In this document: positions 1 to 64,000 of the stretch, piece after piece
How positions within the stretch are numbered: position 1 is the first letter of the stretch
Layout: the number at the start of each line of letters is the position of its first letter
Translations under genes and position numbers: made by a program
The notes under the pieces: model-generated
Told to the model about the DNA's origin: nothing
What the model saw: only the letters and a program-made list of their open reading frames with translations
Database searches by the model: none
Assembly (NCBI GenBank): GCA_034190085.1
Contig: JAXHTS010000048.1
Span: forward strand, 38,896-102,895
Length of the DNA stretch: 64,000 bases
From: Spirochaetota bacterium
Lineage (GTDB): Bacteria; Spirochaetota; UBA4802; JAFGDQ01
Reading direction: 5' to 3'

Positions 1-106
1 CACTCTCCTCAATCTCCCTTACCTTCTCTGATGGACATTCATTGACAAAAAACTTCGCTGCTGTTTCCCTTAACATCTCTTGTTCTGATGTAAATCCAAG
101 ATCCAT
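1..106 (-). CDS. Acyl-CoA dehydrogenase, beta-type, second copy (5' part only)
   Basis: Only the first 35 codons are in the window; the gene runs off the left edge. It starts at ATG 106 with a GGAGG Shine-Dalgarno 7 nt upstream. Positions 1-121 are identical base for base to 2794-2914, so this is a second copy of the beta-type acyl-CoA dehydrogenase gene that starts at 2899. The encoded start (MDLGFTSEQEMLRETAAKFF) is the usual N-terminal helix of an acyl-CoA dehydrogenase. It follows the alpha-type copy at 284-1501, repeating the gene order of the downstream pair. Whether the rest of the gene is intact cannot be seen. Confidence 0.85.
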   Translation of the reverse strand, partial: MDLGFTSEQEMLRETAAKFFVNECPSEKVREIEES

Positions 107-283
107 TTTGCATCCTCCTTTTAAATATCTCTAATTCATTTTTCACAATTTATCAGTATTAAATATTAACTAATTATATGGGAATAATAACTATTACACT
201 CCATTATTAAAATATCCTAATCAAATAATATAATAACTAATCGGTCAGACAAAACAGATGTTCCTATTTTTTAAGCCTTTAGG

Positions 284-1501
284 CTATTTGGCCATAGGTT
301 GATATTTAAGCCTTGGAAGCTGCAATCCCATCCATGCTATTATACTGCGCTGAATCTCAGAGGTGCCTGCTGCGATATTCCCACCCATACAGAACTGATA
401 AGCACCAACCATAGCGCCATCTAAGGGCGCCCATTTTGAATTTTCCAACTGCCCATAAGGCCCCATAATCTCTGTAGCAAAATTGGCTATACGCTGCATC
501 AATTCACTGCCAAATAGCTTGGCCTCCGATGCAAGATGAGCAGCAAACATGAGTCCGGCATTCTCCTGAGTCCATGCAATCTTATAGGCAAGTGTATAAC
601 CTACCTGCAAATCACTATAAATCTTTGCTATCTTTTGTCGTACAATAGTATCTTCTGAGAGGAATTTGCCATTGCGCTTTGTAGTCTTTACATATTCCAC
701 AAGCTCATCCAGGACATTGAAGCCCTCAGCAAACATCCCAACACCAGATCTCTCAAAATTCATGGTCTCTCTGGTTAGTCGCCATCCATCATTCTCTGGG
801 CCTATAAGATCATATTCTGGAATCCTCACATCCGTAAAGAATACCTCATTATACAGGTGATTTCCATCCATATACAAAATAGGACGCACCTCAATACCGG
901 GGAGATCCATTCTTAAATTGAAGACTGAAAGCCCCTTGCCCCTCTTCTCTGCCGGGTTTGTTCGTGCAAGGAGAAACATATGGTCAGCCCTGTGCGCGCC
1001 TGATGTCCAGATCTTCTGTCCATTGACAACATAATGATCGCCATCCTTTATTGCAGTGGTAGATAGGGAGGCCAAATCAGATCCAGCATTGGGTTCACTC
1101 CAACCCTGACAATACATAACCTCTCCCTTGGCTATTGGAGGAAGTAATCTCTTCTTCTGCTCCTCATTCGCTGCTACCATAAGGGTTGGCGCAAACATAC
1201 CTAAACCAAAGATATCCCATCCAGGAGCACGATACTTCTCCCTAGCTTCGCTGAATATCAACTGTTCTGTAATAGGTGCATCCTGACCACCGTATTCCTT
1301 TGGCCATGGGCGTGAAAGCCATCCCTTTTCACCAAGCTTTTTAGCCATATTTCGGTGAAAACTCCATGCCTCATCTGTATCAAATAATCCTTCCAGCCCT
1401 CCCCTTCCATATTCGGGTGGAGCATTCTTCATTTCCTCCCTGAAAAAGGTCTCAAACTCCTCCTTTAAGGCTTCTTGTTCTTTTGTGAATTTAAAATCCA
1501 T
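284..1501 (-). CDS. Acyl-CoA dehydrogenase, catalytic alpha-type, second copy
   Basis: A 405-residue FAD-dependent acyl-CoA dehydrogenase, which introduces an alpha-beta double bond in an acyl-CoA and passes electrons to ETF. It has the flavin-binding segment WSEPNAGSDLAS, the NGQKIWTSGAH segment and the C-terminal AAGTSEIQRSIIAW. The usual catalytic Glu of the medium-chain type (IYEGT) is Ala here; the Glu in MNFER near residue 250 sits where isovaleryl- and long-chain dehydrogenases keep their base. It is roughly 90% identical by eye to the protein at 3089-4303, with long identical DNA blocks. AGGAGGG precedes ATG 1501. The substrate is unknown; pairing with a beta-type gene suggests a heteromeric enzyme. 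Confidence 0.9.
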   Translation of the reverse strand: MDFKFTKEQEALKEEFETFFREEMKNAPPEYGRGGLEGLFDTDEAWSFHRNMAKKLGEKGWLSRPWPKEYGGQDAPITEQLIFSEAREKYRAPGWDIFGLGMFAPTLMVAANEEQKKRLLPPIAKGEVMYCQGWSEPNAGSDLASLSTTAIKDGDHYVVNGQKIWTSGAHRADHMFLLARTNPAEKRGKGLSVFNLRMDLPGIEVRPILYMDGNHLYNEVFFTDVRIPEYDLIGPENDGWRLTRETMNFERSGVGMFAEGFNVLDELVEYVKTTKRNGKFLSEDTIVRQKIAKIYSDLQVGYTLAYKIAWTQENAGLMFAAHLASEAKLFGSELMQRIANFATEIMGPYGQLENSKWAPLDGAMVGAYQFCMGGNIAAGTSEIQRSIIAWMGLQLPRLKYQPMAK

Positions 1502-1588
1502 ATCTATCCCTCCTAATTATTAACGATGATCTCTATAATTACATTTTATTTTATTTTGTAGAATTATATAAGGGAACTATTTTACGAT

Positions 1589-1652
1589 GCGGATTAAAAG
1601 TCTATAGTTACAACAAACAAATTCAGTTGTAACCATAGACTACTTTATCCGC
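1589..1652. repeat. Long imperfect inverted repeat (hairpin) between dehydrogenase copies
   Basis: The arms at 1598-1613 and 1627-1642 pair over 16 bp with a single mismatch, and outer GCGGAT/ATCCGC arms extend the structure to about 25 pairs with small bulges. It lies about 130 bp past the stop of the beta-type gene (minus strand) and upstream of the second alpha-type copy. No clear T-run follows on either strand, so it is not a textbook terminator. It could end or attenuate transcription between the two units, or mark a rearrangement point. Confidence 0.6.
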
Positions 1653-1783
1653 TTATACTCGATATTGAGCATAGAATTATTAAGTGAGGGTAATCCATAA
1701 CAAATTGTTGAAAATACGAAGCGTCCTCCACATAAATGTTATATTCCCCCCATTGTATTTTATATTATTCATACAATAAAATA

Positions 1784-2899
1784 TCAAAGTCCAAGAGCCT
1801 TGGCAACCTTCTCATAATGATAATCCGTATCTCCCATCACATACTCAAAGGACTTGGCCCTTCTGTAATAAAGACCTATGTCAAACTCTCTCGATGTGCC
1901 AACCCCGCCATGAATCTGGACCCCCCTCTCTGTGATAAACTTATAATTCTCATTCACCTGAGACTTAAGCGCTGAAGCCTCCTTATCATGATCCATGCCC
2001 TCATCTATCATCCAGGTTACCTTATGCAGATAATTAAAACTCGTGTCATAAGCAAGAAGCATGTTCGCCATATAGTGCTGAAGAACGTCATATCCTCCAA
2101 TGGGCTGACCATACTGCACCCTCTCCTTCGAATACTCTGCTGTCATATCAATAGAGGCCTTGCAGCCACCTATCATCTCAGCGCTCTTGGCAACAGAGGC
2201 CCTACCCCATATCTTCTCTATTATATCCCAGCCTTTGCCTGCTCCGCCTATAATATCACCCTTGTCTACCTTAACATCCTTAAAAATGACCTCACAGCAA
2301 TTGTCCATACCAATAGTCGGCATCTTAGTGCAGGTTATGCCTGAAGACTTGGCGTCAACGAGAAAAAGGGTAATGCCGGCATCAGCCTTGGCTGCCACTA
2401 TCAACTTATCTGCAATGTTGGCGTCCATAACAAACATCTTTGTGCCGTTCAGGGTATACTGATTCCCTGATGCCTCCGCTTTCATGTTTATCCCTGAAGG
2501 AAGATAGCTCCCATCCTCCTCATGCTGGGCAAAGGCCATTATCAAACTACCCTCTGTTATCTTGGCCAGAAGGTCCTTCTTTTGATCCTCTGAGCCACCC
2601 TCCTGAATGAGCATACCACACTGAACAACTGTTGAGAAAAAGGGGCTTGGAAAAACTGCGCGTCCCATCTCTTCCATGATGATAACTATATCTATAAACT
2701 GCCCCCCGTAGCCGCCATACTCCTCTGGAAACAACACCCCTGTCCATCCAAGCTCAGCTATCTTGCTCCATAGCTCAGAAGAGTATCCGCTCTCACTCTC
2801 CTCAATCTCCCTTACCTTCTCTGATGGACATTCATTGACAAAAAACTTCGCTGCTGTTTCCCTTAACATCTCTTGTTCTGATGTAAATCCAAGATCCAT
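1784..2899 (-). CDS. Acyl-CoA dehydrogenase, beta-type (no catalytic Glu)
   Basis: A 371-residue acyl-CoA dehydrogenase homologue with the FAD/subunit motif RVQYGQPIGGYDVLQ and QIHGGVGTSREFD. Both positions that can carry the catalytic Glu are substituted: the helix position reads IWGRASVAK and the C-terminal loop reads YVMGDTDYHYE instead of IYEGT. That pattern is known in the beta subunits of alpha2beta2 dehydrogenases such as mycobacterial ChsE2/FadE29. It lies directly downstream of the alpha-type gene 3089-4303, so a heterotetramer is a fair inference. ATG 2899 has GGAGG 7 nt upstream. Its first 35 codons and leader are identical to the partial copy at the window start. Confidence 0.9.
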   Translation of the reverse strand: MDLGFTSEQEMLRETAAKFFVNECPSEKVREIEESESGYSSELWSKIAELGWTGVLFPEEYGGYGGQFIDIVIIMEEMGRAVFPSPFFSTVVQCGMLIQEGGSEDQKKDLLAKITEGSLIMAFAQHEEDGSYLPSGINMKAEASGNQYTLNGTKMFVMDANIADKLIVAAKADAGITLFLVDAKSSGITCTKMPTIGMDNCCEVIFKDVKVDKGDIIGGAGKGWDIIEKIWGRASVAKSAEMIGGCKASIDMTAEYSKERVQYGQPIGGYDVLQHYMANMLLAYDTSFNYLHKVTWMIDEGMDHDKEASALKSQVNENYKFITERGVQIHGGVGTSREFDIGLYYRRAKSFEYVMGDTDYHYEKVAKALGL

Positions 2900-3088
2900 T
2901 TTGCATCCTCCTTTATTATAACTGCGATTAGTATTTCTCTTTTCATTCCGTCAAATTTAAATAAATTCTCTTAATAGTTTATATTACATAATCTAATTTA
3001 ATAATAATAAACATCTAAACACTATTGTGAGAGACACCCCGCTTTCTCAGGTAAAGTCAACACATCTCTCTTCAACGACTCTATGATA

Positions 3089-4303
3089 TTAAGCCATTGG
3101 CTGATATTTGAGCCTTGGTAGCTGTAATCCCATCCAGGCTATTATATTTCGCTGAATCTCAGATGTTCCTGCCGCTATATTTATTCCCATGCAGAACTGA
3201 TATGTTTCAATCATTGCGCCATCCAATGGAGACCATTTGGAATGAGCTAACTGCCCATAGGGTCCCATAATCTCTGTGGCAAAATTGGATATACGCTGCA
3301 TCAATTCACTGCCAAAGAGTTTTGCCTCTGATGCAAGATGAGCAGCAAACATGAGTCCGGCATTCTCCTGAGTCCATGCAATCTTATAGGCCAAAGTATA
3401 ACCAGCTTCCAAATCCGCATATATCTTGGCTAATTTCTGCCTTACGATTGAATTTTCTGAGAGATATTTTCCATCACGCTTTGTGGTTTTCACATATTCC
3501 ACAAGCTCATCAAGGATATTGAAGCCCTCTGCAAACATCCCAACACCAGATCTCTCAAAATTCATGGTCTCTCTGGTTAGTCGCCATCCATCATTCTCCG
3601 GTCCTATCCTGTCATATTCCGGTATCTTGACATCAGTAAAAAATACCTCATTATAAACATGTTTGCCATCCATATACAAAATAGGACGCACTTCGATACC
3701 CGGAAGGTCCATTCTCAAATTAAAAACAGAAAGCCCCTTGCCCCTCTTCTCAGCCGTATTCGTTCGTGCGAGGAGGAACATATGATCAGCCTTGTGTCCC
3801 CCTGTTGTCCAAATTTTCTGCCCATTGACTACATAATGATCTCCATCTTTAATTGCAGTAGTTGCAAGCGATGCCAAATCAGATCCAGCATTGGGCTCGC
3901 TCCACCCTTGACAATATACGACCTCTCCCTTGGCTATGGGAGGCAGCAATCTCTTCTTCTGCTCATCATTCGCTGCTACTAACAGAGTAGGCGCAAACAT
4001 ACCTAAACCAAAAATATCTATTCCAGGCGCCCTATACTTCTCCCTCGCTTCGCTGAATATCAATTGTTCTGAAATGGGAGATTCCTGACCGCCGTATTCC
4101 TTTGGCCATGGACGCGAAAGCCATCCCTTCTCACCAAGCTTTCGGCTTACATCCCTATGGAAATTCCATCCTTCATCTGTTGCATATATGCCCTCGAGTC
4201 CCCCCCTGCCATATTCAGGCGGAGCATTCTTCATCTCCTCTCTGAAAAATGCTTCAAATTCCGCCCTTAATTCTTCCTGTTCTTTTGTAAATTTGAAATC
4301 CAT
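3089..4303 (-). CDS. Acyl-CoA dehydrogenase, catalytic alpha-type, first copy
   Basis: A 404-residue acyl-CoA dehydrogenase, first gene of the four-gene run. WSEPNAGSDLAS and NGQKIWTTGGHKADH mark the flavin/acyl domain; the C-terminal loop is AAGTSEIQRNIIAW, so the medium-chain-type base is missing. Glu250 in MNFER is the likely catalytic base, as in isovaleryl/long-chain dehydrogenases. AAGGAGGAG lies 7 nt before ATG 4303. The 189-bp gap to the beta-type gene is compatible with one transcript. A plausible but weak promoter lies in 4304-4400. Substrate candidates are branched or ring-derived acyl-CoAs as for paired FadE enzymes, but this is inference. Confidence 0.92.
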   Translation of the reverse strand: MDFKFTKEQEELRAEFEAFFREEMKNAPPEYGRGGLEGIYATDEGWNFHRDVSRKLGEKGWLSRPWPKEYGGQESPISEQLIFSEAREKYRAPGIDIFGLGMFAPTLLVAANDEQKKRLLPPIAKGEVVYCQGWSEPNAGSDLASLATTAIKDGDHYVVNGQKIWTTGGHKADHMFLLARTNTAEKRGKGLSVFNLRMDLPGIEVRPILYMDGKHVYNEVFFTDVKIPEYDRIGPENDGWRLTRETMNFERSGVGMFAEGFNILDELVEYVKTTKRDGKYLSENSIVRQKLAKIYADLEAGYTLAYKIAWTQENAGLMFAAHLASEAKLFGSELMQRISNFATEIMGPYGQLAHSKWSPLDGAMIETYQFCMGINIAAGTSEIQRNIIAWMGLQLPRLKYQPMA

Positions 4304-4416
4304 AAACTAACTCCTCCTTAATAATTGACTATTCTCTTAGTTTTATATAATTATATTGTCTATCAATACTATTATTAACCTCAGAACAAGTGGGTTAGAA
4401 TCTACATGATGTACAA

Positions 4417-4459
4417 TAAACCTAAAACGATCCATTATCATATAATATAGGTTTATTCG
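4417..4459 (-). terminator. Hairpin overlapping the folE stop codon
   Basis: A perfect 10-bp inverted repeat (arms 4417-4426 and 4450-4459, 23-nt loop) begins inside the folE stop codon on the minus strand. No T-run follows, so a rho-independent terminator is only a possibility; it may protect the 3' end of the queD-folE message. Confidence 0.3.
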
Positions 4460-5007
4460 ATTAGCTTTAAAAATTCTTCTCTGGTCTTTATATCCTTCAT
4501 GAATATTCCTCTAATTGCAGAGGTTATTATATATGTATTCGATTTTTTTATTCCCCTCATCTCCATACAAAGATGCCTGGCCTTTATTACTACAGCAACG
4601 CCCTTTGGTTTAAGACTATTCATTATTGTCTCGACAATCTCATTAGTTAGCCTCTCCTGAACCTGAAGCCTTTTACTTAAGATATCTACTACCCTGGCTA
4701 ATTTGCTTATCCCAATAATCCTATTATTATCAGGGATGTATGCAATGTTGCACATACCCAAGAAAGGGAGCATGTGATGTTCACACATTGAATAAAAGGG
4801 AATGTCCTTTATTATCACCATCTCTTCATGCTCAAGTTCATGAGTCCCCTTTAATACTCTTTCAGCATCACTCTTATGGCCAGATAAGATTTCCTCATAC
4901 ATGCTGGCGATTCTCTCAGGGGTCCTCTTTAAACCTGGACGATCAGGATCCTCGCCTATTGCCTTTAAAATTTCAATTACAGCCTTTTCTATTCTTTCCT
5001 TATCCAT
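4453..5007 (-). CDS. folE: GTP cyclohydrolase I
   Basis: Converts GTP to 7,8-dihydroneopterin triphosphate, the entry step to folate, biopterin and queuosine/preQ0. The 184-residue length is typical. Zinc ligands are visible as Cys75 and His78 in CEHHMLPF and Cys147 in ARHLCMEMRG; the KLARVVDILSKRLQVQERLT segment is the conserved substrate/pentamer region. It lies 23 bp downstream of queD on the same strand, so the two are probably one transcript and the product would feed QueD. ATG 5007 gives a normal N-terminus (MDKERIEKAVIEIL). Confidence 0.96.
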   Translation of the reverse strand: MDKERIEKAVIEILKAIGEDPDRPGLKRTPERIASMYEEILSGHKSDAERVLKGTHELEHEEMVIIKDIPFYSMCEHHMLPFLGMCNIAYIPDNNRIIGISKLARVVDILSKRLQVQERLTNEIVETIMNSLKPKGVAVVIKARHLCMEMRGIKKSNTYIITSAIRGIFMKDIKTREEFLKLIE

Positions 5008-5030
5008 AAATTTAGTTCATTAGTATATCA

Positions 5031-5396
5031 TTATTCATAATAGCTGGCTCTTGAGCTTTCCGATTCCCAAACAGAGACTGATACTAAATAGACAAATGGA
5101 GGAATTATAGATTTCAATTGATAATAAATATACCGTGCTATCAATTCTGCACTGGGATTAGGATTCCTAAAAGGCTCTAATGCATTGAGATGTTGATGAT
5201 CTATCTCTTTCAGCACCCCATGCAATAAATTCTTCAACTCTTTGAAATCTACTAGCATGCCTATCTCATCAAGTTTCTCTCCCTCTGCTTCAACCTCTAC
5301 CTTCCAATTATGACCGTGTAATCCTTCACATCTCCCAGGATAACCAATCAATTGATGAGCAGCAGAAAAATGATCTATAACCTTTATTCGAAACAT
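5031..5396 (-). CDS. queD: 6-carboxytetrahydropterin synthase (QueD/PTPS family)
   Basis: A 121-residue protein that would turn dihydroneopterin triphosphate into 6-carboxytetrahydropterin, the second step of queuosine synthesis. Zinc-binding His14, His28 and His30 (DHFSAAHQL, GLHGHNW) are present, as is the nucleophilic Cys23 in GRCEGLHGH, four residues before the HGH, the spacing of bacterial QueD. DHQHLN (66-71) and PSAELIA supply the rest of the active site. The 23-bp gap to folE and shared strand support a queD-folE operon. A mammalian-type PTPS role is less likely given the context. Confidence 0.9.
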   Translation of the reverse strand: MFRIKVIDHFSAAHQLIGYPGRCEGLHGHNWKVEVEAEGEKLDEIGMLVDFKELKNLLHGVLKEIDHQHLNALEPFRNPNPSAELIARYIYYQLKSIIPPFVYLVSVSVWESESSRASYYE

Positions 5397-5424
5397 ATTG
5401 ATTTATTATAAAATGAATAGAGCA

Positions 5425-5453
5425 AAATTATTTTTCAAATTAAAAAATGTCAA
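5425..5453 (-). promoter_or_regulatory. Candidate sigma-70 promoter for queD-folE
   Basis: On the minus strand TTGACA (5448-5453) is followed after exactly 17 bp by TAATTT (5425-5430), about 30 bp before the queD ATG. The match is good, but the region is very AT-rich, so a chance match is possible. Confidence 0.45.
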
Positions 5454-5572
5454 GGTCAAACAAATAAAAAAGAGAATACAATCCAATAAAATGAAATCCT
5501 TTATAATGTCACAAATATGATAAAAACTCATAACCTTTGCATTCAGAATAAAACTCAATAACTTGACTATAG

Positions 5573-7021
5573 TCACAGTGAACATGCAAATCTATCTCGA
5601 TTTTTCCAGTATCCATAAAGTAAAGACAATATCTGTGCTATTTCGTCAAGGCGGTTATATATGCGTATCCCATCCTCATTAAGATCCCTGACAGCCTGAC
5701 TCTCATGATTTGAAAAAAGACTTCCTATAAAAACCGGACACTTCATCTCCTTTTGAAGAGAGCTAACTTCCTTCATTATTTCCTTCTCAAAGTGAGTAAA
5801 TAATTTCATACTTGAAGATGTATCCTCTTGAACCATTCCAGGTCTCCCCAGACCATGAAGTATTAATGCATCTATCTCTCCTGAGGAGAGGATTACGCGT
5901 CCCATCTGGGACAGTATTTCAGCAGAGAGAGTCCCAATACCTGCTGCCCCAATATCCACAGGATTCTTTGTTGAAGCGCGTTGAGGCATACCAAAATCTC
6001 TTAACTCTTTTTGGAGATTTGTGCTCAATTCCGGCACCCTTAATCCCTCAATCTCCAAGCTATCCGATAGAGTCACCCCCCATGAACCACCCATTGTAAT
6101 GATAGCTACACGATTTCCTCTCATCGGTGGGCACTCAATTAGAGCGTGAGCCAAGGGAAGAATAAGTTCCATTGTAGGGGATAGCACAATATTTGCCTGA
6201 TGGAATGCTCCTTCATATATCCCACCCAACCCTGCTATGGCCCCTGTATGGCTTTGGGCAGCCCTGGCCCCGCCATCAGTTCTACCAGCCTTATGAACGA
6301 TAATTGGTTTTTTATTAGCAACATGCTTTGCTACTTCATAGAAACGCCTTCCATCTCGTATAGTCTCTAAGTACATAATGATTCCTTGAACCTGTGGATC
6401 CTGTCCAAAATACTCTAAAAAATCAGTCACCTGAAGATCGCTTTCATTCCCAGTATGAATAAACTTGCCCACACCCATCTTTCGAGAAAATCCAGAAGCT
6501 AATAGATCATAAATAGCATATCCACCCTGACACACACCTGCAAGTGGAGTACAATAAAGATACTCTGCTGGGGAGGCTGCAGCATTGAATCCTGCATGCA
6601 GATTAAAAGTGCCGCTTACATTTGGGCCAACAATCCTTAATCCATAGGAATGAGCAAGCTTGGTTAGGGCCTCCTCCCGTTCACGCCCTCCACTTACCGC
6701 CTCTCCAAAACCAGACGTAATCATTGTCATTCCCTTTACACCCTTTTCTCCACAAGCGCGAACACACTCCTCAATGGACCCCTCGGGTATAGCGACAACG
6801 GCTAAATCCACAGGATGAGGGATATCTCTTACATCTGGGAAGGCCTTAATCCCATATACAGAACGCGCCCGTTGATTCACAGGGTAGACTTCACCACCAT
6901 AATCCATTGCCCGTAAACCCTCCATCATGAATGATCCCCATGATCCAGGTCTTTCTGATGCTCCTATAACAGCTACGCTTTCAGGTTTAAGAAACACATC
7001 TAAATTCGCTTCAGCGCTCAT
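5573..7021 (-). CDS. ADP-forming acyl-CoA synthetase, alpha-subunit-like protein
   Basis: About 482 residues. A CoA-binding Rossmann domain comes first (PESVAVIGASERPGSWG, residues ~15-130), then two succinyl-CoA-ligase-like flavodoxin domains. The phosphohistidine loop is present as AAQSHTGAIAG, so the protein should accept a phosphoryl group. There is no ATP-grasp (beta) domain in this protein or beside it; the partner would have to be encoded elsewhere. Enzymes of this family make an acyl-CoA from acid, CoA and ATP. The start is taken at ATG 7021, which has GAAGG 5 nt upstream; a TTG at 7033 is in frame but has no such signal. It looks monocistronic. Confidence 0.85.
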   Translation of the reverse strand: MSAEANLDVFLKPESVAVIGASERPGSWGSFMMEGLRAMDYGGEVYPVNQRARSVYGIKAFPDVRDIPHPVDLAVVAIPEGSIEECVRACGEKGVKGMTMITSGFGEAVSGGREREEALTKLAHSYGLRIVGPNVSGTFNLHAGFNAAASPAEYLYCTPLAGVCQGGYAIYDLLASGFSRKMGVGKFIHTGNESDLQVTDFLEYFGQDPQVQGIIMYLETIRDGRRFYEVAKHVANKKPIIVHKAGRTDGGARAAQSHTGAIAGLGGIYEGAFHQANIVLSPTMELILPLAHALIECPPMRGNRVAIITMGGSWGVTLSDSLEIEGLRVPELSTNLQKELRDFGMPQRASTKNPVDIGAAGIGTLSAEILSQMGRVILSSGEIDALILHGLGRPGMVQEDTSSSMKLFTHFEKEIMKEVSSLQKEMKCPVFIGSLFSNHESQAVRDLNEDGIRIYNRLDEIAQILSLLYGYWKNRDRFACSL

Positions 7022-7311
7022 ATCTGCCTTCAAAAAAAAATCCGATTGATTAAAGATTCATTAAAATTTAAGAATTCAAATTCAAGATTAAATTTACTAT
7101 GAATGTAAACGACGCTAGTAATTTAACTTCAGAAAGTCAAGGAGAATACTCATTTTGAGTCATCAGTATGAAAGAATTAGGCAACCATCACAATTTAAGA
7201 TTATATGATTATGCGGACTCATTTTACTTAAATCAATATCATTAGGTATAACCAATATCTATACTAAATCATCATTGACATACCCGCCCAATCAATCAAA
7301 AAATATCAAGT

Positions 7312-8016
7312 ATGTGTAATGAAGAAATAATACTCTGTCAAACCGACTCCCAGAAGGGATGCTGTGCTTGCTGTGGTCTTTTTAACTTTAGAGATGTTTC
7401 AAGAGAGAATCTTACGAACTTTCTAAGGCTCGGGAAAGAGAGGTTAAGGCAAACATCAAAACGCACCAATGATAATTGGGAAGAATACATTGAATCAATT
7501 GGGATAAGAGATCAGACATCACATATATGTCCCTATCAGGGATTAATTATTAGTAACAAGCCTGGGTGTATGCTACACCCTAAGATAAACGATAGAGAGA
7601 TGAGAGACATTTCACTCTTCGGATCAAAAATCTGCAATGATTTCCTTTGTGCAGCTCATTACATCTTGAGTAACGAGCAAAAAAGAATACTAATCAGATA
7701 TATAGAAGATTGGTATCTTTATTCAGTCGCGATTATCGATCCTGAATCCTTTATATGGATATTGAGATATATTGAAAAAAAGTATAAAATGAATGATAAA
7801 AACAACCAACACAATAACAAATATCTACAGGACATCCTCTGCACAGCCCTGGAAATACATTCAAGATACCTGAAAGATATCACATGTCCAATTTTCTATT
7901 ACTCAAACTCAGAATATGATGACCATAAACATCTATTTTCCCTAAAATCCAGATCAAAGAAGATATCAAAGCACAGGAGGTTAATAGAGAATGAGATAAG
8001 CAGGCTAATGAAATAA
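7312..8016 (+). CDS. Cysteine-rich protein of unknown function
   Basis: A 234-residue protein I do not recognise with certainty. The N-terminal half carries clustered cysteines: GCCACCGLFNF (~17-27), ICPYQGLI, GCMLHP and ICNDFLCAAH (~104-113). The layout of CxxCC, CPxxxxx...GCxLHP and a final CxxxxC recalls YkgJ-type (CxxxCxxCC) metal-chelating domains, but the match is loose. The C-terminal half is helical and charged, with no membrane segment or signal peptide. It is convergent with manC, 3 bp away. No strong Shine-Dalgarno precedes ATG 7312. It may bind zinc or an iron-sulphur cluster; that is inference. Confidence 0.7.
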   Translation: MCNEEIILCQTDSQKGCCACCGLFNFRDVSRENLTNFLRLGKERLRQTSKRTNDNWEEYIESIGIRDQTSHICPYQGLIISNKPGCMLHPKINDREMRDISLFGSKICNDFLCAAHYILSNEQKRILIRYIEDWYLYSVAIIDPESFIWILRYIEKKYKMNDKNNQHNNKYLQDILCTALEIHSRYLKDITCPIFYYSNSEYDDHKHLFSLKSRSKKISKHRRLIENEISRLMK

Positions 8017-8019
8017 AGG

Positions 8020-9087
8020 TTATCCCCTATCTTTTACTATCTCCACAATTCGTCTTACCTCCTGAGCCCGACTCTTATCCATTATAAGAATGTCACTCCC
8101 CGCTTCAACAACAACAATATCCCTCAATCCCACAAGGGCTACCCTTCTACTCTCAGTAAAGACCGAGCACTTCTCTGAATCTAAAAAAATCACCCTATCC
8201 CCTACCGGAGTTCGATTCATATCTTCATCAGGATCCAAAACATCATCAACAGATTTCCAACATCCCAAATCCGTCCATCCTAATTCAGCCGGCACCACCA
8301 CCCTCTTATCAGCACATTCCATAATACCATAATCTATTGAAATTGAATCCAAGGATGAAAATATCCTCTCCTTGATATCCCATACTTCGTCTTCATTGGA
8401 CTCCATCTGCTCCAAGCTGAGTCTCTCAAATTGATTAAAAGCACTATAGTGTTTAGGCATCAACCTTTTAAAGTTCTCAATAATAACAGATGTGCTCCAA
8501 ATAAACATTCCGCTGTTCCAGTAATAATTACCATCATTTAAATACTCCCTTGCCTTTTCAATATCTGGCTTCTCTACAAATCTATCGACCTGTTGAATAC
8601 TCCCCTCATTATCAATGGATTTAATATATCCATATCCAGTCTCAGGATAGCTTGGTCTTAATCCGATTGTTACTAATTTATTCTTCTCTGCCTCCTTGAT
8701 AGCAATCTTTAATATTCTAATAAAATCCTCCCTTTTCTTAATATGATGGTCAGCCGGAAGGACTAACATAATGGAATTATCATACTTCTTTGATAAATAG
8801 GTAGCAGCATACAGCACAGCAGCAGCAGTGTTTCTAGGATAGGGTTCAGCAAGTATCCTCCCCTTAACTCCAACCCTCCCCAACTCATCAAGGCTTTTTT
8901 TCGCATATTTCATCCCAGTAACAATCAAATAAAATTCTGGTCTCAATGGGGAGAGCCGTTCTATTGTATTGGATAAAAGAGTACCATCCCCCGTGAGATT
9001 ATGAAACTGTTTTGGTTTATCATCACAACTAAGTGGCCAAAGTCTTGTCCCAGCCCCCCCAGCTAATATTACAGGTATTACCTTCAT
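8020..9087 (-). CDS. manC: Mannose-1-phosphate guanylyltransferase
   Basis: Makes GDP-mannose from mannose-1-phosphate and GTP for surface polysaccharide. The 355-residue protein begins with the nucleotidyltransferase signature LAGGAGTRLWPLS (8-20) and has FVEKPD and NSGMFIW, all typical. It is the short form: the C-terminal cupin phosphomannose isomerase domain of bifunctional ManC is absent. AGGAG lies 9 nt before ATG 9087. It is divergent from ssrA and convergent with the Cys-rich gene, so it is probably transcribed alone. Confidence 0.93.
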   Translation of the reverse strand: MKVIPVILAGGAGTRLWPLSCDDKPKQFHNLTGDGTLLSNTIERLSPLRPEFYLIVTGMKYAKKSLDELGRVGVKGRILAEPYPRNTAAAVLYAATYLSKKYDNSIMLVLPADHHIKKREDFIRILKIAIKEAEKNKLVTIGLRPSYPETGYGYIKSIDNEGSIQQVDRFVEKPDIEKAREYLNDGNYYWNSGMFIWSTSVIIENFKRLMPKHYSAFNQFERLSLEQMESNEDEVWDIKERIFSSLDSISIDYGIMECADKRVVVPAELGWTDLGCWKSVDDVLDPDEDMNRTPVGDRVIFLDSEKCSVFTESRRVALVGLRDIVVVEAGSDILIMDKSRAQEVRRIVEIVKDRG

Positions 9088-9171
9088 TTTAAAAAACTCC
9101 TATAAGAAATCGATTTACTATACCCCATTATCACTCAATCAACAAAATATTATATTACACAAATAATCTTC

Positions 9172-9201
9172 TTGACGTTCTGGCAGAATACCCCATATTT
9201 T
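9172..9201 (+). promoter_or_regulatory. Promoter of ssrA
   Basis: TTGACG (9172-9177) is separated by 18 bp from TATTTT (9196-9201), and the tmRNA 5' end lies 9 nt further on at 9210, which is where transcription or the mature end would be expected. Confidence 0.65.
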
Positions 9202-9209
9202 AAGATAAA

Positions 9210-9563
<354 letters not shown>

Positions 9564-9576
9564 AAGAGGCTTCATT

Positions 9577-10212
9577 CTATTTTTTCATAAATTTCAGGTT
9601 TAACAGCTTTCTAATGAACCTCTCGCTAATCTTATCCATTAAGTAATTCTTTACCACAGTATAATCAATCTCTCGACTCTCGTATCCATTAGACTGATGA
9701 TCTAAATATACTATATTAAAATTTTTATCCACAATAACAACAACTGAATCAAAATCCATATACTGCATTGCTGCAGAAATAACATCATATATTTCATATA
9801 TTACCAAACCATCAAGATTGTTCTCTTCAATGATCTTTCTTAATTCACTCTCATTTTTTCGAAGATAGAGATTGACCACTCCAATAGACTTATATCTTAA
9901 AAATCTTTTATTATCGGAGAGTTGATAGAACCTCTCTTGCATAGATCCATATAATATAACCTCTTCACTGCAATCAGATATGATACTGATTTCCTTAATG
10001 GATTTGTAGTCACCCATCCAGGAATTGATACTATTGATCTGTTCATCAGCAACAATACCACCATCCCTCGAAAGCCTAATCACAATGCCAACCCTCTTTA
10101 ACTTAGAGAGAGATTTATTATTTTTTAGCTCAGTTTTTACTGAATAACTCGAGCAGGCGAGAATGGTAAATAAACAGAAAGCAAATATATTGATAACTAA
10201 TTTCTTTTTCAT
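9577..10212 (-). CDS. Lipoprotein of unknown function
   Basis: A 211-residue protein with a short Lys-rich N-terminus, a hydrophobic stretch and a lipobox ending LAC (TILAC, Cys20), so it should be exported and lipidated. The mature part is charged and shows no motif I recognise; the C-terminus is basic. Its stop lies 15 bp beyond the convergent tmRNA gene. No partner genes are evident: the next gene upstream on this strand is a tRNA. Confidence 0.75.
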   Translation of the reverse strand: MKKKLVINIFAFCLFTILACSSYSVKTELKNNKSLSKLKRVGIVIRLSRDGGIVADEQINSINSWMGDYKSIKEISIISDCSEEVILYGSMQERFYQLSDNKRFLRYKSIGVVNLYLRKNESELRKIIEENNLDGLVIYEIYDVISAAMQYMDFDSVVVIVDKNFNIVYLDHQSNGYESREIDYTVVKNYLMDKISERFIRKLLNLKFMKK

Positions 10213-10324
10213 TAATTCACGTTTTTGTATTTATCTGTAAACAGACATACCTTATCATAATAATATTCTAACAAACTTCTATGTTAGGAGCTATCATCAT
10301 CCTGCACAGCCCCTTTAAAATTTT

Positions 10325-10409
10325 TGCCCAGGACGGGACTTGAACCCGTACAGGATAATTCCCACATGGCCCTCAACCATGCGTGTCTACCAGATTCCAC
10401 CACCTGGGC
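10325..10409 (-). tRNA. tRNA-Leu (anticodon GAG)
   Basis: Class II tRNA of 85 nt on the minus strand. The acceptor stem GCCCAGG/CCTGGGC pairs fully, the discriminator is A, and CCA is not encoded. The anticodon arm is CATGG-TTGAGGG-CCATG with anticodon GAG. A variable arm and the T-arm ACGGG-TTCAAGT-CCCGT follow. It reads CUC/CUU leucine codons. Confidence 0.95.
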
Positions 10410-10547
10410 AGATGTTCATATGTACTATATTTATCGGGAACAACAATTAAGACTATGAGCTAATAATAAAGGCTGTCCCCTCTGATGTAATTGAGCAATC
10501 TCAATTCCCATATAGTACAACCACTCCTTCAATATGATTCTCTTGTG

Positions 10548-10964
10548 TTAAAGTTTCCACTTCTCCTGAAAATAGGTTTCCTTTACGCTTTTGGCCTTAT
10601 CCATCGCCCATGACTCTAATCCCATCTTCTTGATTAGACATAGATTATAAACTTTAGTATTGTGTGGAACAACAGATGCCATATCTGCATATGGATGAAG
10701 GTGGTCACAAGGGAATTCAGCACACTCATTACAGAATTTAATTCCTTTTCTCACAATACACTTATACACATTACACGGCTCGCTCATCCCCAGGAAAGCA
10801 ATTTTCCCGCTTTCATTCCTACACCCATCACAGGATGCATCTTTAATGGGAATACCGAGTTGCTGTGAGATGTTAGCTCGTAGATCTTCATTATCTTTTG
10901 CCAAATACATGGGACAATTAAAACAATCTAATCCACAGGGCGCTGTCAATTGAAGATAGTCCAT
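10548..10964 (-). CDS. DUF3795-like cysteine-rich protein
   Basis: About 138 residues from ATG 10964, preceded by GGGGTGAT; an in-frame upstream start at 11030 would add 22 unconserved residues. The N-terminus APCGLDCFNCPMY is the hallmark of DUF3795-type proteins. More cysteine pairs follow (CDGC, CNVYKC, CNECAEFPC), typical of a small zinc- or Fe-S-binding fold. The molecular function of the family is not known. It is followed by a tRNA gene and appears monocistronic. Confidence 0.8.
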   Translation of the reverse strand: MDYLQLTAPCGLDCFNCPMYLAKDNEDLRANISQQLGIPIKDASCDGCRNESGKIAFLGMSEPCNVYKCIVRKGIKFCNECAEFPCDHLHPYADMASVVPHNTKVYNLCLIKKMGLESWAMDKAKSVKETYFQEKWKL

Positions 10965-11079
10965 TTCATCACCCCTATAGGTACAACGACTTAAATATAA
11001 AAGCCTATAATAAATATAATTTGTCAACAATAATAAATAGTCAGAAAAAAACTACAAAATCAAATCTTAGATCAAAATA

Positions 11080-11427
11080 CTATATTACTTCATGAAGCGG
11101 TAGCGTGAAGAGCTTCATCCCACTCCCATTATGTTTATTTATCAGTTCCATAATTTTAGCCTTCAACTCTTCTTCAATCTCGTCAGTTAATAATGCTAAA
11201 ATAACGCTATTATGACCTGGCCAAACTGCTGTATCCATCTTTGGATCTGAGCTTTTACCCGTACCCTGAACCTTATCCCACTTAGTAAAGCCAGGCACTA
11301 AATCTGAGGTGAATAGATCCATAACCTCATCATCATAATCGACATCGTATATTAATAAGGCAAGCTTTGGTTCACTCTTAATTTTCTTTACTGATTTGCT
11401 CCTCTTCACTGTTTCACTCTTCTTCAT
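11080..11427 (-). CDS. PII-like protein of the RND efflux operon
   Basis: A 115-residue small protein. After a Lys/Ser-rich N-terminus (1-20) it has the pattern of a PII-superfamily ferredoxin-like fold: LALLIYDVDYDDEVMDLF, then GFTKWDKVQGTG, VWPGHNSVILALL and KLFTLPL. PII-like proteins of this kind are found next to RND efflux pumps, and this one lies 188 bp downstream of the RND gene on the same strand. It may sense a small molecule or metal and modulate the pump; that role is inferred. The T-loop uridylylation Tyr of classical GlnB is not obvious, so it is not a standard nitrogen regulator. GGGGTTAGG precedes ATG 11427. Confidence 0.7.
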   Translation of the reverse strand: MKKSETVKRSKSVKKIKSEPKLALLIYDVDYDDEVMDLFTSDLVPGFTKWDKVQGTGKSSDPKMDTAVWPGHNSVILALLTDEIEEELKAKIMELINKHNGSGMKLFTLPLHEVI

Positions 11428-11615
11428 AACCTAACCCCAATTCTAATTATATTCACTATACTAAATAAGAAAAAAAAAGGATTATACTCTAATCTCATAC
11501 ACATATGAAATCCCACCCCTGCTCTATATGAGTAGCATCTTATTCAAATCCTGGCTATTGATCCATGATATAAATATCATTTCAAATACTTATAACACAA
11601 GCGCCTTGAAAGATC

Positions 11616-14600
11616 TTAAACTGTCTGTAGGATTTGACGGGTTTTTCGACTCTCAAATAGATAAAAGATTGTCGGTATTAAAATAAGCGTCACTAATGAT
11701 GAAAGCGTAAGTCCCCCAATAAGGGTAACTCCCATTGCATTCCAGACTTCAGAACTCTCTGCTCTGGAAAGCACCATTGGAAGCATGCCAAAAAGGGTGG
11801 TTAATGTTGTCATCAAAACCGGACGCAATCGATTTTTCCCTGTCTGCACTATAGCTTCATATAGAGGGACACCTCTTTTCAAAAGAAGATGCATATAATC
11901 AACAAGAACAATCGCATTGTTTACAACAATTCCCATCAGCATTATTAGGGACATTATTGTCATTAAACTAAGCGGAATACCTGTAATAAATAAAGCGATG
12001 GAAACACCTGTAAAGGCAAAGGGAATAGAAAACATAATTATTAAAGGATCTCGCAAATTTTCAAAGAGAGCAGCCATAACCATATAAACCAGCAAAATTC
12101 CAACTATTAGCAGAAGGAGAAGGTCTCCATAAGTCTCTTCCTGATCCTTTAACAATCCGCCAAAACCTACAAAAATTCCATCAGGGACTCCTATGCTGGC
12201 TATAATTTCATTCACCTTCTCTCTAGCATACCCAAGATGATATTCTTCCTGAAGATCAGAGCCCACTTTAACAATCGTTGCTCTATTCTTTCTCAATAGC
12301 TGAATTGGCCCCTCTGTCCTCTTTATTTCTGCAATACTGGATAGCATAATGGTTCTTCCATCAGGAGTCAGAAGTGGCATACTCATCATTCTGTCAATAT
12401 CATCCTTCAGGTCATCGTGAAGACGGGTAAATATCTCAAAACTCTCTCCAGCATCCTTCAATTCAGTAGATTCAACACCATAATAATAGTTTCTCAGAGT
12501 ACTCGCTATCATCGCTACATTGAGTCCCAAGGCTGAAGCCTTTCTTCTGTCAATCTTTATCCATACCTCAGGTCTAGGGTCCCTCTGGCTAAGTGAAACA
12601 TTTACAAGTCCAGGCACCTTTTTCATCAATTCAGATAATCTATGTGCATACTTCATCATCTCACCAAAATCATAACCACGGATTTCAACCTGAACACCCT
12701 TTTCACCACCCAGCATCATTGATGACATCATTGACGCTGCTCTCACCTGAATATCAGATATGCCAGGGAGTTCACGTACCTTTTCCCTAACCACATCCGC
12801 TATCCTCTTTACACTTCTCTCTCTTTCATTCTTTTCAACAAGGAGAAAGGAGACCTGTCCAATGTTTGGACCTTGATCGAACCCAAAAGCAATTGCAAAT
12901 CCCCCTTCACCGGTTCCATCCATGGCATACTTCAAATCTATCTCTTCTTTTTTTACAACTGAATTAATGTCATTAAATATATTAGTAACAACCCTATCTG
13001 TCTCTTCTAATTTGGTTCCCTCAGGGAGTCTGAACTTTACACTCAAATCCCCTGTATCAGTATCAGTCATTAATGTTGAGGATAAAAAGGGTATTATAAG
13101 CAAACTACTAAAAAAGATAATAAGGGCAATAACAACCGTCTTCCACCTATTTGTTAACGCTAATATTAGAAATCTCTCATAAACCGTTTCAACCTTGTTA
13201 AACCAGCCCTCGCTCAAAAGATAAAGCCTCTCCAGTCTTCCTCCTCTGGAAGAAGTCTGAACCGGATTATATTCAACCCATTGAGAGGCAAGCATGGGAG
13301 TTAATGAAAGTGATGTAAAAAGGGAAGCGAGCAATGTAATCCCAAGGACTATAGCAAGCTGGTTAAAGATTACTCCAGCTAAGCCCTTTACAAAAATTAA
13401 GGGAAGAAATATTATTACTGTGGTTGCTGTTGAGGCAGTAATGGCCATACCCATCTCGCTTGCGCCATAGATAGCGCTGGTTCTTCTATTCCCACCATGC
13501 TCAACATGACGAATAATATTCTCAAGAACAACAATCCCATTATCAACGACCATCCCTATGGTGATCACAATAGCCATAAGTGAGATGAGATTGATTGTAA
13601 AGTCTGCTATAAACATAAATATAAAAGCGACAATGATTGAGAAGGGTATAACCAGAGACACAATCCCGGCTGTTCGCAATCTTCTTAAAAATATTATAGT
13701 TACAACAATAACGAGGAATAACCCAGCGAACAGTGTATTTCTCAAATTATTTATTGCGTTTCGAATCTGTTTAGAATTATCGATTGCAATCTGTATCTTC
13801 ACATCATCGGGCAGTCGGTGCTTAATCTGATTCAGCCTTTCCTTAACTCCATCGATCACTTCAACAGCATTCTTGCCTGACTGCTTTTGAACCATCATTA
13901 TCATAGACTTGACACCCACATCCTCCCATGCATTCATCTCAACTGGAGCAAATGAATCAGTAACAGTAGCAACATCCCTCAAATATATTATTCTTCCCTT
14001 AAAGTTTCCTACTACTGTATTTTTTATATCTTCAACAGTCTTAAATCTTGCCGGAATCCTAACATAATACTCCATTTCCCCAGTCTCTATGCTTCCAGCA
14101 GGAATATTTAAATTCTCCGCTGCCAGAATTTTATTTATCTGAAGAATTGAAAGATGATAAGCCTCTAATTTATTGGCATCAAAATACACATTTATTCTTC
14201 TGATAAGACCGCCATCAACCATAAAAGCGCCAACACCAGGAACCCTCTTCAACTCATCAACCACATTCTTCTTCAGTATCATCCTCAAGGATGGCCACGA
14301 TTGCTCAGCTGTCACAGTCATTATAAGAATAGGCATCCTCTCAGATTTTATCCTCAATACCATTGGACGCTCAATATCCTTGGGAAGCCTCTGTTTAATC
14401 ACCTCAAGGCTATCCCTGATATCATTAGTGGCTATGTCTAAATCAGCCCCCCATTCAAATTCACAGCCAACAACAGAGAGATTATCCACCGATTTCGATG
14501 AAACCTCTTTTAAATTATTCACAGTGCTAACCTGATCCTCAATAAGTTCTGTTACTTCTGACTCGACATCGGATGCGCTGGAACCAGGCCAGGCTGTAAT

Positions 14601-14741
14601 AACCATAATATTTGGAGGTTCAATCTCAGGAAGCATATCTATACTCAACTTTGAGAGCGCTATTGCTCCTAATAAAAAAACAGCAATAAATAGCATTAAA
14701 ATAGCTACTGGATACTTAACTGAAAACTCAGGCAGTTTCAT
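11616..14741 (-). CDS. RND efflux transporter permease (AcrB/MdtB-like)
   Basis: A 1041-residue inner-membrane proton-driven pump of the RND superfamily. An N-terminal TM helix is followed by a large periplasmic porter loop, a TM2-6 block, a second loop and TM8-12, the duplicated layout of the family. TM4 carries GMVVDNGIVVLENI, with one Asp of the proton relay where AcrB has two. The second half has MALMKAP-like docking partners upstream and GIVVNNAIVLVDY in TM10. It starts 3 bp after the fusion-protein stop, with GGAGGG 9 nt before ATG. Drug-type (HAE-like) substrates are more likely than metals, since no metal-site residues stand out. Confidence 0.92.
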   Translation of the reverse strand: MKLPEFSVKYPVAILMLFIAVFLLGAIALSKLSIDMLPEIEPPNIMVITAWPGSSASDVESEVTELIEDQVSTVNNLKEVSSKSVDNLSVVGCEFEWGADLDIATNDIRDSLEVIKQRLPKDIERPMVLRIKSERMPILIMTVTAEQSWPSLRMILKKNVVDELKRVPGVGAFMVDGGLIRRINVYFDANKLEAYHLSILQINKILAAENLNIPAGSIETGEMEYYVRIPARFKTVEDIKNTVVGNFKGRIIYLRDVATVTDSFAPVEMNAWEDVGVKSMIMMVQKQSGKNAVEVIDGVKERLNQIKHRLPDDVKIQIAIDNSKQIRNAINNLRNTLFAGLFLVIVVTIIFLRRLRTAGIVSLVIPFSIIVAFIFMFIADFTINLISLMAIVITIGMVVDNGIVVLENIIRHVEHGGNRRTSAIYGASEMGMAITASTATTVIIFLPLIFVKGLAGVIFNQLAIVLGITLLASLFTSLSLTPMLASQWVEYNPVQTSSRGGRLERLYLLSEGWFNKVETVYERFLILALTNRWKTVVIALIIFFSSLLIIPFLSSTLMTDTDTGDLSVKFRLPEGTKLEETDRVVTNIFNDINSVVKKEEIDLKYAMDGTGEGGFAIAFGFDQGPNIGQVSFLLVEKNERERSVKRIADVVREKVRELPGISDIQVRAASMMSSMMLGGEKGVQVEIRGYDFGEMMKYAHRLSELMKKVPGLVNVSLSQRDPRPEVWIKIDRRKASALGLNVAMIASTLRNYYYGVESTELKDAGESFEIFTRLHDDLKDDIDRMMSMPLLTPDGRTIMLSSIAEIKRTEGPIQLLRKNRATIVKVGSDLQEEYHLGYAREKVNEIIASIGVPDGIFVGFGGLLKDQEETYGDLLLLLIVGILLVYMVMAALFENLRDPLIIMFSIPFAFTGVSIALFITGIPLSLMTIMSLIMLMGIVVNNAIVLVDYMHLLLKRGVPLYEAIVQTGKNRLRPVLMTTLTTLFGMLPMVLSRAESSEVWNAMGVTLIGGLTLSSLVTLILIPTIFYLFESRKTRQILQTV

Positions 14742-14744
14742 CTT

Positions 14745-15854
14745 CTACAACCCTCCATCTGAAGAATTGACTACTTTAACCAACATCTTATCTTTAAGTT
14801 GATGTTGTCCTGTTTGTACGATCAATTCATCCCTCTTAAGACCACCCCTTATCTCCCTATACTCTTTATATGTTAATCCGACTGCTACACTTCTGAGCTC
14901 AGAAACACCCTCATTTACGACAAAAAGGGTATAATCTGCTGTTCCGGGCGCCTTCATTAAGGCCATCTCAGGCACCATCAAGAGACTTCGTCTTTCCAAA
15001 AATAACTCAACATTTGCAAACATTCCAGGACGAACCAATCCATTCTTATTATCAATATGTATCTCAACATTACCGGTTCTAGTGCTGGGATCCAAGGTAG
15101 GGCTGATTACAGCCACTCTCCCCTGAAACCTCTTGTTGGGATAGGCATCCAACATTATGATTGCAGTAGTTCCCTTCTTTAAAGAAGGGTAGGACTTTTC
15201 AGGAACCCCCACAATGATCTTAACCATATCCGTTTTGGATATCCTGACAATCGGCTGTCTTGGATTTGATAAGGCCCCCTTATCAACATACTTCATTGAC
15301 ACATAACCATCAATTGAAGCATAAACCTTATGATTTTTATGCAAAATCTCAAGTTGTTTAATCTTCGCCTCTATGCTCTTTACTTGAGCCTTGGCTAACT
15401 TATATTGCGATTCTATATGATCCAGTTTTTGTTTTGGAACAGCGTTCTGTTCATATAGTTTTTGCAGTCTGTTATAATCCTTTTCTGCAATATCCCTCTG
15501 GGTTATAGTCTGTTCAAGTCCGGCTCTTGCCTCCTCAAGTTGTGCAAGTACTGTATCAGTCTCCATTTCAGCAATCACACTTCCCATTTTCACATATTTC
15601 CCAGTATCGACAAAAATATCCTTAATAATATATCCGGGTATTTTCGGATACACACTAACCTCAAGAAATGGCCTTATCTCGCCTGTAAGCCTTTCAATCA
15701 TATCAATCTGTTTGTACTTCGCTTTATATACTTCAACCGGAATAGCCTGGGTAATTGAACCCTTCTCTTCACTTGAACATGTCAACTGTTGAAGTAATGT
15801 CATCAATACTATTGTAAATATAATAATACCTTTAACATCTTCCCATTTCCCCAT
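14745..15854 (-). CDS. RND membrane fusion protein (periplasmic adaptor)
   Basis: A 369-residue HlyD/AcrA-type adaptor linking the RND pump to the outer-membrane channel. It has an N-terminal hydrophobic segment ending LTCSS (a relaxed lipobox is possible), split lipoyl half-motifs (PKIPGYIIKDIFVDTGKYV and DGYVSMKYVDKGALSNP), an intervening coiled-coil hairpin (~95-165) and a beta-barrel domain (RPGMFANVELFLE). GAGG lies 8 nt before ATG 15854. It is flanked by the TolC-like gene (17 bp upstream) and the RND gene (3 bp downstream), one operon. Confidence 0.92.
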   Translation of the reverse strand: MGKWEDVKGIIIFTIVLMTLLQQLTCSSEEKGSITQAIPVEVYKAKYKQIDMIERLTGEIRPFLEVSVYPKIPGYIIKDIFVDTGKYVKMGSVIAEMETDTVLAQLEEARAGLEQTITQRDIAEKDYNRLQKLYEQNAVPKQKLDHIESQYKLAKAQVKSIEAKIKQLEILHKNHKVYASIDGYVSMKYVDKGALSNPRQPIVRISKTDMVKIIVGVPEKSYPSLKKGTTAIIMLDAYPNKRFQGRVAVISPTLDPSTRTGNVEIHIDNKNGLVRPGMFANVELFLERRSLLMVPEMALMKAPGTADYTLFVVNEGVSELRSVAVGLTYKEYREIRGGLKRDELIVQTGQHQLKDKMLVKVVNSSDGGL

Positions 15855-15871
15855 TTTATTACCTCGTTACA

Positions 15872-17227
15872 TTATTGTTCATTAATAGCTTTAACTCCAA
15901 TCTCACCAATAGCCCTGTCCAACCTTGCAAGAGCAATCCTATATCCATAAAGACTGGAATAATAGCTTATCTTGGCGCCAGAAAGAAAGGTAGTGGCATC
16001 AAGAACCTCTGTGGAGGTTGTCATCTGCTGTTTATATTGAACATCAGTGATGCGATAATTCTCCTTTGCCTGCTCTAGTCCCTCCCTTGATGTATCGATA
16101 TTCTTTTTAGAAACCTCAATGTCTAAGAGAGCGTCTTTTACATCCAGCGCAATATTTCTCTTCACTAATGTCAGCTTCTCCAATAAAGACCGCTTGGTGT
16201 GTATCATCCTATCCACATCATTCTTCGTTTTACCCCATTCAAAGAAGGTCCATTTTGCCATAATTGATATAAGTGCGTTGTGATCATTCATATATTCATT
16301 CTCAGTGGCCGGAAAATTCTCACCCTCCCTCTCGAATCTACCAATAAGCATAAGATGTGGATAATATTGACTCTCTACCAGTCTGATTGCATTGTTGGCG
16401 TTCTTAACAGCCAATGTCAAAGCCTTTACCTCTGGTCTATTATTCAATCCCTTCTTAATGAAAAGTGCCTGATTAAAAGACTTGGCGCTTGCTGGCTCAG
16501 TCACATCTTTTACAGTTATTGCTCCATCTATTGGTCGATTTAAGAAAAAATTCATACCCTCTATTGCCATTCTATAATTCTTTAAGGCTTTTTCCCGCTT
16601 TAGCTTGGCATTTGCGAGAGCAACCTTTGTCTTTAAAAGATCATTGGTGGATATTAAACCCTGCTCCAAAAAATTCTCTGCATCAGTATGATGATGTTCC
16701 AACAACTTCACTTCATCCTGTGATACCTCATATACACGTTTAGTAATAAGTATTCCAAAGTATGTCTCCTTTACCTTGAGCACAAGGTCTATGACGCTGA
16801 TCTGCTTCTCAATTTTTCCTATCTTGACACCAAGTTTTGCCATCCTCCTCTTTGTCGAAAGAGCAAATCCCGTAAAGAGGGGTTGAGAGACTGTGACATT
16901 CCATTTATAAATATCCTTACCGCTCATAGGCAATTCGCTGTCATGCATTTTAACAATAGGTTGATCCATCAATTGAGTGAATGAGTATGATGCGGAGAAT
17001 TTAGGCCACATATCTGCCCTTGCTGATTTGTATTCACTTCTTGAAGCCTCGGTCTTCTCTCTTGCTTCCTTTATGAGCGGGCTTCTAAGGATTGCCTCAT
17101 TTATCGCTTCCTCTAGTGAAAGGATTTCACCCTGCACTTCTTCTGCTCGAACAGGGTTGAATAATGATGAAATCGGGATCAAACCTATTGCGCAAAAAAT
17201 TAATATCATCTTGTTAATTGTTAACAA
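15872..17227 (-). CDS. TolC-like outer membrane efflux protein
   Basis: A 451-residue outer-membrane factor with a signal peptide (cleavage likely after PVRA) and two OEP repeats rich in long helices: LEEAINEAILRSPLIKEA near the N-terminus is the typical first helix. It forms the exit duct for the adjacent pump. The TTG at 17227 is chosen because GGGGG lies 9 nt upstream; the in-frame ATG at 17209 is 27 nt from that signal. It is the first gene of the four-gene efflux operon, and a perfect inverted repeat lies 57-89 bp upstream of the start. Confidence 0.92.
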   Translation of the reverse strand: MLTINKMILIFCAIGLIPISSLFNPVRAEEVQGEILSLEEAINEAILRSPLIKEAREKTEASRSEYKSARADMWPKFSASYSFTQLMDQPIVKMHDSELPMSGKDIYKWNVTVSQPLFTGFALSTKRRMAKLGVKIGKIEKQISVIDLVLKVKETYFGILITKRVYEVSQDEVKLLEHHHTDAENFLEQGLISTNDLLKTKVALANAKLKREKALKNYRMAIEGMNFFLNRPIDGAITVKDVTEPASAKSFNQALFIKKGLNNRPEVKALTLAVKNANNAIRLVESQYYPHLMLIGRFEREGENFPATENEYMNDHNALISIMAKWTFFEWGKTKNDVDRMIHTKRSLLEKLTLVKRNIALDVKDALLDIEVSKKNIDTSREGLEQAKENYRITDVQYKQQMTTSTEVLDATTFLSGAKISYYSSLYGYRIALARLDRAIGEIGVKAINEQ

Positions 17228-17283
17228 TCTGCAGCACCCCCTTTATTTGAAATATATTCCAAATCTGTATTTAGGATTTCTCT

Positions 17284-17316
17284 ATCAGAGATAAATCAAC
17301 ATTATTTATCTCTGAT
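17284..17316. promoter_or_regulatory. Perfect 13-bp inverted repeat, candidate operator of the efflux operon
   Basis: The arms ATCAGAGATAAAT (17284-17296) and ATTTATCTCTGAT (17304-17316) are perfect reverse complements around a 7-nt centre. It lies 57-89 bp upstream of the TolC-like start, where the -35 region would be expected. TetR- and MarR-type repressors of RND operons bind such sites. No regulator gene is adjacent. An 11-bp copy of one arm recurs at 17599-17609. Confidence 0.5.
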
Positions 17317-17955
17317 TAGATTGTACAGATGGCTACATTCCAATAGCACTAATTATAATTAAATAAAAAAATATGTTTCTGAAATTGATTAGCATAATTG
17401 ATTTCATCAATCATCAGCATCTTGAACATATATAATAATGAATCATCTCAATTGCGCTACTTCTATTAGAATCTGGAGAAGAAACAAAAATCCCCTTAAA
17501 CATATGGAATGTCTAAAACAATAACAGACAACAATCGAACCAGCTTAAAAGTATTATTTGGAAGAGCCCTCATATATACTCATTGACTTTTCTATATAAT
17601 CAGAGATAAGGTAAAGATTAAAATTTATTTAATATCAAATTAAATTAAATTAAATATAATAATCTTATTATTAAGTCGAATTAATTCACATATTTGATGA
17701 TAATATCTGTCAAGAATCTTTTAATAATTTTTAATAGCCATTATGTAAGCTTTATATGTAATAATAATTACAAATGATTTATTGTCTGAATTATTTAAAA
17801 GGGATGTTACAACTAAAAATTACGATGACACCATCACATAAGCAGAAGCATAAAAATCAATAATAGGCAAAACATATACTATTGCTCAAACCTCATCATA
17901 GGTAATATAACGTAATCCCCTGTCTACAGAATGATGAATATAAAGAACTACCCCC
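17317..17955. other. Gene-free AT-rich stretch
   Basis: About 640 bp between the efflux operon and the enoyl-CoA hydratase gene (which ends here), with no credible coding frame or RNA fold. It holds a single half-site ATCAGAGATAA (17599-17609) matching the palindrome at 17284, and a run of ATTAA repeats near 17636-17657. Both neighbouring genes point away from or into it on the minus strand, so it carries the efflux promoter side and the hydratase 3' end. Confidence 0.5.
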
Positions 17956-18738
17956 TTATTTACCGATAAACCTAGGCGTTCTCTTTTCAATAAATGCTGC
18001 CATACCCTCCTTTTGATCTTCTGTTGAAAAGATGAGTCCCAGTGATTCAATATCCCTGAAAACACCATCAGGATCAGTAGATCCTTCACCTTCAATTATC
18101 GCCTGCTTAGCATATTTCAAGGCTATTGAGCTCCGATTTGCAATATTCCTAGCCAATGCTTTAACCTCATCTATAAAACTATCAGCAGGAATAACCCTAT
18201 TAACCAAACCAATTTTCTGTGCAGTCTCTGCATCAATAGGGTCCCCAATAAAGACTAATTCCTTTGCCATTCTAATGCCAACAGCCTTAACCAAACGATA
18301 CATGCCACCGGCTCCAGGAAAAACACCAATTTTTATCTCCGGAACACCAAATTTTGCTTTATCTGATGCTATTATAAAATCACAGGCTAATGCTAATTCA
18401 CATCCCCCCCCCACGGCCATACCATTTACCGCCGCAATCACTGGCTTTGGCAACTTACCAAGGGCCTCGAATGAATCGAAAAGGTTTCTCACCCAATCCC
18501 GAGCACCCACAGGTGTAGCGTCCTTAAGTTCCTTTATATCAGCGCCAGCAGCAAATGCCCTCCCTCCACCAGTGACAATAATGACTCTCACCTCATCATC
18601 AATCCTAAGATTATTAGCAGCCTTCCGAATATCATCCGCAACAGCAGAACTAAGGGCATTTAATGATTCAGGCCTATTAAGGGTCACAGTGGCTAATCCA
18701 TCATCATCTTTAGTTACAATAATGTTATCATATTCCAT
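17956..18738 (-). CDS. Enoyl-CoA hydratase
   Basis: A crotonase-fold enzyme of about 260 residues that hydrates 2-enoyl-CoA in beta-oxidation. The oxyanion hole is formed by FAAGADIKEL and NGMAVGGGCE. Both catalytic glutamates of classical hydratases are present, in GGGCELALACD and PEIKIGVFPGAGG, so true hydratase activity is likely, rather than another crotonase reaction. The start is set at ATG 18738 with GAGG 5 nt upstream (a GTG 6 nt earlier is in frame). It stands alone, but fits functionally with the acyl-CoA dehydrogenases at 1-4.3 kb. Confidence 0.92.
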   Translation of the reverse strand: MEYDNIIVTKDDDGLATVTLNRPESLNALSSAVADDIRKAANNLRIDDEVRVIIVTGGGRAFAAGADIKELKDATPVGARDWVRNLFDSFEALGKLPKPVIAAVNGMAVGGGCELALACDFIIASDKAKFGVPEIKIGVFPGAGGMYRLVKAVGIRMAKELVFIGDPIDAETAQKIGLVNRVIPADSFIDEVKALARNIANRSSIALKYAKQAIIEGEGSTDPDGVFRDIESLGLIFSTEDQKEGMAAFIEKRTPRFIGK

Positions 18739-19075
18739 AATCACCTCATTTAATATTTTCTCATCACCTCAGGGTATCTCCAAGGTCTCATCAAATTACA
18801 TTGATGCATTGTGATACACCTCTATCTATTTTTTCAACTCATTTAATATAATAATACACTTATACAATCAGCTTGACAAGAAACGACTTATTCCTCATTA
18901 ACAGCTTTGCCATACTATTCAGTTTACAAAATATTTGACTCTTGGTATCTCAACACTTATGATGATACGATTGTAGAATCAAAATTCCCAGATATAGCCA
19001 ACTCATACAATACTTATCATCCAAAAGAATAATAAGATATATCGAAAGCCATTACTAAAGAGGAGCACATCGAGG
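18739..19075. other. Divergent intergenic region
   Basis: About 340 bp between the divergent enoyl-CoA hydratase and SplB-like genes. I see no coding frame, RNA or convincing palindrome; it must hold both promoters. Confidence 0.4.
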
Positions 19076-20197
19076 TTGAAGACCATTGAAGACATTAAAG
19101 CAATCTTATTCGATGAAAGTGAATCTGAATGCAGAATAGTAAAGAGATTTACTTCCATCTTAGAGGATAAAATCTTTATTCAATATAAAGATGAAAATAA
19201 CCTAATCCATCATCTTAACTCTCTACAAAGGGGGGGATACAGCCCCAAAGAGGTTATAATACTGAAAAAATATCAGGGTCGATCTTTTCAACTTTGCCCC
19301 GGTTCACAGAATATGATCTGCTGCAACTATAGGATTATAAATACCTCCTTCAATTGCATATATAACTGTACATACTGTTATCTAAATTCCTATCTAAATT
19401 CATTTGGAATTATGCAGCTTACGAATATTGAAGGTGTTTACAGGGAAATTAATGATTTTCTTAAAAAAACTCATACTGATCGGATATATAGGATAGGAAC
19501 CGGTGAGTTTACAGATTCTCTTATGATTGATGAAACGACAGGTATTGGCAGAGATTTGATTGAGAGGATGAGTCCATTCAAGAACGTAATGTTTGAATTA
19601 AAGACTAAATCGAATAATATCGATCATCTCCTGAATATCAAGGAAAGGGGAAATGCGGTGCTGGCATGGAGCCTCAACACAGAAAGAAATATTTTACGGT
19701 ATGAGAAGTATACAGCTCCACTTTTGGAAAGAATTGAAGCCGCAAAGAAGGCAGATGAGGCTGATTTTTACTTAGCTTTTCACTTTGATCCGATAATAAT
19801 CTACAATGGTTGGGAGGATGATTATAAAAATACTATTGATCTACTCTTTAAAAGCATCGATCCTGAGAAGGTGGTATGGATTTCGTTGGGGTGCTTCAGG
19901 TACAGCCCAGGTTTTAAAGATATACTGAGGGGAAAATTCCCGAATGAAGATTTGACTATAGAAGAGATGTTTCCCGGTCTTGATGGAAAATTCAGGTATC
20001 TCAAAAAAAAGAGGATTGAAATTTACAGAAAGATGAAGGAATATATAAATCATCATACAGATAAACCCTTTTTATATCTCTGCATGGAAAATAGCGAGAT
20101 ATGGAACTCAATTTTCAATAAATACTATTCCTCATCTGAAGAGCTGGAAAGGGACTTCAATGAACATCTAAAAATCAATTTTCTATCATCTCAATAA
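19076..20197 (+). CDS. SplB-like radical SAM protein
   Basis: A 373-residue radical SAM enzyme with the cluster motif CIYNCTYCYLNSY (CxxxCxxC, near residue 98), as in the spore photoproduct lyase family. The next conserved block, RIGTGEFTDSLMID, aligns with the family segment that in Bacillus SPL carries the hydrogen-donor Cys141; no Cys is seen here. Spirochaetes do not sporulate, so thymine-dimer repair of spores is unlikely and the substrate is unknown. The start is TTG 19076, with AGAGGAG about 10 nt upstream; no in-frame ATG serves better. It is probably monocistronic, upstream of flgM. Confidence 0.8.
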   Translation: MKTIEDIKAILFDESESECRIVKRFTSILEDKIFIQYKDENNLIHHLNSLQRGGYSPKEVIILKKYQGRSFQLCPGSQNMICCNYRIINTSFNCIYNCTYCYLNSYLNSFGIMQLTNIEGVYREINDFLKKTHTDRIYRIGTGEFTDSLMIDETTGIGRDLIERMSPFKNVMFELKTKSNNIDHLLNIKERGNAVLAWSLNTERNILRYEKYTAPLLERIEAAKKADEADFYLAFHFDPIIIYNGWEDDYKNTIDLLFKSIDPEKVVWISLGCFRYSPGFKDILRGKFPNEDLTIEEMFPGLDGKFRYLKKKRIEIYRKMKEYINHHTDKPFLYLCMENSEIWNSIFNKYYSSSEELERDFNEHLKINFLSSQ

Positions 20198-20333
20198 TTA
20201 AGGGAATTATAAAGATATTATATGGAATTGTATTTATAGTAACTAATTACTACTATAATTCAGCATGACATATTTTTTACTTGATCATTTATTGTTTTTT
20301 TTATATTTTATAACCATAATATTAAATTTTAAT

Positions 20334-20360
20334 TAAAGAATTGACATATTTTACCGAATA
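20334..20360 (+). promoter_or_regulatory. Candidate sigma-28 (FliA) promoter of flgM
   Basis: TAAA (20334-20337), 15 bp, then ACCGAATA (20353-20360) fits the flagellar sigma-28 pattern TAAA-N15-GCCGATAA with mismatches only in the -10 part. An overlapping TTGACA (20341) and TATAAT (20362) 15 bp apart could act as a sigma-70 promoter. flgM is commonly under sigma-28 control. Confidence 0.45.
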
Positions 20361-20390
20361 TTATAATAGATTAACAGAGGTATGGGAAAA

Positions 20391-20690
20391 ATGGTTATAG
20401 ATAAAATTGGAAATATCAACAATACTATTGATTCTAAGAATACAAAATCCATTTCGAAAGGAACAGAGACCAAAAAGAGTGACTCAATTGAGATCTCATC
20501 AGAAGGTAAAAAGGCTGCAGAGATTGCAAAATATACAAGCATTGTAAGAGAGACACCTGACATCAGAAGAGACAAAGTGAATGAGATCAAGGAGCAGATA
20601 AAAGAGGGCAAATACGATAAATTCAACGATAACAAGGTTCTTGAAATGGTTGCTGATAAAATAGCTAAAAATCTATTGAGAAATAGTTAA
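20391..20690 (+). CDS. flgM: Anti-sigma-28 factor FlgM
   Basis: A protein of about 99 residues that binds and inhibits the flagellar sigma factor until the hook-basal body is complete. The C-terminal half has the FlgM signature: DSIEISSEGKKAAE, then VNEIKEQIKEGKY and DNKVLEMVADKIAKNLL. ATG 20391 is chosen because AGAGG lies 10 nt upstream; ATG 20382 is in frame but only 1 nt from it. The N-terminal half is low-complexity and Ser/Lys-rich, as expected for a disordered export signal. The cognate sigma factor is encoded at 34340-35137. A terminator follows at 20721. Confidence 0.88.
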   Translation: MVIDKIGNINNTIDSKNTKSISKGTETKKSDSIEISSEGKKAAEIAKYTSIVRETPDIRRDKVNEIKEQIKEGKYDKFNDNKVLEMVADKIAKNLLRNS

Positions 20691-20720
20691 GAATAAATAC
20701 CACATCTTCTTTGAATACAC

Positions 20721-20750
20721 AAAGCGGAAATCCAGTTATCCGCTTTTTTT
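20721..20750 (+). terminator. Rho-independent terminator after flgM
   Basis: An 8-bp stem, AAAGCGGA/TCCGCTTT, with a 10-nt loop is followed by a run of seven or more T. It lies 31 bp past the flgM stop, and shows that the next gene cannot start at the in-frame TTG 20711. Confidence 0.85.
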
Positions 20751-20773
20751 ATATCTACAGATTGAGGAAAAAA

Positions 20774-21934
20774 TTGAAAGGTGGAATTTTTCCAGATTTT
20801 CATATACCAACAGAAATATATATAAAAAAAAACATAATCGCTGATATTGGAAAGTTAATCAATAATTATGGATCAAAGGTTGTATTAGTCACAACAACGA
20901 CCGATTTTGCAAAATTTTCAGATACAATAGAATCGATCTCAAAAAATATCTCCAATCATGATTGTGGATGTATAATATATGATGAAATCCCAGATAAACC
21001 TGATACAGAATATGTCGACTCTGCAGTTCACTTTATTAAAAAGACCAATTGTGATACTCTTATAGGTTTTGGAGGTATAGAATCCATAAATGTAGCCAAG
21101 GCAGCTTCACTACTCACAAACAATCATTTATTCTGTGAGGACCTTTTTAACTATCCCAAAGTAATTCCCCCTATTTCACTTATAACCATTCCAACACATC
21201 CAATTTTTGGTTTTGAAATTTTACCCATGCTTTATATAAGTGAAATTCGTGAGATGAAAAAGAAGTGCTATTCTGACAAATATCTTTTTCCAAAGGCTAC
21301 TATTATTGATTCACAAATTGCCACAGCCACAGATGATGAAACAACCGCAAATAGCGCAATAAGCGTATTAGCCCTATCTACTGAATCAGTCATTTCAAAA
21401 AAGACTAATGAATTGATAAATACATATGCACTGAAATCGATGGATCTTGTATTTAAAAATCTTCTAAATGCCTATAGAGAACCACAAGATCCAGTCCACC
21501 GGAAGCAACTTGCCATTGCATCTATAATGTCTGGAATCGCTTTTGGAGTTACCGAACTCTCAGTTACCCTTGCTATCTCTCTTGCATTATCATCTATAGT
21601 GGATATTTCAGTTGACAAAGCAATGGGCTTAATTCTCCCACATGTAATGGAATACAACCTCACCACTTCATCCGGTAAGTATGTGCAGATGTCCAAGATT
21701 ATGGATGAAAATATTAAAGATATTACAGTTATTGAAGCCGCAATAAAAGCTGTTGAGGGAGTAAGGAAACTTGAGATTGATGTCGATATTCCTCAGAGAT
21801 TATCACAATTTGATATCCCTAAATCCGAGATGGCTAGAGTAGCAGAGATAGCCTTTTCTTACCCCTTTATTGAAAATGCTCCAAGACCATTAAGCAGGGA
21901 CGAAATTGAGACAATACTAATTGCAGCCTATTAA
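20774..21934 (+). CDS. Iron-alcohol-dehydrogenase family protein lacking the metal ligands
   Basis: About 387 residues with the overall fold pattern of iron-dependent alcohol/glycerol dehydrogenases (PF00465-like): IPTEIYIKKNIIADIGKLI at the start, then the nucleotide loop and AMGLILPHVMEYN. By alignment to E. coli FucO the four metal ligands Asp196, His200, His263 and His277 become Ser, Leu, Leu and Val. The GGGSxxDxxK loop reads GFGGIESINVAK and PTTAGTAAE reads PTHPIFGFE. It is therefore unlikely to be an active dehydrogenase. The start is TTG 20774 (GAGG 6 nt upstream), past the flgM terminator. Its stop is 3 bp before larB, so it is translated with larB-larC. Confidence 0.75.
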   Translation: MKGGIFPDFHIPTEIYIKKNIIADIGKLINNYGSKVVLVTTTTDFAKFSDTIESISKNISNHDCGCIIYDEIPDKPDTEYVDSAVHFIKKTNCDTLIGFGGIESINVAKAASLLTNNHLFCEDLFNYPKVIPPISLITIPTHPIFGFEILPMLYISEIREMKKKCYSDKYLFPKATIIDSQIATATDDETTANSAISVLALSTESVISKKTNELINTYALKSMDLVFKNLLNAYREPQDPVHRKQLAIASIMSGIAFGVTELSVTLAISLALSSIVDISVDKAMGLILPHVMEYNLTTSSGKYVQMSKIMDENIKDITVIEAAIKAVEGVRKLEIDVDIPQRLSQFDIPKSEMARVAEIAFSYPFIENAPRPLSRDEIETILIAAY

Positions 21935-21937
21935 ACT

Positions 21938-22708
21938 ATGTCAAGAGATACAATAATAGAAATCCTTAATAGATTTAAAAATGGAAAGATCTCTGATGAT
22001 GAGGTATTAGATTATATTGAAAAACTCCCCTATGAAGATATATCCTTTGCTAGAATTGATCACCATAGGGCGCTTCGATGGGGATTCCCTGAGGTTATTT
22101 ACTGTCCGGGTAAAACTCCCCAACAGGTCAGAGAAATCGCTAAAAAAATTACTGATAGAGGTTATAACCTTCTTGCCACTAGAGCTTCTCAAATAGTATT
22201 TGATGCTGTTAAGGAAAGCCTGCCTGAGGCTCAGTATAATAAAACCGGCAAAACCATCACTTATATAAAAAATGATATAAAAAAAATTGAGGGAAGAGTA
22301 ACAATTGTAACAGCCGGTACATCAGACATCCCGATTGGGAATGAAACACTTGAGACAGGGAATATACTGGGATTAGATACGTCTATCATTATCGATATAG
22401 GGGTTGCAGGTATTCACAGGGTTATGGATCATAAGGATGAACTTGATTCATCCTCCGTGATCATCGTTATAGCCGGTATGGAAGGAGCATTAGCATCAGT
22501 TATAGCCGGTATGGTAAGTTCTCCTGTTATTGCTGTTCCCACCTCCACGGGTTATGGGGCAGCCTTCAATGGGCTGACACCCCTCCTTGGCATGTTGACC
22601 TCCTGTGTACCGGGTGTCGCTGTTATGAACATCGATAATGGATTCGGAGCTGCGTTTCTTGCCTTCAGGATTCTAAATACCCTTAATAAACTAGAGACAT
22701 CCAGATGA
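21938..22708 (+). CDS. larB: LarB, pyridinium-3,5-dicarboxylate mononucleotide synthase
   Basis: A 256-residue PurE-like carboxylase/hydrolase, the first enzyme of nickel-pincer nucleotide synthesis; it acts on nicotinic acid adenine dinucleotide. Conserved blocks are RWGFPEVIYCPGKTP, VTAGTSDIPI, VIAGMEGALASVIAG, VPTSTGYGAAF and the C-terminal MLTSCVPGVAVMNIDNGFGA. It overlaps larC by 4 bp (ATGA), a sign of translational coupling. LarE and a LarA-type racemase are not in the window. Confidence 0.93.
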   Translation: MSRDTIIEILNRFKNGKISDDEVLDYIEKLPYEDISFARIDHHRALRWGFPEVIYCPGKTPQQVREIAKKITDRGYNLLATRASQIVFDAVKESLPEAQYNKTGKTITYIKNDIKKIEGRVTIVTAGTSDIPIGNETLETGNILGLDTSIIIDIGVAGIHRVMDHKDELDSSSVIIVIAGMEGALASVIAGMVSSPVIAVPTSTGYGAAFNGLTPLLGMLTSCVPGVAVMNIDNGFGAAFLAFRILNTLNKLETSR

Positions 22709-23880
22709 GTAATTGCATTATTTTTGATATACATCAAGGGGCTTCTGGCGATATGCTGCTTGGATCGATGTTAGCCCTGGGATTGGATATTAATAAATTA
22801 AAGAATGAATTGAATAAACTAACCCTTCCAAAGTGGGATATCTTCTCGAAAATAACTGTCAAAAAGGGCTTAAAAGGCACCCTCATTAAAATATCATACC
22901 AGGATGATCAACAAGTTCGATATCTCAGCGACATTGCAGATATTATCCAGAAAAATAATCTCTCTGAAAAAATCAAAAATAATGCACTTGCAGTATTTCA
23001 AAAATTAGCAAGCGCAGAGGCATCAGTTCATGGCACTAGTGTGGATCAAATTCATTTTCATGAGATAGGAGCAATAGACAGCATTATAGACATAACCGCC
23101 TTTTGTATCTCTTTAGATATCCTGAAAATTGACAGTTTTTATTTCAATGAATTTCACTTTGGTTCTGGCAGTATTCAGTCAAGTCATGGAGAACTCCCAA
23201 TTCCTGTGCCAGCAGTCCTTGAGTTAACCAAGGGATTCAAATCAAGATTGACTGAAAGAAGAGGGGAGATTGTCACGCCGACTGCAGCAGCGCTACTCAC
23301 ATCCCTTGGCACACAGATAAATGAATTCCTTGACTTTGTCCTCCTGAAAAGCGGTATAGGTTTTGGGACAAGGGATTACCCCGTCAACAGTTTAACTAGA
23401 TCCTTATTGATCAATATTGAAGATAGCGATATTGAAGATATCTTTCAGATAGAGTGCAATATAGATGACTTGAACCCTCAGGCTTATCCATATGTCATTG
23501 ATAAAATAATAGCCCAGGGTGCGCTTGATGCCTATTTTACTCAAATATTCATGAAAAAAGGCAGACCTGGTATCCTCCTTACAATCATTTCAAAAAATGA
23601 GACCCTGGATTCACTAAAAGAAACAATATATAGAGAAACAACAACATTAGGAATGAGAATTCAGAGGATTAGCCGAGAAAGGCTCGAGAGAAGTATTGAT
23701 ACAATCCATCTTGATAACAACCTTATAAGAATAAAAAAGGGATACTATAAAGACAAGGTGGTCAATATTCAACCCGAGTATGAGGACTGCAGGAAAGCGG
23801 CAGAAAAAAATGATATACCTCTCAGGGATATAATGGATAAAGCTATTTTTGAATACTGCCGAAAGCATGTAATTGATTGA
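22705..23880 (+). CDS. larC: LarC, nickel insertion protein for the pincer cofactor
   Basis: A 391-residue CTP-dependent cyclometallase that inserts nickel into the pincer nucleotide. The N-terminal IFDIHQGASGDMLLGSML and the His-containing IHFHEIGAIDSIIDI are diagnostic of the family; the GELPIPVPAVLEL and ETTTLGMRI segments also fit. It is a single frame, unlike the programmed-frameshift larC1/larC2 of lactobacilli. It is the last gene of the operon and convergent with cheW (26 bp apart). Confidence 0.93.
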   Translation: MSNCIIFDIHQGASGDMLLGSMLALGLDINKLKNELNKLTLPKWDIFSKITVKKGLKGTLIKISYQDDQQVRYLSDIADIIQKNNLSEKIKNNALAVFQKLASAEASVHGTSVDQIHFHEIGAIDSIIDITAFCISLDILKIDSFYFNEFHFGSGSIQSSHGELPIPVPAVLELTKGFKSRLTERRGEIVTPTAAALLTSLGTQINEFLDFVLLKSGIGFGTRDYPVNSLTRSLLINIEDSDIEDIFQIECNIDDLNPQAYPYVIDKIIAQGALDAYFTQIFMKKGRPGILLTIISKNETLDSLKETIYRETTTLGMRIQRISRERLERSIDTIHLDNNLIRIKKGYYKDKVVNIQPEYEDCRKAAEKNDIPLRDIMDKAIFEYCRKHVID

Positions 23881-23906
23881 GTATTGCCAATGAGAGTAAT
23901 ATGGAT

Positions 23907-24371
23907 TTACATAGATTCAATCTCCTGAGAAGAAAAAATCTGATCAATGTCGAGTATTACGACAAAGGTATCTTCGACCTTGGCTATTCCCGTAATATAC
24001 CTTCCTGATATTCCCTTTATTACTGGAGGTGGCGGTTCAATATCACTTTCATCAACCCTAACTACATGACTTACGGAATCTATTGCCAGGCCTAGATCTT
24101 TTCCCATAATGTTGACCACAATTGCCCTTTTACTCTCTGTATTTCTATTAGACTCGATGCCAAACCTTTTACTCAAGTCCACTACAGGTATGACCTTGCC
24201 TCTAAGATCAATAACACCCCTAATATAATCAGCCGATTTTGGTAAGGTTGTTATCTTTGGAGTCTTTAATATCTCCTGAACCTTTAATATTTCAATGCCA
24301 TATTCCTCATTCTCAACTTGAAAACATACAATTTGAATTGAGTTATTAGCTCGACCCTTCTTATCCGCCAT
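23907..24371 (-). CDS. cheW: Chemotaxis coupling protein CheW
   Basis: A 154-residue protein joining chemoreceptors to CheA. Typical blocks are CFQVENEEYGIEILKVQEIL, IRGVIDLRGKVIPVVDLSKRFG and GIAKVEDTFVVILDIDQIF. It is the last gene of a long minus-strand run but has its own likely promoter at 24392-24420. No other che gene is adjacent, cheR lying 6 kb upstream. Confidence 0.93.
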   Translation of the reverse strand: MADKKGRANNSIQIVCFQVENEEYGIEILKVQEILKTPKITTLPKSADYIRGVIDLRGKVIPVVDLSKRFGIESNRNTESKRAIVVNIMGKDLGLAIDSVSHVVRVDESDIEPPPPVIKGISGRYITGIAKVEDTFVVILDIDQIFSSQEIESM

Positions 24372-24391
24372 AATTACACCATCTGGATAAA

Positions 24392-24420
24392 ATTATACTC
24401 TCAATTATTTCACGTCTTAA
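24392..24420 (-). promoter_or_regulatory. Promoter of cheW
   Basis: TTAAGA (24415-24420), 17 bp, then TATAAT (24392-24397) on the minus strand, about 20 bp before the cheW ATG. The -10 is perfect. Confidence 0.55.
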
Positions 24421-24524
24421 AAAAATACTATACTATATACTAGTGCTAATAATTTTAGCATAACTAACAGGAGATGAAAACTCTTTTTTAACAATACAAA
24501 TATTTTTATTATTAATAGCTTAAT

Positions 24525-24571
24525 AATATTAAGCCCCCTCACCAGTATTATGGGCGAGGGGGCTTAATATT
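24525..24571. terminator. Perfect 16-bp inverted repeat (strong hairpin) upstream of cheW
   Basis: The arms 24525-24540 and 24556-24571 are perfectly complementary, with a GC-rich core (GCCCCCTC/GAGGGGGC) in an AT-rich gap of 353 bp (24372-24724). It lies about 150 bp past the stop of the unknown gene at 24725 on the minus strand. T-rich sequence flanks both sides without a clean T-run, so it may end transcription in one or both directions. Apart from this and the cheW promoter the gap holds nothing recognisable. Confidence 0.55.
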
Positions 24572-24724
24572 TGCAAAAAGTGTTAATTGGAAATTATCTA
24601 TAATATATAGTGATGTTTATTAAGTAATTCATTATAGGAGTATTCTCATCTTTGAAGTATCTGAACAGGAATTAGGTAAAATCCTCTGAAACTAAATTAC
24701 AATTGTCACAGTGGTGGGTTTTAC

Positions 24725-25468
24725 TCAAAGGGAATAATATCCATAGATATAAGAGGCTATCCCAAAAATAACAAAAAAAACCATCTTCATAAAGAAGGGT
24801 AACCTTTTCCTGTAAAATATATCAACAAATCCCATAATTATGCCAATTACCGCAGATAACATACCAACAGCAATAATATTTCGATTATACATATAGAGAG
24901 ATACACACAGGAAAATGCCAATAGTAAAATCTAATAAATCAATTAACCCCAATCTTCTTTCTACTTTACTTACTTCACTAATTGTATTAACATAACGAGA
25001 AGCCTCTTCAGGTCTAAAATATTTTCTTCTTGTCCGTTCTAACTCCTTTTTTCTCTCAATCTCTCTTCTTGTTATATCCCATTCATTATTGTAGAACTCA
25101 TTAGTGCTACCCGCTATGCCATAATTATTGTTGATTAGCTTAAGCACCTCACCATTGGGAATGGTTGAAAACACCTTTGCCCTCTTGCTGAACTTATCAT
25201 ACAGCTTCACAACCCTTCCAGTTGTAGCATTCCTCTCTACTACAACTTTACCATTAGCGATCACAGCATAATATGGATTTCCACCTTCATCGGAATCCTC
25301 AATATATAGCCGAACCCTCTTCTCCTTCATATTATAATCAACTCTGATATAATCACTATCCTCAGTAGTAACATATAGAGTCCTATGATATCCGCTGATT
25401 TCCGAAGGCCGTCTCTTCCAGAAGATTTCTCTCGTGTCTATGCTTCTCTTTAATCTATATACTCTCAT
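24725..25468 (-). CDS. Membrane protein of unknown function
   Basis: About 247 residues from ATG 25468 (an in-frame TTG lies at 25483). The N-terminal two thirds is soluble, charged and beta-rich, with a region NPYYAVIANGKVVVE followed by a basic helical stretch (RREIERKKELERTRRKYF). The C-terminus has three hydrophobic helices (about 185-245), so it is anchored in the inner membrane. No family is recognised. It is downstream of the 29-codon gene at 25556 on the same strand. Confidence 0.65.
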   Translation of the reverse strand: MRVYRLKRSIDTREIFWKRRPSEISGYHRTLYVTTEDSDYIRVDYNMKEKRVRLYIEDSDEGGNPYYAVIANGKVVVERNATTGRVVKLYDKFSKRAKVFSTIPNGEVLKLINNNYGIAGSTNEFYNNEWDITRREIERKKELERTRRKYFRPEEASRYVNTISEVSKVERRLGLIDLLDFTIGIFLCVSLYMYNRNIIAVGMLSAVIGIIMGFVDIFYRKRLPFFMKMVFFVIFGIASYIYGYYSL

Positions 25469-25555
25469 TCTCCATATTCCCAACCATAAATAAGTCTAAG
25501 GGGATATATAATTACATTGGAATAGAGTAACCTACTTGTATAAGTATAATGCTGA

Positions 25556-25645
25556 TTATTTTTTCTTATGACGATTCAGTCTTCTCTTTTTTCTTCTCTT
25601 ATGCTTAGCTATCTTCTTTCTCTTTCTTTTCCTACCGCAAGGCAC
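25556..25645 (-). CDS. AURKAIP1/COX24-domain small basic protein
   Basis: A 29-residue protein, M-PCGRKRKRKKIAKHKRR-KKRRLNRHKKK, with 19 Lys/Arg. It matches the bacterial family of tiny proteins sharing the AURKAIP1/COX24 domain with the mitochondrial small-subunit protein mS38; known members begin MPCGRKRKR and end NRHKKK. It is presumably a small-subunit ribosomal or ribosome-associated protein. GTG 25645 is the start: AGGAG lies exactly 6 nt upstream. It is too short for ordinary gene calling. It sits 34 bp downstream of the SPFH-like gene. Confidence 0.82.
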   Translation of the reverse strand: MPCGRKRKRKKIAKHKRRKKRRLNRHKKK

Positions 25646-25679
25646 ATTAAACTCCTAATTATAGATATATATACTGTTA

Positions 25680-26576
25680 TTACCGAAGATTATCAATCTC
25701 TCGTTCAGTTCTATTTGTGTTTGAATCTTCATCGAAACCTAAACCAAAGGGCATACCAGTATCAGCTGAAGATATTATCAATTTTACATTCTTTGCCATC
25801 TTGTCAATATAAATATACTTTAAAAGATCAGGATTCCTCTCTATCATCTTGGATATTTTATTCAATTCATCATAATACTTGTTTTTAAACAACTTTTCCT
25901 TTTGCAATTTATTACTCAACTTCAACAATTCCTTCTCATTATCCTCTTCAATCCTTCTCAATTCATTGTAAAAACGAAGGCCATTATAATACGTTTTAGA
26001 ATTAGGAAGTTCAAAGCCGCCTAATATTTCAATATTGTGTATTGTAATCCCATTACTTAGGGATTTCTCTTTTAATGTATCTGCAACCCTACTTATGATA
26101 AGTTCTTTATCTCTATAAAGGGCCTCTCCTCTATAACTTGGCAAAAAATATGAATATAGCTCCCTCTTGAGATAACCCTTAAAAATCCTATCAATCTCTT
26201 TATTAAAGGCCTTACTACCATCTTTTATACTTGCAGTTGTAAAAGGAAATTTAATAGGATCTATAATATAATCAATGTTAATTGGAACTTGTATTGAATA
26301 TAAATCTCCTTTCATCTCTTCAAAAGGAGGAATTGGAATTTTTAAGTCGAAAAAAACATTATTTTTTTTTCTATAAGTATTTAATTGAATTCTTCTAGGT
26401 ATTATCCCCTGCCATACAAAATTGTACTTATCCTTTAAGATCCTGATTGAATCATTTTTCTTATCAATCAATATAGAAAATGTACTATCTTCAATCTTTA
26501 CAATACAGTTTACGATTACATAACCGACAAATAAAATTATTATAATAAGGAAAAATGTATATATGATCTTCTTCAT
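25680..26576 (-). CDS. SPFH/band-7-like membrane-anchored protein
   Basis: A 298-residue protein with one N-terminal TM helix (about 4-27) and the rest outside the membrane. A beta-rich domain (30-130) is followed by a charged helical region (about 150-260) with ISRVADTLKEKSLSNGITIHNIEILGGFELP, which resembles the C-terminal part of SPFH/prohibitin domains. The assignment is by overall layout only. It lies 20 bp downstream of hfq on the same strand and is likely cotranscribed. No Shine-Dalgarno precedes ATG 26576. Confidence 0.6.
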   Translation of the reverse strand: MKKIIYTFFLIIIILFVGYVIVNCIVKIEDSTFSILIDKKNDSIRILKDKYNFVWQGIIPRRIQLNTYRKKNNVFFDLKIPIPPFEEMKGDLYSIQVPINIDYIIDPIKFPFTTASIKDGSKAFNKEIDRIFKGYLKRELYSYFLPSYRGEALYRDKELIISRVADTLKEKSLSNGITIHNIEILGGFELPNSKTYYNGLRFYNELRRIEEDNEKELLKLSNKLQKEKLFKNKYYDELNKISKMIERNPDLLKYIYIDKMAKNVKLIISSADTGMPFGLGFDEDSNTNRTEREIDNLR

Positions 26577-26596
26577 AAATATTATTATATCAAAGT

Positions 26597-26833
26597 CTAT
26601 TGATCCTCATCTTCCCTGTATTGAACAGGTTTTAGAGGTACAATAGTTGATACAGCATGCTTATAAATCATATTTTGCTTTTTGTCTACCTCAAGTAAAA
26701 TCGTAAAATTATCAAAACTTAATACTTTGCCTTTTATTGGAACTCCATTCATAAGAAATACAGTTATCTCAATCTTTTCCTTTCTAACAGCATTCAAAAA
26801 TGTATCCTGTAAATTTGTAGTTTGTTTTGTCAT
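26597..26833 (-). CDS. hfq: RNA chaperone Hfq
   Basis: A 78-residue Sm-like hexameric protein that binds small RNAs and mRNAs. The Sm1 block (NLQDTFLNAVRKEKIEITVF, VPIKGKVLSFDNFTILLE) is followed by the Hfq-specific Sm2 motif YKHAVSTI. AAGGAG lies 3 nt before ATG. It is 15 bp downstream of miaA, the widely conserved miaA-hfq arrangement. Confidence 0.96.
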   Translation of the reverse strand: MTKQTTNLQDTFLNAVRKEKIEITVFLMNGVPIKGKVLSFDNFTILLEVDKKQNMIYKHAVSTIVPLKPVQYREDEDQ

Positions 26834-26848
26834 CTTCTCCTTCCTAAT

Positions 26849-27769
26849 TCAATTATCCAATAATATAGTATCTAACCATTTATCGATTAACTCTCTCATT
26901 CGCTCAACCTCAAAACTTGTAAACCAGTGAATCCTCTTATTTTTTCTAAACCAAGTCATCTGCCTTTTAGCATATTTTTTCGTGTTCGCTTTTACATTAT
27001 CTATCGCCTCTTCAAGTGCTAATTTCCCATCAATATAATAATTTAATTCATTGTAACCTATTGACTTCATAGAATTCAAATCTGATCCAAACCCCATACT
27101 TCGAATGTTAATTACTTCATCAACAAAGCCTGTTCTAATCATTTTATCTACCCTATTATCAATCCTCCTGTGCAGAATATCCTTTTCCTGATAAAGCCCT
27201 ATATATAATGTATCTTTCGTCTCGAATCCCTTTTTTTGATTATAAAAACTACTTATGGGCCTTGCTGTACTCCTATAAACCTCGATACCTCTTAATATCC
27301 TCTGTTTGTCATTGAAATGAATTTTACTTGCAAAAATGTTGTCATATTCAAGAAGCTCTCTATATAATGAACCCACACCTCGCTTCCCTAACTCTTCTAT
27401 CAATTGCTGCCTTATTGATTTATCTATTGCAGGGATCGAGGACAATCCTAAAAAAAAGGAGTTTATGTAAAAGGGTGTTCCGCCAACAAAGAGAGGAATC
27501 CTATTTTTTTTATAAACCTCTTCACATGCCCCAAAAGCTAATTTGCAGAATTGGCCTGCAGTAAACCAATAGTCAGGATCAACAACATCAATCAAATAAT
27601 GAGTTGTATGATTCCTCTGCTCAATTGTAGGTTTACCACTTCCGATATCTAGATACCTATAGACCTGAACTGAATCAGCAGAGATTATCTCAAACACGCT
27701 ATTAGCTATCTGCAAAGATAAATCAGTTTTACCAACTCCAGTTGGTCCAACTAATACTATAGCTTTGAT
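26849..27769 (-). CDS. miaA: tRNA dimethylallyltransferase MiaA with an apparent ATC start
   Basis: Adds dimethylallyl to A37 of tRNAs reading UNN codons. About 306 residues with P-loop GPTGVGKT (8-15), ISADSVQVYRYLDIGSGKPT and the C-terminal KRQMTWFRKNKRIHWF. The first possible standard start is an internal TTG at 27715, which would remove the P-loop. Upstream, the frame is open only to a TAA at 27782-27784, and in that stretch there is no ATG, GTG or TTG. ATC at 27767-27769 gives the family-typical KAIVLVGPTGVGKT right after it, with AAGG and AAGGGG upstream. Either ATC initiates or the base is an assembly error. Confidence 0.85.
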   Translation of the reverse strand: MKAIVLVGPTGVGKTDLSLQIANSVFEIISADSVQVYRYLDIGSGKPTIEQRNHTTHYLIDVVDPDYWFTAGQFCKLAFGACEEVYKKNRIPLFVGGTPFYINSFFLGLSSIPAIDKSIRQQLIEELGKRGVGSLYRELLEYDNIFASKIHFNDKQRILRGIEVYRSTARPISSFYNQKKGFETKDTLYIGLYQEKDILHRRIDNRVDKMIRTGFVDEVINIRSMGFGSDLNSMKSIGYNELNYYIDGKLALEEAIDNVKANTKKYAKRQMTWFRKNKRIHWFTSFEVERMRELIDKWLDTILLDN

Positions 27770-27959
27770 ATCCCCTTCACCTTATTTCAATTTTTCTATA
27801 CAGGTTAGGCTATTTAGATATCTATTCCTTCTACTCCTATAATTAACCCAAACCTGTTAAATCTTATATAAATGTTAATAGAAAAAGCACTCTTATGAAC
27901 TCAAAAGCGATAAACCTTCTGATTAATTCAAAGGAGGAATGAAGCGTCTTGAAAAAAGA

Positions 27960-28160
27960 TTATTGCTCCATCTCTCCTAATTCATACTTTACTCTATCAG
28001 ATAAGATCAGATTTAATATATGTGAAACGACCTTTGTTGTGCCATCTTCTTCAGGATAACCCTGTATATTCCCCTTTTTCCCTACAGCATTCATTGCTGC
28101 CCTACAAAGTATATATCTGTTTCCCTGAAAAGCGACCAATTTATCAAGGGGTAATATCAC
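27960..28160 (-). CDS. rpoZ: RNA polymerase omega subunit
   Basis: A 66-residue protein with the omega pattern [25 protein letters not shown] 28160 lies inside the end of gmk (17-bp overlap), with GGAGG 6 nt upstream, so translation is coupled to gmk. The gmk-rpoZ order is widely conserved. Confidence 0.9.
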   Translation of the reverse strand: MILPLDKLVAFQGNRYILCRAAMNAVGKKGNIQGYPEEDGTTKVVSHILNLILSDRVKYELGEMEQ

Positions 28161-28770
28161 TACGAACCTCCAAGATGTCTCTAATTTGCAGAGCTAAACT
28201 CTTATCCTTACAGGACTCAGCCCTAATTATTGCCCTTAAATCCCCAAGGGCATTACTAACAACATCATTCACAATAATATACTCATAATTGTGTATCTCT
28301 CTTAGCTCATTTCGTATATTCTTTAACCTTTTATTTATCTCCTCTTCGGAGTCAGTCCCCCTATCCATCAACCTCTCTCTAATTGCCTCAATTGATGGAG
28401 GAAGAATAAAAATAGAAATATGTTCTCTCAACTTTTCTTTTAGTTGCCTGGCTCCTTGAACATCAACATCAAATAAAGGGATTTTCCCAAGGGAATTGAT
28501 CCTGTCAAGGTCTTTTTTTGTTGTCCCATAATAGTTTTCATGTACAATGGCCCATTCAACAAATTCATCATCATCGATCATCTTAGAGAATTCATCAACT
28601 GACACAAAATAATAACTATTCCCATCAATCTCACTTGCCCTTTTAGGTCTTGTTGTAGTAGAAACAACAAATGCAAATCGGTCATCTTCAGACACTAGTC
28701 CCTTGATAAGAGTAGTCTTACCAGTGCCAGAGGGAGCAGAAATAACTATTGCCTTATTAAGATTTTGCAT
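28144..28770 (-). CDS. gmk: Guanylate kinase
   Basis: Phosphorylates GMP to GDP. The 208-residue protein has the P-loop [11 protein letters not shown] (10-20), the GMP-binding STTTRPKR and [12 protein letters not shown], and the lid region [17 protein letters not shown]. It overlaps remA by 14 bp at its start and rpoZ at its end, within the yicC-remA-gmk-rpoZ cluster. Confidence 0.95.
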
Positions 28771-29008
28771 TACTGGCCAATCTACCAGCTAAGGTCTCTG
28801 CCTGCATTGCAGAAAGAATAACATGTTTACTATCCATAATAATAATTGCCCTTGTCTTCCTACCGTGTGTGGCATCAATTAACATATCATTCCCCTTTGC
28901 CTCTCCTCTAATCCTCTTTCCTGAGGCAGAGGTGGGAATTATTACAGCAATCACCCTCTCTGCAACAACAGCATTCCCAAAACCAATATTTATCAATGTT
29001 GTCTTCAT
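28757..29008 (-). CDS. remA: RemA/DUF370 family protein
   Basis: An 83-residue protein from ATG 29008 (an in-frame TTG at 29017 would add three residues) with the DUF370 blocks [28 protein letters not shown] and [16 protein letters not shown]. In Bacillus RemA is a ring-forming DNA-binding activator of matrix and osmoprotection genes; its role in spirochaetes is unknown. It lies between yicC and gmk exactly as in Firmicutes. Confidence 0.88.
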
Positions 29009-29123
29009 AATATGCAACTCAACTTTTTATAAAAATAGGTATTAACAATGATGACAAAACAGAGATGAATATTTGTTCATTAGATAAAACATATTCAACC
29101 TCTATTTTTTATTCGGATGATCC

Positions 29124-29990
29124 TCATACAATATTTCGGCAATGCTCACGAATCTTATCTATATGATTTTTTATATCTACTACAAGATGTGACACCTCAG
29201 AATTATTCGATTTTGCTGAAATGGTGTTTGCTTCCCGAAACATCTCCTGAGCCAAAAAGTCAAGCCTTTTGCCTATCTGCTCATCCTCATTCATAATAGA
29301 TTTAAATTTCTTTAAATGATCCTCTAAACGAATTAGCTCCTCATTTATATCCACTTTATCAGCAAGAATTGCAACTTCAGTATACAACCTCACATTATCT
29401 ACATTTGATTTAATAAGCGACTCAATACTATTCTTTAATCTCTGGTATAGCTTTTTGGAAATATTTTTAGAAAGATTTTTAATCTTCTTGGAGTGCTTAT
29501 AAATTATAGATAGTGATCTCTGTAAATCCTTCCTTATTGCATTACTCTCCTTCATCCTCATATGCAACATTTCTATAATTGTCGTTTCTAATGTATTTTG
29601 AATCTCGAATCGTGAATTCTCTGAAATCTCTACCCTATCTCTAAGTATTACATTATCTAGTCTAATCAGGGTATCAATTGTAAAGCTATTATTTATCCCT
29701 AGTTCTGTTTCAATCTTAGAGAGTTCTTCATAATACTTTTTTAGCAGCGGTGTATTTATTGAAACAGATCTATCTTTTTTCCAATCAAAGATATTTATAA
29801 TAAGCTCAATCTTGCCCCTATTGAGCCTTTCCTTTAATAGCTTAGTCAGCTTATTCTCATCATTTCTTAATATGTCAGGTAAACTTGTGTAAACCTCTAA
29901 ATACCTTGAATTCAGTGACTTGAGTTCAATTGAAAAGGAGAATTGCTCAGTACTCTTTTCACAATATGAATATCCTGTCATACTTTCCAT
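29124..29990 (-). CDS. YicC/YloC-family endoribonuclease
   Basis: A 288-residue protein with the family start MESMTGYS and block IELKSLNSRYLEV, a middle helical region and the conserved C-terminus KRLDFLAQEMFREANTISAKS. YicC-type proteins are metal-dependent endoribonucleases implicated in RNA turnover. It is first in the yicC-remA-gmk-rpoZ cluster; AGG lies 10 nt before ATG 29990. Confidence 0.92.
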   Translation of the reverse strand: MESMTGYSYCEKSTEQFSFSIELKSLNSRYLEVYTSLPDILRNDENKLTKLLKERLNRGKIELIINIFDWKKDRSVSINTPLLKKYYEELSKIETELGINNSFTIDTLIRLDNVILRDRVEISENSRFEIQNTLETTIIEMLHMRMKESNAIRKDLQRSLSIIYKHSKKIKNLSKNISKKLYQRLKNSIESLIKSNVDNVRLYTEVAILADKVDINEELIRLEDHLKKFKSIMNEDEQIGKRLDFLAQEMFREANTISAKSNNSEVSHLVVDIKNHIDKIREHCRNIV

Positions 29991-30121
29991 AAAATGTAAA
30001 CCTAATAATCTATCAGGGTTTAGATGTGCATCAATACTTAAGAATTAATCATTACCATATGGGTAAGGTTACTACATTGTGTGTCGGAAACTCAAGTAAC
30101 AATTAATAAAAATTGTCAAAT

Positions 30122-30970
30122 TTATTCCCTAACAACATAAACAGGGGATTCAAGGATTTTTTTATAAACAAAATTATTGGATATTGAATGCAGGGTCTCA
30201 GAGTGACCAATAAACAGATATCCATCCTTTAATATTGAATTATAAAATCCGGCAACCAATTTTCTCTGGTGCTCTCTGTCAAAATATATCATTACATTTC
30301 TACAAAAAATAATATCTAATTTTAAAGGATATTTATCCTTAAATAGATTAATTTGGTAAAAATTCACCAGCTTTTTTACATTATCCTTTACTGTAAAAAA
30401 CTCTGGGTGGTGGGGATCCTGAATAAAATATTTTTGAAGAATATTCTTAGGGACTTTCTCAATCTTCCTACCAGAGTATACTCCCTTTCTAGCAAAGTCT
30501 AATACAGAAGGCGCAATATCGGTTGCAATTATCTCGATCCCCCATCCCTGAAAGAGATGGGGATGCTCCATTACACATATTGCTAATGTATAGGGCTCCT
30601 CACCACTCGAACAGCCAGCACTCCATATCCTCAACCTCTTCTCGATTCTCTTCCTCTTTGAAATATCAGGTAGGCAATGTTTTGTCAAGGCCTCGAAATG
30701 TCTGTCATTTCTGAAGAAATATGTTTCATTCGTGGAGACAACATCGATTAGATTCTCGATCTCCTCTGTCTTGTCAGATAGGCTGTTTATATAATCATAA
30801 TAGTCAGAATAGGTATTTAATTTTAATACCTTTAATCTCTTTCTTAATCTATTAGATAAAAGGGTAATCTTGATATCCTTCAGGAATATTCCGCTCTCCT
30901 CATAAATAAGTTTTGCAAACATTTGAAATTCTTTATCACTTAGTTTAACTATTTGACTAAAATCTACCAT
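30122..30970 (-). CDS. cheR: Chemotaxis protein methyltransferase CheR
   Basis: Methylates glutamates on chemoreceptors using S-adenosylmethionine. The 282-residue protein has an N-terminal helical domain (about 10-75), the SAM-binding RIWSAGCSSGEEPYTLAI, VATDIAPSVL-like segment and FCRNVMIYFD. AAGGGA lies 7 nt before ATG. It follows the flagellar run on the same strand; no C-terminal pentapeptide-binding extension is present. Confidence 0.94.
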   Translation of the reverse strand: MVDFSQIVKLSDKEFQMFAKLIYEESGIFLKDIKITLLSNRLRKRLKVLKLNTYSDYYDYINSLSDKTEEIENLIDVVSTNETYFFRNDRHFEALTKHCLPDISKRKRIEKRLRIWSAGCSSGEEPYTLAICVMEHPHLFQGWGIEIIATDIAPSVLDFARKGVYSGRKIEKVPKNILQKYFIQDPHHPEFFTVKDNVKKLVNFYQINLFKDKYPLKLDIIFCRNVMIYFDREHQRKLVAGFYNSILKDGYLFIGHSETLHSISNNFVYKKILESPVYVVRE

Positions 30971-31142
30971 TATTTATTATCCCTTGGAATGATATTTTCT
31001 ATAGATCAATACAACTCTATTGTGATACTTAATATCCATCCTTTAAAATTACATTCTAAATAAAATAATTATTTTGCAGGGATGACACGAAATATCACTA
31101 CTACTTTTCAGGTGATAATTCATTTTTGATAATATTATTATA

Positions 31143-32003
31143 TTATATCGAATTATTAAGGTCAAGAATAAGTTTAACCTCTCCTATGGGAATTCCTGAA
31201 CATTTTGATAGGGTGTCGATGGGACATCCCTTATTATGCAGTTCAGGTATAAGAGAATACTTATCCCTTGAAATCATAAAAAGACCAGATATATAATCCT
31301 CACTCAAATCCAGATTATCCAACCCATCAGAATCCAACGCTATAATCCTCGCTGAGTCAATGTAATCATCATCCTTAAGATTTAAATCAGGATTATCATC
31401 ACATCTGCTATCGATTATATCAGCTCCCCTTCCATTCCCTGTTATCCCTCCCTTATCCAATTCTTCATACCCGTTACCTCCCTTCCCCCTATTTACCTTA
31501 AATCCTTTAAACAAATCCTTCAATTGCTTTGATATATTACTCAGGGAATCAGGAACCAAAGACAAGAATTGATTGAATCTATTTAAACAAATCCTTCTAA
31601 ACTGCACCATACCATGACTTCTTCCCGCCTCATAATTAGAAATAACTGAAAGGGCATCGTCATTATTTTTATCTATATTTTCAGCCTTATCTAATCTCAT
31701 TGTTGCCTTTGACAAGCTCTCTTTATCAACATTATTACTAATACTATAATCCTTAATACTAAAATCAATAGCAGTCAACTTTTCTGCTTCAAATAAAATC
31801 CTTTTCATAACCGCTATACGGTTCTCAAGTATCGAGATATTCCTCTCAGCCGTTGCATCGAATTCCCTGATAATCTCATCCATCTCCCTTCTAAGCTTTA
31901 TCTCTTTATAAGTTGTAGTCGACTTCTCTAATTTTAGTCGAATAATTAAGTAGAAAAAAAAACCTATTGTAAAGTTGATAATAACTAAAAAAAATATATT
32001 CAT
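31143..32003 (-). CDS. Membrane-anchored coiled-coil protein of the flagellar operon
   Basis: A 286-residue protein with one N-terminal TM helix (about 3-22), a charged helical region (25-110), a low-complexity Gly/Asp-rich linker (170-225) and a C-terminal helix-turn-helix-like segment (LHNKGCPIDTLSKCSGIPIGEVKLIL). That C-terminal layout occurs in small membrane proteins linked to flagellar genes in other bacteria, but I cannot name the family. GGAG lies 6 nt before the ATG; it begins 8 bp after the 105-aa gene and is clearly part of the operon. Confidence 0.7.
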   Translation of the reverse strand: MNIFFLVIINFTIGFFFYLIIRLKLEKSTTTYKEIKLRREMDEIIREFDATAERNISILENRIAVMKRILFEAEKLTAIDFSIKDYSISNNVDKESLSKATMRLDKAENIDKNNDDALSVISNYEAGRSHGMVQFRRICLNRFNQFLSLVPDSLSNISKQLKDLFKGFKVNRGKGGNGYEELDKGGITGNGRGADIIDSRCDDNPDLNLKDDDYIDSARIIALDSDGLDNLDLSEDYISGLFMISRDKYSLIPELHNKGCPIDTLSKCSGIPIGEVKLILDLNNSI

Positions 32004-32011
32004 AATCTCTC

Positions 32012-32329
32012 CTACTTCCTAACATCAATAACTGTTCCCAATCTCTCATCCTTATAGGTTTCTCCCTTCCCTTCAATCTCTTCATCTTCTTTATTGCTTC
32101 TACTCCAGCCCTTGCCCCTTTTTTTATTCTTCTCCTCCCTTTTAATCTCTGTTTTTTCAAGTTTCTTGTTTTCCTCAAGCCTGCTATTCACTAACCTCGA
32201 TTTTTCACCCGATTCCTTCTCCATCACATTCTGCCCCTGTACAAGCGCAGCAGACCGACCCCCCTCATTCTTGGCAACTTCATGCATCTGGGATATGTTT
32301 GTTTGAAGATCTATTGGTTTAACAGACAT
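32012..32329 (-). CDS. Small charged protein of the flagellar operon
   Basis: A 105-residue protein, almost entirely polar and probably disordered. The start, MSVKPIDLQTNISQMHEVAK, is typical of short conserved proteins found after fapA in flagellar clusters; the rest is Lys/Glu-rich with a short ending LGTVIDVRK. GAGG lies 8 nt before the ATG. It lies 16 bp downstream of fapA. The function is unknown. Confidence 0.7.
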   Translation of the reverse strand: MSVKPIDLQTNISQMHEVAKNEGGRSAALVQGQNVMEKESGEKSRLVNSRLEENKKLEKTEIKREEKNKKRGKGWSRSNKEDEEIEGKGETYKDERLGTVIDVRK

Positions 32330-32345
32330 CTCAAAAACCTCGCCC

Positions 32346-34343
32346 TTAACGTCTTGTTCTTGAAATCGTCATTATCTTTCTTTCCTCATTCCCTAACTCA
32401 GGCACCTCATACTCGGAAAGTCTGATATCATCATTCTCCAGTGTAACCTTAATAAAGGTATAGGGATCTTTAACAGAAAATCTCTCATCCTTAATATGAA
32501 TATCAACACCGGGAAACATGTTTCTTTCAACGCATACCTTCCCCTTTTGTCCGAGCATCTGTATATAAGCCTTCAACTCATCCAATTCAAGTACTATCTC
32601 ATTCAGTTTTCCAGTCAATTTCTGTTTCTGTTCTATCAATTTATTATGTAACTCTTCTTTATCCGGCGGCAAATAACCGCCTGAATTTTTTTTCTGAGTA
32701 TCAATAGTATTAATATCCAACTTCACTTTATTTAATTCCTCATTGATATTCCTATTCATACTTTTAAGTTCAGATATTTGCTGTAACACCTTGGGATTTG
32801 TCCCAACCCTAATCTCAGTTTTAGTAAAAGAATCAGATCCTAAATATCTAGCATTAACCTCCCCTCCGGCCCTAATAACACCACCCACGATTCTAGCCCT
32901 TCTACCATTACAGAGTATCCTGTCTCCAGCATCAACATGAGAATGAAGTATCCCTTCAGACACAATCACATCCTTTTCTGCTATTACATTGGATGTCTGT
33001 ATAAACTTGGCATACACAGAACCGCCCGTAGACTCAATCTTAGACTCATCACGTCCAACAATTCCCTGTCTAACGATTATATCCCCTTCAGATTCAAGAA
33101 AGGCCTTCTGAACCGATCCCTTCACCTCGATATTTCCAGCAGCCCTTACAATAAAATTATCCTGAACGTTACCGGAAATAACAATTGAACCTAGAAATAT
33201 GATATTTCCAGTTTCTAAAGACACATCCCCCTTAACTATATAAACAGGCTCAATACTAATCTTATTATTTTGAAAAACAACCTGTCCGTTAATTTCAGCA
33301 GTCAACTCCAAACCATCTTCAGAAAGGATTGTGCCCTTTCCATACTTCATTACTATGTCCTTTCCTGATTTAGCAGGAAGAATCCTATTTTTTACGGTTC
33401 TTCCAGGAGTACCCTCATCAGCCGACACCTTAACCGCAAGCAACTGACCAACAACAACATTTTCTAAGAGATCAAGATTTCTGAAGTCGACCTGACCCTT
33501 CTCATCCTCCTCAAATAATGAATCAGATTTATCTATTCTAACCTTATAATCTATTCTTGCATCCCTCCCATGCGTTGGGTTCCTTCCTTCAGCAGCGCAT
33601 AGTGACTCCCTATAATTCATCGCATCTAAATATGTCTTTATTCTATCCTCTTCTATCCCTGACACAACACCAACAGCATCTAATGCATCAAGTACCTCAT
33701 CCAATTCTAAATGCTTTCCAGAAAAATGTGGGGGAGAAAATATTGCATAGGCCTTCATTTCGTCTTCCGCAACCTCTATCGACACTGATCCATCATATTC
33801 AGGATTTGGTATCCAGTCTCCAATACGAATTGACTTCAAGGAGGGACTCTTTACTAACTTCTCAAGTTTCTTCACATCATAGTTTGCAATCCTGAGTGAT
33901 GATATTTCATGCATCGCATCAGAAATCTCTATTTTCTTTCCCCTTCCCCGCGGAGGAGTGACCGTCAACCATACCCCTGATTTCGTTACTCTCACCCTGC
34001 ATTCCCCATCTACATTTCCATCAATCCTCTTTAGTTCTATTTCATCCGCTGCGGATCCATGCCCAAGCCTCTTCTCTATCTCCAATATATCATCATGACT
34101 ATCATCTAGCTTAATCGGTTTCACCAATACTCGATAGGGTTTCCGACCAAAACCCCAAAAACCCTTCACTCCCTTTTCAATTATCTCATAATCCAACATT
34201 GAAATATCCACTTGCAATTCCTTTGACGTTAGCTCAAGCGCCTGTTTTACTGAATCAGCATACACCTCTACCCCATCCTCATCAAGTATCTCCTCATCCT
34301 CGATACTTCTTAATATATTCTTAAGATCACTCACCCGACTCAA
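32346..34343 (-). CDS. fapA: FapA (DUF342) flagellar assembly protein with Jag-N domain
   Basis: A 665-residue cytoplasmic protein. Residues about 20-75 form a Jag-N (KhpB-type) domain with [20 protein letters not shown] and [16 protein letters not shown]. The DUF342/FapA region follows with a beta-helix of repeats ([31 protein letters not shown]) and a coiled coil (about 545-605). FapA proteins affect polar assembly of flagella. The start is TTG 34343, overlapping the sigma factor stop as TTGA, so the two are translationally coupled. Confidence 0.88.
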
Positions 34344-35137
34344 CCAACAATATTGGATTTAATTCGGCCTAACCTACCCCTAAGCCGCATAATTGCCTTT
34401 GTGTGTAATTGTGAAACCCTACTTTCTGTTACCTCTAATACCTCCCCAATCTCCTTAAGTGTAAGATCTTCATAATAATATAAGACAATTACCTTTTTCT
34501 CCTTATCTGGCAGTTTTTTTATTGCATCTACTATATAATCACAAATCTCCTCTTTCTCAATTAAAATATCCGGCTTCATATCCTCAGGCGCTTCCAATGT
34601 TTCCAGGAGTGATAACTCATCACTCTCATCTCCCATATAACATATATCATTCAACGACAACACTGAGGTCCCACTCAACTTATTTAAGAGAGCTTGAAAT
34701 TCTTCATTTGTTACACCTAACTCCTGTGCAATCTCTTCATCCTCCACGGTCCTGCCAAGCTTGTTCTCCAAATCAGATATTACCTGCTCAATCTGTTTAG
34801 CCTTCTGCCTAATAGATCGAGGTACCCAGTCAATTGACCTGAGCTCATCAAATATGGCTCCTCGAATTCTAGTCATTGCATATGTCTTAAACTTTATCCC
34901 TCTATTGGGATCATACTTATTGATTGCATCTATAAGCCCAAAAATTCCATATGAAACTAGATCATCGAATTCAATATTCTGAGGCATGCCCATGGATACC
35001 TTTCCAGCTACATACTTAACAAGTGGGGCATACTTGATTACAAAGTAATCACGTATGCCCTGATCCCTTTCCTTAGCATACTTCTCCCATAGATCATCCT
35101 CTTCTGAATTCTCAAATTTATAATTATTATTATTCAT
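34340..35137 (-). CDS. fliA: Flagellar sigma factor (FliA/WhiG family)
   Basis: A 265-residue group 3 sigma-70 factor for late flagellar genes. Region 2 contains [22 protein letters not shown] and [18 protein letters not shown], the FliA/WhiG signature; region 3 follows, and region 4 has [24 protein letters not shown]. It would be antagonised by FlgM encoded at 20391-20690. It sits between the 172-aa membrane protein and fapA. Confidence 0.94.
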
Positions 35138-35161
35138 AAAATACCATACCCCTAATCCCTT

Positions 35162-35680
35162 TTATTCATCATCCCTTTTCATCATAGTCCTTATGGCTTG
35201 GGCCATAATTTTAGGTTCATATCTTATATTCTTATCATTCATATCTGCTTGAGCACTCTCCCCCTTCCCTCCTAAATCCAAAAAGGTTTCAGTAGGGGTT
35301 ACAGTAGGCTCCTTTAATGAAAGGGCTTCATCATCAGCAATGAGTGTCTCCGCGTCCTGAGAACTTGCGTCAACCTCTTGAAGAAACTCATCTGTCATCC
35401 CTTTATCCTCACTACCACTTGGGAAATCAATATTTTCGTTCTCTTTAGAGGACTTCATTATGTTTAGGGCTTCATAAATCTCGGGAACATATTTCTTCAC
35501 TATTATTAGGTTAACATACCCAATAATGCAAAAGGTAATTGTAAATATTATAGATCTAAAGAATACCGTTCCTATTGCATTCCCAGCAAATAACCCAATA
35601 AGGAATGATAAGACTAAGCCAATAACTCCAAATAACACTCCAAATATATACTCAATGTTCAATTCCTTTAAGCTTATCAT
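35162..35680 (-). CDS. Two-TM protein of unknown function in the flagellar operon
   Basis: A 172-residue protein with two hydrophobic helices (about 10-32 and 38-62) followed by an acidic, low-complexity cytoplasmic tail ending in MAQAIRTMMKRDDE. No family is recognised. It sits between flhG and fliA, 24 bp before the latter. The constant position in the run makes a flagellar or envelope role plausible, but that is inference. Confidence 0.65.
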   Translation of the reverse strand: MISLKELNIEYIFGVLFGVIGLVLSFLIGLFAGNAIGTVFFRSIIFTITFCIIGYVNLIIVKKYVPEIYEALNIMKSSKENENIDFPSGSEDKGMTDEFLQEVDASSQDAETLIADDEALSLKEPTVTPTETFLDLGGKGESAQADMNDKNIRYEPKIMAQAIRTMMKRDDE

Positions 35681-35785
35681 TTCACAATCTTCTTAAATAA
35701 GGATGCAGGATTGAAAGGTTTTCTTATTAATTCTCTCCATAAACATAATTTATCAGAAATAGACAACAAATCAAGATAATTTCAC

Positions 35786-36652
35786 TTAGGGAATATCTTC
35801 ATTTCCTAAAATCAACATTCTTCTAAAAAAAGATACCATTCCTGATCCCTTTCGATTATCCACATCCTTGTTCGATATCCGGTCTGCAATCATTGATATA
35901 CAAATTGAAGCCTTGGTCTTTGGATAACTGACAATGAATGGTTTCTGGTTTCTGACTGATCTGCCGACATATATATCATCAAACACGAATCCTAAATTCT
36001 CAACTTTAATGTTTAGGAATTGTCCAGCTATATTTATCACCCTCTGGGCAACCCTCTTACCCTCTGATACAGACTGAACTCGATTAACAACTAGTTTTAC
36101 TGATTTATCCGGCGATTGAGAGGCAATGGATTTGATAATCCCATAAGCATCTGTAATTGCTGTTGGCTCTGGAGTAGTAATCACAATCACCTCATCAGAA
36201 GCGATTACAAAACTCAGGACATTTTGGGATATACCTGCACCGGTATCAATAATCATATAATCATCAGAACCAAGATCTGACACCGCTGCAATGAAGTCGC
36301 TTCTCTGCTTTGCATCAAGATTAGCCAACTGATGAAATCCTGAAGCGCCAGCAATAATCTTAATGCCCTCTGGAACCTCTATCACAATATCCTTTAATCT
36401 CTTCTTCCCCTTGATAACATGATAGAGATTATATTTTGGAATTATCCCCAGTATAACATTGATGTTGGCCAAACCCAGATCTGCATCAAGCAGTGTCACT
36501 GAGGAACCATCTTTGGCAAGAGAAATCGCAAGACTTACTGCCAAGCTTGTTTTACCGACCCCCCCCTTTCCACTGGTAATCGCTATTGTCTTCGTTTTTC
36601 TTTCAAGATCGTTCTTTATTACTAATTTTCTTAAGTTGGATGCCTGATCCAA
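35786..36652 (-). CDS. flhG: Flagellar number regulator FlhG (MinD-like ATPase)
   Basis: About 288 residues. The deviant Walker A KGGVGKTSLAVSLA, switch I DADLGLANINVILG and Walker B IIDTGAG are those of FlhG/FleN, which controls flagellar number and position with FlhF. The start is taken as TTG 36652: AGGAGG lies 6 nt upstream, and MDQASNLRKL is the usual FlhG N-terminus; the ATG at 36658 touches the Shine-Dalgarno. It lies 20 bp downstream of flhF. Confidence 0.93.
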   Translation of the reverse strand: MDQASNLRKLVIKNDLERKTKTIAITSGKGGVGKTSLAVSLAISLAKDGSSVTLLDADLGLANINVILGIIPKYNLYHVIKGKKRLKDIVIEVPEGIKIIAGASGFHQLANLDAKQRSDFIAAVSDLGSDDYMIIDTGAGISQNVLSFVIASDEVIVITTPEPTAITDAYGIIKSIASQSPDKSVKLVVNRVQSVSEGKRVAQRVINIAGQFLNIKVENLGFVFDDIYVGRSVRNQKPFIVSYPKTKASICISMIADRISNKDVDNRKGSGMVSFFRRMLILGNEDIP

Positions 36653-36672
36653 TATCATCCTCCTATTAAGTG

Positions 36673-38025
36673 TCAGCCTATGCCTTTAACAATCATATCA
36701 ACTATTCTATCAGATTCTGCAACTTCAATATCATTAGGCACCTCCTGCCCATTAGTAAAATAGGATATAGGTTTTTTATACTTATTCGCAATATCTATTA
36801 CACTACCGATATATGAAGTCTCATCAACTTTTGTTATGATTATACTATTAAAATTAATCTTATCAAATGCTCTGAAAACATTGTCAAGATCATTCTTCTT
36901 AGTATTAGCGCTTACGCATAATATCTTTTCAAAGTCACACTCAATAACATCCGCATAGCTTTTTATCTCTGATATCTTTAGTTCATTTTTATGACTTCTC
37001 CCTGAGGTATCCACCATTATCACCTCAGCAGGCTCTTTCTCTATTACATCCTTAAAAGCATGATGGTCATTGATCACATGAATTGGTATCTTCATAATTC
37101 CTGCATACTTCTTCAGTTGTTCCGTTGCCGCAATTCTATAGGTATCTATAGTAATAAAGGCTACATTATAACATTCACGTAAAGCATAAATTGCACCCAA
37201 TTTGGCCATTGTAGTGGTTTTTCCGACCCCAGTGGGTCCAATAAACATGATTATCTTCTTTTTTAAACTCTTTTTAAAGGGTCCTGAAGTTACAATCTTG
37301 TTTTTCAGAAGCTCTTTTAGTGTCTTTTCAATCTTATACCTATCTCGCAGGTCATCCTTACTAACTGAATTTTTAACCTCATTAATCAGCAAGTTGCAAT
37401 CCTCATTGGTAAATTCATTTTCTCTCAGCATATAAAGATAGGGGTCTAGGGTTCTATCCTCTTCAGAAACAGACTGATGTAATCTCTCCCCTGTCTGATT
37501 CGCCTTTAATAAAGTGGTTAATGAATCATTAATCCCCTGAAACTCCTTCTCAAATCTCTTCAAAACCCTAAATTCATCCATGTTAACCTGTATCGTACCT
37601 TCGGTTTCCTTTTTAGGAGTTAAAGCAGCTGATAATGAATCATTATTTATTACACTACCCTTTCCAGTATTCATATAATCAGGGGGTTTGTTTTTGATCT
37701 CAAGAGTTTTTTTCAATTCATCAAGTTTATTTACATTGGTAACCAGGGAACTAATGTTAGCGCTTGCGTTACTCTTCTTCATCTCAGTATCACCCACAGT
37801 AAAATCTACTTTATTATTTTTCATCTGCTTATCCTTCATTAAATTCTTTTTTTCTGGAATAGCCGCTGTCAGTTCAACCATATCCTTTGCAAAAAGAGAT
37901 GTATTGAATAATCCACCCTCCTTTATATACTTATGACTGACTGGGATTGCATCATCGCCATACTCCATCTTTAACTTCATCATTGTTTCATTATAAGTCT
38001 TGGCCTTTATTTTTACATACTTCAC
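36673..38025 (-). CDS. flhF: Flagellar SRP-like GTPase FlhF
   Basis: About 450 residues: a basic N-terminal B domain (MKYVKIKAKTYNETMMKLK), a linker, then the NG GTPase domain with FIGPTGVGKTTTMAKLGA, DTYRIAATEQLKKYA, MVDTSGRSHKN and TKVDE. FlhF sets the position of flagellar assembly. GTG 38025 is chosen because GAGGAG lies 7 nt upstream; the in-frame TTG at 38040 overlaps that signal. Confidence 0.93.
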   Translation of the reverse strand: MKYVKIKAKTYNETMMKLKMEYGDDAIPVSHKYIKEGGLFNTSLFAKDMVELTAAIPEKKNLMKDKQMKNNKVDFTVGDTEMKKSNASANISSLVTNVNKLDELKKTLEIKNKPPDYMNTGKGSVINNDSLSAALTPKKETEGTIQVNMDEFRVLKRFEKEFQGINDSLTTLLKANQTGERLHQSVSEEDRTLDPYLYMLRENEFTNEDCNLLINEVKNSVSKDDLRDRYKIEKTLKELLKNKIVTSGPFKKSLKKKIIMFIGPTGVGKTTTMAKLGAIYALRECYNVAFITIDTYRIAATEQLKKYAGIMKIPIHVINDHHAFKDVIEKEPAEVIMVDTSGRSHKNELKISEIKSYADVIECDFEKILCVSANTKKNDLDNVFRAFDKINFNSIIITKVDETSYIGSVIDIANKYKKPISYFTNGQEVPNDIEVAESDRIVDMIVKGIG

Positions 38026-38060
38026 TTCTCTACTCCTCAAAATCTAATGTCTTTCATTCA

Positions 38061-40160
38061 TCAAGCTACTGTCTTAAGTATTGCTGACACAACGATATTT
38101 ACTTCCACCTCAGGCGATATCTCACTATATGATAGGACAACCGGATCAGGGATCTCTCTTTCCAATAATGAAAATAAAACGCTCCTCTCTCTTGGAGAGA
38201 CTAAAAAGATAGGGAGATATCCCATATTTCTTGATCTTCTATAGGCATCAACCAAGGAATCGATTACCCTTCGGTATGTTTCCGGATCCATACTGGATAT
38301 TTGCCCCTCAATCGGATCTTCATATAATGAAGAGAGGATCATATTTTCAATCTCAGGATCAACGGTGATAACGGATAAAACATTATCTTTATCAAGATAC
38401 TCTTTGCATATCTGTCGAGATAGTGCGGCCCTTACATACTCTGTCAATACTCCAATATCCTTAGTGTAATCTGAATAGCTGGCTAAAGTCTCAAGGATGG
38501 TTACCATATTTCTTATGGAAACCCTTTCTCTCAGAAGGTTCTGTAAAACTTTCTGTATTTCGCCCAGGCTCATCTTCTTGTCTGTAATAAGTTCATCAAT
38601 AACAGCAGGATAATCCTTCTTGATGTTGTCGATCAGCTGTTGCACCTCCTGTCGTCCCAATATCTCATCTGCATGTCTCTTTATAATCTCGGTAAGGTGA
38701 GTGGCTATCACTGTAGGACAATCAACTACAGTATAACCGTTTCTATCAGCAATATCACGTCCCACAGGATCAATCCAAATTGCCTTTAATCCAAATACAG
38801 GCTCAACAAACTCTACCCCATCAATTTTATCTTCCACATCCCCGGGATCCATTGCCATCAGCTTCCCTACTTGCAGCAGACCGCTTCCAACCTCAACTCC
38901 CTTAATCAATATGGAGTATGACTTTGGTTCCAGTTCCATATTATCCCGTATACGTACTGGTGGCACAATGAGACCCATATCCAAAGCGCTTCTTCGCCTA
39001 ATATTTGTTATTCTATCAAGAAGGGTCCCTCCCTGTTCAGGATCTACAAGGGGAATAAGACTATATCCTATCTCCACCTCTAGGGGATCAACCTGAATAA
39101 GTGGTATAACGGACTCCGGCTTCCGCTCTTTTGAAGATTCCTTCTCCTTCATCGCCTCCCTCTCCTCCCCTTCCCTCTGGGTCTGCTGCAGGAAATAGGC
39201 AAGTGTAGCAAGACCCGCTGCAATCAATATCATTGATACCTTAGGAAATCCAGGGATAAAAATCGACCCCCCAATCGCCACTGCTGTAATGAAGAGCGCT
39301 CTTGGTTGTGATCCAAGTTGAGTGGCAAGATCCTGTCCAAGATTCTCTTCTGAAATAGCCCTTGTGACTATGATACCTGTTGCTGTTGTTATGAGGAGTG
39401 AAGGAATCTGACTAACCAATCCATCCCCTATTGTAAGGATTGTATAGGTTTTCAGAGCAACATCAAAGGTCTCCCCCCTCATAGCCATGCCGATTATAAA
39501 TCCCCCAATTATATTTATCAGGGTTATTACAATCCCAACCTTTACGTCACCCTGCACGAACTTTGATGCTCCATCCATGGCCCCATAAAAATCAGCCTCC
39601 TTACGTATCTCATTTCTCCTTATAATTGCCTCCTCCTCTGTAATTATGCCATTAGAAAAATCAGAATCTATACTCATCTGCTTCCCTGGCATAGCATCCA
39701 ATGTAAACCGCGCAGCGACCTCTGCTGTTCGTGTAGCCCCCTTAGTTATTACTATAAACTGAACAGCAACAAGGATAATGAATATGATAAAACCTACAAC
39801 ATAATTGCCACCAACAACGAAGTCCCCAAAGGTTCTTATTATTTTGCCATCAAAGGAAGATCCCATAAGCAAAATCAATCTTGTGGAAGAAACATTCAGC
39901 GCCAATCTAAAGACAGTGGAAACTAAGAGTAGCGATGGGAATATTGAAAAGTCAAAGGACCTCTGAATGAACATCACCACCATCAGGGTCAACATTCCCA
40001 CCATAATGCTTATAGCCATCAGAAAATCGAGAAAAAAGGTAGGCAAGGGGATTACAAGCATCACTACAACTGTAATTATTCCAAGACCCACAAGGATGTC
40101 ATTCTTCTGCATCCAAGCAATATCATTAGTTAAAAAGGAGAGCCCCCCCTTAGAATCCAT
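38061..40160 (-). CDS. flhA: Flagellar export protein FlhA
   Basis: A 699-residue inner-membrane component of the flagellar type III export gate. Eight TM helices lie in residues about 20-330, including the FHIPEP-type loop with AEVAARFTLDAMPGKQMSIDSD. The cytoplasmic nonamer-forming domain follows (about 365-699) with VDCPTVIATHLTEIIKRHA. GAGG precedes ATG 40160. It lies between flhB (139 bp away) and flhF. Confidence 0.96.
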   Translation of the reverse strand: MDSKGGLSFLTNDIAWMQKNDILVGLGIITVVVMLVIPLPTFFLDFLMAISIMVGMLTLMVVMFIQRSFDFSIFPSLLLVSTVFRLALNVSSTRLILLMGSSFDGKIIRTFGDFVVGGNYVVGFIIFIILVAVQFIVITKGATRTAEVAARFTLDAMPGKQMSIDSDFSNGIITEEEAIIRRNEIRKEADFYGAMDGASKFVQGDVKVGIVITLINIIGGFIIGMAMRGETFDVALKTYTILTIGDGLVSQIPSLLITTATGIIVTRAISEENLGQDLATQLGSQPRALFITAVAIGGSIFIPGFPKVSMILIAAGLATLAYFLQQTQREGEEREAMKEKESSKERKPESVIPLIQVDPLEVEIGYSLIPLVDPEQGGTLLDRITNIRRRSALDMGLIVPPVRIRDNMELEPKSYSILIKGVEVGSGLLQVGKLMAMDPGDVEDKIDGVEFVEPVFGLKAIWIDPVGRDIADRNGYTVVDCPTVIATHLTEIIKRHADEILGRQEVQQLIDNIKKDYPAVIDELITDKKMSLGEIQKVLQNLLRERVSIRNMVTILETLASYSDYTKDIGVLTEYVRAALSRQICKEYLDKDNVLSVITVDPEIENMILSSLYEDPIEGQISSMDPETYRRVIDSLVDAYRRSRNMGYLPIFLVSPRERSVLFSLLEREIPDPVVLSYSEISPEVEVNIVVSAILKTVA

Positions 40161-40299
40161 ATAATATATTCCTCACAATCATTGGAAATAATCTAAAGCA
40201 AATAGCTCAATGCGAATTTGCGAACATATCCTTAAACCTATAATCTCAATTCAATCTAGGCTATTAAAATTTAACCTTTCCCTATTCCAGCTATAACGC

Positions 40300-41466
40300 T
40301 CAGACCGCTTCTTGAAATCTCTTCTTTTTATAGAGTTCAGCATATACCAAGGATACTGTATAAAAAAGTTCCTCAGGGATAATTGATCCAATATCCAAAC
40401 GAGTATAGAGTTCTTGAGCTAGAGGTCTGTTCTCGACAATTAAAATATCATTCTCCCGGGCTATTTGCCTAATCCTTAATGCCATGCTATCAATGCCCTT
40501 TGCTATCACCTTTGGCGCCTCCATGGTGACATTGTCATACTGAAGGGCCACTGCAAAATGAGTCGGATTTGTGACAACAACATCCGCTTGTGGAACATCC
40601 CTGATCATATTCCTCATCGTTATCTGCCTTTGCATCTCCCTCAATCTTGATCTAATATAGGGATCACCTACTGTCTCCTTCAACTCCTCTTTCAATTCCT
40701 GTTTTGTCATCTTTAGGGACTCGATAAATTCACTCTTTTGGAATATGTAGTCAGGGATCGAGAGTATCAATAAAAGAATAGATGTATACAAAATCACCTT
40801 TAATGCGATCATTGCCACAGATTTAAATGCAAGCCCAATAGATATATCGGGAGTCTTCATTATCACATCATAATCACTCTTTATAATTATTATAGCTACA
40901 ATACCGATCGATATTACCTTAAATAACGACTTAAACAGATTCATACCGATCTGCTTTGAGAAAATCACCTTTTTAAAGATTGTTGCCGGATCAAATTTGA
41001 TCCTCTTCCAGTCCAGCTTCAGTGGATGAGTTGAGAACATAAATCCAACCTGTGCAATATTGCCCAATAAGGCTGCGATGAAAGAAACAGTAAAAATTGG
41101 TAATAGGATTTTACTGCACTCCCAGGATAAACGATATAATTCATTCAGGATACTCCTCTCTGTTAATACAAATCCTGAAAAGGAATCCATATAGAAGCTC
41201 ATCATTCTCACAATAATATGATAAATCCACGAACCCAAAAAGAATATAACCAGAAATCCGAATATGACAACTATAGATTGAGGAAGTTCCGGTGTCCGGG
41301 CAACCTGACCCTTTTCCCTTGCATCCCTAAGTTTTTTCTCAGTTGGCTCTTCAGTTCTGCCTTCATCCTCAGCAGCAAATAGCTGCAGATTAAACCTAAA
41401 GCCACACAGATATTGTTCTGTCTTGATTACCCCATCAAGAGGATGTAATTCCTCATACTTCATCAT
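40300..41466 (-). CDS. flhB: Flagellar export switch protein FlhB
   Basis: About 388 residues. The core begins EDEGRTEEPTEKKLRDAREK, followed by four TM helices and the cytoplasmic domain with the autocleavage site NPTH (VVTNPTHFAVALQY), which switches export from hook to filament substrates. A spirochaete-style N-terminal extension including FNLQLFAAEDEGR is present. The start is uncertain: ATG 41466 is used; an in-frame TTG 41514 would overlap fliR by 13 bp but has no Shine-Dalgarno. Confidence 0.94.
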   Translation of the reverse strand: MMKYEELHPLDGVIKTEQYLCGFRFNLQLFAAEDEGRTEEPTEKKLRDAREKGQVARTPELPQSIVVIFGFLVIFFLGSWIYHIIVRMMSFYMDSFSGFVLTERSILNELYRLSWECSKILLPIFTVSFIAALLGNIAQVGFMFSTHPLKLDWKRIKFDPATIFKKVIFSKQIGMNLFKSLFKVISIGIVAIIIIKSDYDVIMKTPDISIGLAFKSVAMIALKVILYTSILLLILSIPDYIFQKSEFIESLKMTKQELKEELKETVGDPYIRSRLREMQRQITMRNMIRDVPQADVVVTNPTHFAVALQYDNVTMEAPKVIAKGIDSMALRIRQIARENDILIVENRPLAQELYTRLDIGSIIPEELFYTVSLVYAELYKKKRFQEAV

Positions 41467-41501
41467 TTTTTTCCCAGATAACAGACGTCCTAATATTGTT
41501 T

Positions 41502-42281
41502 TTAGGCAGGCCAATATAATAAAACCTTTGTAATAAATTTAAAGGTCCTCTCTAAAGATACCTGCATTATCCGTATTATCAATGGCGATATAAGCAGTAA
41601 AATTCCAAAGGCCGTAGCAATCTTCAATGGAAAACCAAGCATCATTATATTCATCTGTGGAGCAGCTTTAGCCAATATACCCATGCTGACAGAAACCAGA
41701 AAGATTGTTGCGACAACCGGCAGGGCAATCTTTAATGCAATGACAAACATTCCACTCAAGGAATGCACAAGAAACTTCAAAAGCGTCATCGATGATTCTC
41801 TTTCAAGACTGATGATCGGCACTAACTCGTAGGATCTAAAAATCGCCTTTATCAAGAAGTGATGGCCATAAATAAACATAAAAACAAGCAATCCCATCAA
41901 ATTCTTCAACTGCCCAACAATTGGAATAGACACCTGTCCGAGTGGGTCCAACACCTCATTAATGCCAAACCCGATCTGAACAGAAAAGTACTGCCCCGCC
42001 AACTGAAAGGCCGAAAATATTACCCCAATCAAAAAGCCTAAGAAGAGCCCAATTGTAATCTCTCTCAAGATAAGCAATGCAAATTCACCCATATTACCTG
42101 GTAGGGCGTAACCCTTGGTTGCTACTACTGGAAAGATAACAAGTGTAATAAAAAAAGATAGAATTGCCTTTATCCTGAATGGTATTACACCACTGGAAAA
42201 GAAGGGAGCAACCACAATCATTGAGTTCATCCTTAACATTATGAGCAAAAAAATATGAAATTGATATACAAAATATTCCAC
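41502..42281 (-). CDS. fliR: Flagellar export protein FliR
   Basis: About 259 residues with six hydrophobic segments; GFGINEVLDPLGQVSIP is the conserved FliR block. Part of the export-gate channel with FliP and FliQ. The start is GTG 42281, with AGGA 7 nt upstream, which puts it 4 bp after the fliQ stop; a TTG at 42299 is also in frame. Confidence 0.94.
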   Translation of the reverse strand: MEYFVYQFHIFLLIMLRMNSMIVVAPFFSSGVIPFRIKAILSFFITLVIFPVVATKGYALPGNMGEFALLILREITIGLFLGFLIGVIFSAFQLAGQYFSVQIGFGINEVLDPLGQVSIPIVGQLKNLMGLLVFMFIYGHHFLIKAIFRSYELVPIISLERESSMTLLKFLVHSLSGMFVIALKIALPVVATIFLVSVSMGILAKAAPQMNIMMLGFPLKIATAFGILLLISPLIIRIMQVSLERTFKFITKVLLYWPA

Positions 42282-42285
42282 TAGA

Positions 42286-42558
42286 TCATCCTGGACCAAT
42301 ATTTCCTATTATTAAAAATATATTCTTTGTATAGTTTACCAATGTATGAATTATCCATGCAGCAAACAACAGTACCATCATAAAAATTGCTACAACCTTT
42401 GGCACAAAGGTTAATGTCTGTTCCTGGATAGAGGTGGTAGTCTGAAATATAGAGATGATCAGTCCTACTATCATACCGGCCCCGAGTATCGGAGCTGAGA
42501 CAACCATGATAGTCATAAGCGCCTCCCTCAATATTCGGATAACCTCTACGTCAGTCAT
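42286..42558 (-). CDS. fliQ: Flagellar export protein FliQ
   Basis: A 90-residue protein with two TM helices and the FliQ pattern LREALMTIMVVSAPILGAGM and TTSIQEQTLTFVPKVVA. ATG 42558 has AGGAGG 6 nt upstream (GTG 42561 is in frame but poorly spaced). It lies between fliP and fliR. Confidence 0.95.
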   Translation of the reverse strand: MTDVEVIRILREALMTIMVVSAPILGAGMIVGLIISIFQTTTSIQEQTLTFVPKVVAIFMMVLLFAAWIIHTLVNYTKNIFLIIGNIGPG

Positions 42559-42620
42559 CACTCTCCTCCTGAATTATATGCCACTGCTTTCATAGTTGTA
42601 TTACAATTATTACCATATCT

Positions 42621-43391
42621 CTATCTGAAGGACCTCACAAGTTCATAAACAAGAAGATTCCAGCCATCTACAAGGACGAATAGCACAATCTTGAAGGGAA
42701 GGGATATCATAACTGGTGGAAGCATGATCATCCCCATGGCCATAAGTGCGCTAGCCACAATCATATCTATTACCATAAACGGAATAAAGAGATATATACC
42801 CATCTCAAAGGCCCGTTTCAATTCGCTAATCATAAAGGATGGAATAAGGCAATATGTTGGGATATCTTCCTCACTCTTTGGTTTATCCAACTTCGCAAGA
42901 TCAATAAAAAGGGCAATATCCTTCTTTCTTGTCTGCCTAAACATAAATGTTCTTAAGGGTTGAATAGCCTTATTAAAAAACTCTTCATTATTGATCTTCT
43001 TGCTAAGGTATGGTTGAAGGGCTTGCTCATTTATCTCGCTAAGGGTAGGCGCCATTATAAATATTGTGATGAATATTGCCAATCCCACAATAACCTGATT
43101 TGGCGGCATCTGCTGCAAAGTTAGAGCCCTCTTAACAAAATCCAAGACTATTACCACTCTTGTAAAAGATGTCATCATTATTATTATTGATGGCGCAAGT
43201 GTGAGGATAGTTAACAAAAATAGCAACTGAAGACTAAGTGCAATATCCTTTGGAGTCTCCGCCTCCTTAACATCAAAGGTAATCCTTGGAATGGGCATTC
43301 TTACCCCACCAACATCCTGCGCAAAGAGGGATGAACAGGAGATAATCAATAATAAAGTACAAATCGCAATAATCGAATATCTACTTTTCAT
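42621..43391 (-). CDS. fliP: Flagellar export protein FliP
   Basis: A protein of about 256 residues with a cleavable signal peptide ending near LFAQD, then four TM helices. LAPSIIIMMTSFTRVVIVL, PPNQVIVGLAIFITIF and MGMIMLPPVMISLPFKI are diagnostic. It nucleates the export gate. ATG 43391 is preferred over TTG 43397; it overlaps the fliO stop by 11 bp. Confidence 0.95.
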   Translation of the reverse strand: MKSRYSIIAICTLLLIISCSSLFAQDVGGVRMPIPRITFDVKEAETPKDIALSLQLLFLLTILTLAPSIIIMMTSFTRVVIVLDFVKRALTLQQMPPNQVIVGLAIFITIFIMAPTLSEINEQALQPYLSKKINNEEFFNKAIQPLRTFMFRQTRKKDIALFIDLAKLDKPKSEEDIPTYCLIPSFMISELKRAFEMGIYLFIPFMVIDMIVASALMAMGMIMLPPVMISLPFKIVLFVLVDGWNLLVYELVRSFR

Positions 43392-44169
43392 GTTCAATAG
43401 AACCTAAATTCTTCAATCTGTCCCTTTGTCTTTTAAGATAACCTGATCTACTATTCTCTCTATCATGTGCGCTAACCCTATAATCATCATTCCCCAAGGT
43501 TGGGCTCCCACTTCCACCAAAGATTCTCACAATATGCTTTGATATGTATTCCTGAAATCCCCCTACCCTTGCTGGGGATGAAGATGAGCAAAGCAACCTT
43601 ATCCTATCAATCTCATCCCTATCCCTTATCTCGGTAATAAGACTAATACTAGCATCCGAGACACCAATAACCAGAATTTTACCGGCAAGATCAATTACCT
43701 GTATAAATTTGTTCTGACCTATTGGCACAATCGACAGGACCTGAACAACGTCCCTGCCAATCGTCTGTATTCCAGCCTTTTTCGTAACAAACCTAAAAAA
43801 ATAGTAAAACACTCCTATTAGTGCGCCAAGAACAAAAATTGTCTTAAAGATCAACCATACATATGACTCTTCAGGTGCTGAAGGGCTTTGGTATTCATAG
43901 AGGGAGGCATCATCCCTCTCCCCTCGATTAGACTCATCACTCTTATCCTCCCCCTCTGATCCCTTACCTTTAATGAATCCCTCCCCTTTCTCGCCCTGCT
44001 TTTCTATCCTTGAATTAACCAACCCCTCCTTATGAATTCCCTTGTCATCCCCCCCCCATGAGGGGGATAAAATGGGACATAATATTATAAAAATGAAAAA
44101 AATAATAACTAGGGTACAATTCGTAATCTTAAATGGATTTAGGTGTTTATGATTACGAAAACTGGACAT
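43381..44169 (-). CDS. fliO: Flagellar assembly protein FliO
   Basis: A protein of about 262 residues. A hydrophobic segment near the start (about 18-35) looks like a signal peptide or first TM; a Glu/Lys/Gly-rich periplasmic stretch follows, then a TM helix (VWLIFKTIFVLGALIGVFYY) and the FliO domain with VQVLSIVPIGQNKFIQVIDL and ILVIGVSD. The frame extends up to 44325, but no start there has a Shine-Dalgarno; ATG 44169 is chosen because it places a signal-like segment at the N-terminus. FliO assists FliP assembly. Confidence 0.85.
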   Translation of the reverse strand: MSSFRNHKHLNPFKITNCTLVIIFFIFIILCPILSPSWGGDDKGIHKEGLVNSRIEKQGEKGEGFIKGKGSEGEDKSDESNRGERDDASLYEYQSPSAPEESYVWLIFKTIFVLGALIGVFYYFFRFVTKKAGIQTIGRDVVQVLSIVPIGQNKFIQVIDLAGKILVIGVSDASISLITEIRDRDEIDRIRLLCSSSSPARVGGFQEYISKHIVRIFGGSGSPTLGNDDYRVSAHDRENSRSGYLKRQRDRLKNLGSIEHEK

Positions 44170-44573
44170 GAAGTTAAAGAAACAATGGGGCGACAAAGGC
44201 CATTGATCTTTATCTTTGTATATTATCTTCATACATGTGAACCTATTTAATAAATAATTATACATAGATGTATTCAATTCATCCAAAAAAATCCTCCACC
44301 TATTGCCTTTAGGAATCCATTTCATTAATATAAATATGATGCAAATTAATAATAGTGTTATGTCCCTTTAGTTTTTGTAGTTATTCCTTTCATAATCTTT
44401 ACCAAACACATTCTACACATTTTCATGGGTTAAAAAAATATTGAGAGACAGATAGCATCTATCTTGAAAAATGCTATTATCACGCGAGAAGCGAGTGAGG
44501 AATATCATAATATTTTATCCAAAATAATAATGTGTTGCATTTAGTATATTCTGCAACTAAAGGATACTTATAT

Positions 44574-45635
44574 CTATTGAATCTTGCTAAGTCTTTCAGC
44601 AGGACTAACGATATCTGTCACTCGAACGCCAAAATTTTCATCTATTACTACAACTTCACCCTTCGCAATCAACTTCCCATTAACAAGAAGATCAACCGGT
44701 TCGCCGGCCAGCTTATCCAATTCTATTATTGATCCCTCCCCCAAACCTAATATATCCTTCACCAACTGCCTAGTCCTACCCAACTCAACAGTCATATTCA
44801 TTGGGACATCAAGGAGCAATGATATATTCCCACCTGAAGCATAAGGAACCCCATCCCCTAAGGGAGGGAATTTGACCTGACTCACTCCAACCTGTCCACC
44901 GGATTGCATACCATGCTGATCGGTTTGTTGGGGGGGAAGTGAAGTCTGAATTTCTGACATTGAAGATCTGGCCAAATCAGCCGCAAGAGGCAATTCCATT
45001 AAGTGATAAAATTTTGAGTTTACAAGCCCCTCTATGCTAAAATTATAGGTAATCTTGGCAATCTCATTCCCAGGAGGCAATTGCAATTGGGAAGCATCAT
45101 TAACAATAGAAAGAACCGGAGCGGATACACCTACAGATCTCCCAAATCTATTACTAAATTCAGTGGCATTTGAAGACAGCATTTGACTTACAAATTCTTG
45201 AATAGTACTCTGATGCGCTTCTGTCAACTCTTCACTAGGCGCACCCGTTTCATCTCCCATCATAAGCGAAGAGATTATGCCTGCATCATCATTATTAAAT
45301 AAGATAAGATTCTTTCCACTGAAACCATCTGTATAATCAACAGAAAGCTGGACGTATTGCTTTGTGAAATCACTCCTCACATCATTCTGAGATTTCACCT
45401 CAATAAGTGCGCTGGAGATGTTAATGCTCTTCCCCAAATAACCGGAAAGAGAAGGAACAACAACCTCCATGCTCGCATTCAACAAATCAGCAAGAGAATC
45501 CCTCTCAATCGGTGATAGGGCTCCACCCCTTTGTGCAACATCCACTGGAGGGGCTGCATCTGGCGTGGAAATTACATCATCGGTCCCCTGCAATAGGGCA
45601 TCAATCTCATCCTGAGACAAAGAACCATCGCCCAT
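44574..45635 (-). CDS. fliY: Flagellar motor switch protein FliY (FliN-type)
   Basis: About 353 residues. The N-terminal SLSQDEIDALLQG motif is the CheY-binding/anchor type seen in FliM and FliY. A CheC-like middle domain follows (LADLLNASMEVVVPSLSGYL...), then a Gln/Gly-rich linker, and the FliN SpoA domain (VPMNMTVELGRTRQLVKDIL ... VTDIVSPAERL). GGAGGG lies 4 nt before ATG 45635. It sits 23 bp downstream of fliL, where spirochaetes normally have fliM followed by fliY. Confidence 0.9.
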   Translation of the reverse strand: MGDGSLSQDEIDALLQGTDDVISTPDAAPPVDVAQRGGALSPIERDSLADLLNASMEVVVPSLSGYLGKSINISSALIEVKSQNDVRSDFTKQYVQLSVDYTDGFSGKNLILFNNDDAGIISSLMMGDETGAPSEELTEAHQSTIQEFVSQMLSSNATEFSNRFGRSVGVSAPVLSIVNDASQLQLPPGNEIAKITYNFSIEGLVNSKFYHLMELPLAADLARSSMSEIQTSLPPQQTDQHGMQSGGQVGVSQVKFPPLGDGVPYASGGNISLLLDVPMNMTVELGRTRQLVKDILGLGEGSIIELDKLAGEPVDLLVNGKLIAKGEVVVIDENFGVRVTDIVSPAERLSKIQ

Positions 45636-45658
45636 AATTCCCTCCAATCACTGGACAA

Positions 45659-46189
45659 TCAATTGACAATAATCTCTCGAAAATAAACTTCCTTAATTTT
45701 ACCTGCAATAAGTATAACATTAACATGAGCCTTAATCTCTTCAGCAAGGTTTATTTTATCCTCAACAGAATCCAACTCATCGTATCCCTTACCACTTAAG
45801 ATAATATTTATTATATGACGAATCTGCACGCTCCTTCTCACAAGCTCTGCATTCAACTCAATATTCTCCTCATATCCCAAAGATACAGTTGCTTTGACAA
45901 AATGTGGCTCCTTATCCCTCGTTGTAGCCGAAAAGGTTGGGATATCGAAATGTGCAAGTGGTGGCGGCGGGGGTGCTACTACAATGGCCTGTTCCCTCTC
46001 ATATTTCATTTCCTGGACATATTTGGTAACGAGATAAGAAACCCCAATCACAATAAATAATAATAATATTGCCCCTATGCCATAGAGTAATATTTTTATT
46101 AGCTTCGATGGAGATGCGCTAGCAACAGCCTCTTCAACAGATTCACCCTCCTCTTCCGCAATAACATCTACGCTCTCTTCATCTCCCAT
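45659..46189 (-). CDS. fliL: Flagellar basal body protein FliL
   Basis: A 176-residue single-pass membrane protein. An acidic N-terminus is followed by a TM helix (about 31-54) and a periplasmic domain with VKATVSLGYEENIELNAELV and the C-terminal IKEVYFREIIVN, typical of FliL. It associates with the stator. It begins a transcriptional block separated from motB by a 306-bp gap. Confidence 0.9.
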   Translation of the reverse strand: MGDEESVDVIAEEEGESVEEAVASASPSKLIKILLYGIGAILLLFIVIGVSYLVTKYVQEMKYEREQAIVVAPPPPPLAHFDIPTFSATTRDKEPHFVKATVSLGYEENIELNAELVRRSVQIRHIINIILSGKGYDELDSVEDKINLAEEIKAHVNVILIAGKIKEVYFREIIVN

Positions 46190-46495
46190 GATCTATTCCA
46201 CATATAACCATTGATTGATATAACACCAGCTTAGCCTCCAGGCTAGCCTCTCTACTTAAGGAATAGGACTCCCCTAATTCATGATTAAGGGATCCATAAA
46301 AATTTCTAAATAAAATTAATATTTTGTCTACAACGCTATTACAGCAATTATTATATGTCAATTATTTTTTTTTGTTTAAATAATGTTGTGTGCTAAACAT
46401 ATGGATATGTATCGCATCTAAAAATAGATGCGACTATTTTCATTTCTCCAAATATAATTTAATATCCACGTTACTTCCGACTTAGGGATTTAGCG
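46190..46495. other. Gap between motB and fliL with a hairpin
   Basis: A 306-bp gene-poor interval. It contains an 8-bp perfect stem TCGCATCT/AGATGCGA at 46412-46433 with a 6-nt AT loop, about 60 bp past the motB stop. It could end the motAB transcript, though no clean T-run follows on the minus strand. The remainder shows no gene; a promoter for fliL may lie here. Confidence 0.45.
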
Positions 46496-47278
46496 CTATC
46501 TCCATTCCTCATCAGGAAGGGGCCTATTTATCCTATCGCTCTTACTCGCCTCTAATCCCTTATCCCTTACAATTATTATATCGACACGCCTATTATAAGC
46601 CCTGCCTTCAGGAATATTATTATCATCAATTGGTCGAAATTGACCATATGCGACTGATGATATTTGCTTGGGATTTATGCCCTCTTCATCTGCGAGATAA
46701 CGTAAAACACTCAGACTCCTTGCTGAAGACAGCTCCCAATTGGTCTCATAGCCCTCCCGTACACCCTGTGGCGGTATTGGCCTATTATCAGTATGCCCTT
46801 CGATCCTAACAAAATTTGGAATTGAATTAACAATGGTTCCGACCTTTTTTAACACACCCCTTGAGTTCTCGCTCAACCTTGCACTGCCAGGGGCGAAATA
46901 GGCATCGCCTGAAAGAGTAATCACCAAACCCCTTTCATCCTCCATTACCCTTACCTTCTTAGCCTGAATCTCTGGTTTAAAGGCCTCAATCGCTCTTTTC
47001 AAGCTCCTTGCTAAGGCTCTACCCTGTTCACTGGATGGTAGATTTTGAATATTCATTCCTAATTCCTCAAGTTTACCCTTGGATAATGAAAATCCTCCAG
47101 TAAACATCCCCAAAGATCCGCGAAATGACGACAGAACGAGAAAAAAATCCTTTGCGCTAATATCAGCGATATTAAACATCAGAATAAAAAATGTTAAAAG
47201 GAGGGTGGTCATATCCCCATAGGTCATCATCCATGCTGGGGAGCCAGCCTTTGCCTTTTTTTCCTTCTTTTTTATCAC
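46496..47278 (-). CDS. motB: Flagellar stator protein MotB
   Basis: A 260-residue stator component. The single TM helix carries the proton-binding Asp22 (MMTYGDMTTLLLTFF); the C-terminal OmpA-like peptidoglycan-binding domain has VRIEGHTDNRPI and NWELSSARSLSVLRYL. It overlaps motA by 4 bp. Confidence 0.95.
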   Translation of the reverse strand: MIKKKEKKAKAGSPAWMMTYGDMTTLLLTFFILMFNIADISAKDFFLVLSSFRGSLGMFTGGFSLSKGKLEELGMNIQNLPSSEQGRALARSLKRAIEAFKPEIQAKKVRVMEDERGLVITLSGDAYFAPGSARLSENSRGVLKKVGTIVNSIPNFVRIEGHTDNRPIPPQGVREGYETNWELSSARSLSVLRYLADEEGINPKQISSVAYGQFRPIDDNNIPEGRAYNRRVDIIIVRDKGLEASKSDRINRPLPDEEWR

Positions 47279-48054
47279 TCTCCTACCTCAGTTGATATGG
47301 CTTCCCTCTTAGCGGGCTCAAGGAAAGAAATCAGCTTATCCTTTACAATTCGAGGATTATCACCGGACTGAATTGAAAGAGTACCCTCAACCATAATAAG
47401 CTTCAATAAAACCTCTTCATTTCCCACAAGCTCAAGTTTATTGGCTATAGGCTGCATAATAAGATTAGCTACAATCGCTCCATACAGTGTTGTAATTAAA
47501 GCAGCCGACATACCAGGACCAATAGCTGACTTATCCTCAATATTTACAAGCATGAGTATCAAACCCATCAGGGTACCGATCATACCAAATGCAGGAGCAA
47601 ATAAAGCCCAGTCCTCAAAAATCTTTCTCATCTCATCGTGCCTGGACATTATATTCTCCAGTTCCGTCTCCATTATTCTCCTTACCAACTCAGGATCAGT
47701 GCCATCAACAACAAGCTGTATTCCCTTTCTTAAGAATGGGTCATCAACCTCATCGAGATCATCCTCAAGCGCAAGCAATCCTTCCCTTCTTGCCTTCTCG
47801 GAAAAGGATACAAGTGTTATTATCAGTTCATCGGGATTTGATGCGGGTGAGAAGAATGTAAAACGTGCAACACTCCAGATTCTCAGTATCCTTGCCAAGG
47901 GATTTGATATACAGAGAGCCGAAAACGAACCTCCAATGGTAATCATAACGGACGCTGGATCTATAAACATCGCAGGATTACCCTTTGCAAATACAATCCC
48001 CAATGCAATAAAGACAAATCCTCCTATTAGACCACCAATGGTTCCTATATCCAT
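47275..48054 (-). CDS. motA: Flagellar stator protein MotA
   Basis: A 259-residue protein with four TM helices and the typical start IGTIGGLIGGFVFIALGI; the cytoplasmic loop is rich in charged residues, and the last helices have PAFGMIGTLMGLILMLVN and YGAIVANLIMQPIA. With MotB it forms the ion channel that drives the periplasmic flagella. GGAG lies 7 nt before the ATG. Confidence 0.96.
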   Translation of the reverse strand: MDIGTIGGLIGGFVFIALGIVFAKGNPAMFIDPASVMITIGGSFSALCISNPLARILRIWSVARFTFFSPASNPDELIITLVSFSEKARREGLLALEDDLDEVDDPFLRKGIQLVVDGTDPELVRRIMETELENIMSRHDEMRKIFEDWALFAPAFGMIGTLMGLILMLVNIEDKSAIGPGMSAALITTLYGAIVANLIMQPIANKLELVGNEEVLLKLIMVEGTLSIQSGDNPRIVKDKLISFLEPAKREAISTEVGE

Positions 48055-48456
48055 ACATTTACTCCATTATTTCTAAAATCAACTTCTAACAACCGCTAAT
48101 AATAATCAATCTTGGATAATAATTTAACGATTATGTTATAAATATACTGACACCCTTATTCTTTTATCGGTAAGACTCAGTAATTTACTAAATACTATAA
48201 TTCATGAATTAAGGAGGAATAAACTCGAAATAGGCTTCAATCCTCACCCTTGTCTTCCTAGCCAATAGTGTTATCAATCAATAGAAGTTCATTTAAATTA
48301 TAAGCCAAGGGTATCCGCTCTGTAATATTGTTTATAAAAGCGCCTATTTTCGAATAGTTTTGGAAGTGAAGAAAGAAGCAGCTTAGTCGAAGGTCTATGC
48401 AATATGTAGGGCATAATATTGTTTTCTCAATCCCACATACATCTAAAGGCATCACC
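48055..48456. other. Upstream region of motA with a sigma-28-like -10 element
   Basis: About 400 bp between motA and the TPR gene. On the minus strand ACCGATAA (48164-48171) matches 7 of 8 positions of the sigma-28 -10 box, but no good TAAA lies 15 bp upstream of it. An 82-codon frame at 48258-48506 overlaps the end of the TPR gene and is not credible. Nothing else is recognised. Confidence 0.35.
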
Positions 48457-50838
48457 CTATTCAGATTTATTCTTCTTAAGCATGTTGATGATATTATGAA
48501 TATCATCAGCCTTCGGATGATCAGGCTTCATTGATAATAGCTTTCTGAAATGATATATTGCCTTTTTCTTATTCTTGATCTTTCTATAATAGATTGTTCC
48601 AAGCTCTTCGTGAGCCTCTGGAAGCTTTTTGTTAATCTTTACCGCCCTTTCAAAGGACTTGGCTGCGTCGCTGTATCTACCCTTATCCTTATAGGTCATG
48701 CCAAGAAAGAAGTGTGCTTTAGAGTTCACCGGTTTAATATTTATTGCGGTATTGTACTCCTCAATCGCCTCATCATACATCTTCGATTCCCGATAGGCCT
48801 TGCCAAGGTTGAAGTGAGCGTCAAAGGATTTTGGATTGTTTATGGTGGCATTCTTGTATTGCTCAATCGCCTTATCATAGAGCTTGTTTTGCGAATATAT
48901 AGCCCCAAGATTTATATATGCCTTTGTATAATTTGGATTTACGGTTATCGCCCTTGAGTAATATTCAATGGCTTTATCGTCATTATCGTATGCTTCGTAA
49001 GCCTTTCCAAGCTCATATAGAGTCGCATGATCATCATTTTTTAATTCTAGCGCTCTATTATAAAAGCTTATACCCTCTGCATATTTTTTCTTTAATGAAT
49101 GGATCAATCCTAGATTATAAAAGGCTTGAAAATATTCCGGATCCTTTTCAATTGTCTTGTTATAAAAGAGAATCGCATTATTGTATGACTTCATCTCATG
49201 ATAGGTCTCGGCAATTTTAAAGAGCGTGTCAGCGTTATTCGGACGGAGTCCATTATCCTTTGTAAAATAATCCAGCGCAACCTTATAGTTTTTGCTCTTC
49301 AGATAGATGTTTCCTAAATTGAAATATGCCCTGTCCAATTTTGGATCCTGTTTGATGGAGGTCTTAAAATCTCTTATCGCCTGCCTCCTATCTCTTAATT
49401 TATTATATACTAGACCTCTCGAATAGTATGCTTTTGGAAAATGTGGCTGAAAACGAATAGCATTGCGAAAGGACTTGTTTGCTGATTTATATTTTTCTTC
49501 CAGATAATAGATGAGGCCTAATCTGTAATGTGCATCCCCATTCTTGGGATTAGATATAATGGTATTCTTAAAGTGTCTTTTCGCCTCTTCATTCATTCCA
49601 TTATGATAATATATTCTGCCCAACCAGTAATTAGAATGCTCATCATTTTTGTCGATATCAACCGCCTTCAGGTAGGCATTGATGGAATTATCATAATCCC
49701 TCTCCTTTCTATATTTATCCCCTAACTCCCTCCATTTATCGACCTTTGATTTCCTATCCCTCTTTTTGTTCATTAAATTAGTAAGCTGTTCATTTAAATC
49801 ATCAATCTGGATCTCCTTCTTTATCTCCTTTTTAGCCGGCTTTTCAACGACTGGCTTAGAAACCTTCCTAGCCCTTTTGGCAAGCATCTTGCCTTTCTTC
49901 AACATTTTACGAGCTTTTGCGTATTTTCTCTTTAAATTCTTACCTCTGGGATTGTATTTAAGCGCTTTTTTGTAATACTTAACAGCATTATCGTAATCCC
50001 CTATCTTTGCATAGATATCCCCAAGACGTTCATATGCCTTTGCGTCTCTTGGATTGACTTTAGTCGCCTTCTTAAATGAAGCAATTGAATCATCTATTCT
50101 GTCTAACCTGATATTCGCCTCTCCCTGGCCTCTGTAATACTTGGATCTATTTGGATTTAATGAGATCGCTTTATCATAGTTTGATTTGGCCTTCTTATAT
50201 TTCCTGGCGCTATGATAGATATTTCCGAGATTATAGTATCCTTCAGGATCATTTGGATTTGCCTTTATTCCCTTTTTAATAATCGAGATGGCCCCCTTAA
50301 TGTCTCCCTTCTTTAATCGCTGTTTGGCTATGTTCCAATAGCTCTCCGGGTCCTCAGGGGCGACCTCCTGAGCCATCATATATTCACGTAATGCCTGACT
50401 AATCTTCTCCTGTTCATCATACATATTGCCAAGCTTGTTATATGCCGCTGCATATTTGGGATAGGCCTTCTTGGCGCGTGTAAATGTTTTGGCTGCCTTC
50501 TCATAATCGCCCTTTAGGGCATAGGCATGTCCGAGTTTATTTAATGCCGGGTAATTATTGGGGTCAATCTCTAGGGCGCGGTTATAGTACTCGATTGCCT
50601 TATCGATATCGCCGATCTCCTTATAAAGATCCCCAATTTTTATAAGTATTTCAGTGTTATTGGGATCAGTATCCAGGAGTTTATTATAGATACTAATCTG
50701 CTTTTGGCGAAGATCAACTCCCTCACTTATTTGATCACCGCGTTCATAAAAGAATTGATAATAGCCAAAAAATAGTAAGAGAATCAAAGCGGTAATACCG
50801 CCATATTTAATAACTCGATCTCTATTATAATACGTCAT
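48457..50838 (-). CDS. Membrane-anchored TPR-repeat protein
   Basis: About 793 residues. One TM helix near the start (about 12-30) is followed by some 18-20 tetratricopeptide repeats in two blocks (about 40-300 and 365-790), separated by a very basic linker (KRKYAKARKMLKKGKMLAKR... KKEIKKEIQ). Most repeats end with the DPNNxxAL/NPNxxxAY pattern. TPR arrays bind other proteins; the partner is unknown. ATG 50838 has GGAGG 9 nt upstream; TTG 50856 would overlap that signal. It lies 18 bp downstream of another TPR gene. Confidence 0.85.
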   Translation of the reverse strand: MTYYNRDRVIKYGGITALILLLFFGYYQFFYERGDQISEGVDLRQKQISIYNKLLDTDPNNTEILIKIGDLYKEIGDIDKAIEYYNRALEIDPNNYPALNKLGHAYALKGDYEKAAKTFTRAKKAYPKYAAAYNKLGNMYDEQEKISQALREYMMAQEVAPEDPESYWNIAKQRLKKGDIKGAISIIKKGIKANPNDPEGYYNLGNIYHSARKYKKAKSNYDKAISLNPNRSKYYRGQGEANIRLDRIDDSIASFKKATKVNPRDAKAYERLGDIYAKIGDYDNAVKYYKKALKYNPRGKNLKRKYAKARKMLKKGKMLAKRARKVSKPVVEKPAKKEIKKEIQIDDLNEQLTNLMNKKRDRKSKVDKWRELGDKYRKERDYDNSINAYLKAVDIDKNDEHSNYWLGRIYYHNGMNEEAKRHFKNTIISNPKNGDAHYRLGLIYYLEEKYKSANKSFRNAIRFQPHFPKAYYSRGLVYNKLRDRRQAIRDFKTSIKQDPKLDRAYFNLGNIYLKSKNYKVALDYFTKDNGLRPNNADTLFKIAETYHEMKSYNNAILFYNKTIEKDPEYFQAFYNLGLIHSLKKKYAEGISFYNRALELKNDDHATLYELGKAYEAYDNDDKAIEYYSRAITVNPNYTKAYINLGAIYSQNKLYDKAIEQYKNATINNPKSFDAHFNLGKAYRESKMYDEAIEEYNTAINIKPVNSKAHFFLGMTYKDKGRYSDAAKSFERAVKINKKLPEAHEELGTIYYRKIKNKKKAIYHFRKLLSMKPDHPKADDIHNIINMLKKNKSE

Positions 50839-50856
50839 GAGAGAATCCCTCCACAA

Positions 50857-51573
50857 TTACAGATCATCGTCCTTGTATATGCCCTCAAGCTTCTGTTTTG
50901 TCTTTTTCGACTCATGATCCGCCTTTTTTTCCTTAGCCCTTCGTTCCACATCCACCAACACCTCGCCGCCAAGATGAAGAGCCTCCTCTATTGATATCTC
51001 GCTACCAATAGGAGGTATAACGAAATTCGGATCTTTTAATAACTCAACTGCCCTTCTAATCTTTTCATATTGGGAGTCCTCAGGAGCGATCTCCAAAAAG
51101 GTTTCCCAATTCTTAATTGTATTATCCTTATCCCGAATCAGCATCAGGTAGGATAATCCAACATGATAAAAGGCAAATTTAAGGTTTGGATTTAACTTAT
51201 AGGATTTTTCAAAATTTACAATCGCCTGATCACCTATCTTTTTATAATAGTAGACTTGGCCAATCCTATAATAGTTTTCAGCAATATTGGGATTGATATC
51301 TAATGATTTTCTATATAGCTTTAGTGCCCCATCATATCTGTTTTTGTTAAAGAAAATATCGCCGAGATAAGAATATGCCAACTCATTTTCAGGATTATTC
51401 TTCAATTCTTCCTGAAAAAGGAGTTCCGCCATCTCAAACTTCTTCTGATAAAAATATCTTATAGCTTTTTGAAATACTGGATTATCTCTCTTCTCTTCGC
51501 CAAGGGGAGATACCGGACTCTCTGTATAGAGAATTACAGAAGATAGCAATGATAATAATAGAACTGCCTTCAT
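50857..51573 (-). CDS. Exported TPR protein
   Basis: A 238-residue protein with a signal peptide (MKAVLLLSLLSSVILYTES) and three to four TPRs (about 33-150), then a charged C-terminal tail. It probably acts in the periplasm. It is transcribed first in a two-gene unit with the larger TPR protein, so the two may work together across the inner membrane; that is inference. AGG lies 9 nt before ATG. Confidence 0.8.
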   Translation of the reverse strand: MKAVLLLSLLSSVILYTESPVSPLGEEKRDNPVFQKAIRYFYQKKFEMAELLFQEELKNNPENELAYSYLGDIFFNKNRYDGALKLYRKSLDINPNIAENYYRIGQVYYYKKIGDQAIVNFEKSYKLNPNLKFAFYHVGLSYLMLIRDKDNTIKNWETFLEIAPEDSQYEKIRRAVELLKDPNFVIPPIGSEISIEEALHLGGEVLVDVERRAKEKKADHESKKTKQKLEGIYKDDDL

Positions 51574-51891
51574 ATAATTATACCTAACATGAATCTATTT
51601 TATTATATCGACATCCTTTTTATATATTGCATCGGATTTTTATAGTTTTCAACAAACTTATAACATTGCAGTAGATTTTTTTTCAACCAATTTCTGGATA
51701 AACATCCCATTTAATAAATTCTTATTGAACAATATACATTCCTGGAAAATGAATGGTTATCAAATTCTATGCTAATGAAATAGATCATGATATATCCCTT
51801 ATAGCATGAGGAATACATTTACATGGCATTATTTCTAAAGGAAGAAAGAATTTTCATAACTTCTGCTATCCAGTGAGATTACTATACCATC
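51574..51891. other. Divergent intergenic region
   Basis: About 320 AT-rich bases between the divergent TPR and HD-domain genes. No coding frame, RNA or strong inverted repeat is seen; promoters for both sides must lie here. Confidence 0.4.
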
Positions 51892-52557
51892 ATGGCGACC
51901 TATCCTGCACAATTTGAGGAAAAAATCATTGAGAGCAGCATTCTCTTTGCGAAAGAGAGGATGAAGAATCTACGTCCCAGTCATGGATGGGATCATGTTC
52001 AAAGGGTTCTTTCCCTTTCAAAAAAAATTGCCCTGATTGAAAAAGCGGATTTTTTTATCATTGAAGTCTCAACGATTCTGCATGATATCGCAAGAGAGAT
52101 TGAAGATAATACCGGTGGCGATCTATGTCATGCAGAACTTGGAAGCAGAATAGCATATGATTTCCTTCTAAAGGAGGGTCTTGATGAGGATAGGGCAAAA
52201 AAAATTACTCATTGCATTAAGACTCACAGATTTAGGAACAATGAAACCCCCAATTCAATTGAAGCGAAAATTCTGTATGATGCTGACAAACTCGACTCAA
52301 TTGGCGCGATAGGCATTGGACGAGCATTTCTCTTTTCAGGTGAAATTGGCGCAAGGCTCCATAATTCAGACATAGATATACTCACCACAACCGCCTATAC
52401 TGAAGAAGATACCGCCTATAGGGAGTATATTGTAAAACTGCAATATATTATTCAGAATATGCTTACAGATGAGGGGAGAAGATTGGCCCAGGGTAGGCAC
52501 AATTTTATGACTATTTTTTTTAATCGTCTAAAAGCTGAGGTCAGTTGCATAGAGTAA
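51892..52557 (+). CDS. HD-domain hydrolase (YedJ-like)
   Basis: A 221-residue phosphohydrolase of the HD superfamily with HGWDHVQRVLSLSKKIA, the metal-binding pair in ILHDIARE, HCIKTHRFR and the downstream Asp in LYDADKLDSIGAIGIGRAF. The last block is typical of the YedJ/YpgQ type. The substrate cannot be told; nucleotide phosphates are known for relatives. No Shine-Dalgarno precedes the ATG. The tRNA-Gly gene follows on the same strand. Confidence 0.88.
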   Translation: MATYPAQFEEKIIESSILFAKERMKNLRPSHGWDHVQRVLSLSKKIALIEKADFFIIEVSTILHDIAREIEDNTGGDLCHAELGSRIAYDFLLKEGLDEDRAKKITHCIKTHRFRNNETPNSIEAKILYDADKLDSIGAIGIGRAFLFSGEIGARLHNSDIDILTTTAYTEEDTAYREYIVKLQYIIQNMLTDEGRRLAQGRHNFMTIFFNRLKAEVSCIE

Positions 52558-52678
52558 AGATAATTCACACAAACAAGTCCTTAATTCATTCACCCTAATC
52601 TAAATGTTATGAAAGGAATACTACATTTTTTTACTTGACTCACTCCGCATATCTACTACAATCATGACAATATCGAAT

Positions 52679-52749
52679 GCGGGTGTAATTCAGTGGTAGA
52701 ATTCCAGCCTTCCAAGCTGGTAGCGTGGGTTCGATTCCCATCACCCGCT
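52679..52749 (+). tRNA. tRNA-Gly (anticodon TCC)
   Basis: 71 nt. The acceptor stem GCGGGTG/CACCCGC pairs fully with discriminator T and no encoded CCA. The D-arm is short, the anticodon arm is CCAGC-CTTCCAA-GCTGG with anticodon TCC, and the T-arm is GTGGG-TTCGATT-CCCAT (one G-T pair). It reads GGA/GGG codons. The next gene starts one base after it. Confidence 0.96.
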
Positions 52750-52750
52750 A

Positions 52751-53884
52751 ATGAAAACGAATGAACCGGTGAGCAATATAATCAAAAAAGAAGAAGATGT
52801 AAAGACATATAACAGAATTAAAATTATAATAAACATTTTTGACCTAGTATTCAATATTATATTTATTACCCTCCTAGCCTTTAGTGGAATTTCACAATAC
52901 ATCCTTGGTCATATTGAAGTATACTCGCAAAACCCCTACATTCAATTTTTACTTTTCCTCTTCGTTGTCGGCCTCATAGCTGCCTTAATAGACTTCCCCA
53001 TCGATCTCTACTCAAGCTATTTCCTTGAGCATCGATACGGATTATCAAACCAGAACATCTTCAATTGGTTAATCGAAAGAATGAAGTCGCTTATAGTAGG
53101 CGTTTCCCTTGGCATACCTGTTTCGCTTATATTTTACTATCTCTTAAGGATAAGTGGAGATAATTGGTGGCTCTTCTTCGGAATATTCGTATTCATTTTT
53201 GCTATACTTCTAGCAAGAATCGCTCCAATACTTATTTTTCCCATTTTCTATAAATATAAACAACTAGATAACGATGCACTTAAGGAGAGGATATTTGGAA
53301 TCATAAAGAAATATAACATCGGGATCAAGGGGATATACACCTTCGATATGAGCAAGGATACCAAAAAGGCCAATGCTGGATTTACGGGGATTGGTAAGAG
53401 TAAAAGAATAATTATCAGTGACACCCTAATTGACAACTTCACACTGGATGAGATTGAAATAATATTTGCCCATGAACTTGGTCATTATATAAAAAGACAT
53501 ATTGTAAAGAGCATATTCTTTAGCGGAACTATAATCTTTCTCTCTTTCTATATATGTGGAATTCTATATTCCAAGACAATATCTATCTATGGGCTTGATC
53601 ATTCCTATGATATTGCCGCAATTCCAATCTTATTCTTCTATCTTTCCCTATTCAGCCTGGTTCTAATGCCAATAACGAATATTATTTCAAGGAGGTTTGA
53701 GAGGGAGGCTGATCTCTTTGCTATTCAATTAATCGGAAAGAATGAGCCCTTTATCTCAAGCATGGAAAGGCTCGCTGAGTTAAATCTGACAGACAAGGAA
53801 CCAAATAAAATAATAGAATTCCTTTTTTATAGTCACCCCTCAATAAAAAAGAGGATTGAGTTCGGAAGGAATGTCATTATATAG
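52751..53884 (+). CDS. M48 family membrane zinc endopeptidase (Ste24-like)
   Basis: A 377-residue integral membrane protease with about seven TM helices. The active site is HELGH (IIFAHELGHYIKRHIVKS), with the third zinc ligand in RRFEREADLFAI. The architecture of long TM hairpins before HExxH is that of Ste24/CAAX-protease-type M48A. The ATG lies one base after tRNA-Gly, so there is no room for a Shine-Dalgarno; GTG 52769 in frame is an alternative. It may be read from the processed tRNA transcript. Confidence 0.9.
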   Translation: MKTNEPVSNIIKKEEDVKTYNRIKIIINIFDLVFNIIFITLLAFSGISQYILGHIEVYSQNPYIQFLLFLFVVGLIAALIDFPIDLYSSYFLEHRYGLSNQNIFNWLIERMKSLIVGVSLGIPVSLIFYYLLRISGDNWWLFFGIFVFIFAILLARIAPILIFPIFYKYKQLDNDALKERIFGIIKKYNIGIKGIYTFDMSKDTKKANAGFTGIGKSKRIIISDTLIDNFTLDEIEIIFAHELGHYIKRHIVKSIFFSGTIIFLSFYICGILYSKTISIYGLDHSYDIAAIPILFFYLSLFSLVLMPITNIISRRFEREADLFAIQLIGKNEPFISSMERLAELNLTDKEPNKIIEFLFYSHPSIKKRIEFGRNVII

Positions 53885-53903
53885 ATAGTCTCTTGCGTTC
53901 CAG

Positions 53904-54821
53904 TCAGTTTTTAAAATATAGTCTATGATATATTGAACGTTCAAGATTGTTTATTATATCCTCATATTCACTCAAATTCGGATCCTTATCCAAGTTTATC
54001 TTAACCTTGCGAAGCATATCACGCAAAAGCAATAAATCAGATCTTTTGAATACGTTACTTTTCTCAATAACTCCCTTCAAATAAGAAAATTTGTACTTTC
54101 TAATATTTATTCGAAAATAGAAATCAACACCGTATATCTTTAGAATTCTATCAAGAGGATAGCTTTTACTCCTTGAGATATAATCAACATATTGTTTTGA
54201 ATCTACAGCCCTCTGAGATTTCTTCTCACCCTCATCTACTATGTCATCTGCCTCTTCTGTGGTCTTCTTATAATTCTTCTCAAATATATCGCTTAAATTT
54301 GCCTTACTCAATTCAATCTTTAGATGCTCTTCTTTCCACTCATCAGTAAATTCATCATATTGATTCTCCAACAATCCCTCATACTCTCCTAACATTATTG
54401 CCTTGTTCGCAATCTTCCCAATAGGCGTGTTATTCAAGCTCTTTATTATGGGGAATACTGCCTTTATTACCTGATGAATTGACAGTCTTTTATGAAATTC
54501 AGTCTCATACTGAATTATAAGCTCATTCTGGAAATAACTCTTTAAACGTTTAATTGTATCAAGGTTGGCCTCAACGTATCCCTGAACCGGAGGAGACTCA
54601 CGGAGTTTATCTTCAGCGACAATTTCAAATGTTAATATCTTATGAGAATTGTGTAGAATACCAATAATCATTTTAGCAAGATCAACTGTTATGGCTATAT
54701 TCGCAGTAATTTGATTAATAAACTCATCAGAATGAGGAATACAGTTTGGCCCCTCCACTGAATTAGCCTTGCTTATTTCCTCAAATACCTCTTCAATAAT
54801 ATTATTGATACTATTCGCCAT
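53904..54821 (-). CDS. Soluble helical protein of unknown function
   Basis: A 305-residue protein without signal peptide or TM segment, predicted mostly helical, with no motif I recognise. An N-terminal acidic helical part (1-110) and a basic C-terminal part (230-305: KYKFSYLKGVIEKSNVFKRS) stand out. GAGG lies 7 nt before ATG 54821. It is convergent with the M48 protease gene (19 bp apart) and appears monocistronic. Confidence 0.65.
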   Translation of the reverse strand: MANSINNIIEEVFEEISKANSVEGPNCIPHSDEFINQITANIAITVDLAKMIIGILHNSHKILTFEIVAEDKLRESPPVQGYVEANLDTIKRLKSYFQNELIIQYETEFHKRLSIHQVIKAVFPIIKSLNNTPIGKIANKAIMLGEYEGLLENQYDEFTDEWKEEHLKIELSKANLSDIFEKNYKKTTEEADDIVDEGEKKSQRAVDSKQYVDYISRSKSYPLDRILKIYGVDFYFRINIRKYKFSYLKGVIEKSNVFKRSDLLLLRDMLRKVKINLDKDPNLSEYEDIINNLERSIYHRLYFKN

Positions 54822-55250
54822 AGGTATTCCTCAATGACTCCATTTTCTCAATAAGATAGGTGACCAAATGTATTCACCCCTCCCAACAAGCATATCAAAC
54901 TTAATGAATATTGTGATTCATCCTGATTTCTTTCACGCTTTTATAGGATATCCCAATTCTATAATTAATGCAACTCTTTATTCTGATTTAGATAATGAGT
55001 TGAATAAATGATGGGAATAAGGTATTTATTGAACAAATCAAATCCAAAATAAATACAGGTATGCAGTATACACATTCCAAATGGATGTATCGCTTTACAT
55101 AATCCTAAAACCACCAAATTGGACTGTTTTTATGGACAATTTACATTTAATGATTTTTCTACTTGAATAATTATTATCTAAGCATAATTATGTAAGGTGA
55201 TAATTATAGTTATCAACCCTCAACAGTATTATGGAAAAGTGTATATTCCT
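54822..55250. other. Divergent intergenic region
   Basis: About 430 AT-rich bases between the unknown gene and the DsbD-like gene. No coding frame with a plausible start, no RNA and no strong palindrome was found. Confidence 0.4.
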
Positions 55251-57095
55251 ATGCAGATATTTTCAATATTCATTTCATTACTATTGATACTAACCTCATG
55301 CTCCTGCAATAAAGAAAGGCATAAGGACTTCAGGGCCTACCCCCTTAAGGATGTAGTAGAAGTGAATAAAGGGGGATCAGGATTTATCACCTTAAAAATT
55401 GAAATTCCTCAGGATTCTTACATATATGGCAATCCCAAGGGGCCTGGTATTGGTATGCCCACGACAATAACAGCATTCGGACCAAATGAGTTAATAATTG
55501 AGCCTGCGCGATATCTGCCACCTAAAAAATATATTGCCCCTGGAGAAAAGGAATTTGTATGGATATATGAGAATGGCACAAAGATATTTGTTCCCTTGTC
55601 TGCAAAAGATGACTCACCCTCCGGGGTGTACAAGACAACAGTTTCATTTAAGTCTCTGCTATGCCGCGCTAACTCATGCACTCCATTGGACTTTAATATA
55701 GAATATAGCATCAAAATACTTGGCCAAGGCGATAAGTTGAGTAGTGTTGATAGCGGTTTATTATCAGAATTCATGACCTCTTCTCCAACTGAAAAGTACT
55801 CAAGCACGAATAAAATGTCTAGCAGGCAGGGGGATAACAAAGGGGCAACATCTAACGAAGAGGAGATATTCAAACCGATATACCTATCCTATATCAATGT
55901 TACAAACATATTGCAGGCCATACTATATGGTCTAATTGCGGGATTTTTTCTCAATTTTATGCCCTGCGTTCTTCCAGTTGTAAGCTTAAAAGTTATGAGC
56001 TTTATCAAATATGCAGGCGAGGACAGGAGCAAGCTAATTAAGCTTGGAATTCTATTTACCCTTGGAATTTTGACTACTTTTTTTATTCTAGCATTCCTCT
56101 CATCATTCTTTGGATATAACTGGGGAGAACTATTCAAAAAGCGATTATTTCTTATTACCATGATAGCCGTTGTATTTGCCTTAACCCTTTCCATGTTCGA
56201 TGTCTTTACAATAAACTTGCCCTCTTTTATAGGAAGGGCCTCAAAGGATGTTTCCAATCAATATGCTGACGCATACATGAAGGGTCTTCTCGCAACCCTA
56301 CTGGCAACCCCTTGCAGCGGCCCCTTCCTTGGCGGCACCCTGGCATGGGCATTAACCCAGAAGCCAATTATAGTATTCATAATATTTATGAGCATTGGTT
56401 TGGGGATGGCCTTACCCTACATTATACTCACTATAAACCCAAGGTTTATGAGTATCATTCCAAAACCTGGGGATTGGATGATCGTCTTTGAGCGGATAAT
56501 GGCCTTTCTACTTATGGCAACTGTCATCTACCTGATCGGGATTTTAGAGCAGGAGGTCGTTATGCCAACCCTCTGGTTGCTACTCTTCATTGGAGTGGCT
56601 CTCTGGCAATATGGCAGATTTGGCGCGATATTTCAGACTAAAAATAAAAGAATATTCTCAACAATTGCATTGTGCATAATTATTATATCAGGATATTTAT
56701 TTCCATTTCAGTTCCTTCGCAATGAGAAAGAAAAGCCTATAATTACAGATACAAATGCATTCAGTATCGAGAGGTTATATGAAAATAGGAAAAACGGCAG
56801 AATATCAATCATAAAATTCACTGCTGACTGGTGCCCAAACTGCAAGCTTGTAGAAAGGGTATCACTATACACACCAGATGTTTTCGAAGCAATGGATAAT
56901 AATAATGTAGATCTATTGGTAGCAGACATGACTCGCGAGAATCCAATTGCAGAGGATCTTCTATATAGATTGGGCAGCAGTTCCCTACCCTTCCTCGCTG
57001 TGTTCCCAGTGGGTGAATCCTTTACTAAACCCATATGTCTCAGGGATATATATTCTGATGACGATGTAGTTCAGGCAATAAGTATGGCAAAATGA
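55251..57095 (+). CDS. DsbD-like thiol:disulfide interchange lipoprotein
   Basis: About 614 residues. The N-terminal signal ends in a lipobox (LLILTSCS), so the first domain is lipid-anchored; this periplasmic DsbD-alpha-like domain contains LLCRANSCTP. The eight-TM beta domain has the hallmark cysteines in FMPCVLPVVSLKVMSF and ATPCSGPFLGG. The C-terminal thioredoxin domain carries ADWCPNCKLVE. The three parts would pass electrons from the cytoplasm to periplasmic thiols. The start is set at ATG 55251, which gives a normal signal peptide; GTG 55197 and 55239 are in frame but place extra polar residues before it. Confidence 0.88.
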   Translation: MQIFSIFISLLLILTSCSCNKERHKDFRAYPLKDVVEVNKGGSGFITLKIEIPQDSYIYGNPKGPGIGMPTTITAFGPNELIIEPARYLPPKKYIAPGEKEFVWIYENGTKIFVPLSAKDDSPSGVYKTTVSFKSLLCRANSCTPLDFNIEYSIKILGQGDKLSSVDSGLLSEFMTSSPTEKYSSTNKMSSRQGDNKGATSNEEEIFKPIYLSYINVTNILQAILYGLIAGFFLNFMPCVLPVVSLKVMSFIKYAGEDRSKLIKLGILFTLGILTTFFILAFLSSFFGYNWGELFKKRLFLITMIAVVFALTLSMFDVFTINLPSFIGRASKDVSNQYADAYMKGLLATLLATPCSGPFLGGTLAWALTQKPIIVFIIFMSIGLGMALPYIILTINPRFMSIIPKPGDWMIVFERIMAFLLMATVIYLIGILEQEVVMPTLWLLLFIGVALWQYGRFGAIFQTKNKRIFSTIALCIIIISGYLFPFQFLRNEKEKPIITDTNAFSIERLYENRKNGRISIIKFTADWCPNCKLVERVSLYTPDVFEAMDNNNVDLLVADMTRENPIAEDLLYRLGSSSLPFLAVFPVGESFTKPICLRDIYSDDDVVQAISMAK

Positions 57096-57181
57096 TTTAA
57101 CTGATTTCATTTAAGGGCTATTACACATTTTTAGTACAGGTGTAAGGGGTATAGATCAGTGTAGTATAACGAAGGAATAGC

Positions 57182-57706
57182 CTATGTGCCTTTATTTATC
57201 GCAATGATCTCTGTGATACTGAATGAGATATTTCCAGGTATTAACTCAGGGGATCCGCTTTCATCTGAGGTTATTCTATAGGAACCATCTGATTCATTGT
57301 ACTCAAAGTTTAATATTATTGATCCCCCTGTTAGCGAATACTCTACTTGATTTATCTTGATAACTACATCATTATCAGTGAGATCCTTGTCTGATATTTC
57401 AGCACTTTCATCGTTTTCATTTCGATAAAAGTATATCTTCATATTGAATGATTCATTAGAAGGATCATCACTTACAGCGATCCCTACATATTCCTGATCA
57501 TCAATACTTATGCTATCAATAATTGCAATGTCCCCGGTCCTCTGGGCCCCATTAAAAATAATATTATAAGATGTTGAAGTTAGGGTGTATTTTGTCAGAG
57601 TGCCAGGTTGGATCTTAAATAAAGGCAACTGAGTGCTTTCAGACTCATCACTCCCGCAGGAAGTGAATATGAATAATGTTAATATAAAAGATATAACGTT
57701 CTTCAT
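57182..57706 (-). CDS. Lipoprotein of unknown function
   Basis: A 174-residue protein with an N-terminal signal and lipobox-like IFTSCGSDESES, giving an acidic Ser-rich tether. The mature part is beta-rich with VGIAVSDDPSNESFNMKIYF and ends ISFSITEIIAINKGT. No family is recognised. It is convergent with the DsbD-like gene and monocistronic. Confidence 0.7.
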   Translation of the reverse strand: MKNVISFILTLFIFTSCGSDESESTQLPLFKIQPGTLTKYTLTSTSYNIIFNGAQRTGDIAIIDSISIDDQEYVGIAVSDDPSNESFNMKIYFYRNENDESAEISDKDLTDNDVVIKINQVEYSLTGGSIILNFEYNESDGSYRITSDESGSPELIPGNISFSITEIIAINKGT

Positions 57707-58032
57707 GTTTCTGACTCCAATTTAATCGGATAATCCATACTAAAGATGTAGAATATGTCAAGATAAATAATTACATTATAATTAAGAGAATCCCTTAGTC
57801 TACTACTTTATTATTAGCAGGTATGCTATTAGAAATCACTATCTTGAAATTCCCCTTACTGAAGAGATACAAACACAATTTCTAAAGTTGCCTTTTTTTG
57901 TTGCAAATATTATAGAAGGGTTTTACCTTTGCTAGAGTTTTTAGCTCCTGGCTAAAGGTGATATTCCTTCATAGAGATAACTATATACTTATTAGTCAAT
58001 TTTTTATCTAAAATCTTTTATAGAGGTTGTGC
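57707..58032. other. Intergenic region with overlapping small hairpins
   Basis: About 325 bp upstream of two divergent lipoprotein genes. TTTAGC/GCTAAA (57940-57945, 57951-57956) can form a hairpin, while ACCTTTGC at 57925 can pair with the same right arm; the two pairings are mutually exclusive. No gene is seen. Confidence 0.3.
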
Positions 58033-58980
58033 GTGAAGCGAAATTTAACCAAAATCTTAATCTTATTCTCAATAATATCATTTCTCTCATGTCGAAATAT
58101 AATCCATTCTGTAAATAACATACAACTCCTCCCTAGGGAGAGTGATGTTCCTGGCTGGAGATTGAATTCTGCGCCTAAAGAGTATACTGTTGATAATGTC
58201 CATAGATATTTACACAATAAGGGAAGAATTTTCAAAAAATACGGCTTTAGATCTGTATCCGTAGCAAAATATCATTCAATCAATGATCAGAGTAGATTAA
58301 CGACAGTTGAAATATATAAAATGGACTCCACACTAAACGCCTTTGGTATAATGGGCATTGAGAGAGGATTCAATCATATAGAGGATTCGGTCTTTGAGAA
58401 TTCCTATACTAAAGGTGCTGGATTCTATTTCAGAAAAGGCATATATTATATCAGGATTGAGGCCAGTAAAACTACAGATTCATTTACAATTCAAAGGGAT
58501 AATATTATTTTCGCACAAGTAGTACATGAAAATATAAAAAATCCTAATGAGCCATTGCAGGACTATGTCGCCCTATTTGGGGATAACAAAAGGGTGTCGG
58601 ATGTAGTATATTATATTGATGGTCACCCTCAATTGCCTGAAATTGATAATCTTTTTGTTAGGGGCAAGAGGATATCAGGAAGAATAAAACATATTATTTA
58701 TTCCAAAAGGGATTCCTGTTATGAATCATTAAAATATATCTCGAGTCTAGTTCAGGAGATGGAACCCCCTTTCGTCCTCAGCAATGCAGAGGAATTTCAA
58801 ATTGCTTTTAACCGATCTGAAAATAATAACTATATTTTTATTGCAGTGTACAAGGAATGGATATTCGGGATAATAAATGCTGATACAAAATTCGAAGGGA
58901 AGAAGATTGTTCATAGGCTGTACACTGAGCTGATTGAGTTTCTCAAAAGTAGCAACAAATATTCATTACTAATCCCTTGA
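58033..58980 (+). CDS. Lipoprotein, DUF6599-like
   Basis: About 315 residues. The GTG at 58033 has GAGG 6 nt upstream. A signal peptide with lipobox FLSC (IISFLSCRN) leads to a mature domain with VEIYKMDSTLNAFGIMGIER, the pattern of DUF6599-type proteins, and GAGFYFRKGIYYIRIEA. The family's function is unknown. Its stop is 19 bp before the FGE-like gene and a SpoIIE-type phosphatase follows, so the three are likely one operon. Confidence 0.65.
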   Translation: MKRNLTKILILFSIISFLSCRNIIHSVNNIQLLPRESDVPGWRLNSAPKEYTVDNVHRYLHNKGRIFKKYGFRSVSVAKYHSINDQSRLTTVEIYKMDSTLNAFGIMGIERGFNHIEDSVFENSYTKGAGFYFRKGIYYIRIEASKTTDSFTIQRDNIIFAQVVHENIKNPNEPLQDYVALFGDNKRVSDVVYYIDGHPQLPEIDNLFVRGKRISGRIKHIIYSKRDSCYESLKYISSLVQEMEPPFVLSNAEEFQIAFNRSENNNYIFIAVYKEWIFGIINADTKFEGKKIVHRLYTELIEFLKSSNKYSLLIP

Positions 58981-58999
58981 TGAGTATCAATATTGAGCC

Positions 59000-60196
59000 A
59001 TGATCGAATTAACAACTTTTAAAAAGACCTTTTGGTTAGTTTTTTTGATAATACTGCTTATGCCGGTCCATTCAATAGAATTGAAAATTTATGCAAAAAT
59101 AGATTCAATTAGAAAAGGCAATATTGTAACCCTTCTATTTTATGAGAAGCCGTATAAGGATGTATATTATATTATTGAAAGCAACAATATTATTGGGGAG
59201 ATCAGAATACATGCTATAGAAAAGCACATTTTAAACAGCAAGATAACCTATAAGGCCATAGCAGAGTATAATCTTGAAAGAAGAACCTATGAAAGGACGA
59301 TAAAAGCCGGAATGGATATAGGTTTAGTTGAGGGGAAAAAGATAATAAAGGCACAAGCCAGGGAGAGAAACAATCGGATTCAAGATGTATATAAGAAACA
59401 GATTATCACGCCCAGGGATCAAAGGATTATGATATTGATACCTGAAGGGAAATTTGTATTTGGCAACAACAATGATGAAGATGATGAATACCCCGAACAG
59501 ATAATATATTTGGACAACTTCTATATCGATAAATATGAGGTCTCAAATAGGGACTATTTAAAATATATAACCTCTACTGGCTCAAAACCACCAATATCCT
59601 GGTATAATGGAAAGTATAAAGAGGGTGAGGAGGATCTACCTGTATTAGTATCCTATTTTGAAGCAACGGCTTATACAGAATGGGCGGGTAAGAGATTACC
59701 CACTGAGAAGGAGTGGGAAAAGTCTGCTAGAGGTGAGGGTATTAAGGTTGTAAAGGGTAAGGAGGATAATTACACATATATTAAAGAACCTATTATCTAT
59801 CCATGGGGGAATATATATGATCCAGAAAAGGCAAATTCATTAGACTTTTGGAGAAATAAGGGTGTTGGTTTGAACATCAAGAAAAAATTCAAACAGGGCT
59901 TACTCCCGGTCAATCTATTCTCTGATACCGGAGGTTCTCCCTATGGGGTAATAAATTTATCCGGCAATGCCGCAGAGTGGACTTCAAGCTGGTACAAGGC
60001 CTATTCAGGAAGCAGATTTACAGACAAAAGATATGGGGAGCAAGTGAAGGTGATAAGGGGCGGAGCCTGGTATTCCGATAAGAAGAGGCTTAGAGTAACC
60101 AGCAGAGAGATAGGAGGAATACCCAATCTATATGAGGACCCTATCGCAGGTTTCAGATGTGTTAGAAAACCCAAAGTTTTGGACAGAATACCCTAG
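59000..60196 (+). CDS. Exported FGE/SUMF1-domain protein, probably non-catalytic
   Basis: A 398-residue protein. A signal peptide or TM segment (8-26) is followed by a beta-rich region of unknown type (27-125) and a formylglycine-generating-enzyme-like domain (about 145-395). Diagnostic blocks are PEGKFVFGNN, FYIDKYEVSNRDYLKY, GKRLPTEKEWEKSARG, NLSGNAAEWTSSWY and VIRGGAWYSDKKRLR. Active FGEs have two cysteines near the end of the domain; here the segment RVTSREIGG has none, so it is probably a ligand-binding or structural version. Confidence 0.82.
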   Translation: MIELTTFKKTFWLVFLIILLMPVHSIELKIYAKIDSIRKGNIVTLLFYEKPYKDVYYIIESNNIIGEIRIHAIEKHILNSKITYKAIAEYNLERRTYERTIKAGMDIGLVEGKKIIKAQARERNNRIQDVYKKQIITPRDQRIMILIPEGKFVFGNNNDEDDEYPEQIIYLDNFYIDKYEVSNRDYLKYITSTGSKPPISWYNGKYKEGEEDLPVLVSYFEATAYTEWAGKRLPTEKEWEKSARGEGIKVVKGKEDNYTYIKEPIIYPWGNIYDPEKANSLDFWRNKGVGLNIKKKFKQGLLPVNLFSDTGGSPYGVINLSGNAAEWTSSWYKAYSGSRFTDKRYGEQVKVIRGGAWYSDKKRLRVTSREIGGIPNLYEDPIAGFRCVRKPKVLDRIP

Positions 60197-60280
60197 AACG
60201 ATTAGCAGGCAAGATGATCGCCATAGGCATTATACATCTATGGATAATATATTGAAGGTAATATAAAAAGGAGATATATA

Positions 60281-62503
60281 ATGAAATATTTTTATTATAT
60301 CAGCGGAAAAATAGGTTATACCTCAGCAATTGCTCTCATAACATCTCTCGTTGGAGGCGTTTGTGTTATCTTTGGTTATTATTTGGGTACATCATTTATT
60401 ATTGCCTCTTATTTTCAGATTACTTCTAACATCATTAAATGGCTTCCCTGGGCTCTATCCTTCACTGCTATCCTCTATTGTATACAATTTGGTTTACTTA
60501 CACCAATAAAGATTCCAGCCCTTTTCAGATCATTTAGGGACATTAATCATAACCTACATGGAGATAGGTTGAGCCCTGATATTAGTGATGACGAGCTAAA
60601 ACACTTATATAATCATATTGTGCTATTCCCTTTATACAACACATTTAGCTGTATATTATATGGTATTATTTCTGCAATAGCCCTGATCGCATTAATATAC
60701 CTTGATAATATGAAATCAGGTAATTTCAATATCCAGAATATGTATATGATCATTAAAATTGTTTCCATCGGAGGAATGACCAGTGTAATCATTTTTGCAA
60801 TGTCAACATATCTATTAACAGACATACTCACAGGTCGTGAGAGGGCTACATGCTATAATGAATTACGCAGAAGGTTTATTAACATACGGCCAAGGGTTCT
60901 TGTAGGAGTAAGGTTTAAGTTTAGCCTTTTTGCGGTTTTAATGATTATTACTTTGCTTACCTTTGGAGCCTTAATTGAGAAGGGTCGTTTTTACAGTGAA
61001 GCCAATCTCACAGCAATTGTGATCTATTTTTTTGTATCTGTTGCAGCAGGCTTTTTGTTGATGTTTGTTAATACAAACTCCATTGTTCGAATATTTACAG
61101 ACATTACCAGAGTAGCCAGAGAGATAGCCTCTGGAGGCGAGGTGCATTTTAAGGTGCTTCCACTTGAAAGAGAATTCTCAGCGATTGAATACGCTATGAT
61201 GGAAATGAAGGTGGAGATAGATGAGCATAGGAAAAATCTCGAATTGAAGGTTGAGGAGAGAACCAGGGAATTACAGGAAGCCCTGTCAGACCTAAAGGAT
61301 AGGGATAATCTGATCCAAAAACAACTGGATATGGCAAGCACTATTCAAAGAAGCATATTACCCAGGCATTTAGAAGATTGGAGTGAGTTAAAATTTTCAG
61401 TTAAATATCTGGCTATGGAAAAGATCGGTGGGGACTTTTATGATGTACTGAAGCTTTCAAACAACAAGTTGGGCATATTGGTCGCAGATGTGTCCGGTCA
61501 CGGAATTCCTGCAGCTTTAGTCACTTCAATGGCCAAGGTCTCCTTTAGCAACGCCTGTAGAAAACACAGTTCTCCAAAAAAAATATTTCAGGAAGTAAAT
61601 CAAGACATACTTGATAATGTAAAGACTCAAGATTATATGACTTGCTTTATGGCCATAATAGATGATGAGTACAATGTAACCTATACCAATGCCAGTCATC
61701 AAAGGTGTATAATTCTTCGAACAGATGAGGAGAGGATAGAACTACTGGATACTGGGGGATTGTTTATTGGAGCCTTAGAGGATGCCAGGGATACTTATGA
61801 GGAAAAGATGACAACACTAAATTATGGCGATAGAATGATAATGTTTACTGATGGTATTTCGGAGGCTACAAATGAGAAAAGGGAGGGATATTCCACCGAA
61901 AGATTGGAAACATTGATATTGGAGAATAGACACGTGTCATTAGATGATTTTACAAATTTAATAATAGAGGATGTTAAGGGATTTATTGGGAATGCGCAGG
62001 TAGAGGATGACATAACACTACTCGTCGTTGAGCTATCGAGAGATCATACAATTGAAATAATAAAAAATGTGAAAAAGATGATAGCTGATGGGAAATATAA
62101 TGAATCAATTGATACCTTAAAGAGGGGACTCATCCTCTACCCGGATGATCCGAAACTCCTATACAATCTTGCAAAGACCTATTTTAAGGTTAATGATTTT
62201 GAACAAGTAGTTGAGTATATCAGCAAATATATAAAAAGGGATAAGGGGAATAGGTATGCCCTATATATTGGCGGGGCTGCTTACTATCAGTTAAATGATT
62301 ATACCAATGCGATCGATTTGCTGGAACAGGCAATTAGTATAGATCCAACATTTATAAACGCATTGTTCGCATTGGGGATGGTATATAAAAAGCATGAAAT
62401 AACTGATAAGGCTGTTCAATATTTTGATAAAGTGTTAAAGATTGACACTGACAATATGAGAGCGCAGGCTGAATTAAAGGAATTAAAAAATATTGGCAGC
62501 TAA
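60281..62503 (+). CDS. Membrane PP2C-type (SpoIIE/RsbU) phosphatase with TPRs
   Basis: A 740-residue protein. N-terminal membrane region with about six TM helices (10-260), a HAMP-like segment (262-315), a coiled coil (315-355), a SpoIIE PPM phosphatase domain (about 365-585) and C-terminal TPRs (600-735). Metal-binding acidic residues are present: Asp385 in GGDFYD, Asp403 in ADVSGHG, Asp524 in FTDG and Asp577 in EDDITLL, so it should be active. Such proteins dephosphorylate anti-anti-sigma factors in partner-switching. AGGAG lies 7 nt before ATG. No STAS or RsbW gene is adjacent. Confidence 0.92.
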   Translation: MKYFYYISGKIGYTSAIALITSLVGGVCVIFGYYLGTSFIIASYFQITSNIIKWLPWALSFTAILYCIQFGLLTPIKIPALFRSFRDINHNLHGDRLSPDISDDELKHLYNHIVLFPLYNTFSCILYGIISAIALIALIYLDNMKSGNFNIQNMYMIIKIVSIGGMTSVIIFAMSTYLLTDILTGRERATCYNELRRRFINIRPRVLVGVRFKFSLFAVLMIITLLTFGALIEKGRFYSEANLTAIVIYFFVSVAAGFLLMFVNTNSIVRIFTDITRVAREIASGGEVHFKVLPLEREFSAIEYAMMEMKVEIDEHRKNLELKVEERTRELQEALSDLKDRDNLIQKQLDMASTIQRSILPRHLEDWSELKFSVKYLAMEKIGGDFYDVLKLSNNKLGILVADVSGHGIPAALVTSMAKVSFSNACRKHSSPKKIFQEVNQDILDNVKTQDYMTCFMAIIDDEYNVTYTNASHQRCIILRTDEERIELLDTGGLFIGALEDARDTYEEKMTTLNYGDRMIMFTDGISEATNEKREGYSTERLETLILENRHVSLDDFTNLIIEDVKGFIGNAQVEDDITLLVVELSRDHTIEIIKNVKKMIADGKYNESIDTLKRGLILYPDDPKLLYNLAKTYFKVNDFEQVVEYISKYIKRDKGNRYALYIGGAAYYQLNDYTNAIDLLEQAISIDPTFINALFALGMVYKKHEITDKAVQYFDKVLKIDTDNMRAQAELKELKNIGS

Positions 62504-62596
62504 TCATCATATAATCAAAAATAATATATTGTCTCCTCCCAGGTTATGGATGATGAGGATAATAATAACTTGGGATAAAGTTAAACATGATGATCT

Positions 62597-63760
62597 TTAC
62601 AGCTTAGCGATGGTATTCACAACTCCATCTATTATCTCATTGGTATACTCCTCCAAATTTTTAATATCCTTCCTGGGGAATCTAAACCCAATTGCCCCTT
62701 CATGCCCCCCGCCATCGTGAATAGTAAAGATATCAAGGACCCGCCGTAAATCAAATTTTTTATAATCATGACATCTTCTCATTCGAAATTGTATCATATC
62801 AGATTTTCTTGAATTATCATAATATACCAGAAGGCTTACCTTTCCGCTTCTCTCAGCCAACTCATTGGCGATATGTTTTGAAACGGATACAATAATATCT
62901 TCATCAAACTCCTTACACAGATAATCCATATCTCTCTGATTTAGGATTATATAACCCACAGAGTCAATATAGTTCTGTTTCTCAATAATATAATCATAGC
63001 ATTCCTCTTCCTGCACAGACAATTTTTGAAGTTCCTGAAATATCTCATCAATTTTAGTAAAATTGGTTTCCTTTATCGTAACCTTCATGAGTATATCGTT
63101 ATACATGTTAGCAAAAATATCATAATATATTTTTTCTCTTCTCGATTTTAGATACTGGCCCATATTTGTATCACCCACTATTCCTGTGAGAATACTTAGG
63201 ACAAGATTCCTTGAAAATGGATCTGATATCAGAAATCTCCTTAATATACGCCTCTTATTTCTCAATTTGAGGGCAATAATGCCAATCAATTCACATGTCG
63301 AAGAGGCATCAGTGACTAAAGAGTAACCCTCATCGCCGATGTATTCCCCATCACTTGCTATATGGTGATCAATTTCTATTTTCAGGATATCCTTTCTATC
63401 TACTAATTTAGCTATTTTCTTATTCATATCCACCATCTTGCGTTTGGGGGTATCACATATTACAATTGTATCGATCTTGGAGTTAATCCTATCAGTATTA
63501 TTAATTATATCAATGGAATTAAATTTACAGATATCTAACAGATAGACGATATTACCAGGGATATGACTATTGATATATATTTGAGCAATCTTATCAAATT
63601 TAGTCAGTAGAATTGCGAAGGCAATCATAGATGATACACAATCTTCATCCGGATTTATGTGACCGAGAATTAAGAAACTTTTTCTATCAGCCATTGCATT
63701 TATTATATTATTGATTATTTTATTCTTCTCGTGAATGGTTTTTATCTTATGCTTAATCAT
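62597..63760 (-). CDS. DHH/DHHA1-domain phosphoesterase
   Basis: A 387-residue protein of the RecJ-like DHH superfamily. The N-terminal metal centre has GHINPDEDCVSSM, CDTP and the name-giving IDHH; the DHHA1 domain ends with GGGHEGAIGF. Such enzymes degrade nanoRNA, cyclic dinucleotides or bis-phosphates; which applies is not clear, but the bipartite layout resembles nanoRNase/NrnA-type proteins with an insert between the domains (about 170-290). AAGGA lies 4 nt before ATG. The next minus-strand gene upstream is a nucleotidyl cyclase. Confidence 0.85.
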   Translation of the reverse strand: MIKHKIKTIHEKNKIINNIINAMADRKSFLILGHINPDEDCVSSMIAFAILLTKFDKIAQIYINSHIPGNIVYLLDICKFNSIDIINNTDRINSKIDTIVICDTPKRKMVDMNKKIAKLVDRKDILKIEIDHHIASDGEYIGDEGYSLVTDASSTCELIGIIALKLRNKRRILRRFLISDPFSRNLVLSILTGIVGDTNMGQYLKSRREKIYYDIFANMYNDILMKVTIKETNFTKIDEIFQELQKLSVQEEECYDYIIEKQNYIDSVGYIILNQRDMDYLCKEFDEDIIVSVSKHIANELAERSGKVSLLVYYDNSRKSDMIQFRMRRCHDYKKFDLRRVLDIFTIHDGGGHEGAIGFRFPRKDIKNLEEYTNEIIDGVVNTIAKL

Positions 63761-63868
63761 CGTTTCCTTGTATAATAAGGGCTGAAGTTAAATATTCTTT
63801 GCCTCGTATTGAGCGGGGCTGATCTGCGAAGGGTTTAATGCGATAATTGTACAAGAGACAAAAGGGTG

Positions 63869-64000
63869 TTACTCTTTAATATCGATCAACTCGTATATCT
63901 TAACAGGCAGTTCCTTACCCTTTACCCTTATAACATCCAGCTCGCGTACAATTACACTATCCTTTACATATTCATAGGTGAATTCACTTATAATTATGTT
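63869..64000 (-). CDS. Class III adenylate/guanylate cyclase (C-terminal end only)
   Basis: The last 43 codons of a gene that extends beyond the window. The encoded peptide begins NIIISEFTYEYV, continues VRELDVIRVKGKELPVKIYE and ends LIDIKE; this is the standard C-terminus of class III nucleotidyl cyclases, where RVKGK.PV.IYE is strongly conserved. The stop is 109 bp upstream of the DHH phosphoesterase start on the same strand. Domain content upstream cannot be seen. Confidence 0.8.
   Translation of the reverse strand, partial: NIIISEFTYEYVKDSVIVRELDVIRVKGKELPVKIYELIDIKE

Follow-up and report, generated by a model that had tools for sequence, protein, structure and literature searches.

What is the role of a protein that possesses the fold of an iron-containing alcohol dehydrogenase, is devoid of the residues typical for metal and dinucleotide binding and is encoded between flgM, the gene for an anti-sigma-28 factor, and the larB and larC genes? 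This question is raised by a stretch of 64,000 nucleotides from a member of the Spirochaetota, which was analyzed as a whole and is referred to here as the window. The protein, termed ADHL in this work, is encoded on the forward strand (20774..21934). A GAGG motif is present six bases upstream of the TTG start codon at 20774, and the reading frame is intact up to the stop codon at 21934 (386 amino acids plus stop, i.e. 387 codons).

Fold, lost active site and conservation of ADHL

Both its sequence profiles and its fold assign ADHL to the iron-containing alcohol dehydrogenases (Fe-ADH). It is recognized by the Pfam families Fe-ADH (PF00465, 96.7 bits, cut-off 31.3) and ADH_Fe_C (PF25137, 103 bits, cut-off 27), and its AlphaFold2 model (pLDDT 94.3, pTM 0.91) matches solved Fe-ADHs in the PDB over the whole length with a TM score of about 0.92 at 20-24% identity. 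Fold and length are shared with group III enzymes such as Mdh from B. methanolicus (8zwd), ADH2 from Z. mobilis (3owo), 1,3-propanediol dehydrogenase (3bfj) and FucO (1rrm). However, the Asp-His-His-His metal site of these enzymes is missing, as its four ligands align with S197, L201, L266 and V280 in ADHL, the GGGSxxD dinucleotide loop reads GGIESIN and the TTxGTGSE loop is absent as well. Judging from its sequence, ADHL would neither be catalytically active nor bind NAD.

Within the order, 45 genomes encode orthologues of ADHL with 46-66% identity, the one exception being a genome that is 73% complete (G044). Those in other families are more divergent (25-38% identity). The reading frames are intact throughout, with about 380-390 residues, and identities among relatives (50-66%) are similar to those of LarB and FlgM from the same genomes. 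A single-genome oddity or a decaying gene can be ruled out in view of the intact orthologues in the order and across the phylum. None of the inspected orthologues, whether from the order or from distant lineages, has a full metal site, and the same applies to the most divergent forms, which are encoded downstream of flgM in Treponema-like and other families. All inspected Fe-ADHs from organisms other than spirochaetes retain the GGGS motif along with all or most of the Asp-His-His-His site, just as a canonical paralogue from the same genome as ADHL does (L179). In a phylogenetic tree, 41 pseudo forms and 30 canonical Fe-ADHs are split by one branch with a support of 100/100, such that the ADHL clade is of single origin on this tree and stands apart from the canonical enzymes. 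It is thus well supported by the sequences compared that ADHL is an ancient pseudoenzyme, the ligand loss of which was fixed across the Spirochaetota.

These results bear out much of a preliminary description of this DNA, which had reported the replacement of all four ligands and of the NAD loop, an intact frame of 387 codons, a distance of 3 bp to larB and an overlap of larB with larC, and which had proposed a conserved pseudoenzyme. The alignment and the gene coordinates agree with the former statements, and the phylum-wide loss of ligands in a clade of one origin agrees with the latter. A divergent ADHL encoded after flgM (L188:3350-4912) has retained the first two metal ligands, Asp and His, and lacks the last two His; it possibly represents a remnant from the time at which the metal-less form arose. 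Furthermore, metal-less ADHL proteins are encoded on contigs of metagenome-assembled genomes titled Candidatus Hydrogenedentota or plain bacterium (L113, L120, L127), which are probably misassigned spirochaete contigs.

Conservation was compared after thinning the sequences to less than 60% identity, which left 31 ADHL proteins and 21 canonical Fe-ADHs. In the latter, G102, S103, T141, T142, G144, D197, H266, H280 and G281 are conserved at or near 100% (H266, H280, G102, S103, T142 and G144 in all sequences) and H201 is found in 86%. The residues of ADHL at the metal and NAD-loop positions are scattered without any consensus, and the positions of the dinucleotide loop rank with the least conserved ones of the whole family. 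On the other hand, conservation of residues 299-346 amounts to 0.660 in ADHL versus 0.504 in canonical Fe-ADHs. The newly conserved segment, for which the coding part for residues 298-346 is found at 21665..21811 (forward strand), is led by E328, I324, R342, R331 and E321; T297, just outside of it, is conserved too. G100, K109, P140 and D179 stay near-invariant. Such a pattern would be expected if catalysis had been lost and a binding surface acquired, whatever its ligand. The C-terminal segment is also strongly conserved in Leptospiraceae-like loci (L109, L110, L111, L114, L120, L121), in which flgM was not detected directly upstream of ADHL.

Linkage with flgM and the intervening hairpin

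In the window, ADHL is preceded by flgM (20382..20690, forward strand; PF04316, 45.7 bits, cut-off 25). Among the matches listed, both genes could be placed in 109 genomes of the phylum, and flgM lies directly upstream of ADHL on the same strand in 90 of these (45/45 in the order, 45/64 outside of it). The linkage is therefore conserved phylum-wide, and it persists across very divergent ADHL sequences, down to about 25% identity. FlgM itself is single-copy in nearly all relatives. The usual gene block is rsmI-flgM-ADHL, in which rsmI, encoding an rRNA methyltransferase, is as tightly linked upstream of flgM as ADHL is downstream. In the window, the place of rsmI is occupied by a gene for a spore photoproduct lyase homologue (19076-20197, forward strand; PF20903, 104.7 bits). 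Both flgM and ADHL are present but apart in families f15, f20, f27-f29 and f31, and in one subgroup of family f24 (g44, L201-L203) ADHL is located elsewhere in the genome and not at flgM.

All FlgM-less genomes that were checked (families f34 and f43 and genome G082) lack ADHL, although these losses of FlgM represent few independent events in small genomes. Members of f34 (1.0-1.8 Mb) encode FliG; FliA over the cut-off, FlgM and ADHL were not found, and for ADHL this result was obtained with a permissive threshold in a single genome (G094) and with a stricter one in the remaining genomes. In G082 (1.1 Mb), FliG and FliA are present while FlgM and ADHL are absent. Family f43 has neither FliG nor FlgM, and its sole Fe-ADHs are canonical, with GGGS motif and metal site. 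The reverse relation is not strict: ADHL was not detected in four FlgM-bearing genomes (G137, G166, G175, G220), in which a canonical Fe-ADH was the only one found. In the genomes checked, ADHL hence tracks FlgM and not flagella as such.

Between flgM and ADHL, a terminator-like hairpin is present at 20722..20747 on the forward strand (AAGCGGAAATCCAGTTATCCGCTTTT). It has the structure AAGCGGA-loop-TCCGCTTTT, and its T-run extends past the hairpin and ends just before the ribosome-binding site of ADHL. The promoter and terminator scan missed this element because its loop is larger than the limit of the scan. Both the window and the genome contain this pattern a single time, and for the window shuffled sequences gave an expectation of zero. 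Nearly all members of the order possess an equivalent with an identical or very similar stem at this site, hairpins with different stems are located there in other families, and most lineages with a flgM-ADHL gap of less than about 30 bp have none. A known RNA family was rejected, with Rfam yielding only one match at chance level (11 bits versus a gathering score of 40), and so was a repeat spread over the genome or a terminator motif of general use, given the single copy in this genome and a few copies at other places in relatives. There is little space for a separate ADHL promoter, so read-through from flgM is the likely source of ADHL mRNA. ADHL is probably a minor read-through product behind the flgM hairpin, which could possibly act as an attenuator setting the ratio of both genes. 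The interval covered by the preliminary description left out flgM and the hairpin, the very features that matter most.

Further flagellar and chemotaxis genes are situated in the vicinity. The convergent cheW gene (23907..24371, reverse strand), identified by PF01584 (142.1 bits), directly follows ADHL in relatives lacking lar genes at this locus, as judged from synteny. About 14 kb away, the flagellar gene cluster contains fliA (34340..35137, reverse strand; TIGR02479, 286.9 bits, G000:C48:73265-73936, with sigma-70 domains) for sigma-28, the target of FlgM. This cluster (32346-40160, reverse strand) comprises genes for a FapA-like protein, FliA, a 172-residue protein of unknown function, a MinD/FleN-like ATPase, an FlhF-like SRP GTPase and FlhA. 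Two proteins of 252 and 298 residues without Pfam match are encoded at 24725-25483 and 25680-26576 (reverse strand); their order and their place between cheW and miaA are conserved across the order.

The lar genes and other explanations for ADHL

On its 3' side ADHL is followed, after a gap of 3 bp, by larB (21938..22708, forward strand; NF033503, 275.2 bits, cut-off 175), which overlaps by 4 bp with larC (22705..23880, forward strand; TIGR00299, 177 bits, cut-off 90; NF052512, 141 bits). LarE is encoded at a distant place in the genome (G000:C19:115940-116710, L177; 255 bits, cut-off 150), and LarA (PF09861) was not found in the assembly, which is 96% complete and has LarB, LarC and LarE. The preliminary description was thus correct in stating that larE and larA are not encoded nearby, and of the two only larE could be located elsewhere in the genome. 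A survey of larB-larC neighbourhoods revealed the pair downstream of ADHL in members of families f1, f2, f4, f5 and f6, whereas f3 and f7 show the order flgM-ADHL-cheW without lar genes at the locus. In f3, f7, f8, f9 and f13, LarB is encoded away from ADHL, often beside larE, and LarB over the cut-off was not detected in the ADHL-bearing genomes G049, G050, G052-G054 and G056. In a few distant lineages (L057/L125, L062, L115, L118, L130) larB directly follows ADHL with larC not in view, which implies that the adjacency is either recurrent or old. In a LarB tree, the ADHL-linked copies of the order group together (98/99); the tree neither proves nor excludes a single origin for the distant cases. 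Two alternative settings of larB are seen within the order (L260-L279), the gene often being located with larE or else downstream of the flgM-linked ADHL.

The preliminary description had suggested that ADHL might take part in nickel-pincer nucleotide synthesis as a carrier, scaffold or regulator, binding NaAD or an intermediate of the pathway on behalf of LarB and LarC. The close spacing of ADHL, larB and larC and the position of larB directly downstream of ADHL in several deep lineages are in line with this proposal. ADHL is not a known Lar component, however, and its link with the lar genes is confined to some families: most flgM-ADHL loci are without them, ADHL exists in genomes without LarB over the cut-off, larB often has larE as its neighbour, and LarA was not found in the very genome under study. 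The lar operon was accordingly rejected as the defining context of ADHL. Binding of NaAD is unlikely, since the NAD-loop residues are not maintained. While the pseudoenzyme is well supported, the lar partner is probably wrong; we consider a core role in nickel-pincer synthesis very improbable, whereas an accessory link is possible in some lineages.

Three further explanations deserve attention, of which an inherited gene order is the most serious one. The block rsmI-flgM-ADHL may simply be frozen and ADHL may fulfil an unrelated structural or metabolic role, as could be argued from the equally conserved rsmI, from the persistence of unlinked ADHL in f15, f20, f29 and others and from the terminator-like hairpin that separates both genes. 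We nevertheless regard this as unlikely, given that the checked FlgM-less genomes are devoid of ADHL even where flagella remain and that the linkage spans sequences diverged to about 25% identity. Maleylacetate reductases are metal-independent enzymes with the Fe-ADH fold and a changed active site, and ADHL, with its fully retained fold and near-invariant G100, K109, P140 and D179, might represent another such enzyme. A working active site would hardly be compatible with formerly catalytic and dinucleotide-binding positions that lack consistent substitutes throughout the phylum, and this makes such an activity rather improbable. Similarly low is the probability that ADHL is a flagellar assembly factor not touching FlgM, e.g. 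an export chaperone: its gene is positioned directly downstream of flgM, just as flgN follows flgM in Bacillus, and the cluster with fliA, flhF and flhA is within 20 kb, but flagellate FlgM-less lineages (f34, G082) manage without ADHL and its fold is unlike that of known chaperones.

A possible partner of FlgM

The explanation we favor, tentatively and with slightly less than even confidence, is that ADHL is an ancient pseudoenzyme encoded by a partner gene of flgM and exerting a regulatory role at the FlgM/sigma-28 flagellar checkpoint. According to this proposal, an ancestral protein with Fe-ADH fold would have given rise to ADHL a single time; the sites for metal and NAD would have disappeared, and ADHL would have been retained as the product of an flgM partner gene. 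ADHL may bind FlgM or the FlgM-sigma-28 complex via the helical surface near its C-terminus that has come under new constraint (residues about 299-346). Once bound, it could stabilize FlgM or gate its release or export and would thereby set the timing at which late flagellar genes are switched on, with the hairpin after flgM keeping ADHL at a minor level.

Several findings speak for such a regulator: the order flgM-ADHL in 90/109 genomes, the lack of ADHL in FlgM-less genomes, the lost catalytic consensus together with the new C-terminal conservation, the single clade supported by 100/100, intact frames and a high-confidence fold, as well as the unusual FlgM of T. denticola and the precedents of ErcA and AdhE. 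On the other hand, the genes are apart in several families, four genomes have FlgM without ADHL, and the hairpin separates both genes in the lineage of the window itself. The main weakness lies in the equally tight linkage of rsmI, which indicates that synteny can persist here without an obvious functional bond, and in the few events on which the co-loss with FlgM is based.

From the literature found, support is obtained solely for the setting in which a partner of FlgM would operate. In Treponema denticola, FlgM is reported to stabilize FliA, and flagellin expression is reduced upon deletion of flgM (Kurniyati 2023, as reported in PMC12655853). In a biofilm network of Leptospira biflexa, flgM is the most connected regulator (PMC4863578). 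ADHL adjoins flgM and follows its presence, and a pseudoenzyme partner of FlgM, a link between FlgM and an Fe-ADH protein in spirochaetes or a description of the ADHL family was not encountered in the literature searched. ErcA from Pseudomonas, the best NCBIfam match of ADHL, is likewise an Fe-ADH-type protein, for which a regulatory role is proposed, as judged from the title of the original study (Hempel 2013, cited in PMC5741723). ADHL remains far below the equivalog cut-off for ErcA (160.9 versus 550 bits), and there is no evidence of an flgM context for ErcA. AdhE from E. coli O157 shares an Fe-ADH domain with ADHL, and deletion of adhE raises sigma-28 and flagellar gene expression (PMC4249723). 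AdhE is, however, an active enzyme not linked to flgM, and the effect has been ascribed to acetate metabolism and not to direct binding, which weakens it as a precedent.

ADHL clearly exemplifies how a non-catalytic protein can emerge from an enzyme family, with the conserved surface shifted away from the active site and towards the C-terminus. Its gene, present throughout the phylum and so far unstudied, is probably annotated as alcohol dehydrogenase by homology, and it is likely a piece still missing from the flagellar control of spirochaetes, the motility of which matters for several diseases. It is conceivable, albeit more doubtful than probable, that spirochaetes have possessed an enzyme-derived co-regulator of FlgM and sigma-28 since early in the phylum and that a dead dehydrogenase serving as FlgM partner may help to explain why their FlgM deviates from the textbook anti-sigma factor. 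ADHL makes it possible to test why FlgM stabilizes FliA in Treponema denticola and why loss of FlgM lowers flagellin.
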